A stretch of 37,779 nucleotides of DNA from Rhodospirillaceae bacterium (GTDB lineage: Bacteria; Pseudomonadota; Alphaproteobacteria; Thalassobaculales; Thalassobaculaceae), in the NCBI GenBank assembly GCA_002722775.1, contig PBMU01000012.1:1-37779 (forward strand), given 5' to 3'. Under the pieces are notes generated by a model, which had not been told where the DNA came from, did no database searches, and saw only the letters and a list, made by a program, of their open reading frames with translations. A program made the position numbers and the translations under genes. This document shows positions 1 to 37,779 of this stretch, one piece after another (position 1 is the first letter of the stretch; each line of letters opens with the position of its first letter).

Positions 1-130
1 GAGGAGGACCGGAGGAGGACCGGAGGAGGACCGGAGGAGGACCGGAGGAGGACCGGAGGAGGACCGGAGGAGGACCGGAGGAGGACCGGAGAGGACATGG
101 AAGGGACCGGAGAGGACATGGAAGGACATG
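1..130. repeat. Left-terminal GA-rich tandem repeat array
   Basis: Eight perfect head-to-tail copies of the 11-mer GAGGAGGACCG fill bases 1-88. Four decayed units follow (two GAGAGGACATG units alternating with GAAGGGACCG and GAAGGACATG) to base 130. The core GAGGACCG is shared with the 10-bp array at the other end of the window, but the period differs (11 against 10). T7 genomes carry short repeat arrays beside their terminal redundancy, so this may mark the packaging terminus; that link is inference. The contig probably stops here because the array defeated assembly. Confidence 0.95.
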
Positions 131-145
131 GCAACGTGTACATTG

Positions 146-178
146 AAAGCGCACCAAGGAATTCCCCTGGTGCGCTTT
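146..178 (-). terminator. Strong hairpin terminator after the left-arm operon
   Basis: A perfect 11-bp stem, AAAGCGCACCA pairing with TGGTGCGCTTT, encloses an 11-nt loop and lies 17 bases past the stop codon of the last leftward gene. Read on the minus strand, the 3' arm ends in CTTTC rather than a long T-run, so intrinsic termination may be incomplete. It could also stabilise the transcript's 3' end. Confidence 0.7.
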
Positions 179-195
179 GTGTTGGATGGCGTGCG

Positions 196-1083
196 TTAGT
201 GCATTCCGATTGCTATTGGAACTCCACGCATGGATTCCATGCCGCACGCATGGCGATTCTTTCCCTTTACCGTCAGACAATCGCCACAAGTACCGGAGCA
301 AACAAAAACACGTTTCCCGGCATTTGCCCTTACTTGCTTTGCGTAGTCCTTGAAACCGTCATTGCGGCGGGACTGGTAGGAATGATTCGCTAGGTGTTCC
401 CGGTCCACCTGGACTGCTACAAACTCCCCACGGGTTACAGGCAAACCGGACATTACAACGCGCATTGACTCCGGGTGACGCGAACCACCGGAGAGATTCA
501 AAAGGTAGTTGCTAGGCCAGGTGAAGCCTTCCAGGTGAAGCGAAAGAAACTCCACCCAGGATTTGCTATAGCCATAGACCGCAACGCTTGGCCTGGATCG
601 AATAAGATCCATCCACCATCGCAAATTCTCTTTGCTGTGAAAATCACCATCGACATACAGGCGCACCGTTTCGGTTTCGAGCTTGGCAAATTCTCGCGCA
701 ATCAATTCCCTTCCCGCCGCGTGACGCAACAGGAGCGAATTGGAGAGTTGCCTACCAAGGGCATTTGGATTGCGCCAGGATTTGAGAGAATAACACCATT
801 TCGAACACTCTCCCCGGCCCGGACAATCAAGAATCGCCATGCTAGAAAAGCTCCAGAATGGCAGCTTGGAATTCCCCTTGGCGAACACCTTAAAAGCGGG
901 TTTCTCCAATGGTTTCCCGGTTTCCAGGGTTTCCAACATTGCCAGGATCTTACGAAATACCCCCGGCCAACTTCCTACGCTTCCGCCCGGATTAGATTCA
1001 ATGATCCTCCGGGCGGTTTCCTTGCATTTAAACCACGCCAATTCTCTCCCCGCTTCCAGGGCAAGTTCCTTTGTGACTTTCAT
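196..1083 (-). CDS. Cys-rich GP88-like phage protein
   Basis: A 295-residue protein that I match from memory to the phage 'gene product 88' family, which has no established function. Supporting features are the GNSKLPFWSFS segment at residues 70-80 followed by a cysteine cluster (C87, C93, C97, with CSKWCYSLK), the RLYVDGDFHS stretch at 141-150, the VAVYGYSKSW stretch at 167-176, and a C-terminal cluster C262, C266, C269, C280. The two Cys groups suggest a bound metal or Fe-S centre (inference). The ATG overlaps the stop of the upstream gene in an ATGA junction, so I prefer it to an upstream in-frame start that would add 35 residues. It is the last gene of the left-arm operon. Confidence 0.75.
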   Translation of the reverse strand: MKVTKELALEAGRELAWFKCKETARRIIESNPGGSVGSWPGVFRKILAMLETLETGKPLEKPAFKVFAKGNSKLPFWSFSSMAILDCPGRGECSKWCYSLKSWRNPNALGRQLSNSLLLRHAAGRELIAREFAKLETETVRLYVDGDFHSKENLRWWMDLIRSRPSVAVYGYSKSWVEFLSLHLEGFTWPSNYLLNLSGGSRHPESMRVVMSGLPVTRGEFVAVQVDREHLANHSYQSRRNDGFKDYAKQVRANAGKRVFVCSGTCGDCLTVKGKNRHACGMESMRGVPIAIGMH

Positions 1084-1262
1084 ACCTTGGTTTCCCTTTC
1101 CACGTTCATTCTTTCGCACTCCTCTTGTACGATTGGGTGCCATACGCTCGAAATGGGTGACATAGGCTTGTAATTTTCCCGCGCCCACTGGCGAAAAGGC
1201 TTTTCCTCCTCTTTTGAGAGTTCTCGAAACAGTGTTGGTTTCATTTTTTTGGTTTCGATCAT
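1080..1262 (-). CDS. Small conserved phage protein (WAREN/WHP motif)
   Basis: Sixty residues, with FRQWARENYKP near residues 25-35 followed by a WHPIVQEEC segment. I recall this pattern from small uncharacterised phage proteins; no function is known to me. The chosen ATG overlaps the upstream stop by one base (TAATG), which fits the tightly packed operon. A GTG seven codons upstream and an internal ATG are alternatives. It is followed by an ATGA overlap into the Cys-rich protein, so translation of the two is probably coupled. Confidence 0.6.
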   Translation of the reverse strand: MIETKKMKPTLFRELSKEEEKPFRQWARENYKPMSPISSVWHPIVQEECERMNVERETKV

Positions 1263-1486
1263 TACAGGCTTAAAATTGCCCACTCCGCCCCCTGGACTGC
1301 AGACTCCCCGCAGCTTTCACAAGTATACCCGCGTGCATCGGGTTCCACTCCACTCTGTACGTTCCCGCAAGTCATACATATCCCATCATCCGTTCCACCA
1401 AAAAGAGAATCCTTGGCAAGTTGAAAAATGGTTTCCCGGATTCTTTCCCTGGTCTCTCTCCGCTTGTTCTTTGTGTTTTCGCTCAT
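1262..1486 (-). CDS. Small zinc-ribbon protein
   Basis: Seventy-four residues: a charged, Arg/Lys-rich helical N-terminus (residues 5-30) and then two CxxC knuckles, C37/C40 and C56/C59, in the spacing of a zinc ribbon. Such small ribbons often bind nucleic acid or adapt another protein, but the target here is unknown. The start used gives MSENTKNKRR; the frame is open for 40 further codons upstream, but these would run across the upstream gene. It sits in the leftward left-arm operon, 13 bases after the membrane protein gene. Confidence 0.6.
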   Translation of the reverse strand: MSENTKNKRRETRERIRETIFQLAKDSLFGGTDDGICMTCGNVQSGVEPDARGYTCESCGESAVQGAEWAILSL

Positions 1487-1499
1487 CTTGTTTTTTTCG

Positions 1500-1739
1500 T
1501 TATCGGTTGTCGTTGTTGTTGTTCTTTCTTGCGAAATTATCCAAAGAAGCTTCAAAAGCTCTTTGCCTTTCCGCTTCTTTTCTCTCGTCAAAAATCCGTT
1601 CCACATCTTCCCATCGTTCCGTTGCGTCTATGTGGTCGTGAATCATCCAGGCACCAAAAAAGACGACCATAAACGCAACAAGCGCAACGGTTAGCCTTTC
1701 CCCTATTCTTCCGATTAGTTCGAATGTTTCGTGTTTCAT
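1500..1739 (-). CDS. Small single-pass membrane protein, unknown function
   Basis: Seventy-nine residues with one hydrophobic segment at about residues 16-33 (LTVALVAFMVVFFGAWMI). A highly charged, probably coiled-coil tail follows (ERWEDVERIFDERKEAERQR), ending in an Asn-rich tip. No family is recognised. The topology resembles small phage membrane effectors or inner-membrane spanin subunits, but no lipoprotein partner is visible beside it. The start was placed at the ATG giving MKHETFEL because longer versions add low-complexity His/Thr residues. Confidence 0.55.
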   Translation of the reverse strand: MKHETFELIGRIGERLTVALVAFMVVFFGAWMIHDHIDATERWEDVERIFDERKEAERQRAFEASLDNFARKNNNNDNR

Positions 1740-1762
1740 CGTTTCTTTGTGGTGGTGGTTAA

Positions 1763-2074
1763 TTAGTCCAGGTTGAGAAGAGAACGGAAACACTCCTTCA
1801 TATCCCGTTGCGCTTTTCTCTTTTCCTCAAGTTCCCTCACAAGCGCAACGGAAGCCATGTAAAGCAATTGGTGTTTTTGTTCGCTCCTCCAATGCGCGAA
1901 TAGATCGCTAAGCAAGGAAGCAGGATAATTTGCAGCGTAATCCCTAGAACGGAAAAGTTTCTCAAGAACACTAAAGGAGAGTTCCATTGAGTGGTCTTTT
2001 GTTAGCCTTTCAATGCAATCGGAGGTAATGCGTTTCAGGTCTGCTTGGCTGGTTTGATACTTGGTTTTGCTCAT
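1763..2074 (-). CDS. Hypothetical helical protein
   Basis: 103 residues, strongly helical in composition, with a charged C-terminal half (VRELEEKRKAQRDMKECFRSLL). No family is recognised. The start ATG lies directly below an upstream block that is nearly copied before the first gene of the right-end operon and partly copied before the neighbouring winged-helix gene. This gene is therefore probably transcribed from its own early-type promoter. Confidence 0.55.
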   Translation of the reverse strand: MSKTKYQTSQADLKRITSDCIERLTKDHSMELSFSVLEKLFRSRDYAANYPASLLSDLFAHWRSEQKHQLLYMASVALVRELEEKRKAQRDMKECFRSLLNLD

Positions 2075-2140
2075 AGCGTGACAAGTAATAATTGACGTAG
2101 GAAGAGAACACAAGGGAAAAGGGAATGTTTTTTCTTTCCC
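2075..2140 (-). promoter_or_regulatory. Conserved promoter/leader block, copy 1
   Basis: Immediately upstream of the start codon, 18 of 22 bases match the equivalent position before the gene starting at 37524 (shared core GCGTGACAA and ATTGAC on the plus strand). Further upstream, bases 2104-2133 match 27 of 30 positions of bases 2439-2468 before the winged-helix gene. The arrangement looks like a promoter plus 5' leader read leftwards. Whether host or phage polymerase uses it cannot be told. Confidence 0.5.
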
Positions 2141-2168
2141 CCTTGGTGGTGGTGGTGTTGGGAGAGGT

Positions 2169-2414
2169 CTAGCCTACGTGCTTTTGGATGAGTTCCAGAC
2201 CCTTTCTGGTGATTTGGTATTTGGTGGCCCCGGAGGGATATCGGCCAATGTTCTCGATCAGTCCCGAACGGAGGAGGGATGACGTGCGGCCTGGGCCGCG
2301 CCGATTGTCGCCATGCAGATCGAAGGACTCAAACTCGCCACGGTGTAGGCCCCGCTTAAGGCAAGTGATCTTCCATGTGGGAGGCGCTGTGTTGTTGGTG
2401 TTGGTGTTAGCCAT
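2169..2414 (-). CDS. Small winged-helix-like protein, possible regulator
   Basis: Eighty-one residues. After a Thr/Asn-rich N-terminus there is a segment reading RTSSLLRSGLIENIGRYPSG followed by KYQITRKGLELIQ. This has the helix, turn and wing pattern of marR/ArsR-like winged-helix DNA-binding domains, where a '...Y.IT.KG..L' strand ends the wing. It is the first gene of the leftward left-arm operon and lies beside the large non-coding region and the divergent plus-strand genes, the usual place for a transcriptional switch. Target and role are inference. Confidence 0.55.
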   Translation of the reverse strand: MANTNTNNTAPPTWKITCLKRGLHRGEFESFDLHGDNRRGPGRTSSLLRSGLIENIGRYPSGATKYQITRKGLELIQKHVG

Positions 2415-2470
2415 GTCTGCAAATTATAGACAAATGGAGAGAACACAAGGTGAAAAGGAATGTTTTTTGC
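2415..2470 (-). promoter_or_regulatory. Conserved promoter/leader block, copy 2
   Basis: Read leftwards, the conserved A-rich block (27 of 30 bases shared with the element above the next gene) is followed by TATAAT 12 bases before the ATG. TATAAT is a perfect match to the bacterial -10 hexamer. No clear TTGACA lies 17 bases upstream; CACCTTG is the nearest candidate. A host-recognised promoter with a very short leader is likely but not proven. Confidence 0.5.
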
Positions 2471-2838
2471 GGACCCTGGCAAAACACTCAAAAACGAAAA
2501 AACGGGCGAATCCTCAGTAAACTAGTCAAGTTACTTAGGATTAGGGAAAAACAGGCAGCACCAGGGAACGAATACACTCTGAATGTTTTCTTTTCCCCAC
2601 CGTTGCAAGGCTCCCGGATTACCCCTAGGAAAAAAGGTGCAAGTGTTGGAAAAATAGCAGGGGTGGGGTAGCCTCATTACGGGACCGCAAGGGGGGAGTT
2701 TCCAGCCCCACATATACGTAATACCCCTTCACACTTTTTTAACTAAACTACCAGGGGTGGTGGTCTTTGTTGTTATCGGTTATTGGTCAGGTAAGGTGAT
2801 AATTAAAATCACTTCAAACATGACCTAGTGCTTCCCCT

Positions 2839-2908
2839 CTTAAAGACACTTAAAGACTCTTTAAAGATACTTAAAGACGACTAATAACGACTAATAACGA
2901 CTAATAAC
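2839..2908. repeat. Two adjacent tandem repeats (CTTAAAGA-type and GACTAATAAC)
   Basis: Bases 2839-2878 hold four near-copies of CTTAAAGAC/CTTTAAAGA at about 10-bp spacing. They run straight into three perfect copies of the 10-mer GACTAATAAC (2879-2908). Repeats spaced one helical turn apart are typical of iterons or clustered regulator sites. No protein is known for this array. Confidence 0.85.
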
Positions 2909-2924
2909 AAGAATCACTAAAAGT
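2902..2924 (+). promoter_or_regulatory. Candidate phage RNA polymerase promoter (T3/T7-like)
   Basis: TAATAACAAG followed by AATCACTAAAAG resembles the T3 class of promoters (core CTCACTAAAGGG) and begins in the last copy of the 10-bp repeat. It points towards the only plus-strand genes, about 165 bases downstream. The match is by eye, and the specificity of this phage's polymerase is unknown. Confidence 0.3.
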
Positions 2925-3086
2925 GTGTTATTACCAGACTAGGTCTTTCTATGTCTTTTAAAGTCACCCCTATCCCCCCTATAGTCCCCCCTTTCCCCCT
3001 TTTTCTTTCTTCTCCTATGACGACTTTATGGATGCCTAGCAGTTGTGTTCCCTTTTTCTTTGGGGGATAATCCCTGTAGATTCGTT

Positions 3087-3395
3087 ATGGCTGAGCAAGC
3101 AAAGACAGAGAAGATTGGGTTACTTTTGGGGTTGGCAGCACAGGCAGCCGGGATTGTCTGGTGGGCATCGAGTCTTAATTCCCAGGTTTCTCATAACGAC
3201 TTCCAGATCCAGATGATGGGGCGCGATGTGGAGAAAAACTCTAAATTTGTAGAACTTTGGCCTGCCGGAAAGTGGGGAAGTGGATCTCTTCCAGACGATG
3301 TGCGCCAGAATTTGAAGCTCGAAGCACTGGAAAAACAGGTCGAGAAGCTGACCGAGGATCTTTACAAGAGCAAGATTGCGAACGGACATGACTGA
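3087..3395 (+). CDS. Small membrane protein with coiled-coil tail (plus-strand cassette, gene 1)
   Basis: 102 residues. A hydrophobic helix (GLLLGLAAQAAGIVWWASSL, about residues 10-29) is followed by a linker containing FVELWPAGKWGSGSLPDD and a predicted coiled coil (LEALEKQVEKLTEDLYK). This N-in, coiled-coil-out layout fits an inner-membrane spanin or holin accessory protein; the identity is inference. The ATG was chosen over an upstream GTG that would add 14 unlikely residues. Its stop overlaps the next start by 8 bases. These are the only rightward genes in the window. Confidence 0.6.
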   Translation: MAEQAKTEKIGLLLGLAAQAAGIVWWASSLNSQVSHNDFQIQMMGRDVEKNSKFVELWPAGKWGSGSLPDDVRQNLKLEALEKQVEKLTEDLYKSKIANGHD

Positions 3396-3564
3396 CAAGC
3401 AACTAGACAGAATGGACGCAATAATAGAAAGGATCGCATTTCTCGTCTCCTCCTTCATCGTCACGTTCTTTCTAGCCAATCTAGCGTTGATCCTTTACGA
3501 AGATTGGCGTTTTCATAAATCTCACGCCAAAGACAATGCCGCATCCAGAGAACAGTCTAATTGA
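3388..3564 (+). CDS. Small membrane protein (plus-strand cassette, gene 2)
   Basis: Fifty-eight residues with one strong transmembrane helix (IAFLVSSFIVTFFLANLALIL, about residues 16-36) and a charged C-terminus. No family is recognised. It overlaps the previous gene by 8 bases and the next by 29 bases, so the three are surely co-translated. A holin or anti-holin role is possible because the endolysin gene faces it across a short gap, but holin-like genes also exist elsewhere in this genome. Confidence 0.55.
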   Translation: MTDKQLDRMDAIIERIAFLVSSFIVTFFLANLALILYEDWRFHKSHAKDNAASREQSN

Positions 3565-3724
3565 TGTCAAAAGATACCTTCCTTGGATGAAGAGAGTGTG
3601 TGGTCAAAGGCTTGTTTTAGATCAGTTGGATGTTCTTGAGGAAAAGATCAGAAATGACCACAAAATTGATCTCAGTGAAGATATAGGTCAGATAAAGGAG
3701 GATATTGCTAGATTCAGCACATGA
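3536..3724 (+). CDS. Hypothetical soluble protein (plus-strand cassette, gene 3)
   Basis: Sixty-two residues, helical and acidic towards the end (LDVLEEKIRNDHKIDLSEDIGQIKEDIARF). There is no membrane segment and no recognised family. The start lies inside the preceding gene, the usual arrangement here. It is the last gene of the cassette and is followed by a hairpin-bearing gap facing the endolysin gene. Confidence 0.5.
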   Translation: MPHPENSLIDVKRYLPWMKRVCGQRLVLDQLDVLEEKIRNDHKIDLSEDIGQIKEDIARFST

Positions 3725-3730
3725 CGGGGG

Positions 3731-3780
3731 ATCGACACGTTACCCCGATGTGTCGAAGAAGTGGTGTTCAAATCGACACA
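3731..3780. repeat. Inverted repeat in the convergent intergenic gap
   Basis: TGTGTCGA (3749-3756) and TCGACACA (3773-3780) form a perfect 8-bp stem with a 16-nt loop. A third copy, ATCGACACG, lies at 3731-3739. The position between convergent transcription units suggests a bidirectional terminator, but neither strand has a T-run after the stem. A protein-binding site is equally possible. I see nothing else in the gap to 3886. Confidence 0.5.
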
Positions 3781-3886
3781 TAGCCTCATTGGGCCTAGGG
3801 ATGCCCTCTAAGAGGTCGAGGGGTCGTTTGGGTGTGGGGAGTCTCGGAAGAGGTTCAAAGGCCGTTAAGGGGCATTCTCGTCCCAT

Positions 3887-4606
3887 TTAGAGCACACTTT
3901 CAACGATTGCTTCAAAGTAGCACCTCACAAGGTCACTTTTGCCCCTTGTGGACTTAAAGATCTTCCAATCGGAGGTACTTGAGCCAAAGAACGGTTCCAG
4001 GAGAAGGCACACAGGAGCAAGTCTCCTCAAGAATAACGCCCCTCTTTGCCCACTTTTGATTGGTTTTGGTCCCCGTTCGACCAAGGTTGGAAAGAAATCG
4101 GTCATTTTTTGGGAAAAGTGTTGGGCAAATTGTGCTCCTTTTTGCGAAGAGTGCCAAAAAAGGAACTCGCTGCCCTTTGCTTTTGGGTTTCCTGCGGAAT
4201 TAAAGTGCAACTCGACAACAAGTGCGACCGTTCCAAGTGAGTTTACCTTGTCTGAAAGCCACCGGATTGCCTGGGAATACGTCTTTCCTCCGTAGTTACT
4301 AAGTAAAACAGGCTTAACCAGTTCACTTTCCTCCAGTAATTCGCACAGTTGAGTGGCGATCTGGAGGTTATATCGGTGCTCATTTGTGCTTCCGTCCCAA
4401 GTTGTTGCACCAGAGTCCCCCTTTCGACTGTGACCCACAGCAACCACTACGATGGGCCTATCGTCTTTTTCTTGTGTGGGTGGGGGATCTTTGCCCTCTG
4501 CCTTGTTCTTTAGTAGTTCAAGCGTAACGTCCCGGTGTTCGTGAAGTTCCGGGGAGTTCTTGTAAAGTTCGTTGATCTTGTCGAAGAGCAATCGGTAAAG
4601 TTTCAT
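3887..4606 (-). CDS. Endolysin, N-acetylmuramoyl-L-alanine amidase (Amidase_3 fold)
   Basis: 239 residues. After about 50 residues of helical N-terminus comes an Amidase_3 domain. Its expected zinc ligands are H59 (VVVAVGHSRKGD), E76 (NEHRYN) and H134 (VVELHFNSA), and the catalytic glutamate is E204 (LLLEPFFGSS). The enzyme cleaves the amide bond between N-acetylmuramate and L-alanine in peptidoglycan. It has no signal peptide, so it would need a holin to reach the wall. This differs from T7, whose lysozyme gp3.5 is an Amidase_2 protein in the early region. The ATG begins one base after the terminase stop, which supports this start over upstream ones inside the terminase gene. Confidence 0.85.
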   Translation of the reverse strand: MKLYRLLFDKINELYKNSPELHEHRDVTLELLKNKAEGKDPPPTQEKDDRPIVVVAVGHSRKGDSGATTWDGSTNEHRYNLQIATQLCELLEESELVKPVLLSNYGGKTYSQAIRWLSDKVNSLGTVALVVELHFNSAGNPKAKGSEFLFWHSSQKGAQFAQHFSQKMTDFFPTLVERGPKPIKSGQRGALFLRRLAPVCLLLEPFFGSSTSDWKIFKSTRGKSDLVRCYFEAIVESVL

Positions 4607-4607
4607 G

Positions 4608-6284
4608 TTATTTGAGCCAATTTGGAGACGATCTGCCCCCTTTGCGATTGTAGTAGGAATCGGCAAGTTTCCGCAACTCATCGTTGAGCATATCCTCTTT
4701 TCGTTCAGTGCGCTTTGTGTCTGCGTCTTGTGCCATCTGGTCAACCCAGTATTGAACTGCCATCGCAAGTGCGTCGAGTCTGTCATCGTGGGTCAGTGAT
4801 CCCTTTTGTCCCGTGATCCTGGAGAGTTGGTAGATTAACTGGTAGCGGAGTTGAGACTCCAGTGGGTATTTCTGGCACGATTCGTAGTCGAGCTTGATGA
4901 CCTTGGGGTCAATAACAAGCCTGTGTTGGTTGAGCACGGGTTCCATGACATCGATGATGCGCCGTTCCTTTTGGATGTTGTGACGGACTTCCTCCAGGGA
5001 GCAAGGGTGAACCTTTTCAAGATACGGCTTAAAGATCTCGGAGAACATCCCGTCACCAAAGTTGCTTTCTATGATGATAGCGTTGGTCTTGTGTTCGTGG
5101 GCTTTAAGGGCAAGCGTTTTGAGGGTGTGCTCGTTGTAGCCCCCTTGGGTTCCACCACAATCGACAACAAAAAGGAACCCGTTCAGCATCTTTACAACTG
5201 CCCACGATGTCTCGTCCTTTCCTCGTCCTGACGGGTCAATGGACATGACGCTTCCGGTGAACGGGATGTAGTCCCCCACGATCTTCATTGGTCGATAAAA
5301 GCGATCCCCGGTGAACCCTACGTTAGGCACGCTGTCGTCCCAGGTGTTCTCAGGCACTTGCGCCCACACCACCTTTTCCGGTGCCGTCTCGCCATCAATG
5401 TCCATGACAACAAGGTCGTTCACCTTCAGCGGGAACTTGTCCATGTCGGACAACTTGGGGTCCAGCATGAACTGCATGGCGAACCCGGAGCGTCCGTAGG
5501 AGACTTCACGTTCCGCAAGATCAATGTCACTGAAGCGTGTTGGCTCAGTTGCGTCCCCTACGTGCTTTTTGTCGGAGGTTACGCAAATATCGCTGACCTT
5601 GGATTTATAAACCTTTTCGTTTCGTTGCGGGGTGATCTTCTTTGCTGTCCAGATCTGAGAGGAGTATTCCCGTTCGACAAGTTTGTTGTAGATGCTGTCC
5701 TCGCACTGTGGGGTGCCAAGAAAGAGCACCTTGCAATCGTCGTCTGGTTTAAGGATCGCTTCAAACTCCTTTACCTGCTCGGAGAGTTTGTCCCGCATCC
5801 CCTGCGTTGCACTGTTGTTGGGGACTTCTACGTCATCAGCAACGATCAAGTCTGCACGGGAACCTGTGAGTTGGGAGGTGATCCCAAGGGACTTTACTGA
5901 GGGGGCGTGAGATGCCGTGGCGGGACCGACATCAAAGGAGATCTTACTGAAGCGTTGTTTGTCCTTTGGTTGAAGGTGCGCCAGGATCGGCATTTCGTGG
6001 ATCAGACGAAGCGTGAACGTGCTGAAGTCATCTGCCCGTGTCTTGGATGCGGAGACAACAAGGATGTTCTTCTGGGGGTCCAGATACAACTGATGAACGA
6101 CATAAGCTGAACAGATCCAGCTTTTGCCCACTCCCCGGAACCCTTGGATAACACCCCGCTTAGGACCGTTTTGCATCCACTCAGCGATCTCATACTGGAT
6201 CGGAGTGGGGTCTGGTAGCTTGAGGTGTTTCCAACAGACAAACAAAAAGTTCCGAAAGTCCGTTAGTTGTTCCTCTACGTTCAT
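4608..6284 (-). CDS. terL: Terminase large subunit (T7 gp19-like)
   Basis: 558 residues, close to T7 gp19 (586). The ATPase domain has a Walker A motif GFRGVGKSW at about residues 48-56 and a Walker B segment LIVADDVEV around D150/D151. The C-terminal RNase H-like nuclease shows SIDPSGRGKDETSW followed by FLFVVDCGG, and late acidic residues in LTHDDRLDALAMAV. It translocates DNA into the prohead through the portal and cuts the concatemer. Its ATG overlaps the small-subunit stop (ATGA), giving the standard packaging pair. Confidence 0.95.
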   Translation of the reverse strand: MNVEEQLTDFRNFLFVCWKHLKLPDPTPIQYEIAEWMQNGPKRGVIQGFRGVGKSWICSAYVVHQLYLDPQKNILVVSASKTRADDFSTFTLRLIHEMPILAHLQPKDKQRFSKISFDVGPATASHAPSVKSLGITSQLTGSRADLIVADDVEVPNNSATQGMRDKLSEQVKEFEAILKPDDDCKVLFLGTPQCEDSIYNKLVEREYSSQIWTAKKITPQRNEKVYKSKVSDICVTSDKKHVGDATEPTRFSDIDLAEREVSYGRSGFAMQFMLDPKLSDMDKFPLKVNDLVVMDIDGETAPEKVVWAQVPENTWDDSVPNVGFTGDRFYRPMKIVGDYIPFTGSVMSIDPSGRGKDETSWAVVKMLNGFLFVVDCGGTQGGYNEHTLKTLALKAHEHKTNAIIIESNFGDGMFSEIFKPYLEKVHPCSLEEVRHNIQKERRIIDVMEPVLNQHRLVIDPKVIKLDYESCQKYPLESQLRYQLIYQLSRITGQKGSLTHDDRLDALAMAVQYWVDQMAQDADTKRTERKEDMLNDELRKLADSYYNRKGGRSSPNWLK

Positions 6285-6532
6285 TCGTTAGCTACTGCAC
6301 AAAGATCCTCGTCGTCGTCATCTTGGAACGGAAGGACGTTCACCAGATCCGCAAGGGGAGATCCCTCGGATACACTGGTGTGGATGTTGTTGTCCTTGAG
6401 GAGTTGCCGTGCTGCGTTAAGTAACGAAGGGGCAGCTTCGCCCTCCTGGATGCGTGAGGTGAACTCGTCGATCAAAAGATCCTGGAGTGCGTCGAGTTTC
6501 AGCGACTTGTTTTCCTGTGTAGATTCACTCAT
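6281..6532 (-). CDS. terS: Terminase small subunit (T7 gp18-like)
   Basis: Eighty-three residues, acidic and helical, with LDALQDLLIDEFTSRIQEGEAAPSLLNAARQLLKDNNI near residues 13-50. This is the usual pattern of T7-group small terminases (T7 gp18 is 89 residues), which select phage DNA and regulate the large subunit. Assignment rests on size, composition and the four-base overlap with the large subunit rather than on an invariant motif. Confidence 0.85.
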   Translation of the reverse strand: MSESTQENKSLKLDALQDLLIDEFTSRIQEGEAAPSLLNAARQLLKDNNIHTSVSEGSPLADLVNVLPFQDDDDEDLCAVANE

Positions 6533-6568
6533 AAAGAAAAGAAATATGGGGGTATCGTGAGAGGAAAC

Positions 6569-6724
6569 CTACTTCTTTTTCAGGAGTTGTGCGATCTTTA
6601 ATCCCATATAAAGAAGTGTGGCGCATCCAACTGCGATTGCCACTACAGTGTTCACTTGTTCAAGGGTAAGGTTCAAGACAAGACCAGTAACTCCGACTAA
6701 CGATGGTGACACAGTGCTGTTCAT
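6569..6724 (-). CDS. Putative holin (T7 gp17.5-like position)
   Basis: Fifty-one residues from the ATG giving MNSTVSPS, with one transmembrane helix (TVVAIAVGCATLLYMGLKIAQLL) and a C-terminal KKK tail, typical of class II-like holins. It occupies the T7 holin position, just before the small terminase. A longer version starting 34 codons upstream would overlap the end of the gp16-like gene; the short form leaves a normal 22-base gap. It is the best partner for the Amidase_3 endolysin, but a second holin-like gene lies near the capsid gene. Confidence 0.65.
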   Translation of the reverse strand: MNSTVSPSLVGVTGLVLNLTLEQVNTVVAIAVGCATLLYMGLKIAQLLKKK

Positions 6725-6746
6725 TGTTCGATTCCATTCCGAATTT

Positions 6747-9700
6747 TCAGGGTGTCGGTATTGGATTAAGTTCCCCGCTTTTAACCTGTTGGATGTAGGA
6801 CTTTCTTGCTTCTTTGTAACGTTCAAGAAGTTCCGGGTATTCCTTTACCAGTTCGTATTGCGCCTTGCTCCGGTATGCCCTCACGATCCGGTTGATAAAG
6901 TTAATCCTTGGGGTGTCCTTTCCTGTCTCCTCGTTGGGGATATACATGGGGATGCGTTGATAAGCCTTGGACTTCATCATCTTACGCAACGTCTGTCTCA
7001 TGGTTTTTCCGTTAATTTCCACGGTTGACGTAAGTTCCTGGTATCTGTCAAAGGCTTGATTTCCCTCTTCGTCAAACACCTCACGCAAGTCTATGCCCTT
7101 TACCCCTTTGAAATAGGGTTCAGGCATTGAGAACCCGTGAAGCAACTGACCAATCTCCTTGTCCACGATGTCGTTCTTTTTAGACGACACATAAATAGGG
7201 TTGGCAATGCCAAGCAATCCTAACGGGTTTTCTCGGTAAATAGCGTCCCCCATGAACGTCCGTCTCGGAGGAACCTTGTCCTCAAGAAACGGAATCTTAC
7301 GCATGAGAGCATCACTGAACGTCTTTGACTCTCTGAGCATTATTGCTCCCTCAGTGTCGTTGAGCTTATCAAACAGATTAGGGACTGCGATGCCCACTCC
7401 AATGTCTCTGAATGTTTTGGGAAAGTAGATCTCAGGTTCTCTGAAGATATTAAGGATGTTGTTTACTCCGCGAAGAAACGACTTGTCAGTGATGTTGTGT
7501 GCCAAGGTGAATGATAACGCCCCGAATGCTTGTTGTAAGTCCTCATCCTCGGGGTTGTATCGGTGGTAATTTGACATATCAGCAAACATCCCAATCATGG
7601 TGGCAAACGGGTCAAGACGTTGGTAACTGACGTATTTATCCCCAATCATCACAGAGTAAGGTCGCCACCCCGTAAGCTGAAGTGCTTCCCGTTCCTGCCT
7701 GTTTGCCGGTCCTGCTCCCGTAAATCTGTCCCTGTTGGCATTAAAGAAGAACCACATTGCTCCAACGGTCGAAGCACTGAACGAGAGTCTGCCCAGTATT
7801 TCTTCTTTCTCTATGTCTGATGCACGCCAGTATTTCTTTCTGGTTGCCGTTGCTTGCTTGCTCAACAGGGAGTTCTTAGCAAAACGACCAGCATCAATAA
7901 CAGCACCTATGGGAGATCTTTTTAGAGCAAAAGCCAGGATGTTGTAAGGAGTGGTGAGAAACGGAATAAGTGGTTTTAAGATTGGGACATCTTTAAGCAC
8001 GCCAGCAACCCTGGAGGAAATTGGTCCTGTGAGATCTTCAGTGAACGTAGCGTCCTTTGCATACGACTCTGCCATCTGAGCAAGTGCGGTTCTTGCTTGA
8101 GGTGACTCCTGTTTGGCTTTTGCCATGTAACGGTTGATGAACCGTGCTCTTGTCCCCTTGTAATCGGCTTTAAGTCCTCTTTCGTTCGCTTCGTCGATTG
8201 CAGCACGAAGCAGACCTTTCTCAGAAAACGAATGAACAGTGCCAGCAGGATTACTGACGATCTGCTTGTCCAGCTTGTTTGCGACATAAGTGGCAAGTTC
8301 GTGTCCGTCCGTAATCCCCTTTCTTTCTATCCCCTCCATCATCAACTCTCTGCGGGATAACTGAAGATACGAAAGAACCTTGAAGAACTCGTCCATTCCC
8401 CCAAGCAATCTCATGGGAAGTTTTGTCCAAGTGTTTGCCCACTGGAGTCCTTTTCCAGCAGGGGTATCTGCCCTCACGTTGAACTTTTCGGGGGCAAGTG
8501 CTCCCCTGGTCGTATCTGATTCAACAAAGGGACGGTTTCCTTGCATCAACCCGTGTCGTTCTCCTCCCCGTGAAAGAGATGCTGTGGTGTTTTTCCACGC
8601 TTGTGCCACATCTTCAAAGTGAGAGACAGAATCAAGAGTTGCTCTCAAAAGAGAAGTGTCCCCCTTTGTAACTGCTCGCCATCCTCCCGCCATTGCGGAT
8701 TCAACGGTTTTAATGGCAAGACTCATAATGTTCCCAAGAGGAGCAATAGTCATAGTAGGGGGACCAGAAAGAATGTGACCTGCGTGGACTTGTGCTATCC
8801 CTTCAACCAATGCCCGTCCAAACCCACTGTTTACCGTGTTGGCTAAAGCTCGCGCCCGGTCCAATGGGTGCTCAAGGCTTGCTGCGTGCTTGATGCGTTC
8901 TATGTGGTGTTCTACTGATCCAGACCCGTAACGATGAGCAGAAACTTTATCAAGGACTTTGCCCGTCTCCATCTCGTAGAAGTTAAGACGGTTCTTTACA
9001 CTGTCAGACAGTTGCTTTTGAAGAACACTCGGGTCTTTTTTCCCTTCATCCAGGGTGCTTTTGAGCTTGGTAAGTCGTCTTATCTGTCCCTTGTAAAAAC
9101 CAATAATATCCTTGTCTACTTTCTTGAGAGAGGATGCGGGACGCTTTTGAAGCGTTTTGAGTCTCTCAGTTGCAATATCAATGAGATCCCCCACTCCCTT
9201 TTTTGTCTGAAGGACGGACAAGTCATCAGCATAGGTGAGAAGGAACCCACCATCCTCGACAATCTTGTCCATAAACTCAGGTTCATACTCCAGACGTAGT
9301 TCTTCCTTTTTCGTTACCGCTTCAGTGACATCATCTAAATCGAGATCCTTTGCTCCCCGTGCTTCGCTGAACCATCTGTCTTTTCGGTAGTTCTGTAGAC
9401 CGTGACCGTAGTTCGATGCCATTCGGGATGACTCAAGATTGGCAAGAGAGACTTTGCGTTCCGCTTGAAACAACATCGCTTGCTTCAATTTTGATGTCGG
9501 ATCTAGTGCGTGTGCGTTTGCAGCAGCAGACAACTGATCGTGATAATACAAGGTAGCTTTACGAAGCAGATAAGCGTGACCGTGGATCTCTGCCCACTTT
9601 GCGTCCTTTGCCGCAAACTCTGCCAAGTTCTCCGGTGAAAAGATGTCCGGTGAAACTCCTGTAGCTTCCGCAAATGCCCTTTGGTGGGCAAGGAAATCGT

Positions 9701-10916
9701 CAGCGTCCTTGAATAACCCCAACTTACCTTTCACAGCACCGTAGATAATACCAAGCACGCCTCTCAGTTCGTCAGGGGTATTGACACTGTTAAGCATCCC
9801 AATCTGCCTGGGAAGATTCAACAACGCTTGCTCTCCTGGGTTCTTTCCAGTGGTAGCGTTTTCAAATGCCTCATCAATGCTTGTGGAAGTTCCGTCTGGT
9901 TTTGTCGCTCCTTCAAGTGTTGTTCCTGTTGCCTCTGGATCACCGAAAGTTTCTCCCGCTTTCCTTTGTGCGTCTGCTTGCTCTTTTGGTGTTTTGGGGG
10001 AGGCATTGTTCCCCGCATCCCCTGCATCTTTCCCTAATTTACTTGCAGCAGCACCAAGTTCATCTTGCGCTCCTTCAGCCCCCTCTTTCGCTTGCTTTGC
10101 TTTTTTGAGAACATCCAGACCGTTTGTAAAGGACTCGGTGAGTTTTTTAGCAGCAGCAGGAGTCATCTTTGCTCCAGCAACCACTCCGGTCAAAGCAGAC
10201 CCTAGAATGACTCCCTCAATGGTGTTCTTGATGCGCCCGTGGATAGCATTGTCGTCTGAAGCAAGATAAGCTGTTACAGGGTTTCTCAGCTTGGGGTTAG
10301 CTTCAATAAGATCGCTGAGTCTTTGGTTCAATCCATCGAACACAGCAAAATCAGTAACAGCACCAGCAGCAGTAATCCTTCCAAACTTTCCTGCCTTGGT
10401 TGCTGCTTGGGCGACTTTCAACACACGAACAGCAGGAATAAAACCAACAAGGAACTGAGTTATCCCCTCTGTCAGTCCCCCGGCAACTGTGTCAGTCCCC
10501 TCCGGGGCAATGAACCTCTTATCCCAATCAGGAAGGGAGATGTCTTTGCCATAAAGTGCTCCAGAGAAACTTTCCATCGAAAGATCTGCAAGTCCGTAAA
10601 TACCTTGTAACGCCCCCTCAATCCCTCGCGCCACTCCGGTAAGCATATCCCACAGAATGTTAGCATCGTCGTCGTCGCTTTCCTCCTTGGGTTCAACAGG
10701 ATCAATGTCCTTTGGGTAATCCTTGGGGCTTTGAAAGTCCTCACTGGAGATAATTTCTCCTGTGTTATCCTGTGTAACACCAAGCAGATCGAGACTAGAC
10801 GTAGAGTCGAGTGTCTCCGTAAGTGCCTCGTCTCCAAGTGAGGCGGATCGAGTTCTTGGTAGTGCTTGCAGTCCCCCTGGAACTGATTCTCGGGCTAGAG
10901 AAGAAAGAAGAGACAT
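6747..10916 (-). CDS. Internal virion core protein (T7 gp16-like)
   Basis: 1389 residues, close to T7 gp16 (1318), and lying directly after the gp15-like gene. The first 100 residues are polar and acidic. A Gly/Ala-rich hydrophobic stretch follows near residues 150-260, then a low-complexity linker (about 280-360, Ala/Gly/Thr/Lys-rich), then a long helical body with a hydrophobic AMWFFFNAN segment in the last third. I see no transglycosylase active site at the N-terminus, unlike T7 gp16. In the family it is ejected into the cell envelope to form the DNA channel; by analogy the same is expected here. Confidence 0.85.
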   Translation of the reverse strand: MSLLSSLARESVPGGLQALPRTRSASLGDEALTETLDSTSSLDLLGVTQDNTGEIISSEDFQSPKDYPKDIDPVEPKEESDDDDANILWDMLTGVARGIEGALQGIYGLADLSMESFSGALYGKDISLPDWDKRFIAPEGTDTVAGGLTEGITQFLVGFIPAVRVLKVAQAATKAGKFGRITAAGAVTDFAVFDGLNQRLSDLIEANPKLRNPVTAYLASDDNAIHGRIKNTIEGVILGSALTGVVAGAKMTPAAAKKLTESFTNGLDVLKKAKQAKEGAEGAQDELGAAASKLGKDAGDAGNNASPKTPKEQADAQRKAGETFGDPEATGTTLEGATKPDGTSTSIDEAFENATTGKNPGEQALLNLPRQIGMLNSVNTPDELRGVLGIIYGAVKGKLGLFKDADDFLAHQRAFAEATGVSPDIFSPENLAEFAAKDAKWAEIHGHAYLLRKATLYYHDQLSAAANAHALDPTSKLKQAMLFQAERKVSLANLESSRMASNYGHGLQNYRKDRWFSEARGAKDLDLDDVTEAVTKKEELRLEYEPEFMDKIVEDGGFLLTYADDLSVLQTKKGVGDLIDIATERLKTLQKRPASSLKKVDKDIIGFYKGQIRRLTKLKSTLDEGKKDPSVLQKQLSDSVKNRLNFYEMETGKVLDKVSAHRYGSGSVEHHIERIKHAASLEHPLDRARALANTVNSGFGRALVEGIAQVHAGHILSGPPTMTIAPLGNIMSLAIKTVESAMAGGWRAVTKGDTSLLRATLDSVSHFEDVAQAWKNTTASLSRGGERHGLMQGNRPFVESDTTRGALAPEKFNVRADTPAGKGLQWANTWTKLPMRLLGGMDEFFKVLSYLQLSRRELMMEGIERKGITDGHELATYVANKLDKQIVSNPAGTVHSFSEKGLLRAAIDEANERGLKADYKGTRARFINRYMAKAKQESPQARTALAQMAESYAKDATFTEDLTGPISSRVAGVLKDVPILKPLIPFLTTPYNILAFALKRSPIGAVIDAGRFAKNSLLSKQATATRKKYWRASDIEKEEILGRLSFSASTVGAMWFFFNANRDRFTGAGPANRQEREALQLTGWRPYSVMIGDKYVSYQRLDPFATMIGMFADMSNYHRYNPEDEDLQQAFGALSFTLAHNITDKSFLRGVNNILNIFREPEIYFPKTFRDIGVGIAVPNLFDKLNDTEGAIMLRESKTFSDALMRKIPFLEDKVPPRRTFMGDAIYRENPLGLLGIANPIYVSSKKNDIVDKEIGQLLHGFSMPEPYFKGVKGIDLREVFDEEGNQAFDRYQELTSTVEINGKTMRQTLRKMMKSKAYQRIPMYIPNEETGKDTPRINFINRIVRAYRSKAQYELVKEYPELLERYKEARKSYIQQVKSGELNPIPTP

Positions 10917-10943
10917 GATTACTAATGAGGTTAAAAATGAGTT

Positions 10944-13900
10944 TTACTCTGCTGCTGCGGGACGAAGATCGGTTCCAAACCTTTTCTCTGCGATTGCTCG
11001 TTGAGCTTCGACAAAATCACCAAGGTTTCCTTCGTCTATTCCAATTATTTTGCCAAGAGAACGAAGTGCATCGTCACTTACCATTGATTCAAAGTTGTAG
11101 ATGAATCTGGAAAAGGTCCGTTTGGCTTTTAGATTCAATCCAAGATCTTCAGATAAACTCATATTAAGAGTTTCTGTTCCTCCTAGTTGCACGGTTGTTC
11201 CGGATGTGCCAGGATAAGGCCCAGGAGTTGTCGCTCCTTCTTTAGCGATAACGCGAGAACCTGTGATTTTGCCCTGTTTCAGTTGATCCAAGGAAAAACC
11301 AAACCTTGTTATGTCCAGCATAAGAGCAGGGAAGGTCGTATTTCCTGCCTCCAAATCCAAATTGTTCTGCCTTCTCCACGCATTATCAAAAAAGGTGTTA
11401 TGACTTTGCATATAAGAACGATAACCAGACAAAGACTTAATAAAGTCCCTTGAAGTGTTTCCTTCTAAAACCGTTTTCTGCATCAAGGGGTTTGTGTTTA
11501 TTTGGTCAAAAAACCTCCTTACTTGAGAGGGCTTTTTCAAGTGTGCAATTCTGACTCCATTAACAGAAACAATCTCTCCTCCCACCATGCGCTTGTGAGG
11601 GTCGTCGTCCCCAAAAGACTTTCTCTTATCGTAAGGCCCAGGTTCCATCCCCCAAAACCCCTTGTAAGTGGGGTTAATATCATAAAAATCTTCATTCTCT
11701 AGGTCGATAACAGCAAGCCTCCCGGTCCCTTCTACTGTTACTCCGGTGTCCCCTTTTGTTGTTGTTTTATCCAAATACCCTAAATCACCAAAATCAGTGA
11801 TTCGCTTTGCTTGTTTACGTTCTTCTACTTTTTCTTCTAGTTCAGGTCCAAACTCATTGCTTATCTCTTCAGACGTTCCTCTTACCTTTCTCTCGAAATC
11901 TTCCCGTATTCTTTCTCTTACGCTTTTTCTTAGATCCTCCCAATACTCAGGGGTATCCAAGACTGCTCTGTCTTTTCCAAATTGGTCGTTGATTTCGTTA
12001 GATACCTCCAACTTTACGTCACTGAGCGCACTGTTCATGTCCCCCAGGTATTTGTTCTGGATCGATACATCGTCCTCAAAGTCGATCTTCAGTGCGCTTG
12101 CCTCTTTTTTTACGATGTCATAAAGTTCCGCATCATTTTCTTTAAGTTCATCTAGTGTCGTCAACGCACTGAGCTTACCAAACATCCTTTCGGGTTCCCC
12201 CTCACGCCCGATTAACTGAAGATTCCTGGTTAGCAACGCAGTTGGTGATCCCTCTATCATATCCTGCTCCAGATCTTGCAAACTGCTCTCTAGGTATTTG
12301 AGAACTTCTGCACGAATTGGGTTAATAAGACTTGGGTGGGACTTGCTCAGTTCTTCCAGCTTTTCTCGCACAGCATCTGAGTAATCATCAAGCATCTCGG
12401 GTGTTGCACTCTCCGCTCGCAGTCTGTTTACCTTGTTGCTTATCTCCCCCTGATAAAAAGCTATGCCCTTTCTGTTCTGTGCTGCTGCTGCTTTGGCGTT
12501 GTCCCCGTTGATGTTGTTCTCAATCCTGTCAATGTAACTTCTGGCAGCAAGTAGAGCATTCTGCCTGTTTGTGTCAGCGTCAAATACCAGTGGTCCCTTT
12601 AACGGTCCCTCGGTTTCACTGTCGTAACGAAGTTCGTGAAGAGAATCCAGGATGTCTCTAGCTTGTTGCGGCTCGATTGTTCCGTTGAGCGTGTTCGCTA
12701 TGACTGATCCAAGGACTCTGTTAGGAACGTGATTCTTGCGTTCTTTTACTCCTATGCCTTTATCAGCAAGCTGTTTGTCATACTCAATAACATCGTCTTG
12801 AATAATCTCCACAGCAGGAATGGATACGATACGAGCAGGATCACCATCAGGTAGCATACTCCCAAGCACGCTTATAGATACGGACTCTTCTGTGTCCCCC
12901 GTATTCGGGTTGTCTGCTCCTCCTGCCCCTGGAGAGTGAGGCATGAAGAAGTGAGCGTTGTCCAAAGGTCTACGAAGAAACTCATTCAAGGTGTCTGCGT
13001 ATTCCTTGCGTCCCGCATCCGATTTTATCCACTCAAGCATCTTTTCATCCATGATGGAGAAAGGCTCAAGATGAAAAGCGTTGGATCTTCCCCGTTCGTT
13101 GGCAGTTGTAGAAATAACCCGTGAGGTCACTTTGCGTCCCGTAACTCTGGCAACAATTACTGCCATCGCTTTCGCCCACTTTTTAGATGCGTCAATCTGC
13201 TCTTTAGATGCGTTGTCAGGGTGGACGACAAGAGGGTTTGTCATCTCGTTCCCACTCTTGTTCAGATCCAGCAGAAAAACAGATCCTCCAGCACCAGCAA
13301 TTGCTTTTCGGGTTTGATCGCTAGGTTGGAAAAGATTAACGCCATTAGTCCCAAGTTTTTGTTTCTTGAGTATTTTGTCTGGACCCCACCCCATGACCTT
13401 TATCTTGGCAAAGGGATCTTCTTTAGGTTCCCCCGCTGCGCCAATACTTCCAGGGTCGCCCGGTAATCCTAAAGTTGGAAACCCTTTCCCGTCATCCTCG
13501 GGGACCGCAGGGGGATCAACAGGGGCAACAGAAGGAGGACCGTCAAGACTAGGAAAACTAAACCCCTCTCCTGGCACGGCACTCGGATCAAACTCCGTCT
13601 TTGACCCGTCTGAATTAGTAAAAGCACCCTCATCAGATGCGGATAAACTAATAGGGTTCGTATTTATTGCCGCTTCCTGGATAAAGGCCCGATTCTCCTT
13701 TTCGTAGTTTGATGCAAGTTTGCCTAACAACGCAGGAAGTGCTCTTTCCAGCCACATATTGTGACGCTCCCGCATAAAGTTGTCCCCTTTGAGAATGTTC
13801 TCATTGTAGTAAGACCCGGCACTGACAAGACGCTCCCCGGCAACTCGGGCAAGATCTTCCTTATTGTTCACGCCTTGAGCCGCAAACTGCTCTGGAGTGG

Positions 13901-14336
13901 TGTTAAAAAGTTCGACATAAGCACTGTGCACTTTAGGCGCAATCTTTGAATTATTAAGCCTGTCGTAAAGTGTCTGGCTATACGCTTTCTGTTTTCCAAA
14001 ATCTGAGAACAGTCCCTCAACATCCGTATCCAACGGAGTCCCCGTAGAAATTGCGTGTTCTGCTGTAGCAATTAGATCATCAAGCGGGATGATGTTTGCT
14101 TCTCGCGCCCCTTGTGCCGTCTGGTATTGACCAAACTGCTCTAAAACAGGATTAAACTTCTGGAGTGCGCGGGAAAGCTGAAGAAACTCGTTGTCTTTGG
14201 GGGCAGCTTGCACAGCAACTTGGTAACGTCCTGCTGTTTGGATCGTAGGGTTCAACGGAACCTGTCCAAGAGACAAATCAACTTGCTGTCTGCGGGTGCC
14301 TTTCAACGCATCTGCTAAATCTTGTAATCCTGACAT
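10944..14336 (-). CDS. Internal virion core protein (T7 gp15-like), with an inserted domain
   Basis: 1130 residues, far longer than T7 gp15 (747). The N-terminal 230 and C-terminal 600 residues are helical, as in gp15. Between them are a Pro/Gly-rich linker (about 255-305) and a compact segment at about 345-475 containing FLLDLNKSG and ANERGRSNAFHLEPF (H422, E424). This insert faintly recalls peptidoglycan amidases; see the findings. The protein should be part of the ejected core stack. It lies between the gp14-like and gp16-like genes, exactly as in T7. Confidence 0.8.
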   Translation of the reverse strand: MSGLQDLADALKGTRRQQVDLSLGQVPLNPTIQTAGRYQVAVQAAPKDNEFLQLSRALQKFNPVLEQFGQYQTAQGAREANIIPLDDLIATAEHAISTGTPLDTDVEGLFSDFGKQKAYSQTLYDRLNNSKIAPKVHSAYVELFNTTPEQFAAQGVNNKEDLARVAGERLVSAGSYYNENILKGDNFMRERHNMWLERALPALLGKLASNYEKENRAFIQEAAINTNPISLSASDEGAFTNSDGSKTEFDPSAVPGEGFSFPSLDGPPSVAPVDPPAVPEDDGKGFPTLGLPGDPGSIGAAGEPKEDPFAKIKVMGWGPDKILKKQKLGTNGVNLFQPSDQTRKAIAGAGGSVFLLDLNKSGNEMTNPLVVHPDNASKEQIDASKKWAKAMAVIVARVTGRKVTSRVISTTANERGRSNAFHLEPFSIMDEKMLEWIKSDAGRKEYADTLNEFLRRPLDNAHFFMPHSPGAGGADNPNTGDTEESVSISVLGSMLPDGDPARIVSIPAVEIIQDDVIEYDKQLADKGIGVKERKNHVPNRVLGSVIANTLNGTIEPQQARDILDSLHELRYDSETEGPLKGPLVFDADTNRQNALLAARSYIDRIENNINGDNAKAAAAQNRKGIAFYQGEISNKVNRLRAESATPEMLDDYSDAVREKLEELSKSHPSLINPIRAEVLKYLESSLQDLEQDMIEGSPTALLTRNLQLIGREGEPERMFGKLSALTTLDELKENDAELYDIVKKEASALKIDFEDDVSIQNKYLGDMNSALSDVKLEVSNEINDQFGKDRAVLDTPEYWEDLRKSVRERIREDFERKVRGTSEEISNEFGPELEEKVEERKQAKRITDFGDLGYLDKTTTKGDTGVTVEGTGRLAVIDLENEDFYDINPTYKGFWGMEPGPYDKRKSFGDDDPHKRMVGGEIVSVNGVRIAHLKKPSQVRRFFDQINTNPLMQKTVLEGNTSRDFIKSLSGYRSYMQSHNTFFDNAWRRQNNLDLEAGNTTFPALMLDITRFGFSLDQLKQGKITGSRVIAKEGATTPGPYPGTSGTTVQLGGTETLNMSLSEDLGLNLKAKRTFSRFIYNFESMVSDDALRSLGKIIGIDEGNLGDFVEAQRAIAEKRFGTDLRPAAAE

Positions 14337-14348
14337 GGCGAATAAAAG

Positions 14349-14864
14349 TTAAGCAGTGTACCTGCTCATTATGTTTGCTGCGTTAAGCCCGGTCATTGCC
14401 CCATCAAGTCCTGCTTCCAACAGGCTCGCTTGTGGGACAGGTCTGTTGATCCTGAGTTGGTTCTGGTGGCTTGCAATAACACCCTGTTCCAGTTGGAGAG
14501 CAAGAGCAGTGTCTTGCATTTCTGCTCTCATATCTTCAGAAGAAATATAAGCACCCTCTTTGCGTGTCAGGTTGTTGATAACGGCATCAACAGACAACCC
14601 ACTGATTCCTGCGTGTCCTGCTGCAAGGCGAGCTTTCGCCCGTGCCTCCCGTGCCGCTATTTCTGCTGAAACTTTTCTTTGTCCTCGTCCAACTGCTGTC
14701 TGAGCTTGCTGCTGGCGAAGGGAGATCTGCTCAGAACGCAACCTTTCGTTCTCTGCAAGACTTGCTCGTCGTTGTGCTTCCTCCTGGGCTTTAGCAGCAT
14801 TGCGTGCGCCAATGAAACTCGATGCTCCTTGAGCGACCCCTATGATTGCGGCTGGATTACACAT
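14349..14864 (-). CDS. Internal virion core protein (T7 gp14-like)
   Basis: 171 residues (T7 gp14 has 196). It opens with MCNPAAIIGVAQGASSF, a hydrophobic small-residue stretch, followed by a long Ala/Arg/Gln/Glu helical region (EEAQRRASLAENERLRSEQI). A conserved-looking segment, GHAGISGLSVDAVI, sits around residues 83-96. Many marine T7-like gp14 proteins start with the same M-C-N-P/Gly-Ala pattern. In T7, gp14 is ejected first and inserts in the outer membrane. Order gp13-14-15-16 is kept. Confidence 0.8.
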   Translation of the reverse strand: MCNPAAIIGVAQGASSFIGARNAAKAQEEAQRRASLAENERLRSEQISLRQQQAQTAVGRGQRKVSAEIAAREARAKARLAAGHAGISGLSVDAVINNLTRKEGAYISSEDMRAEMQDTALALQLEQGVIASHQNQLRINRPVPQASLLEAGLDGAMTGLNAANIMSRYTA

Positions 14865-14870
14865 AATGAC

Positions 14871-15341
14871 CTAGACTATAACAAACATTTCAAACTCCTC
14901 GTTGACGGGGAGAAAGACTGCACCACAGAACTTCAACCACCGTTTGCTGGATGTGTTCTTTCGGGCAATCAGATTCATGCAAGGTCCGTAGTGATCCACG
15001 AATCTCCTTACATACTCTTTGCTGGTCTTTATGAACTCCGCGCCACACTTCTTAACAAACCCTTTTACCGCAAGCATCCACAGGTAACACACCTCATGGG
15101 GAGCACACGATCCCACGCCAAACATGGCAAGTGGTTCCTTTGTCTCCTTTTCCACTATTGAATACGTCTCCATGTCCTCCTTGAGTCCCTTTTCCATACA
15201 CGCATCAGGGGGCAAAGACGCACACCGATCACATTCAAAAGCGTCAATATCCCGAATATTTTCAGCAATAGGCTTAATATCACCAGGGTGCGCCTTTCGG
15301 ATATAAACGAATTTATAGTCTGCTGTACCTTGTATGGACAT
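14871..15341 (-). CDS. T7 gp13-like virion morphogenesis protein (DUF2833, GNAT-like fold)
   Basis: 156 residues. It begins with a GNAT-like strand (YIRKAHPGDIKPIAENI) and ends with NLIARKNTSSKRWLKFCGAVF, matching the layout of T7 gp13 (WNYVWVGNTSHIRFLKTIGAVF). In T7, gp13 is needed for virion assembly. GNAT relatives are acyltransferases, but activity is not expected. The start used overlaps the tail tube B gene by 29 bases; an alternative 47 codons upstream has non-native composition. Eight cysteines in 156 residues is unusual for a phage structural protein. Confidence 0.75.
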   Translation of the reverse strand: MSIQGTADYKFVYIRKAHPGDIKPIAENIRDIDAFECDRCASLPPDACMEKGLKEDMETYSIVEKETKEPLAMFGVGSCAPHEVCYLWMLAVKGFVKKCGAEFIKTSKEYVRRFVDHYGPCMNLIARKNTSSKRWLKFCGAVFLPVNEEFEMFVIV

Positions 15342-18300
15342 TAGCTTCAAATTCGGCTGAGTTGAAATTACCTCCAAACACGCTGTCGTTGACAAGTTCG
15401 ATGACGGTATCCTCTGCTGATGTAAGCACTGATGCCCTGAACTTTCCTGAGTCGGAAGTGGTGGTGTCAGCAGAGTCAGCATCGTAGGTGAACGTCTTTT
15501 CGGCTCGGCGGAACGGAGTGACCTTTACTTTGAAATTGTGAGCATCCGTAAAGAACAAGGTCAGGTGTCTCAGGATGTAGCGAGTGGACCCGTATTGGAC
15601 GGGAGGATTCCCCTGCTTGAAAACAGGCTCAGAGAACTTGTAGGACATCTCGTAGGGGAACCCCGCAAGAAGATCTCCTTTGAAGCGTGTGGTGATCTCA
15701 GGAGTCCCGGTAGCGTTGGATGTCGCACTCCAGCTTGTGTAGGTCGCTGGATCAGTTTCAGTCCCCGATCCAGGAGTGGTGGAAGTCCAGATGCTATCGT
15801 CGTTGCCCGTAGAATCAGGCATATATTTAAGCGTTGCCGTATTGGTTGCCGTGATCGTCAGCGTTGTTCTCGGGTAAGAAGAAGCTCCCGTGTCGTAAGC
15901 TGTGTTGCCATCCACAGTTCCTATGGAAACGATGAACGCATCAAAAAGGGGCGAGATGGTCCCCGATACATAAGCACCAGTAGTCATAAATGATCTGGTT
16001 GTAACAGAATCATCAGCATCTTGGGCTTGCATCGCAACAGATCTTCCAAGGGTATCGTAGAACGATAACGACGAAGTTCCTGATCCTTGGTGAAACGTCC
16101 CTTCGCGCACCAGGGCATCAAAGGAAGCTGTAGATCCGTTGAACGTCCCGTGCTTCTTGCGTGCGTCCATGTGGACAATCAAGTCCCCGGTGGTGTCGCC
16201 ATCAACAACCTCCTCCCTCATGTCCAACTTGCAAATCAGCATCTTTCTCTCTCCTGGGTCCATCCCAAGGATAAACAACTCGGAGTTGATGAACTCCATA
16301 GCGTAGACGTTGAATGGGAACGTCAGTTCTGCCCACGCTGAGATGACCTTTTGCCGTTCTTGAAAGACAAACTTATACAGGAAATACTTCTGCGTTGCTG
16401 GCGATGTGGTGCAATCCCCCGTGGTGACGGCAAGCATATTCTCCGTAGTAGATCCGGTCATCTTAAAGTAGCTGTTCCGGGGGATATACGAAGGCACCTG
16501 TGCCGTGATGTCCGTAGACTCGTAGATGTCTGCTGCGTCTTGCAAAGCAAACTCGTTGATGCTGTGGAACCCTCCACGTTGAGATGGAAAGTAAATGAAC
16601 GGACCTATTGCCTCGGGGCGAGCAGAGGTGTCTGTGTTGTAGTTAGTTACTGAGTTAACTGCTATAGAAGAGGGCGTTAACGCTTCTCTGCCATCAATAA
16701 TGAACTGACCACGCTCAGAAAATAGAATCATGTTGTCCTGAAAAGGGACTGCTGCGTGTAGATTTTGAACCCTGTTCGTCGCCACTGTGACATCAATAGG
16801 GGCAGTATCAAGCAACGTGCGAACCGTAGTGCGGAACAGATTTGTAGTGACTCCGCTTTCAGACATAACCACTGAGTCTTCAGCAAGGAACCCCAGACGA
16901 TTCTTAAAAAAGAACAAATCACTGATGCGTTTTCCTATGAATGAAGGGTATGGGTTTGAATCGTCATCTCCTACTTCTCTTGCGTCCCATCTAGTAGGTC
17001 TAAGAGTAAAAGCGTCTGTCCCTGTGTTCTCCAGGGTATAAGGCATAGTCTCTTCATCGAGCCTATCTAAAACTTCGTAACCAGCAGATTCTACCCACCG
17101 TCCGTGACCAAAAGATTCACCGTGGTCCGTCTTGAATCTCAAGTAATAGTCGTCTTCCTCAAGATGTTTTGCTCCTTCTACTTTTATCTGGAACCCTAAA
17201 GGAGCTACAACAGGTAGCTCAGAAAGGTTTTGAACAGTCCCTTTAACAGTTCCTAGTGCTGTGTTGCCTTGAGAGTCTGTGCCGTGTATTGCAAAGTCTT
17301 CAGCATCTGCTCTTTGGATAAATATAGTGCTCCCGTTATCGGTAGACTCATAGTTAGCTGCCCCTGATGCTAACCAAGAACCAAGGTCTTTAGTTATCCC
17401 AGTAACGCCAGTGGAATCATTCTCTAATGCTTCCGCAAGCGCGTGTGCAATGTATTCAGTTGCTATCTGTTCAGAAGTTGCAGCAGCAGCAGTAGACACA
17501 GAGACAACTCCATATCCACCTGTAACAGAAAAAAGAGAAGTCGAACCAGGAGCTGTTGTCCCGTTATATATGCCAGCATCAATTATCTCAGTAGATTCAA
17601 CCGCTCCTGATGCTGAAATAGACAAACGAATAACAGGTGTTCTTATCCATCTGTCGTCGTCTTCAAAAAGAACAGCAGGAGCTTCAGCGTATCCAGTCCC
17701 CGCAGCATTAATGGTGACTTCTGTTACTTCCCAACCCTCTCGGTCGCCGGGACCCCACCAATTACGAGAACGATAAGTAAGAGAAATTGCCGCAGGAGTA
17801 ATGCCACTCCCTGTATCTGAATCAGTAAATTTTAGCTGATACTTTGTCCCTTGTGCTCCTATTTTAATGAAAGCTAAAGCATCGTGCTTTTTGTGGGCAT
17901 TAGTCCTCGATGTCGTATCCTTTGCTGCGGTTACTGTAGTGTTAAGCAAGTAAGTGGTGTCAGCATAAGTAGCGGACTTGATGTAGTTAACACGATCTAA
18001 CCCAGGGCAATCAAAGTAATCAGGAAGCGACGCTTCTGCTGCTGTGGATACCGTTGCTTCAGCAGCGTCTTTAAGAGTGATCGTTGCTGGTGCTCCTGTA
18101 TCAAGATTAAAGATACGCAACTTAGAAGCATCAGCAGCAGCACCGTAAACAATACCTACATACCTTTCCGTTGCTTTCTGCCCTTGAGCAGCACCTGCTG
18201 TCTGAATGGACTCTCCCCGGTTAATGAAGAAGTAGTAGTCCTTGTTTGTAATCGAAACACCCCCGTATTCAGACGCAATATCAATAGCATCCACCAATTC

Positions 18301-18444
18301 TGCATACGGACGCTTAATCAGTCCCTTGATAACGGACCCCACAGCATTCGTCTGCTCCTCGCACTGTCCGTTAAAACGAAGCGAGGGTGCTTGCTGACTT
18401 ACCCCCTGGACGAGATTGGGGACGGTGGTAGATACATTAGCCAT
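15313..18444 (-). CDS. Tail tubular protein B (T7 gp12-like nozzle)
   Basis: 1043 residues, against 794 in T7. The start is typical of the family (VPNLVQGVSQQAPSLRFNGQCEEQTNAVGSV), as are TRWDAREVGDDDSNPYPSFIGKRISDLFFFKNRLGFLAEDSVVMSESG in pieces around residues 450-520 and the C-terminal YSRL. The extra length comes from Ser/Thr/Ala-rich beta regions around residues 190-400 and 790-890, which could be carbohydrate-binding or decoration domains on the tail nozzle (inference). It is part of the six-fold nozzle below the gp11-type adaptor. Confidence 0.9.
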   Translation of the reverse strand: MANVSTTVPNLVQGVSQQAPSLRFNGQCEEQTNAVGSVIKGLIKRPYAELVDAIDIASEYGGVSITNKDYYFFINRGESIQTAGAAQGQKATERYVGIVYGAAADASKLRIFNLDTGAPATITLKDAAEATVSTAAEASLPDYFDCPGLDRVNYIKSATYADTTYLLNTTVTAAKDTTSRTNAHKKHDALAFIKIGAQGTKYQLKFTDSDTGSGITPAAISLTYRSRNWWGPGDREGWEVTEVTINAAGTGYAEAPAVLFEDDDRWIRTPVIRLSISASGAVESTEIIDAGIYNGTTAPGSTSLFSVTGGYGVVSVSTAAAATSEQIATEYIAHALAEALENDSTGVTGITKDLGSWLASGAANYESTDNGSTIFIQRADAEDFAIHGTDSQGNTALGTVKGTVQNLSELPVVAPLGFQIKVEGAKHLEEDDYYLRFKTDHGESFGHGRWVESAGYEVLDRLDEETMPYTLENTGTDAFTLRPTRWDAREVGDDDSNPYPSFIGKRISDLFFFKNRLGFLAEDSVVMSESGVTTNLFRTTVRTLLDTAPIDVTVATNRVQNLHAAVPFQDNMILFSERGQFIIDGREALTPSSIAVNSVTNYNTDTSARPEAIGPFIYFPSQRGGFHSINEFALQDAADIYESTDITAQVPSYIPRNSYFKMTGSTTENMLAVTTGDCTTSPATQKYFLYKFVFQERQKVISAWAELTFPFNVYAMEFINSELFILGMDPGERKMLICKLDMREEVVDGDTTGDLIVHMDARKKHGTFNGSTASFDALVREGTFHQGSGTSSLSFYDTLGRSVAMQAQDADDSVTTRSFMTTGAYVSGTISPLFDAFIVSIGTVDGNTAYDTGASSYPRTTLTITATNTATLKYMPDSTGNDDSIWTSTTPGSGTETDPATYTSWSATSNATGTPEITTRFKGDLLAGFPYEMSYKFSEPVFKQGNPPVQYGSTRYILRHLTLFFTDAHNFKVKVTPFRRAEKTFTYDADSADTTTSDSGKFRASVLTSAEDTVIELVNDSVFGGNFNSAEFEANVHTRYSRL

Positions 18445-18450
18445 GTTGCC

Positions 18451-19050
18451 TTATCTCAGTGAGTAGTTGCGGTTGATGCCCACTCTGCTTGCCGTGTCGT
18501 AGTGACTGAAGATCGTGCGGTCAGAACTGTTGCCTTCAATGTCCTCCAGCCTCGCCTTAGCGTGCATCTCGTCACGAATGATAAGGTTCTCAAGTTCTCT
18601 CGATCCCACCAACCGGGCTTGCAGCATCCTGGCAGCACGCAGAGTTATGTATCTTCGTGCTTGCTCGACTAACTGGTCAAAGTCCAAAAGGTAGGTTATG
18701 TCCACCTTGAGTGTAGACGTTGTAAATACGTCCGTCCTGTTCTTGCGGTCGTAGACAAACAACCCACGCTGAACCACATCCAGGGACGCATCAGTTGCAT
18801 CCATGTCGATTGTGTTAGTAGGCAAAGGAAACTTACTGTCCCCATCTGCGGTCAATTCGTGCTCCTTTACCGTGTTGAAATGCCACCCCTCTGCTTGAAC
18901 TTCCCGTGAAACTTCAGCAAGGAGGTTTACCGCAATCTCAGCACTCGGGGGCAAGGTTGTCAGGTCAGTCGGAATTGATGCTACGGATGACTCCGATATG
19001 TAAGAAAGCATCGTGTTTACTGCCTCTAGTTGCGTGGTCAGAGTAGCCAT
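18451..19050 (-). CDS. Tail tubular protein A (T7 gp11-like adaptor)
   Basis: 199 residues, matching T7 gp11 (196). Family features are the N-terminal LEAVNTMLSYISESSVAS, the segment REVQAEGWHFNT near residues 69-80, and the ending RTIFSHYDTASRVGINRNYSLR. The protein forms the ring joining portal to nozzle. It lies between the capsid terminator and the tail tube B gene, as in T7. Confidence 0.92.
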   Translation of the reverse strand: MATLTTQLEAVNTMLSYISESSVASIPTDLTTLPPSAEIAVNLLAEVSREVQAEGWHFNTVKEHELTADGDSKFPLPTNTIDMDATDASLDVVQRGLFVYDRKNRTDVFTTSTLKVDITYLLDFDQLVEQARRYITLRAARMLQARLVGSRELENLIIRDEMHAKARLEDIEGNSSDRTIFSHYDTASRVGINRNYSLR

Positions 19051-19074
19051 AATAGTATTGCTTGCAAAATGTAA

Positions 19075-19118
19075 ACAAAAAGCCCCCGTCCAACAACCCT
19101 TTTAAGGAGAGGACGGGG
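19075..19118 (-). terminator. Intrinsic terminator downstream of the major capsid gene
   Basis: Read leftwards, CCCCGTCC pairs with GGACGGGG (8-bp GC-rich stem, 19-nt loop) and is followed by GCTTTTTGTTT. It lies 27 bases after the capsid stop and before the tail genes, the same position as the T7 late terminator T-phi. Partial read-through would give high capsid and lower tail expression. Confidence 0.9.
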
Positions 19119-19144
19119 ACTTGAAGAAGTTAAGGTAGCTTACC

Positions 19145-20146
19145 CTACTGGATGATGACGGCAGCTTCCGGGCGAAGAACCCCGTGTCCCATCGCGTATT
19201 TCGCGACAAACAAGGTGCCTTGAAGCTCGATCTTGTATTCCGACTCAGTAGCCAGATCAAGGAGCTTAACGGTGCCGATAGCGGACGGGTGAGCAACGTA
19301 GATCTCATCTTGGTCGAGATCGTTGTTGTAACCTGCGGTATCACCAAACGGGTTGTTCAGTGCGTTGCCATCGTCAGCGTCCAGGTCGCCAGTTGCCTTG
19401 GTAACATCAGAAACGTGGTTGCTCTTGATGACTCTAAGACCAGCAACCAACGGGATGTTCCCGCTAGATACGTCTCCAGAACCACCAAAATCCCTGTCAA
19501 TTACAGTCTCATTGCTCGCAAGCAGTGCGTAGTAATCGCGTGGGGAAACCAGCGCAAAACGAGTCCCATCGTTAGGAACGTCATTCTCGTCGAGTTTCTG
19601 AGCAGCAGCAAAAAGCTGATCAGCAATCTCAGCAGCAGTCGGAGTGCTGGACAGACCAACAAGGATCGATCCGCCCTTACCTCCGGTGACGTTAGCAGAA
19701 GCACGCCCCGCAGCAGCAATCGTTTTCATGGTCGCCAAGTCAAAACGCTTCGCAAGTGCTTTTCCAAGCTCTTGAGCGTAGACGGAGCGAACATCGTAGT
19801 GATTGACAAGTTCGTCCCAGTTGGAAATGAACGTAGACGCAACCAGAAGTTTATCGATGTTGATTACCTTCTCGTTGTGGTTGATCTCCGACAGGTAGGA
19901 ATTACCAGAGTCAGCGATGTTCTGTCCAGGGGTATGGTATTTAGCAGATGCAACGCCAGTCACAGGGAACTGTGCCGACTTTCCACTGCTGATCGTGCGA
20001 ATCGTGTGCAGATCCTTCATAACTGCGTTCTCTTCAAACGTAGTCAGGATTTCTCCAGAAAATACTTTCAGGAAAAGATCATACACATCAGTCGCGTGAG
20101 AATTGATTGCTCCCAAATGGGAAACAGTAGTATCTCCATTAGCCAT
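19145..20146 (-). CDS. Major capsid protein (T7 gp10-like, HK97 fold)
   Basis: 333 residues (T7 gp10A 345). Family-typical stretches are FLKVFSGEILTTFEENAVM near residues 27-45, TIRTISSGKSAQFPVTG at 49-65, and HNEKVINIDKLLVASTFI near 91-108. There is a late EIYVAHPSAIGTVKLLDL segment. It forms the icosahedral shell around the scaffold. It has its own long structured leader and a terminator directly after the stop, pointing to strong separate expression. I see no frameshift extension of the gp10B type. Confidence 0.93.
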   Translation of the reverse strand: MANGDTTVSHLGAINSHATDVYDLFLKVFSGEILTTFEENAVMKDLHTIRTISSGKSAQFPVTGVASAKYHTPGQNIADSGNSYLSEINHNEKVINIDKLLVASTFISNWDELVNHYDVRSVYAQELGKALAKRFDLATMKTIAAAGRASANVTGGKGGSILVGLSSTPTAAEIADQLFAAAQKLDENDVPNDGTRFALVSPRDYYALLASNETVIDRDFGGSGDVSSGNIPLVAGLRVIKSNHVSDVTKATGDLDADDGNALNNPFGDTAGYNNDLDQDEIYVAHPSAIGTVKLLDLATESEYKIELQGTLFVAKYAMGHGVLRPEAAVIIQ

Positions 20147-20441
20147 GATGAATAGGTGTGGTTAGATGTTGTGAATTTGAGTTAAGAAATATCACTCAAG
20201 GTTTCGTTCAACATTCCGGTAAAAGTGGTTGGCTATCCTGGGTTATCGGGTCGCAACCCGGCCTAGTGTTGTGCCTCTTTAGGAAAGTTTCTCTCCTTGT
20301 GAGATAAACCTCGATTATCACAAAAAAGAAAAAGCCACAAGTGTGACTTCTTCGTAGACATGGGGTGAGTGCGGAGTAGGTAGGGAGGACCGTAGCTACC
20401 TTAGCCCCCGCACTCGGTTTGTTGTGGTCCCCTCTTTGCCC
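20147..20441 (-). promoter_or_regulatory. Structured leader and probable promoter region of the capsid gene
   Basis: 295 bases without a gene. A long hairpin pairs GAGTGCGG (20367-20374) with CCGCACTC (20408-20415) and contains a second stem, AGGTAG (20378-20383) with CTACCT (20396-20401). TTGTGA (20297-20302) pairs with TCACAA (20318-20323), and CGGGT (20247-20251) pairs with ACCCG (20256-20260). None is followed by a T-run on the minus strand, so these look like leader structures or processing sites, not terminators. A late promoter is expected here by analogy with T7 phi10 but was not identified with confidence. Confidence 0.6.
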
Positions 20442-20663
20442 CTACTCTGCCTCGCCAGCAGAATCGGAATCGGGACGAGGAATGATGTCAAGCCCTACAC
20501 AAAACTTGGGCGGAAGAGGGCGCACCGTCACATCCAACTGAACGTCAGATTCGGGGCTGGTGAACGGAATAGGAAGCGACCCTCCCAGGTTAGTGGACGA
20601 GCAGGATGAAACACCGACAAGGGCAGCAAAAGCTGCACAGATAACAATAAGGTTTGCTTTCAT
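20442..20663 (-). CDS. Small lipoprotein, possible outer-membrane lysis or surface protein
   Basis: Seventy-three residues: a signal peptide (MKANLIVICAAFAALVG) with lipobox VSSC at residues 18-21, then a Pro-rich mature part (LPIPFTSPES, VRPLPPKF, IIPRPDS). A Pro-rich lipoprotein of this size is typical of outer-membrane spanins, but a closer o-spanin candidate nested in another gene lies 130 bases upstream. This one could serve as a second spanin or an exclusion lipoprotein. Confidence 0.6.
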   Translation of the reverse strand: MKANLIVICAAFAALVGVSSCSSTNLGGSLPIPFTSPESDVQLDVTVRPLPPKFCVGLDIIPRPDSDSAGEAE

Positions 20664-20692
20664 TTACGCCAAAGGGACTACATTCCCCCGTC

Positions 20693-20779
20693 TTAAATGT
20701 CCAGAAGTTTTATCGCTATGAGAAGAAGCATCCCCAAAAGCAGGGTAAAAAACACCATTTGCGGCAAATCATCGAACAT
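20693..20779 (-). CDS. 28-residue membrane microprotein
   Basis: The frame encodes an acidic N-terminus (MFDDLPQM) followed by one hydrophobic helix (VFFTLLLGMLLLIAIKLLDI) and a stop. It sits neatly between two lipoprotein genes in the leftward operon. Its clean transmembrane pattern and snug fit argue that it is real, but at this length chance cannot be excluded. No family is recognised; a lysis accessory role is a guess from context. Confidence 0.4.
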   Translation of the reverse strand: MFDDLPQMVFFTLLLGMLLLIAIKLLDI

Positions 20780-20793
20780 AGCAGCATACCTCG

Positions 20794-20991
20794 TTATTGG
20801 TTCCCGTGCTCCAGATCGTTCACATAATCCAGGATCTTTCCAATCGTCTGCTTCTCCTCCGGGGAGAACCTGTGTGTCTTTAGATCCCCAAGGAATTCAG
20901 GTATCCGACTCGGAGGTGTCATCCGAATGCACCCACTCGTCAATGTCACGCTCAAGCTCAAGATGCTTACGACGACGATACTCCTTATCAT
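20794..20991 (-). CDS. Lipoprotein nested in a membrane-protein gene (Rz1-like o-spanin candidate)
   Basis: Sixty-five residues from the ATG giving MIRSIVVV. A hydrophobic signal ends in lipobox TSGC (Cys at about residue 21), and the mature part begins with a Pro-containing stretch (IRMTPPSRIPEF). An upstream TTG was rejected as start. Most of its first half overlaps the preceding gene in another reading frame, the classic Rz/Rz1 arrangement, in which an outer-membrane lipoprotein pairs with an inner-membrane protein to fuse the membranes at lysis. The mature part ends in a helical, charged region. Confidence 0.6.
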   Translation of the reverse strand: MIRSIVVVSILSLSVTLTSGCIRMTPPSRIPEFLGDLKTHRFSPEEKQTIGKILDYVNDLEHGNQ

Positions 20992-21073
20992 AGGAATCAA
21001 GAACAAGGGTGAGCATCTCCGCTAGTTTGGGAAAAACAAGCAAAAACCGGACCAACAGAGACACCCACCCCAT
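20897..21073 (-). CDS. 58-residue membrane protein (Rz-like i-spanin candidate)
   Basis: A short frame with an N-terminal hydrophobic helix (WVSLLVRFLLVFPKLAEML) and a strongly charged helical tail (DSYDKEYRRRKHLELERDIDEW) ending in an acidic tip. The lipoprotein gene starts inside it, 83 bases after its own ATG. Inner-membrane spanins have an N-terminal membrane segment plus a coiled coil, as here, although 58 residues is short for one. It starts 7 bases after the holin-like gene ends. Confidence 0.5.
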   Translation of the reverse strand: MGWVSLLVRFLLVFPKLAEMLTLVLDSYDKEYRRRKHLELERDIDEWVHSDDTSESDT

Positions 21074-21080
21074 GTTAAAA

Positions 21081-21272
21081 CTATTTGCTGCTCTTTGCTT
21101 TTCCTACGTTCAGCGCAAGCCAACTCACCACCTTACTGGCACGCTCAACCCACTTGTTGTCGCTTTCGTTGGGAGTCATCGTAGCAATGAGACTGGCGAC
21201 CGTAACAACACCTGTAAGGATGCCGATCACTTCTGCTTTGTTCTCGTTAAACCAAGTTAGTGCTTCAGCCAT
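21081..21272 (-). CDS. Holin-like small membrane protein
   Basis: Sixty-three residues. One hydrophobic segment (VIGILTGVVTVASLIATMTP, about residues 15-34) is followed by NESDNKWVERASKVVSWLALNVGKAK. A hydrophobic helix ending in TP, a short polar turn and then a '...LALNVGKAK' tail is a pattern I recall from small conserved phage membrane proteins, often annotated as holins. It lies between the scaffold gene and the nested spanin-like pair, so the four to five small genes here look like a lysis cassette inserted between scaffold and capsid. Confidence 0.6.
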   Translation of the reverse strand: MAEALTWFNENKAEVIGILTGVVTVASLIATMTPNESDNKWVERASKVVSWLALNVGKAKSSK

Positions 21273-21277
21273 ATCTA

Positions 21278-22084
21278 TTAGATTTTTGAGATTGAAAGTC
21301 GTTTCTCAACGTGCGCCCGATATGCGGGATCTTTCTGGTAGCGTGGGTCACGCATAGCATCAGTAACCTGTGCTGTCGAGTTAAACGGAGCAATGGATGC
21401 CCCCGCCACTTGACCCTTTTCAATGGAGACAGGCTCACCTCCGTCACGCAGAAACCGGGCGTACATCCCCTTGATTGCCATCTTTGAGGTGCTCAAGTCG
21501 CCAGAGTCCACAGAGTTATTGTAAGCGTGCAGTTCTTCGTCAGTCAGCGCACTTGCTGCCCAAGTGGACATGGCATCGTAGTTCTCTTTGCCTCCCACCT
21601 CCGACATCATCTGGTTTGTAGAATCCTGCTTAACGCTTTCAAACCCTTTGACATACATCTCAACAAGCTCCCTGTTGATCCCTGCCTTCTCCAAGTTGCT
21701 GTAAGTGAGGTCAGTGAGTTCGCCATTTTGCTCAAACTCCTCAGTTGCCTTACTCACCGCAGAATTAACAGAGTCCTGGATAGCTTGCTGCTCCGCAGTT
21801 ACCTGTGCTTTTTCATCGTCTCTCTCCTTTGCGTGGTAGTCCTTTTCCAGATTTGAGTATGCCTTGGCAAGTTCCTCTGCGTTCTCAAACTTCTCAGGCA
21901 ACCACTCAGGACGATCCCCATCAGGTTTGTCGGTGTCATCCGCAGTCTCCTGTGAGTCTAACTCCAGGGCTTGTTGCTGCTGACCCTGCGACTTCGCCTC
22001 CTCTTGCATTTTCGCTTGTTCCTCCAACGTAACCTGCTCGCTTTTTGTGGGTTCATTGATCGTTACTGAGTGTAGTTCTGCCAT
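21278..22084 (-). CDS. Capsid assembly scaffold (T7 gp9-like)
   Basis: 268 residues (T7 gp9 307). The protein is very acidic and Gln/Glu-rich at the N-terminus, with a family-typical RPEWLPEKFENAEELAKAYSNLEK stretch in two parts near residues 58-81 and a helical middle. It has a basic, Arg-containing end (YRAHVEKRLSISK) suited to binding the capsid protein. It lies between portal and capsid genes. The small lysis-type genes that follow separate it from the capsid gene, unlike T7 where 9 and 10 are adjacent. Confidence 0.9.
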   Translation of the reverse strand: MAELHSVTINEPTKSEQVTLEEQAKMQEEAKSQGQQQQALELDSQETADDTDKPDGDRPEWLPEKFENAEELAKAYSNLEKDYHAKERDDEKAQVTAEQQAIQDSVNSAVSKATEEFEQNGELTDLTYSNLEKAGINRELVEMYVKGFESVKQDSTNQMMSEVGGKENYDAMSTWAASALTDEELHAYNNSVDSGDLSTSKMAIKGMYARFLRDGGEPVSIEKGQVAGASIAPFNSTAQVTDAMRDPRYQKDPAYRAHVEKRLSISKI

Positions 22085-22104
22085 GTTATTTGAACGGTTT
22101 GTTT

Positions 22105-22188
22105 TTAGTGTGCGTCCTCGACACGCTTACGCCTCAATACAAGGAGCAAGACAACAGGGACAGCGATGATAAAGATTATTTCCTTCAT
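22105..22188 (-). CDS. 27-residue membrane microprotein
   Basis: MKEIIFIIAVPVVLLLVL followed by RRKRVEDAH and a stop: one hydrophobic helix and a positively charged tail, giving an N-out/C-in prediction. It fills the gap between portal and scaffold genes, about 20 bases from each. Clean topology and placement support it, but length makes the call uncertain. No family is recognised. Confidence 0.4.
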   Translation of the reverse strand: MKEIIFIIAVPVVLLLVLRRKRVEDAH

Positions 22189-22208
22189 TGTTTTCTCTAG
22201 TTATCGAC

Positions 22209-23786
22209 TTATGCGGGAGCAGTAGCGTCTTGCACTTCTTCCGCATCAGACATCTGGGATACATCAACATTCCCGGCAAGCATCTGGTCGTTCATCATCT
22301 TGACTCCCTCGGGACCAAGTTTGTCAACCATCTGCTGCATCTGAGCCTGTTGCTGCTCTTGCGCCAGTTGCTCTTGAGTCTTGATGAGTCCCTCAGTCTT
22401 GATCCCAAGTGCAGTCGCACGCCTCTTAAAGTAATCCTCGATGTTGACAAACTGAGCGATTGCTTGCGGACCAACCACCTGTGCTGCCCCGGCAAGAAAC
22501 AAGTCGAGCTTGGATAGGTCGTTGCCTCGTCCAAGTGCTTCCACTCCCGCAATGATAACAGGCTTAACCAACCCCTTTGGAAGCGGGGGAAGTTTCTTCT
22601 GCTTTTTCATTACTGCCATCAACCGTGTGACCATTGGAAGCTGAAGGTCGTTGCTGAGAAGAGAATACGCACCGGAAAGGGAAGTCTCCAATTCCTGGGA
22701 AAGCATTCGGATCTCCTCCGCAGTCACTCGCTCCGCTTGTCTGACAACACCACTGGTCAAAAGAAACGCAGCACCAAGACGATCCTTGATGCCTTCCATC
22801 GTCATCTGTGCAACTCGGAAATCGTTGAACTTCTGAACCTGGAGAGTCGATACGTCCCCGGCATTCCCGCTGACTATTGCTCCGTTTGCTGACTCGGCTA
22901 ACGTCTTTGCTCTCGTTGTCGAGTTGGGGTTGACCATAAAGAGCACCTTTGCGGACGCAGCAGATCCTTCAACTATCGCACGGGTCAACGCTTCCAGAGA
23001 TTGAATATCACCCAGGTATTCCTCAACGTATCCGCGCCCGTAATCTTCTCCATCGATCCGACTGAAACGAAGAGGGATGTAAGGGCTTTTATCGAGAGGA
23101 ATCTTTCCCCCTCTATCAGCAAGAGTGACACCATTGATGTCCTGTCGGATGTCCCATTTATCCCCCTCCCGGCAAATTGCGGTGTAGAGATCATAGGATG
23201 AGTCACTCGGGTCCGCTTCTGCGGTTTGCATCACAGCAGCAAGCAGATCTTCATCTAACGCTGCTTTAGCGATGCTTTCCTTTGTGGCGATTTTGAGGAC
23301 GTTTCCCATTGGATCACGCTCAACAACAAACCGATCAAGATGAAACACCCGCATCCCACCCTCATCCGGCATATAGATCAGTGCGTTCCCCGTGATGATA
23401 AGGTTCTTGAGTGCTTCGTGGATCGTCACCCGGTAAGTCTCCTGGGCAACTTGATCCATGACCACCTCTTCAAGACGTTGCAAGGAACGCTCGATCTCGG
23501 AGGCAATCTCCGGGGGTGCTCCTTGTTCCGCTAGTTTCTGAGCGTCCGCTTGAAGTCGAAAGAATGGTGAATTCGGGGGAAACAACGCAAGCAACAGCTT
23601 GGACGCAAGGTTGTTCACGCCCCTGGCAGCAACACCACTGAACGGTGTCTCCAGTCTGCTGTGAGCACTAAATCCCTCCTCTGGCATGACATAGGGAAGA
23701 GACAGTTTGGAGCAAGTGCGAGCACGGTCCAGGTAAGTGCGCCTGTTGCCCTCCAGTTCGCTGTAGATCTGTTGTGCGGTGCTCAT
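22209..23786 (-). CDS. Portal / head-tail connector (T7 gp8-like)
   Basis: 525 residues (T7 gp8 536). Family-typical elements are the N-terminal LEGNRRTYLDRARTCSKLSLPYVMP in two parts, the segment ETPFSGVAARGVNNLASKLLLALFPPN, and a C-terminal Gln-rich helix (EQLAQEQQQAQMQQM). It forms the dodecameric ring at the head vertex through which DNA passes. Its ATG overlaps the stop of the acidic upstream gene. Confidence 0.93.
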   Translation of the reverse strand: MSTAQQIYSELEGNRRTYLDRARTCSKLSLPYVMPEEGFSAHSRLETPFSGVAARGVNNLASKLLLALFPPNSPFFRLQADAQKLAEQGAPPEIASEIERSLQRLEEVVMDQVAQETYRVTIHEALKNLIITGNALIYMPDEGGMRVFHLDRFVVERDPMGNVLKIATKESIAKAALDEDLLAAVMQTAEADPSDSSYDLYTAICREGDKWDIRQDINGVTLADRGGKIPLDKSPYIPLRFSRIDGEDYGRGYVEEYLGDIQSLEALTRAIVEGSAASAKVLFMVNPNSTTRAKTLAESANGAIVSGNAGDVSTLQVQKFNDFRVAQMTMEGIKDRLGAAFLLTSGVVRQAERVTAEEIRMLSQELETSLSGAYSLLSNDLQLPMVTRLMAVMKKQKKLPPLPKGLVKPVIIAGVEALGRGNDLSKLDLFLAGAAQVVGPQAIAQFVNIEDYFKRRATALGIKTEGLIKTQEQLAQEQQQAQMQQMVDKLGPEGVKMMNDQMLAGNVDVSQMSDAEEVQDATAPA

Positions 23787-24046
23787 CAGTCGTCGTCGCT
23801 AGGAAAGTTTGCGCTTTCCCAATCTCTGAAAGTTGCTTCTGGATCAAGTGCGTCCGTCTCCTCCTCCGTTAAGAGATCCCCGTCATCAGAGATAATAAGA
23901 TACGACTCGGTATCAGACTCCACAACACCATAAAGATATTGAGTAGTCGCGTTCTCGTCAGCGGGGTGTCCTAAGAATTCTTCCCACAAAGACTTACTGC
24001 GTTCAACAGCACCAGACGGAGACGAGAATTTAAGATACTGTGCCAT
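23786..24046 (-). CDS. Small acidic protein upstream of portal
   Basis: Eighty-six residues, very acidic (ISDDGDLLTEEETDALDPEATF, ending FPSDDD). Its stop overlaps the portal start, so it is co-translated with portal. No family is recognised. Similar small acidic genes often sit before portal in marine T7-like phages (T7 itself has gp7.3/7.7 there). A head or tail assembly role is inferred only from position. Confidence 0.55.
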   Translation of the reverse strand: MAQYLKFSSPSGAVERSKSLWEEFLGHPADENATTQYLYGVVESDTESYLIISDDGDLLTEEETDALDPEATFRDWESANFPSDDD

Positions 24047-24056
24047 TTTTGCTCTT

Positions 24057-25031
24057 TTACGTTATGCCGTGGAAATCCATTATATCTTCCTCCACTGCTT
24101 CTGCTTGGGCAGTAGTCAACGCAGTCTCCCAGGTGATGACCTCATTTATGTCGCCATACCAAAAACCTTGCACAGGTGATGGGACTCTGCGGCACCCCAC
24201 CGCAAATACTTCTCTCTGTGTAGCCAATATGTTTTCAGTACAATCCTGCTGAGTCACCGACTCATTGATCCTTATGCGTTGCTCGTTGCTGCTTGCTGCT
24301 GGGTCATAAGAAGCAATAACAAGATCTTTCGTAGTTGTTCTTGCCTCGATGGTTGTTGCCATATCATTCGTATCTCCATCGATTTGAAAGCGGTAAACAT
24401 CTCCTAAAACATGAACCTCAACACCTTTGTTATAGTTGTTGAGATCGTTCATAATTCCGTAAGCAGTCCCAGAACTTGCTGATGCGTGGTATTTGCTCAC
24501 CGCAAGATAAGTGAAATCGTCTGTACCGGACTCATGCTTATAGTTGGAAACCATGTAAGAAGCAGACCCATCAAAAGCCACACCCTCCAATAAAAACCCG
24601 TTACTTACCAGTTTTGGTTGGTTCGCTGCTGTTGTCTGAGTGAGTGTCTTGCCATTTCCGCTTTGATCGTAGAACTTGGTAACGAACCCGTCTGTTGATT
24701 TACAAAATTCTCCAAGAGTGTTGATCCCCGTATAAGTCCCTGACTTCGCTTCAACCCTTGAATCCAGCCCCACTCTCCCGTCAGGGTTAAAGAACACGTA
24801 AACCTCCACAGTTACTCCCCCAACAGTTCGACGCAAATCAAGTGCATAGCCTGTGTAGGCACCACGCAACTTCCGCAACCCAAATGCCATCTGAGCAGCA
24901 GGAACACCAGGAAGATCCAAAAGAGGAGTTCTAGTAGACCCGTCAATCGTATGCGTTGCTCTCCTGGTGAAAGGAAAAGTCAACCCATGTGTTGTGAACG
25001 ATGGGTATTTGAACAAAAAAGGGAGACTCAT
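24057..25031 (-). CDS. Lectin-like virion protein (arabinofuranosidase B-like/LamG), candidate receptor-binding protein
   Basis: 324 residues. The segment AFGLRKLRGAYTGYALDLRR near residues 49-68 and VTKFYDQSGNGKTLTQTTAA near 117-136 match the N-terminal domain seen in arabinofuranosidase B-like and many phage tail proteins. The second half (FLLEGVAFDGSASYMVSNY onward, ending with INEVITWETALTTAQ) has the layout of a LamG/concanavalin A-like beta sandwich. Such domains bind sugars. No gp17-like fibre gene lies at its usual site, so this is the best candidate for host recognition, although it could instead decorate the capsid. Confidence 0.7.
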   Translation of the reverse strand: MSLPFLFKYPSFTTHGLTFPFTRRATHTIDGSTRTPLLDLPGVPAAQMAFGLRKLRGAYTGYALDLRRTVGGVTVEVYVFFNPDGRVGLDSRVEAKSGTYTGINTLGEFCKSTDGFVTKFYDQSGNGKTLTQTTAANQPKLVSNGFLLEGVAFDGSASYMVSNYKHESGTDDFTYLAVSKYHASASSGTAYGIMNDLNNYNKGVEVHVLGDVYRFQIDGDTNDMATTIEARTTTKDLVIASYDPAASSNEQRIRINESVTQQDCTENILATQREVFAVGCRRVPSPVQGFWYGDINEVITWETALTTAQAEAVEEDIMDFHGIT

Positions 25032-25055
25032 AAGTCCTGCACTGGTCCCCCCTTG

Positions 25056-25379
25056 TTATAGCTCAATCGGCTTGATTATAACTCGCACGCTTGTGCTGGA
25101 ACCATCGTTTGAGACATTCACAGCAAGATCAGAAAAGGGACTGATAAAGACTGCCCCGCCATTCGCAGTCAGCGTTGTGTGAGATCCGACATCAACGTAA
25201 GCAGGGCTGGAACCGTCATTGAGAGATGTGATCTTGTGCTGGAGCTTGATCGTCGCCCCGTCAAAAGTCCCCTCGCAAAAGAATACCATAGGTTTCCCGG
25301 TCCCTGGATTGATCGCAGGAGTAGACGCAGAGTTGTAAGTCCCGTCAGTAGTCAGTGTAACACCTGTGTGATTGCTCAT
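25056..25379 (-). CDS. Small beta-rich virion-type protein
   Basis: 107 residues, almost entirely short beta-type segments separated by Gly/Asn/Asp turns (VFFCEGTFDGATIKLQHKI, GGAVFISPFSDLAVNVSND, VRVIIKPIEL). This is the pattern of small phage decoration or tail-spike base proteins. I recall similar 'GTFDGATIKLQ' proteins in marine podoviruses, without assigned function. It lies directly upstream of the lectin-like gene and is probably part of the same virion structure. Confidence 0.6.
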   Translation of the reverse strand: MSNHTGVTLTTDGTYNSASTPAINPGTGKPMVFFCEGTFDGATIKLQHKITSLNDGSSPAYVDVGSHTTLTANGGAVFISPFSDLAVNVSNDGSSTSVRVIIKPIEL

Positions 25380-25388
25380 GTCTCTCTC

Positions 25389-25595
25389 TTAGTAGGGGAT
25401 GTTAGTTCCAGATCCAGTTCCTCGGATACCTGTAGTGGGACGAGAAATGCGTAGTCCACCTAGACCCACTCTTCGCCTCTTTTTAGGATCACGCCTGTCT
25501 GACGGGAGGGAAATCTCTTCCGCAGTCTTAGTAGGTGCCGTGGGTGCAAGAGAGGGCGGCGGCGGATCTGGCATTTTAGGTCGAGCTAGGCACAT
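25389..25595 (-). CDS. Small Pro-rich conserved phage protein
   Basis: Sixty-eight residues. It opens MCLARPKMPDPPPPSLAPTAP, continues with a basic patch (RRDPKKRRRVGLGGLRI) and ends GSGTNIPY. A Cys-start, Pro-rich, basic, '...SGxNIP' ending protein is widespread in T7-like phages beside portal genes, with unknown function. The pattern suggests a structural or assembly peptide. Confidence 0.6.
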   Translation of the reverse strand: MCLARPKMPDPPPPSLAPTAPTKTAEEISLPSDRRDPKKRRRVGLGGLRISRPTTGIRGTGSGTNIPY

Positions 25596-25597
25596 AA

Positions 25598-25798
25598 CTA
25601 TCGAAGGAGGTTTTCGTCTTGCTCCTCTTTAACTATTTTCAATAAGTTAATCAATGCCCTTTTTCCAGAATAAAAATCAATCTCCCGTGGGGAATCCAAC
25701 GGAGTGAAATCCCTTGGGGGTGCTGCCTTTTCCAGGGCATCGATCATTTTCTGCTGAATCTCAGGGAATTCTGGCCCCTGTCCTTCGTATCCACTCAT
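25598..25798 (-). CDS. Hypothetical protein
   Basis: Sixty-six residues, with a Pro-rich middle (PPRDFTPLDSP) and a helical end (ALINLLKIVKEEQDENLLR). No family is recognised. The start overlaps the upstream gene by 4 bases and the leader reads ACCAACAACAATG, typical of SD-less starts in this genome. It sits at the junction between replication and virion genes. Confidence 0.55.
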   Translation of the reverse strand: MSGYEGQGPEFPEIQQKMIDALEKAAPPRDFTPLDSPREIDFYSGKRALINLLKIVKEEQDENLLR

Positions 25799-26133
25799 TG
25801 TTGTTGGTCAGTTTTTTGTTGTTGTTCCTCAATCAGCAACGCTTTGCACAGAATTGCGTAGTTGAGAAGATCATCACAAGCGTCCTCCACCGTCTCCCCC
25901 GTGACACGAAGTTCCCCGTCTCCAATGAACGAGTGAATCCGCATGAGTTTATCCTGGATTCTCAATAACAACCCCGATACCGGGTGCATCTTGAAAATGC
26001 GGGACGCTTTGAAATTGGCTAGTCCGTCCGTTGCTCCACTTCCTCCGGTGTAGTCGGAGTTCTTTTGGATCATTATTTTCCTGGCCTTTTCGCAGGTCTT
26101 TGCGTGCAACTCCAACAGTTCTTCTGCTTTCAT
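25795..26133 (-). CDS. DUF1599/Nmad1-like protein, putative nucleotide-related function
   Basis: 112 residues. The pattern KNSDYTGG at residues 24-31, FKASRIFKM, LLLRIQDKLMRIHSF and ETVEDACDDLLNYAILCKALL agrees with the DUF1599/'nucleotide modification associated domain 1' family, in which the KN-DY, Asp-Lys and Glu-Asp-Asp motifs are conserved. These proteins are linked by context to nucleotide or base metabolism; the reaction is not established. Start and stop overlap its neighbours (TAATG with the exonuclease), placing it in the DNA-replication operon. Confidence 0.7.
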   Translation of the reverse strand: MKAEELLELHAKTCEKARKIMIQKNSDYTGGSGATDGLANFKASRIFKMHPVSGLLLRIQDKLMRIHSFIGDGELRVTGETVEDACDDLLNYAILCKALLIEEQQQKTDQQQ

Positions 26134-26882
26134 TATTCTGGTGGTTGTTCGACAAGAAGGTCAGGAGTCCACATCTTTACTCTGCCTGTCTCCCGGTTGT
26201 AGTCGTCGTTCTGAAGAATGTAAGCGAGTCGCGCAGTCATCAGTGCGTCATCCTCGGTCATCCCTTGCTTCTCATAAAGATCCACGATGACACTCCAGGA
26301 CACCCCGTGCTTCGCCAGCATCTTCTGAGAAGTCTTTGGTCCGTATCCCTTTAACCCACTGTAACCGTCAGTCGGATCTCCACTGAGTATCTGGGTAGCG
26401 TGAAAGAACTGAGCTTGCTCCACAGTGATTGCCCGTGACTCCCCGGTCATAAAGTTGAACCAAGACACAGGAAGCGTCCCCATGTCCTTATCCCCGGAAA
26501 CGATGCAAGTGTTCTCAGGGTCTTCCGTAGCGAGAATGCCAAGGATGTCATCTGCTTCCAGGTCAGGCCAAAGGTGACTCAACCACGTTTCCATTGCCCA
26601 CTCTCTCAGGTCGTTGATCCCTAGCGGAGATCTCTTGTTAACCCTGTTCGCCTTGTAAAGCGGATACATCGTGTGGCGAAAGGTTTCCCGCGAACTGAAG
26701 CACAGTTCAATTGACCCTGGATTCAGTTCATCCTTTATCGAATCGACAAGATCAATGAACGCATCCTTTAACTCAGGAAAAGTTGAGTGAAGGGTAAACA
26801 CATCGTCATCCCACCTCACCTCGCACTCCGCAGCAAATGCAGCCCGATACAAAAACATATCAGCGTCTATCAGTGCTCGCAT
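26133..26882 (-). CDS. 5'-3' exonuclease (T7 gp6-like, FEN family)
   Basis: 249 residues (T7 gp6 300). It opens with ALIDADMFLYRAAF, giving the first metal ligand D6/D8. Further ligands are in LEADDILGILA (about 112-122) and VSGDKDMG (about 131-138), and a helix-hairpin-helix-like segment SGLKGYGPKTSQKML follows. It removes RNA primers and degrades host DNA. It overlaps DNA polymerase by one base (TAATG), as expected for co-expression. Confidence 0.9.
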   Translation of the reverse strand: MRALIDADMFLYRAAFAAECEVRWDDDVFTLHSTFPELKDAFIDLVDSIKDELNPGSIELCFSSRETFRHTMYPLYKANRVNKRSPLGINDLREWAMETWLSHLWPDLEADDILGILATEDPENTCIVSGDKDMGTLPVSWFNFMTGESRAITVEQAQFFHATQILSGDPTDGYSGLKGYGPKTSQKMLAKHGVSWSVIVDLYEKQGMTEDDALMTARLAYILQNDDYNRETGRVKMWTPDLLVEQPPE

Positions 26883-28711
26883 TAGTGTGTCTCCTTCCAG
26901 TTTAATCCAACCTTATACTCGCCATCAACAGGCATCCTGAATCCTAACGTGCGCCCCGCTTTCGCAAGCGAATCAACAAAGCACCTCCCTAACGACTCAG
27001 CGTTCTCCGGGTCACAACTGAACTGAACCTCATCGTGGATGTTGCCGTGTAGTTCAAACGGAAGCAGTGCGTCCTCACAGAATGTCACAAGTGCTTGCTT
27101 CATAAGGACTGCTCCCGCTGACTGAAGAAGAAGATTGAGAGCAGAATGTGCGGAGCGACACGGGAGCTTTCGCCCGTCGAGTCCCGTCAGGTAGGGCTTT
27201 TTCTCCAGGGTCGTCTCGATGTCGTTGAGCAGTGTCTGGACTGCTGGCATCTTTTGAAAGAACCGGGCCTTTAACGCTTTGCCCTCCTTGCGCCCCTTGC
27301 CAACGATCTCGCCAATCTTGGTGTCTCCCGCGCCATAAAGAAGGGCGTATATAAAAGTCTTTGCTTGGTCCCTTGTCTCCAACCCTGCTGCGTTCTGGTT
27401 AGTGGAATGGATGTCACCTTCAAGAATCTCGCGTGCGTATGCACCGTCATCAAGCCTGTGCAGATAGTGAGCAAGACACCGTAACTCCAACCCGGAGGCA
27501 TCTGCTCCGACAAGCACCTTTCCTTTCGGGGCAATAAAACAAGACCGACACTCCTCACCATACGGTGCTCGGTTAGCAGGAACCTGGGAGACGTTGGGAT
27601 TGCGGTGCGTGCAACGTCCGCTGACTGCTCCGTTCGTGTTCAACTCCCCGTGGATTCTTCCCTCCGGTGTGACAAGTTTCAGCCAAGCATTCTTGCCCTC
27701 CGCTATCTGTCCAAGACGCTTCGTCAACAACAGGTATTCAAGCAGCATGAGTGCCTCCGGTGTGCCTATTCCCTTGAGAACTCCCTCGTCAATCTTTGGT
27801 CGTTTTCCATCGTAAGCACTCGGTTCCCACCCCATTTGTAAAAGCCGCTCACAGATCTGGTCACGGGAGTTGGGGTTGAAGGGGATCGTCTTTGTCTTGT
27901 TCCCTGATCGCACCGCACGGTTCACAATTACCTGCTTCAACCCTGCGTCCTTTAGCACAGTCTTGAGTTCCCCTTTTGTTCTCGCTGAATACTCGACTCC
28001 ACCCTCAGTCACCGTCCACCCTGACGCTTGCTTCATTGTCTCCACGGTTGCCGGGAACATCTCCTGGAGATCGTCTTTTAGTTCTGCCCTGCGAACCATG
28101 AGTCTCTCAGTCAACTCGTTTGCTTTTCTTGAATCAAAGGGCCAACCGTTAGCCTCCTGCTTGCGAATGATGCGAGCAAAGTTGTGCTCCAACCACATCA
28201 TCTGCTGACTCCCGTTCTGTGCTGTCAGGTGAAGAAAGAGCTTGTGCGTCACCATAACATCCTGGGCGCAATACTCTTCCATTTCCGCACTGTATTGACT
28301 CCAATCCTCAGTCTCCCCGTGCGAGTCCTTTTCCTCACCTATCCTTTTTCCCCACGCCTTGAGAGAGTGTGATCCGACAAGTTGCCGGGGGAACTCCGGG
28401 TTCTTGTAGTCCTCATTCTTCAGGTCAGGAAACAACACCCGTGCCATGACCATTGTGTCGAGAACAACACACTCCAACGGACGATACATCTTTGCCAGTG
28501 CAGGGGCATCGAACCCTATGGCATTGTGACCGACTGCATAGTCTGCGGTGTTAAGATAGGATATGCCCTCGTTGATGTCCCCATTCAAGCTGTTGAACGA
28601 ACGCATAAAAGTCCCGTCATACACACAAAGACAGTGAACTTCAGTCAACCCCTCCAAAGTGGGCCAATGGTCGATAGCGGTCGTCTCGATGTCGAACCAC
28701 AGAATCTTCAT
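26882..28711 (-). CDS. DNA polymerase, family A (T7 gp5-like)
   Basis: 609 residues, shorter than T7 gp5 (704). The 3'-5' exonuclease domain starts with WFDIETTA (D7, E9) and has GHNAIGFDAPAL. The polymerase domain has motif A VGADASGLELR near 401-411, the O-helix RDQAKTFIYALLYGAG at 447-462, and motif C HGNIHDEVQFSC near 555-566. The Tyr of the O-helix (YALLYG) predicts dideoxynucleotide sensitivity, as in T7. I did not find an obvious long thioredoxin-binding loop; the smaller size suggests it is reduced. Confidence 0.95.
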   Translation of the reverse strand: MKILWFDIETTAIDHWPTLEGLTEVHCLCVYDGTFMRSFNSLNGDINEGISYLNTADYAVGHNAIGFDAPALAKMYRPLECVVLDTMVMARVLFPDLKNEDYKNPEFPRQLVGSHSLKAWGKRIGEEKDSHGETEDWSQYSAEMEEYCAQDVMVTHKLFLHLTAQNGSQQMMWLEHNFARIIRKQEANGWPFDSRKANELTERLMVRRAELKDDLQEMFPATVETMKQASGWTVTEGGVEYSARTKGELKTVLKDAGLKQVIVNRAVRSGNKTKTIPFNPNSRDQICERLLQMGWEPSAYDGKRPKIDEGVLKGIGTPEALMLLEYLLLTKRLGQIAEGKNAWLKLVTPEGRIHGELNTNGAVSGRCTHRNPNVSQVPANRAPYGEECRSCFIAPKGKVLVGADASGLELRCLAHYLHRLDDGAYAREILEGDIHSTNQNAAGLETRDQAKTFIYALLYGAGDTKIGEIVGKGRKEGKALKARFFQKMPAVQTLLNDIETTLEKKPYLTGLDGRKLPCRSAHSALNLLLQSAGAVLMKQALVTFCEDALLPFELHGNIHDEVQFSCDPENAESLGRCFVDSLAKAGRTLGFRMPVDGEYKVGLNWKETH

Positions 28712-29040
28712 CTGTTAGCCCTCCTTGCTGCCTTGCGCATCTCCTTCAAAGTCTTAACAAGCCTCGGAGCGTAATCATCCGGGTTGTCCAGGTAGTCGTT
28801 CACCTTCTCAATCGAGTAGAGAACAAGGGAGTGGTTTACGTTGAACAAACCACCCACCTTCTTTAATGACAATTTGAACTCGGTGCGAAGAAACGCCATG
28901 ACTGCGTGCCGTGCAAACGCAACTCGGCGCACTCGACTCTTTCCGCAGATCTCGTCCAAGGTGTAACCCGTGAGATCCACCATTTCCTTTACGCCCTCTA
29001 TTTGCTTTGGGCTGAGAGAGATGCCCTTTCCTTTAATCAT
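28708..29040 (-). CDS. Stand-alone DnaA domain IV-like DNA-binding protein
   Basis: 110 residues. After a short lead, the segment from about residue 14 to 85 follows the layout of the C-terminal DNA-binding domain of the bacterial initiator DnaA: GYTLDEICGKSRVRRVAFARHAVMAF in two parts, LRTEFKLSLKKVGGLF, then NVNHSLVLYSIEKV where DnaA has GRDHTTVLHACRKI. The AAA+ and N-terminal domains are absent. The base-contacting Arg of the DnaA signature is Val here, and Asp is Asn, while His is kept. It overlaps primase-helicase by 8 bases and DNA polymerase by 4, so a role in origin binding or host DnaA interference is plausible. Confidence 0.7.
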   Translation of the reverse strand: MIKGKGISLSPKQIEGVKEMVDLTGYTLDEICGKSRVRRVAFARHAVMAFLRTEFKLSLKKVGGLFNVNHSLVLYSIEKVNDYLDNPDDYAPRLVKTLKEMRKAARRANR

Positions 29041-30697
29041 TGCTCGTTTGGTCGTTGTTGTTGGTTTGTTCCTCGGGTGCAAACGGTTCAAATGAGTCGT
29101 CGTCCTCGTCGAACTGGAACTCACTCATCACTCCTGTTGCCTTTTCAAACTTGAGGTGACAGGCAACTCCGGTTTCCCCGCTGAATCTGTTCTTGAGAAC
29201 GCGCAATGTGGTGATGTGCATCCGTTCCGGGTCTTGAAGGTTACGCTCAACTCCAACCACCATGTCGCTGAGTCCTGCGATTGCCGTGGACCCACGCAAC
29301 GCTGACAGACTCGTCGCCACTCCTTCCTCAAATCCTCGTCCCTCGGGTCGTTTAAGATGACTGACAACGATCAACCCAATCTCACACTCCTCCGCAAGAG
29401 ATCGTAGCTTGGTCATCATGTTGTCGATCATTCTCCGTTCGTCTCCCCCACTGCTGTCGATGCCACTTACCAGGATCGAGAGGTGATCGAGAATGACCCA
29501 CTCAACATCCAATGCTTGAGCCATGTAACGGATGTGTGTCAGCAGGTTGTCGCTGTCCATAGAACCAAAGTGGTCGTAAAGATAACAACGTCCGCTCCCC
29601 ACCGTAGCATCGAATGCCGTGCGAAATTCCTCCTCGTCATCAAACGGTTCCAGATGAAGTGGTTTCTTTATCTCAAGCCCAACGATCCCCTGTGCCGTCC
29701 GCTCGACGCTTTCCTCCAGGGCAAGATAACCGACTGTTGAACCTACGTTCGTGAGGAGGTGGTGCGCTATTACGCGACACACCTGCGATTTGCCCACGCC
29801 ACTTCCTGCACAGAACGTAACAATCTCACGCTTGCGTAACCCTCTCGTCATCTCATTAAGACCAACGAACGGGTAACTCACGCTTTGATTTGCCTTGGGG
29901 TTCAACAGTCGATCAAGAACGTCTCGACCATCAAGAATGTCATCCGGTCGCCAGATGTTTGCTTGAAAGATTGCGGTGATGATTGCGCTTGTTGCGTTGT
30001 TCAACAGGCACTCGTTGGGATCTTTGTGGGGGAGGCGTGCGACCTTTGCTCGGCCCACCGGAAGGATGTTAGCTACTTGCCCGGTCGCTTTTCGTCCTTG
30101 CTCGTCCTCATCAAACATCAGGATCACCTCGTCCCACTTGTTCAACCAGTTGAGGTGACGCTTGAATGTAGACTGTGCGCTTTGTGCTCCGTTGGGCAGA
30201 CTCACTACTGCCCACTTGTTGTCCTGGGCTTGGCTCACCGACAACGCATCAATCTCTCCCTCGGTCACTACAAGTTTCTTTCCTCCCATTGGAAAGAGGT
30301 GCATCCCAAAGAACGACCGGGGAGTGCCTATCGCTTCAAACTTCTTGTTCTCGTAGCGAAGTTTCTGTGCCTCCAGCTTTCCCTCCAAGTCACGATAATC
30401 CGCAACGTGAACCCACTCTCCCTTTCTCTTGCCCACCCGGTATCCATACCGCTTGCAAGTATCCTTCCACAACCCTCTGCTGCTTATCTCCTGGAACTCA
30501 GCGTCCGTCACAAACAGACTCGGTGCTGCTTGAGGTGCTGCTTGTTGCGGAGGAGAAGTGCTCACGTTGCTCGTCGTCGTCTTGGATGGTGTGTGCTCAC
30601 CACATGAGAAGCAGTGTGTGCTTCCGTCTGCGTTAACTGAAAGGGCATCGCTTGATCCGCACTCAGCGCACGGTTGGTGGGTCGCTATAAAAGCCAT
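29033..30697 (-). CDS. Primase-helicase (T7 gp4-like)
   Basis: 554 residues (T7 gp4A 566). The N-terminal zinc-binding domain has C10, C13, C29 and C32. The TOPRIM primase has VVTEGEIDA (145-152) and MFDEDEQG (194-201). The RecA-like helicase has Walker A CAGSGVGKSQ (296-305) and a DHLSIL-type Walker B further on. The full zinc finger means primer synthesis is expected along with unwinding. The acidic C-terminus (EDDDSFEPFAPEEQ) matches the T7 tail that binds polymerase. It overlaps endonuclease I upstream by 13 bases. Confidence 0.95.
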   Translation of the reverse strand: MAFIATHQPCAECGSSDALSVNADGSTHCFSCGEHTPSKTTTSNVSTSPPQQAAPQAAPSLFVTDAEFQEISSRGLWKDTCKRYGYRVGKRKGEWVHVADYRDLEGKLEAQKLRYENKKFEAIGTPRSFFGMHLFPMGGKKLVVTEGEIDALSVSQAQDNKWAVVSLPNGAQSAQSTFKRHLNWLNKWDEVILMFDEDEQGRKATGQVANILPVGRAKVARLPHKDPNECLLNNATSAIITAIFQANIWRPDDILDGRDVLDRLLNPKANQSVSYPFVGLNEMTRGLRKREIVTFCAGSGVGKSQVCRVIAHHLLTNVGSTVGYLALEESVERTAQGIVGLEIKKPLHLEPFDDEEEFRTAFDATVGSGRCYLYDHFGSMDSDNLLTHIRYMAQALDVEWVILDHLSILVSGIDSSGGDERRMIDNMMTKLRSLAEECEIGLIVVSHLKRPEGRGFEEGVATSLSALRGSTAIAGLSDMVVGVERNLQDPERMHITTLRVLKNRFSGETGVACHLKFEKATGVMSEFQFDEDDDSFEPFAPEEQTNNNDQTSND

Positions 30698-31041
30698 TGT
30701 TTAGGTAGCTTGCCCTCGCACCAGAGGAACCCATGCCGATCACACCACCCTGCGTAAGTTGTCTTGCTTCGTGGGTTGATCCTGTTCTTTGCCCGTTGAA
30801 AAACAAAACGAATGTCGAACTCAGGGTTCTGCTCTCGGATGAGGAGGTGCTTGGTGCGGTCGCTTGCGATGAATCTTCCCTTTGCTTCCAGTATCACTCC
30901 GTTACTTAACACAAAGTCAGGAGTGTAGTGGTGGTTTTTAACAAAGGGGATCTTGATCGACTCATACTCAAACGCCGCACCAGCACTCTCCAGTGCGTGA
31001 GCGATTCGTTTTTCAAACTTAGAACGGAACCGACTCGCCAT
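30685..31041 (-). CDS. Endonuclease I, Holliday-junction resolvase (T7 gp3-like)
   Basis: 118 residues (T7 gp3 149). FRSKFEKRIAHALES, FEYESIKIPF, HHYTPDFVLSNGVILEAKGRF and KHLLIREQNPEFDIRFVF align with T7 endonuclease I almost residue for residue. The catalytic set is E10, D45, E55 and K57 by my count. It resolves branched DNA and helps break host DNA. The ATG inside the SSB gene (23-base overlap) gives the T7-like N-terminus; an upstream start would add 28 residues that only mirror the SSB frame. Confidence 0.93.
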   Translation of the reverse strand: MASRFRSKFEKRIAHALESAGAAFEYESIKIPFVKNHHYTPDFVLSNGVILEAKGRFIASDRTKHLLIREQNPEFDIRFVFQRAKNRINPRSKTTYAGWCDRHGFLWCEGKLPKQWLL

Positions 31042-31591
31042 CGTCAGACATTGCGTCATCCAGATCTTCGCTGACGAACCCACCTTCCTCCGCATCAAAG
31101 GAAACAGTGCCTCCGTATTCAACAAGATCGATCACCTGGACTGCTTTGAGTCGCAAGGTGTAACCGAATCCCATCGAAGCTACATTCCAGGTGTAAGGCT
31201 CGATGCTCATCTTGATGATCGAACCGGACCCAACTGGAGGAGGAATCTTTAGCTTTTTCCCTTGGGAGTCAAAGACGGGGATGACGAACTTGAGTTTCTC
31301 TCCGTCTTTGGTAACGCGGGAAGCGTTCTGCTTCGCGTAGATTTCCCAATCTCCATCATCAGTTTTACGAAGGGGCTGAGAGGAAGCTCTGGGGATTTTT
31401 TTGCCAGCAGCTTTGCACGCCTCGTCGTATTCTCGTTCAACTTGCTCGTCAACTTGTCGTTTGATTGCTCCGAATTCATCTTCTGTAACGTGTAACCGGC
31501 AAGAAAATGTTCCAGCCTCGTTGAATTTGTAGTCCGGTGCCGCTATCCAGGGCCAAACTGCTTTCCCTTTCGGGGTGGTAATTACTGCCAT
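31019..31591 (-). CDS. Single-stranded DNA-binding protein (T7 gp2.5-like)
   Basis: 190 residues (T7 gp2.5 232). An OB-fold-like N-terminal region (AVWPWIAAPDYKFNEAGTFSC) is followed by a KKLKIPPPVGSGSIIKMSIEPY stretch in two parts. The C-terminal tail is acidic (SEDLDDAMSDDGESV) and ends in Phe, the signature of gp2.5, whose terminal Phe contacts polymerase and helicase. It is the first gene after the RNA polymerase. Confidence 0.88.
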   Translation of the reverse strand: MAVITTPKGKAVWPWIAAPDYKFNEAGTFSCRLHVTEDEFGAIKRQVDEQVEREYDEACKAAGKKIPRASSQPLRKTDDGDWEIYAKQNASRVTKDGEKLKFVIPVFDSQGKKLKIPPPVGSGSIIKMSIEPYTWNVASMGFGYTLRLKAVQVIDLVEYGGTVSFDAEEGGFVSEDLDDAMSDDGESVPF

Positions 31592-31616
31592 TGTTTTAAT
31601 GTGTCTCTTGTTTCGA

Positions 31617-33995
31617 TCAACTGACGAAATACTTTGAGTCCATCAGCCTTGTAATGTCGAGATCCCCCATCAGTGGTTGACCTTCGACACACGGGATATT
31701 CAACGAATCATTGAACAAGTCCAGAAGATTCGCAGAAAATAATTCACAATATGCCTCACGAACCGCTATTCCAAGGGCATCACAGGACGGGGCGTGCGTC
31801 GAAAAGCAATCGTGAACCATCATAAAGTCCTCAATTTTGCACCGGAGAACCGTCATCATCAGCGCACACGCATCAAGACTGTGGACGAAGTTAGGCACAA
31901 CAGACAACCCCATTGACCGGGGACACATCTCATCAGTGTCGTCGTTGAATCGCACATAACTCAGGTTACCCATGAAGTGTGTCTTGATCTGTTGTGATCG
32001 GTGCCTTGTCTTTTCGTGAAGAACAGGAAACCCAAGAGGCGTGCGCCACTCAACCCCGGTGTCCTGGGACCGGGCAAGATCTTGCATCCAGTTCATCACC
32101 TTTGCTGGCGCGACAACAACAGAATTCATTGCGTCCCAAATGAGATCAGCAAGGTATGCAGTCGCCTTTGGTTTTTGTTTTACTGTAAACGGACTCTCCT
32201 TTTCTTCGTCATCAAACCAATCGAGAACAAACTGACGGTTGGTGAACTTGGTCAACCCATAAGAATAACACATCACACTCTTCTTTGTCGTCCCCCGGTC
32301 GATACCGTAGTGCAACCAGTGGTAGCTGAACGAGCGTGCGTTACTTGCGTCCACACGCAATCGCTCGATAACCAGATTGGCAACGTCACCGTAGATGTCC
32401 TTGGGTGTGTCGGAAGGAAGCACGTTGCACGCCTCCGCACACACCGGATCTCTCGCAAGCAACGAAAGGATCTGGATGCCACTGTTGGTTGCGTCCATCC
32501 CACACGGTATACTCGTCTTGAACTTCCGTCCGGTTGTGTGCATTTCGCCCAACTCAATACAACTAGCAAGGAACTGCCAAGGTTCGTCCGCATCCAGCCA
32601 CATCCTGTGAGTCACGGGATCACTCGCAACCTTGCGTAGCTCAACTGTGTTCTCCTCAACCCAACGGATGCGTTGCTCAAAGCTCTGCTTGTCCACACCG
32701 TTGCCCCATGTGTTTGCCGTGTGGATCAACAACCACTTTGGATCGTCCCCAATCTCCTTTGCTCGAGCAAATTTCAACAACCCTCGGGAGATGTCAGACC
32801 CTTGCGGACCAAAGAACGGAGACGGGATCGGATAGATGCGCCCTCGAAAGTCACAAGAGTGAGGGAAGTAGATGCGCTCCTCATCAACGAACTTGGAGGC
32901 GACCGTGAACAACCTGGAGATCCTCATGTGTCTGCCCCGCAACGAATGGTTGTGGATGTGGATCGTCCTTCGCTCAACACACAACTCCCGTTTGTATTCC
33001 TCAGTGAGTTCTCCCTCGGGCCAATCGGGAAGCGGGATCTGCTCACCCAACGCAAGTCCCCCAATCCCCACACCGGAATCCCGCGCCCACTTAAAGACAT
33101 CAAACACCTTTCGGTTCACCTGGAACGGTGTGGATTGAATCCGACTGATTGCTTTGAAAACCTCCGGGGAGAACGACGCTTGCTTTAACCACCTGCGCTT
33201 GTGTGTGCGGACAAAGGGAACCAGGGGAAGCTCAGTCGATCTCGGATAACCCCCGGCATACACCCCCGTCCACTCCGTAGGCTCAATGACCATCGGGAGA
33301 TAAAGCGGAAGCAAAGACTCCCGGTGCTTGTTGTATCCCTCCCGCCACTCCTGAGTGTTCTCGGATAACCGGATGAACTTGGTTGGTTTGTTTCTCAATG
33401 ACGCACCGGGCTTGCGTCGAGAGAAACTTTCAATCGCTCCGGTTGCCTTTTGAACGTAGCCCAATAACGTCACCCCACAGGACAGGCGTGCTCGCTGTCC
33501 CCACTCGTCCCACTTGCTCCCCCTTTCCTCCTTCACTCGTCTGGTAATGTGTCCCATCAGATACGTCTGAAAGACTCCATACCTCCGCGCAAATTTGATC
33601 GTGCTGGAACCTACGTTCTTGTCCTCCAGGATGAAGGCATCTGCTAACGCTTGATCTTCTACCGCTCGACCGATCCGCAACCCGCATGAGCACATCGTCA
33701 TGTCCTCGGAGATCGCACACTCCAACGCGACCTTTGTTGCAATGAACGCAACACGCTCCCGCCCCCGCTTTCCAAGGCACAAAAGGTATCGTTGCCAGAT
33801 GGATAGGTTCCTAATTTTTTTCAGCCCAATGCAATAGGACTCCAACCCATCAAGAACACCTGGAATCCCCTCCCGGCTGAGACGAGCAACAAACGGACGG
33901 TCACCAAAGATCGCTTCGTTTCTTGTGCGCCCCGCTTCAACCATCTCAGCAATGAGATCGTCTTGTCGGTCGGAAGGGGATTCGGTGTTCACCAA
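31617..33995 (-). CDS. Single-subunit DNA-dependent RNA polymerase (T7 gp1-like)
   Basis: 792 residues (T7 883). Motif A has the catalytic Asp at about 501 (GMDATNSGIQILS). Motif B has RGTTKKSVMCYSYG near 565-579 with the essential Lys. Motif C is VHDCFSTH at about 727-734, with the second catalytic Asp. The promoter-recognition region and N-terminal domain are shorter than in T7, so promoter sequence will differ. It transcribes the middle and late genes. It lies between the integrase region and the replication genes, an order also seen in integrase-bearing marine T7-like phages. Confidence 0.95.
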   Translation of the reverse strand: MVNTESPSDRQDDLIAEMVEAGRTRNEAIFGDRPFVARLSREGIPGVLDGLESYCIGLKKIRNLSIWQRYLLCLGKRGRERVAFIATKVALECAISEDMTMCSCGLRIGRAVEDQALADAFILEDKNVGSSTIKFARRYGVFQTYLMGHITRRVKEERGSKWDEWGQRARLSCGVTLLGYVQKATGAIESFSRRKPGASLRNKPTKFIRLSENTQEWREGYNKHRESLLPLYLPMVIEPTEWTGVYAGGYPRSTELPLVPFVRTHKRRWLKQASFSPEVFKAISRIQSTPFQVNRKVFDVFKWARDSGVGIGGLALGEQIPLPDWPEGELTEEYKRELCVERRTIHIHNHSLRGRHMRISRLFTVASKFVDEERIYFPHSCDFRGRIYPIPSPFFGPQGSDISRGLLKFARAKEIGDDPKWLLIHTANTWGNGVDKQSFEQRIRWVEENTVELRKVASDPVTHRMWLDADEPWQFLASCIELGEMHTTGRKFKTSIPCGMDATNSGIQILSLLARDPVCAEACNVLPSDTPKDIYGDVANLVIERLRVDASNARSFSYHWLHYGIDRGTTKKSVMCYSYGLTKFTNRQFVLDWFDDEEKESPFTVKQKPKATAYLADLIWDAMNSVVVAPAKVMNWMQDLARSQDTGVEWRTPLGFPVLHEKTRHRSQQIKTHFMGNLSYVRFNDDTDEMCPRSMGLSVVPNFVHSLDACALMMTVLRCKIEDFMMVHDCFSTHAPSCDALGIAVREAYCELFSANLLDLFNDSLNIPCVEGQPLMGDLDITRLMDSKYFVS

Positions 33996-33998
33996 GTG

Positions 33999-34181
33999 TC
34001 AGTCTCTTGTAAGTTTCTGTAATACGTCAGATACTTTTTTAGCTCTTTGTAGAATCTCAAGACGCAACGATACTCCGTTAAGATTATAAGAGTCTTCCGA
34101 ATTAACCCATCGCATCAAGTCCCCAAGTTCCAAGTTAGCTTCCAATCGAACATCTTTAATTTCAGCCTGTGTCAGTTTCAT
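33999..34181 (-). CDS. Hypothetical helical protein upstream of RNA polymerase
   Basis: Sixty residues (LTQAEIKDVRLEANLELGDL, LRLEILQRAKKVSDVLQKL), fully helical and without membrane segment. No family is recognised. It is separated from RNA polymerase by only three bases and shares its leader, so it is probably the first cistron of the polymerase transcript. Confidence 0.6.
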   Translation of the reverse strand: MKLTQAEIKDVRLEANLELGDLMRWVNSEDSYNLNGVSLRLEILQRAKKVSDVLQKLTRD

Positions 34182-34340
34182 TGTTGTTTTGTCGTCTTGT
34201 TGTTTTTTGCAACGACAAGGTGACTATAACATATCGACTTTCGGAGAATCGGTAGATCACCCGCAAAACAACAAGATCCCAACACCAAGGAACTACAGTG
34301 CTAGTCTCAAAAAAACTGAAAAAAGTTCTTGGAAGGGTAA
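34182..34340 (-). promoter_or_regulatory. Non-coding gap between integrase and RNA polymerase genes: leader hairpin, possible promoter and attP site
   Basis: A perfect 7-bp stem, TTGTCGT (34189-34195) with ACGACAA (34212-34218), sits just before the start of the small gene. Upstream of it, read leftwards, GTTATAGT offers a -10-like hexamer without a clear -35. Bases 34235-34260 contain a tRNA D-arm-like stretch. A/T-rich runs at 34310-34325 follow the integrase stop. Phage attP sites usually lie beside the integrase gene, so this gap is the natural place to look. Confidence 0.4.
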
Positions 34341-35204
34341 TCAGTGTCTTGGTGCCTCCTCCAAAAGATCCCGTGCAGCAGCAAGATCGGCGGGAACCAA
34401 TTTAGCGTAGCGCAAGGTTTGGTTGATGTCCTTGTGTCCCAACCACGCTTGCGCGACCTTGATGTTTACACCCTTGGACAACAGGCGAGTCGCACAGGTG
34501 TGGCGAGTGGTGTAAAGCACATAGTCCTCCCCAAGATTGCAATGCTTGCGGACCTCCCTCCAAACCCGTGCGATAACAGAGGGTGTGAACTTGCTGAACA
34601 ACCCGCTTCCAGGGTAGGTCATGCACCCAACAGCATTGCGTGCAGCACTGGTCAACGGGATGCACCGGGGATCTCCGTTCTTTGTCTTGATGACATCAAC
34701 GATCTCGCCCAACTCTGGGTCAGTGCGAATGTCCGATAATCGAATCGCCCGTGCCTCGCCTGGACGCATCCCCGTCTCCAAAAGAAACGTGAAAAAATAA
34801 CCAAACTCAGGGTAAGGGTGAGCAAGGTATCCTTTAATGCACTCCACCTGTTCCGACGAAAAGAAACGGATGCGTGCGTTACTCGGGTGCCGCATCTTGT
34901 CAACGTGAAGGTCAAGCGTGTGCTTTCCCCGTCTCCGGGTGTGGTTCAAAGCCGTGGTCAACGTGGACAACTTGCTGTTGATCGTCGCAGGTTTGTTGCC
35001 GTCTGCTTTCCAGGTTTCAACAAGGTAATCAACGTCCTTTGCTGTCAGTGTTTCAACCCTTCGTTCGCGGCCCAACAACGCCTCAATCTTTTGAGCTTGC
35101 TTCCACTCCACTGCTTCACGGGCCTTTCCAGCCCACCTGCTTTTTATGGTGTCGTCAAACATCTCCCCAAGGGTGAGGTGTGACTTGTCTTGTTTTGTTT
35201 TCAT
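34341..35204 (-). CDS. int: Tyrosine integrase
   Basis: 287 residues. The N-terminal SAM-like core-binding domain spans about 10-100. The catalytic domain has R147 (TGMRPGE), a likely Lys at 173 or 175 (VIKTKNGD), R234 with H235 (YTTRHTCATRLL), H257 (WLGHKDI) and the nucleophile Y266 (LRYAKL). The His that usually heads the 'HxLR' motif is Tyr231 here, a variation known in active relatives. The ATG overlaps the methylase stop (ATGA). It implies a temperate or conditionally integrating lifestyle. Clear immunity repressors are not visible. Confidence 0.92.
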   Translation of the reverse strand: MKTKQDKSHLTLGEMFDDTIKSRWAGKAREAVEWKQAQKIEALLGRERRVETLTAKDVDYLVETWKADGNKPATINSKLSTLTTALNHTRRRGKHTLDLHVDKMRHPSNARIRFFSSEQVECIKGYLAHPYPEFGYFFTFLLETGMRPGEARAIRLSDIRTDPELGEIVDVIKTKNGDPRCIPLTSAARNAVGCMTYPGSGLFSKFTPSVIARVWREVRKHCNLGEDYVLYTTRHTCATRLLSKGVNIKVAQAWLGHKDINQTLRYAKLVPADLAAARDLLEEAPRH

Positions 35205-35809
35205 AAAAGTAAATCCGTATCGGTCCACTGGTCTGCCATTGCTTCCGCAATTCCTGGAAATGTCTTGGATCTCTCCTTCCACCTGTCCTCGCTCGGCCCC
35301 ATCTTATGCACTCGTTGTTCTCTTCCCTCCACTACGTTAGACGGGTTTAACAACGGAAGATTCTTCAGCCACAAACACGTTTGCTTTTGCTCCCCGTGAC
35401 CGTGCTCCCAAGGGTGAATTATCTGGTCCGGTTTGCGCCACAACGTAGACATAACGCACACCGGATTCTCAATCGCAATCATGGGTATGTCCGCTTTAGC
35501 CAGCAGCATAAAGAACGATACTGCTGATTGCTGGCGACCATCGAGACGCTTCTCCTTGAAGTGCCGCGCACCCGATACGCTGAGATGCGTGCAAGGTGGA
35601 TGCGCGATCATAAGATCCCAAGGGTAATCCAACACATCTCGTACGTCCCCTTGGTAGTGTTGCCCAACACCCATCCCCGGCAACAGGTCACAAGACATTG
35701 CATCGTGTCCCCGTGCGTTGAATGCGTCTCGCACAACACCACTGAACTCGCAAGCCACCAGGACTCGCAAGGGTGCTTTCGCTTGTTGTTTTTGTTTTTC
35801 TTCGATCAC
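35201..35809 (-). CDS. Phage DNA-methylase-like protein
   Basis: 202 residues with a GTG start. LRVLVACEFSGVVRDAFNARGHDAMSCD in two parts resembles the SAM-binding start of C5-cytosine methyltransferases. MIAHPPCTHLSVSGARHF carries the PPC motif. AIENPV gives the ENP motif, and a late KQTCLWLKNLPLL follows. This compact form is common in phage genomes, where it may protect DNA from restriction; activity is not shown. Its stop overlaps the integrase start, so the two are translationally linked. Confidence 0.75.
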   Translation of the reverse strand: MIEEKQKQQAKAPLRVLVACEFSGVVRDAFNARGHDAMSCDLLPGMGVGQHYQGDVRDVLDYPWDLMIAHPPCTHLSVSGARHFKEKRLDGRQQSAVSFFMLLAKADIPMIAIENPVCVMSTLWRKPDQIIHPWEHGHGEQKQTCLWLKNLPLLNPSNVVEGREQRVHKMGPSEDRWKERSKTFPGIAEAMADQWTDTDLLL

Positions 35810-35810
35810 C

Positions 35811-36026
35811 TCATTCTCCCCTGGACTCCCGCTCGATCTTGTCTGCGATTGCGTCCAGTTTGTCTTGTTTCTTTTGCTCTCGCTTTATTCTTCGTTCTCG
35901 TTCTCGTTGGGCATCGTTTGAAATCTGGTCACGAAATGAAACGTGACCCGTCTCCCGCTTCGCCAGGAACCGATCACAAGCCTTGCGGACCTGCTCATCT
36001 GTGACTTTCTTTCTTTGCCTCCCCAT
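35811..36026 (-). CDS. Small basic/charged helical protein
   Basis: Seventy-one residues from MGRQRKKV. A DNA-binding-like start (VTDEQVRKACDRFLAKRETG) is followed by a long charged helix (RERERRIKREQKKQDKLDAIADKIERE). No family is recognised. An alternative ATG lies 8 codons upstream, within the overlap with the preceding gene. Confidence 0.5.
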   Translation of the reverse strand: MGRQRKKVTDEQVRKACDRFLAKRETGHVSFRDQISNDAQRERERRIKREQKKQDKLDAIADKIERESRGE

Positions 36027-36258
36027 CAAGATCGTTGTGGTGATGTGCATTAAAAATCATTAGGCGTAACCTTTCAAGTGCGTGGACATCCAGTGAACTC
36101 TCGGTCATCAGAAGCGGCCCAACAATCCCGCCCAAAACCGGATGGACTGCTACCCCAAGGATCTCCAAAAACACCGGACAATATCTCGCCTGGAGCAGCA
36201 CCGTTTGTTCCGGTCCCAACGTGAAAAAGGTGCGGAAGATGTGCGTCAGATTCTCCAT
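35995..36258 (-). CDS. Hypothetical protein
   Basis: Eighty-seven residues. The first half is moderately hydrophobic (FFTLGPEQTVLLQARYCPVFLEILGVAVHPVLGGIVGPLLM) and the end is His-rich and charged. It overlaps the metallopeptidase-like gene by 13 bases and the next gene by about 30. No family is recognised. It could be membrane-associated. Confidence 0.45.
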   Translation of the reverse strand: MENLTHIFRTFFTLGPEQTVLLQARYCPVFLEILGVAVHPVLGGIVGPLLMTESSLDVHALERLRLMIFNAHHHNDLDGEAKKESHR

Positions 36259-36563
36259 ACTCTGATGATTGCTGGCGCGGCCAGGGTTTCCACCGCTGTG
36301 ACCACTTGTTCTTCGATCTTCTCCGACAACACACCGGAGGTATTGAACGAGATCCCGGCAAGATCAAGAGCACAATGGATCACCTCATGCACCAGGGTAT
36401 CCCGAAATACCTGCTTGTCCTGGAGAAGCTCGCGCAAAATCTTTATCTTCCGCTTCTCTGGATCGTACTCCGCAAGTCTCCCCGGCATTGCGTCAACAAC
36501 GACAACAGGAATCCTCTTGCCTCCAATGTTCACGAATGCCGGGGGATCTACAGGAGGTGCCAT
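36246..36563 (-). CDS. Small HExxH metallopeptidase-like protein
   Basis: 105 residues. The sequence LVHEVIHCALDLAG gives a zincin HEVIH motif at residues 59-63, preceded by a strand (RKIKILRELLQDKQVFRDTL), and a downstream EKIEEQVV (about 81-88) likely supplies the third zinc ligand. This is the layout of the small phage metallopeptidases often found among early genes (SprT/ImmA-like zincins). The substrate is unknown; cleaving a host regulator or restriction component is a possibility. Confidence 0.65.
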   Translation of the reverse strand: MAPPVDPPAFVNIGGKRIPVVVVDAMPGRLAEYDPEKRKIKILRELLQDKQVFRDTLVHEVIHCALDLAGISFNTSGVLSEKIEEQVVTAVETLAAPAIIRVWRI

Positions 36564-36575
36564 TGCGTAGTCACT

Positions 36576-36761
36576 TTAGCCTTCAACCAGTGCCATAACC
36601 AGTGCGTAAACTATCACGGCAACGCACAACAACGGAGTCACCTTCCATAACACCCGGCCCAACACAGCAAGCCAGGGGATGCGCGGCGGATTCCGCTTCC
36701 GCTTGTTGTGAGGAAATCTGCGAGGACGGATCATCGTTTCAAGCTGGTTGCCAGGTTTCAT
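36576..36761 (-). CDS. Small single-pass membrane protein
   Basis: Sixty-one residues. A basic N-terminus (IRPRRFPHNKRKRNPPRIPW) is followed by one transmembrane helix (VTPLLCVAVIVYALVMALV) and almost no tail. The start overlaps the upstream stop (ATGA), chosen over a TTG 6 codons earlier. No family is recognised. Early-expressed membrane peptides in phages often act in superinfection exclusion, but nothing here shows that. Confidence 0.5.
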   Translation of the reverse strand: MKPGNQLETMIRPRRFPHNKRKRNPPRIPWLAVLGRVLWKVTPLLCVAVIVYALVMALVEG

Positions 36762-37072
36762 TTCGTTAAAGATGCCCAACGCTTGACCGCTTTCGTTTTC
36801 GATGCTGATCCAGGGACGGCATTAAAGTGCCACACCATCCCCGCAAACACTCTTCCCTTTGCGTTGATCCTGGCAATATCCCTTGCCGACTCAGGGACCA
36901 GAAACATAGCGCACTCCGTCCCGGCCCTACGCAACGCAACAACCATCCTCAACGCTTTTCTGTAAAGCCTGTAGTGTGGTGCTGCTCGCTCGTCAGTGTC
37001 ATAACCGTGAACGATCTCCGTCCAATCGGGAGGACCGTTAGGATCGTATCTTGTTTGTATGAATATTTTCAT
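36758..37072 (-). CDS. Hypothetical early protein
   Basis: 104 residues, with Arg-rich helices (APHYRLYRKALRMVVALRRAG) and a likely core fold at FIQTRYDPNGPPDWTEIVHGYD. No family is recognised. It belongs to the right-end early operon and is translationally coupled to the following membrane protein. Confidence 0.5.
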   Translation of the reverse strand: MKIFIQTRYDPNGPPDWTEIVHGYDTDERAAPHYRLYRKALRMVVALRRAGTECAMFLVPESARDIARINAKGRVFAGMVWHFNAVPGSASKTKAVKRWASLTK

Positions 37073-37084
37073 CGGTTTCAGTTC

Positions 37085-37267
37085 TTAAAGAGTAACTTCA
37101 GAAGCGAGTTTCGGAGAGATAACGCCATCACGCGCAAGCATATCAACAAAATCCACAAAGGTGGTTCGTATCGTCGCATTGTAATCGTTCTGCGTGCGTC
37201 CCTGCACTTCCTTGAATTCTGGGTGAAGATCCCAAAAAACCTGTCTTATCTGCTGCTTTGTTTTCAT
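37085..37267 (-). CDS. Small early protein
   Basis: Sixty residues (IRQVFWDLHPEFKEVQGRTQ, FVDFVDMLARDGVISPKLASEVTL). It overlaps the first gene of the operon by one base (TAATG). The pattern resembles small phage proteins conserved without known function. No domain is recognised. Confidence 0.55.
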   Translation of the reverse strand: MKTKQQIRQVFWDLHPEFKEVQGRTQNDYNATIRTTFVDFVDMLARDGVISPKLASEVTL

Positions 37268-37524
37268 TAGATCTGCTTATCAATTGAGTAACAATCAACG
37301 ATCCCGCCCAACATCACCGCAATGTCAGCGGCATCGTTGCCATCCGGGTCGAGTTCAAAGGCAACAATTGTGTAGCCCCGGTCCTTGAAATACCCTGGAG
37401 CATCCTCCCGGCTTTTAACCTCGCCCACTTTGATGCGGCGGATTCCCACTCCAGGGGTCACCTTTATTGTGTTGATGTTATACATCTTAGGGATCTCTCC
37501 CTGTTTTATCGGTATCGTGCTCAT
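37267..37524 (-). CDS. First gene of the right-end operon, unknown function
   Basis: Eighty-five residues from MSTIPIKQ. It has a compact alpha/beta look (INTIKVTPGVGIRRIKVGEV, DRGYTIVAFELDPDGNDAADIAVMLGG) and no recognised family. The start was placed here because the upstream 22 bases match the equivalent position of a left-arm gene; an internal ATG 13 codons later is possible. As the entry point of the leftward early operon it is probably among the first genes expressed. Confidence 0.55.
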   Translation of the reverse strand: MSTIPIKQGEIPKMYNINTIKVTPGVGIRRIKVGEVKSREDAPGYFKDRGYTIVAFELDPDGNDAADIAVMLGGIVDCYSIDKQI

Positions 37525-37592
37525 TGCGTGACAATCATTAATTGACTTTGCCCAACACCGCAAGAAGAAATTGTTTTTTATTTTTCATCACC
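37525..37592 (-). promoter_or_regulatory. Conserved promoter/leader block, copy 3 (early operon)
   Basis: The first 22 bases above the start match 18 of 22 bases above the gene starting at 2074. Farther up, an AACAC...GTTTTTT pattern is also shared loosely. This is the only place where the right-end operon can start, so the block marks the probable early promoter. It borders the terminal repeats. Confidence 0.5.
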
Positions 37593-37682
37593 GCTCGGCC
37601 CAACACCGTCGCTCGGCCCAACACCGTCGCTCGGCCCAACACCGTCGCTCGGCCCAACACCGTCGCTCGGCCCAACACCCAC
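37593..37682. repeat. 18-bp tandem repeat near the right end
   Basis: Four perfect copies of GCTCGGCCCAACACCGTC and a fifth with a changed end. The half-motif CCCAACACCG also occurs just inside the array at 37551-37560, and CGGCCCAACACAG occurs at 36655-36667. It separates the early promoter from the GA-rich terminal array. Confidence 0.95.
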
Positions 37683-37691
37683 TCGGGCGCG

Positions 37692-37779
37692 GGACCGGAG
37701 AGGACCGGAGAGGACCGGAGAGGACCGGAGAGGACCGGAGAGGACCGGAGAGGACCGGAGAGGACCGGAGAGGACCGGA
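37692..37779. repeat. Right-terminal GA-rich 10-bp tandem array
   Basis: About nine copies of AGGACCGGAG run to the last base. The unit shares GAGGACCG with the left-terminal array but lacks one base of period. No exact sequence overlap of more than two bases joins the two window ends. Confidence 0.95.

Follow-up and report, generated by a model that had tools for sequence, protein, structure and literature searches.

A candidate spanin pair and a putative lysis-linked membrane protein between the scaffold and capsid genes of a T7-like phage

We find that three small genes lying between the scaffold and capsid genes of a T7-like phage very likely encode a two-component spanin pair together with a lysis-linked membrane protein, which would deal with the outer membrane within a split lysis system; this reading is drawn from sequence comparisons. 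The window, by which we mean the whole 37,779-nt stretch of DNA analysed, is a T7-like (Autographiviridae) phage genome whose minus strand carries most of the genes, and judged by the capsid (65% identity) its closest named relative is the uncultured phage MedDCM-OCT-S45-C18 (AP013544.1, Ayaqvirus). Running from scaffold to capsid, the slot between these two genes holds a 63-aa protein, a 58-aa protein, a 65-aa lipoprotein, a 28-aa peptide and a 73-aa lipoprotein, all on the minus strand (Table 1); the first three make up the block considered here. The 58-aa and 65-aa proteins are probably a new spanin family, in a place that is unusual yet has precedent, and no description of this family was found in the literature searched. 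An earlier note on this DNA had proposed a split lysis cassette at this position, an idea that is now strongly supported because homologous blocks adjoin endolysins and holins elsewhere and because Rhizobium phage Pasto carries a lysis cassette in the same slot.

Table 1. Genes of the scaffold–capsid slot, its flanks and the distant lysis genes of the window
Feature	Coordinates	Strand	Remarks
Scaffold gene	22084-21278	minus	
63-aa protein, PHROG 9685 family	21272-21081	minus	one transmembrane (TM) segment and a C-terminal amphipathic stretch
58-aa protein, i-spanin candidate	21073-20897	minus	hydrophobic N-terminus, then long charged helix
65-aa lipoprotein, o-spanin candidate	20991-20794	minus	lipobox ...LTSGC; mature form 45 aa
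28-aa single-TM peptide	20779-20693	minus	strongly hydrophobic
73-aa second lipoprotein	20663-20442	minus	lipobox
Capsid gene	20146-19145	minus	
51-aa membrane protein, T7 gene 17.5-type (class II) holin candidate	6724-6569	minus	just before TerS
239-aa N-acetylmuramoyl-L-alanine amidase, endolysin	4606-3887	minus	directly after TerL

The overlapping gene pair

The conserved start of the 65-aa lipoprotein is the ATG at 20991, which aligns with the ATG of its relatives; the TTG at 21006 is not the start. From there the gene runs in the +1 frame, sharing 95 nt with that of the 58-aa protein, and ends at 20794, about 100 nt beyond the upstream stop, so that the pair is overlapped and not nested as the earlier note had described it. 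The protein carries a hydrophobic h-region and a lipobox with Thr at −3 that is matched by the PROSITE-type pattern, and is predicted to be lipidated; Gly-Cys is present in all aligned members of the family. Its links to annotated spanins are distant. PHROG 456 (“Rz-like spanin”) matches 7 of 15 lipoprotein relatives weakly (best E = 0.003) and the window member not at all, and neither the window lipoprotein nor the 58-aa protein has a significant match to annotated spanin families. Profile comparison by hhalign with the o-spanins of Vibrio phage X29 and prophage G007 gives a probability of 95% at full length and 58% once the signal peptide is left out, a drop that makes homology to known o-spanins only likely; the resemblance lies mainly in a C-terminal motif and the signal peptide. 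Pfam returned nothing significant for the 63-aa protein, the 58-aa protein or the lipoprotein.

For the 58-aa protein, octanol hydropathy (−5.7 over 19 residues) allows a TM segment, within which R9, K16 and E19 fall. A true TM segment is doubtful because the N-terminus contains R, K and E as well as a conserved Phe-Pro. AlphaFold2, run without an alignment, produced only helices (pLDDT 63 and 83), and these models were left out of fold searches; that of the 58-aa protein, from its single sequence, is a kinked helix (3-13/15-53, pLDDT 83). Its similarity to the corresponding small proteins of X29 and prophage G007 is not significant (7%).

Conservation of the block and dual-frame coding

A scan with the aligned lipoproteins recovered 208 relatives in IMG/VR, of which the best 80 were fetched. 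Throughout these best 80 of 208 loci the order 63-aa protein, 58-aa-like protein, lipoprotein is kept as far as the contigs reach, the 58-aa-like gene overlaps the lipoprotein gene in 80/80, and in most of them the block sits between scaffold and capsid; no structural neighbour was seen in L053. We also observed four loci (L043, L044, L062 and L081) in which the block, or as much of it as the contig shows, stands before the portal gene; the block thus seems to move as a unit.

Together with loci from our other searches, the best 80 of 208 yielded 72 distinct pairs, which bear out the conservation of the two overlapping genes that the earlier note had named as a check. In all 72 the lipoprotein gene starts at an ATG in the +1 frame and its product has a lipobox. 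When the upstream gene was synonymously recoded, the median probability that the second frame stayed open was 0.29, and an open frame with both an ATG and a lipobox arose in about 2% of trials, against 60/60 observed; these 60 pairs are not independent lineages, but a handful of such lineages would already make chance untenable. A comparison of the window with its relative L002 puts dN/dS at 0.10 in the 58-aa gene and 0.14 in the lipoprotein gene. The open reading frames of the block are real, and their dual-frame coding is more than chance.

Overlapped and embedded pairs in one family

The 72 distinct pairs comprise 52 overlapped and 20 embedded ones; the frame is +1 in every case, and the upstream proteins measure 55-111 aa. 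L046, whose frame is open at the contig end, is counted among the overlapped. In the embedded relatives the lipoprotein gene lies fully inside a longer open reading frame. A capsid tree calls for a minimum of two architectural changes, both forced by well-supported branches. At the nucleotide level, compared with an L115-like state, the upstream stop of L087, which is one metagenomic contig, has changed from TGA to CGA, synonymously in the lipoprotein frame and with no indel before it, so that a single T-to-C change would have turned an overlapped pair into an embedded pair. This fits one of the routes proposed in PMC6139136. The same survey, by Kongari et al. (2018; 528 pairs, PMC6139136), reported no spanin family that mixes embedded with overlapped or separated pairs; a family holding both would be the intermediate missing from those 528 systems. 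A bolder reading, which we hold to be conceivable though rather less than evenly probable, is that the three genes form a transferable lysis module in which PHROG 9685 proteins serve spanin pairs as dedicated partners (acting, for example, in gating or timing) and whose family records the switch between the two architectures.

The 63-aa membrane protein and its neighbourhoods

The 63-aa protein matches PHROG 9685 (“unknown function”; E = 1.7e-8). Alignments of its whole family were too divergent for scans of the collections, and a closer subset was used instead. In unrelated phages and prophages, PHROG 9685 homologues adjoin endolysins, often followed by an overlapping pair of a small open reading frame and a lipoprotein gene, and in Azospirillum phage Cd the homologue stands three genes after the lysozyme. 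In bacterial genomes, the upstream neighbour of the homologue is a Hydrolase_2 cell-wall hydrolase in 13/35 cases, with one further match each to M15, phage lysozyme and GH19 among the same 35. Within 400 nt downstream of the homologue, an open reading frame with a lipobox starts in 34/64 viral loci and in 10/35 genomic ones; the upstream counts are 0/64 and 1/35, and codon-shuffled controls give about 0.1%. By the PROSITE-type pattern, such a frame is found in 51/76 viral and 9/37 genomic loci, and the start of each is overlapped by a small open reading frame. The link between the 63-aa protein and the pair is not strict, since the homologue of RHEph01 occupies the scaffold–capsid slot without a lipoprotein, and since most bacterial loci lack a downstream lipobox frame by the pattern used.

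The lipoproteins behind PHROG 9685 proteins differ much in sequence type (NESALYDPPT..LIEG and VVFVDG..DVVRL, for instance) in L188, L191, L195, L198, L187, L209 and L223, where each overlaps a small helical open reading frame; we note these as exchangeable o-spanin candidates.

Judged by its neighbours, the 63-aa membrane protein is linked to lysis and may be a holin or an accessory holin. Of the “holin-like” protein of the earlier note, what stands is a small protein with one TM segment and a linkage with lysis; a holin function is not supported, and no Pfam holin family matched it.

Distant lysis genes and the proposed pathway

The amidase matches Pfam Amidase_3 (4e-15) and a PHROG endolysin family (7e-25), and its ATG at 4606 comes after the TerL stop. 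The 51-aa protein ahead of TerS is 61% identical to an open reading frame in the same place in AP013544 and 30% identical, over a short alignment, to the annotated holin II of the cultured phage LUZ100; it has no PHROG match. The endolysin is about 16 kb from the block, and amidase and holin candidate lie about 14-16 kb away, in agreement with the earlier note, which had placed an endolysin and another holin-like gene about 15 kb off. Redundant holins in this phage are possible.

The two remaining slot products, the 28-aa peptide and the 73-aa lipoprotein, may both be genes, are clade-specific, and have nothing linking either to lysis. The peptide occurs in the window phage and L002/L040 alone among the best 80 of 208 loci (dN/dS 0.17, one pair); the 73-aa lipoprotein is 81% identical in L002/L040 and absent from the other fetched loci of the same 80. 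Both had been counted in the cassette. The peptide and the lipoprotein, which lies outside the cassette as first delimited, are indeed present, but a lysis role for either is not supported, both being confined to the window phage and its nearest relative, and the same holds for a lysis module with two outer-membrane lipoproteins.

In the pathway that we propose, the spanin subunit of the inner membrane would be the 58-aa protein, with a short N-terminal membrane helix and a charged helical tail in the periplasm. Its partner, the 65-aa lipoprotein, would receive its lipid after export and so be held in the outer membrane. The holin, probably the 17.5-like protein, would open the inner membrane and the amidase would degrade the wall, after which both spanin subunits would draw the two membranes together, with disruption of the outer one. 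As for the 63-aa protein, which accompanies the pair and endolysins, it could act as an accessory holin, as an antiholin or in support of the spanins. What we infer for this system is its topology, complex formation, membrane disruption and timing. In the putative host bin (70% complete) LptD was found, which makes an LPS outer membrane likely for that bin, and the BamA-type Omp85 family was not found.

Other features of the slot and its surroundings

No clear Shine-Dalgarno motif precedes the starts at 22084, 21272, 21073, 20991, 6532 and 4606 of the window, before which AAATAACATG-like contexts are repeated. Between the portal and scaffold genes lies a 27-aa single-TM open reading frame (22188-22105) that is kept in L002 (74%; dN/dS 0.17, one pair), and small open reading frames also occupy the portal–scaffold gap in LUZ100, Pasto and the CRP and RHEph01 phages. 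In the relatives L003-L006, the part of the slot behind the lipoprotein, 0.5-1.2 kb ahead of the capsid gene, is taken up by small basic proteins, and cyanophage P-SCSP2 and pelagiphage HTVC119P have similar ones; the C-terminal segment of one of these small basic proteins is swapped (CARMSGVKGPMKD versus CARSLGILKKHNI) between L003 and L004 and between L005 and L006, the phages of each pair being otherwise very similar. A tRNA-Asn stands between slot and capsid gene in LUZ100 (L027, 20831-20906) and RHEph01 (L035, 2742-2812), while no tRNA was found in the window; all three encode an integrase.

Alternative explanations

One weak point of the proposed pathway is the N-terminus of the 58-aa protein, which is amphipathic, bears charged residues and has a Pro kink, whereas the TM segment of the 63-aa protein is cleaner and uncharged. 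The lipoprotein might then be the only spanin subunit of the pair, with the 63-aa protein (or a protein encoded elsewhere) as inner partner and the 58-aa protein as a peripheral amphipathic helper. We consider this unlikely: the positive charges at the C-terminus of the 63-aa protein suggest that this end faces the cytoplasm, the protein is found without a lipoprotein in RHEph01 and many prophages, the 58-aa gene shares with i-spanin genes its overlap with a lipoprotein gene, and the LUZ100 counterpart of the 58-aa protein resembles an ordinary i-spanin.

Small phage lipoproteins can also act in superinfection exclusion, and one family member has a sub-significant match to the Cor-like PHROG 1119. 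A module that excludes superinfection or modifies the envelope, in which the lipoprotein blocks a receptor in the style of Cor or Llp and the small membrane proteins assist, is nevertheless very improbable given the overlap of the gene pair, the endolysins and holins that adjoin it in other phages, and the matches to spanin families; moreover, the embedded lipoprotein is the only lipobox frame found on the coding strand of AP013544, a strand on which no other spanin candidate was seen. The place between scaffold and capsid in most of the clade would suit virion or capsid-assembly factors, a role to which we give even less credence, as the block stands before the portal gene in four loci, homologues in unrelated phages and prophages lie near lysis genes and not near scaffold or capsid genes, and the lipoprotein has a signal peptide and lipobox. 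That the frames are short, overlap and lack clear Shine-Dalgarno sites could finally point to chance open reading frames or a misread frame; the scaffold, TerS and amidase genes equally lack such sites, and this explanation, next to inconceivable, was ruled out by the 72 distinct pairs, the recoding control and dN/dS.

Comparison with known lysis systems

Like lambda Rz/Rz1 and T7 gp18.5/18.7, the window has an out-of-frame (+1) overlapping pair among its late genes, and as in two-component spanins generally it combines a small helical protein with a hydrophobic N-terminus and a small lipoprotein. The summed periplasmic length, which we estimate at about 34 + 45 residues, is inside the published spanin range of 62-300 (PMC6139136). 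The window departs from such systems in that its pair lies between scaffold and capsid, away from TerS/TerL and the endolysin; in that its family is not annotated as spanin, has a very short and weakly transmembrane i-subunit, and holds overlapped and embedded architectures at once.

Vibrio phage X29 (KJ572845.2) has the order holin-like gene (PHROG 14453, E = 5e-4), amidase, 63-aa homologue, 58-aa protein and lipoprotein (Rz-like spanin PHROG 8971, 2e-31). It shares with the window the last three of these and, in the lipoprotein, a similar C-terminal motif (LMRYILDLE against ILDYVNDLE in the window), and differs in that its block directly follows holin and amidase and in that an opposite-strand gene sets the lipoprotein apart. 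Prophage G007 carries a LydA-type holin, a 163-aa protein, a 63-aa homologue and an overlapped pair whose lipoprotein matches PHROG 8971 (6e-7). Placing the unannotated PHROG 9685 in phage lysis regions would improve its annotation.

For LUZ100, a cultured T7-like phage of P. aeruginosa, an apparent lack of spanin genes was reported (PMC10134795). Its scaffold–capsid slot nevertheless has the three-part order of the window, with a homologous first protein (gp37) and an overlapping lipoprotein (gp38) that has a match to the Rz-like spanin family PHROG 1275 (1.6e-12) and shares 38% identity with the Rz1-like protein of Pseudomonas phage AF; gp38 overlaps an unannotated 78-aa GTG open reading frame (20275-20511) with a hydrophobic N-terminus and a charged tail. 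The phages differ in that gp38 belongs to PHROG 1275 and has no confident alignment with the window lipoprotein. The slot arrangement seems to explain the “missing” spanins of LUZ100, and with candidates at hand for this phage and for a large group of marine T7-like phages, claims that such phages are spanin-less become testable.

The closest precedent for the location is T7-like Rhizobium phage Pasto (MT708545.1), in which an expert-annotated cassette of endolysin, holin, i-spanin and o-spanin occupies the same slot. Pasto and the window have in common an overlapping i-/o-spanin pair between scaffold and capsid; Pasto also keeps its endolysin and holin there and has a longer annotated i-spanin, whereas in the window the slot opens with a PHROG 9685 protein and the endolysin gene is next to TerL.
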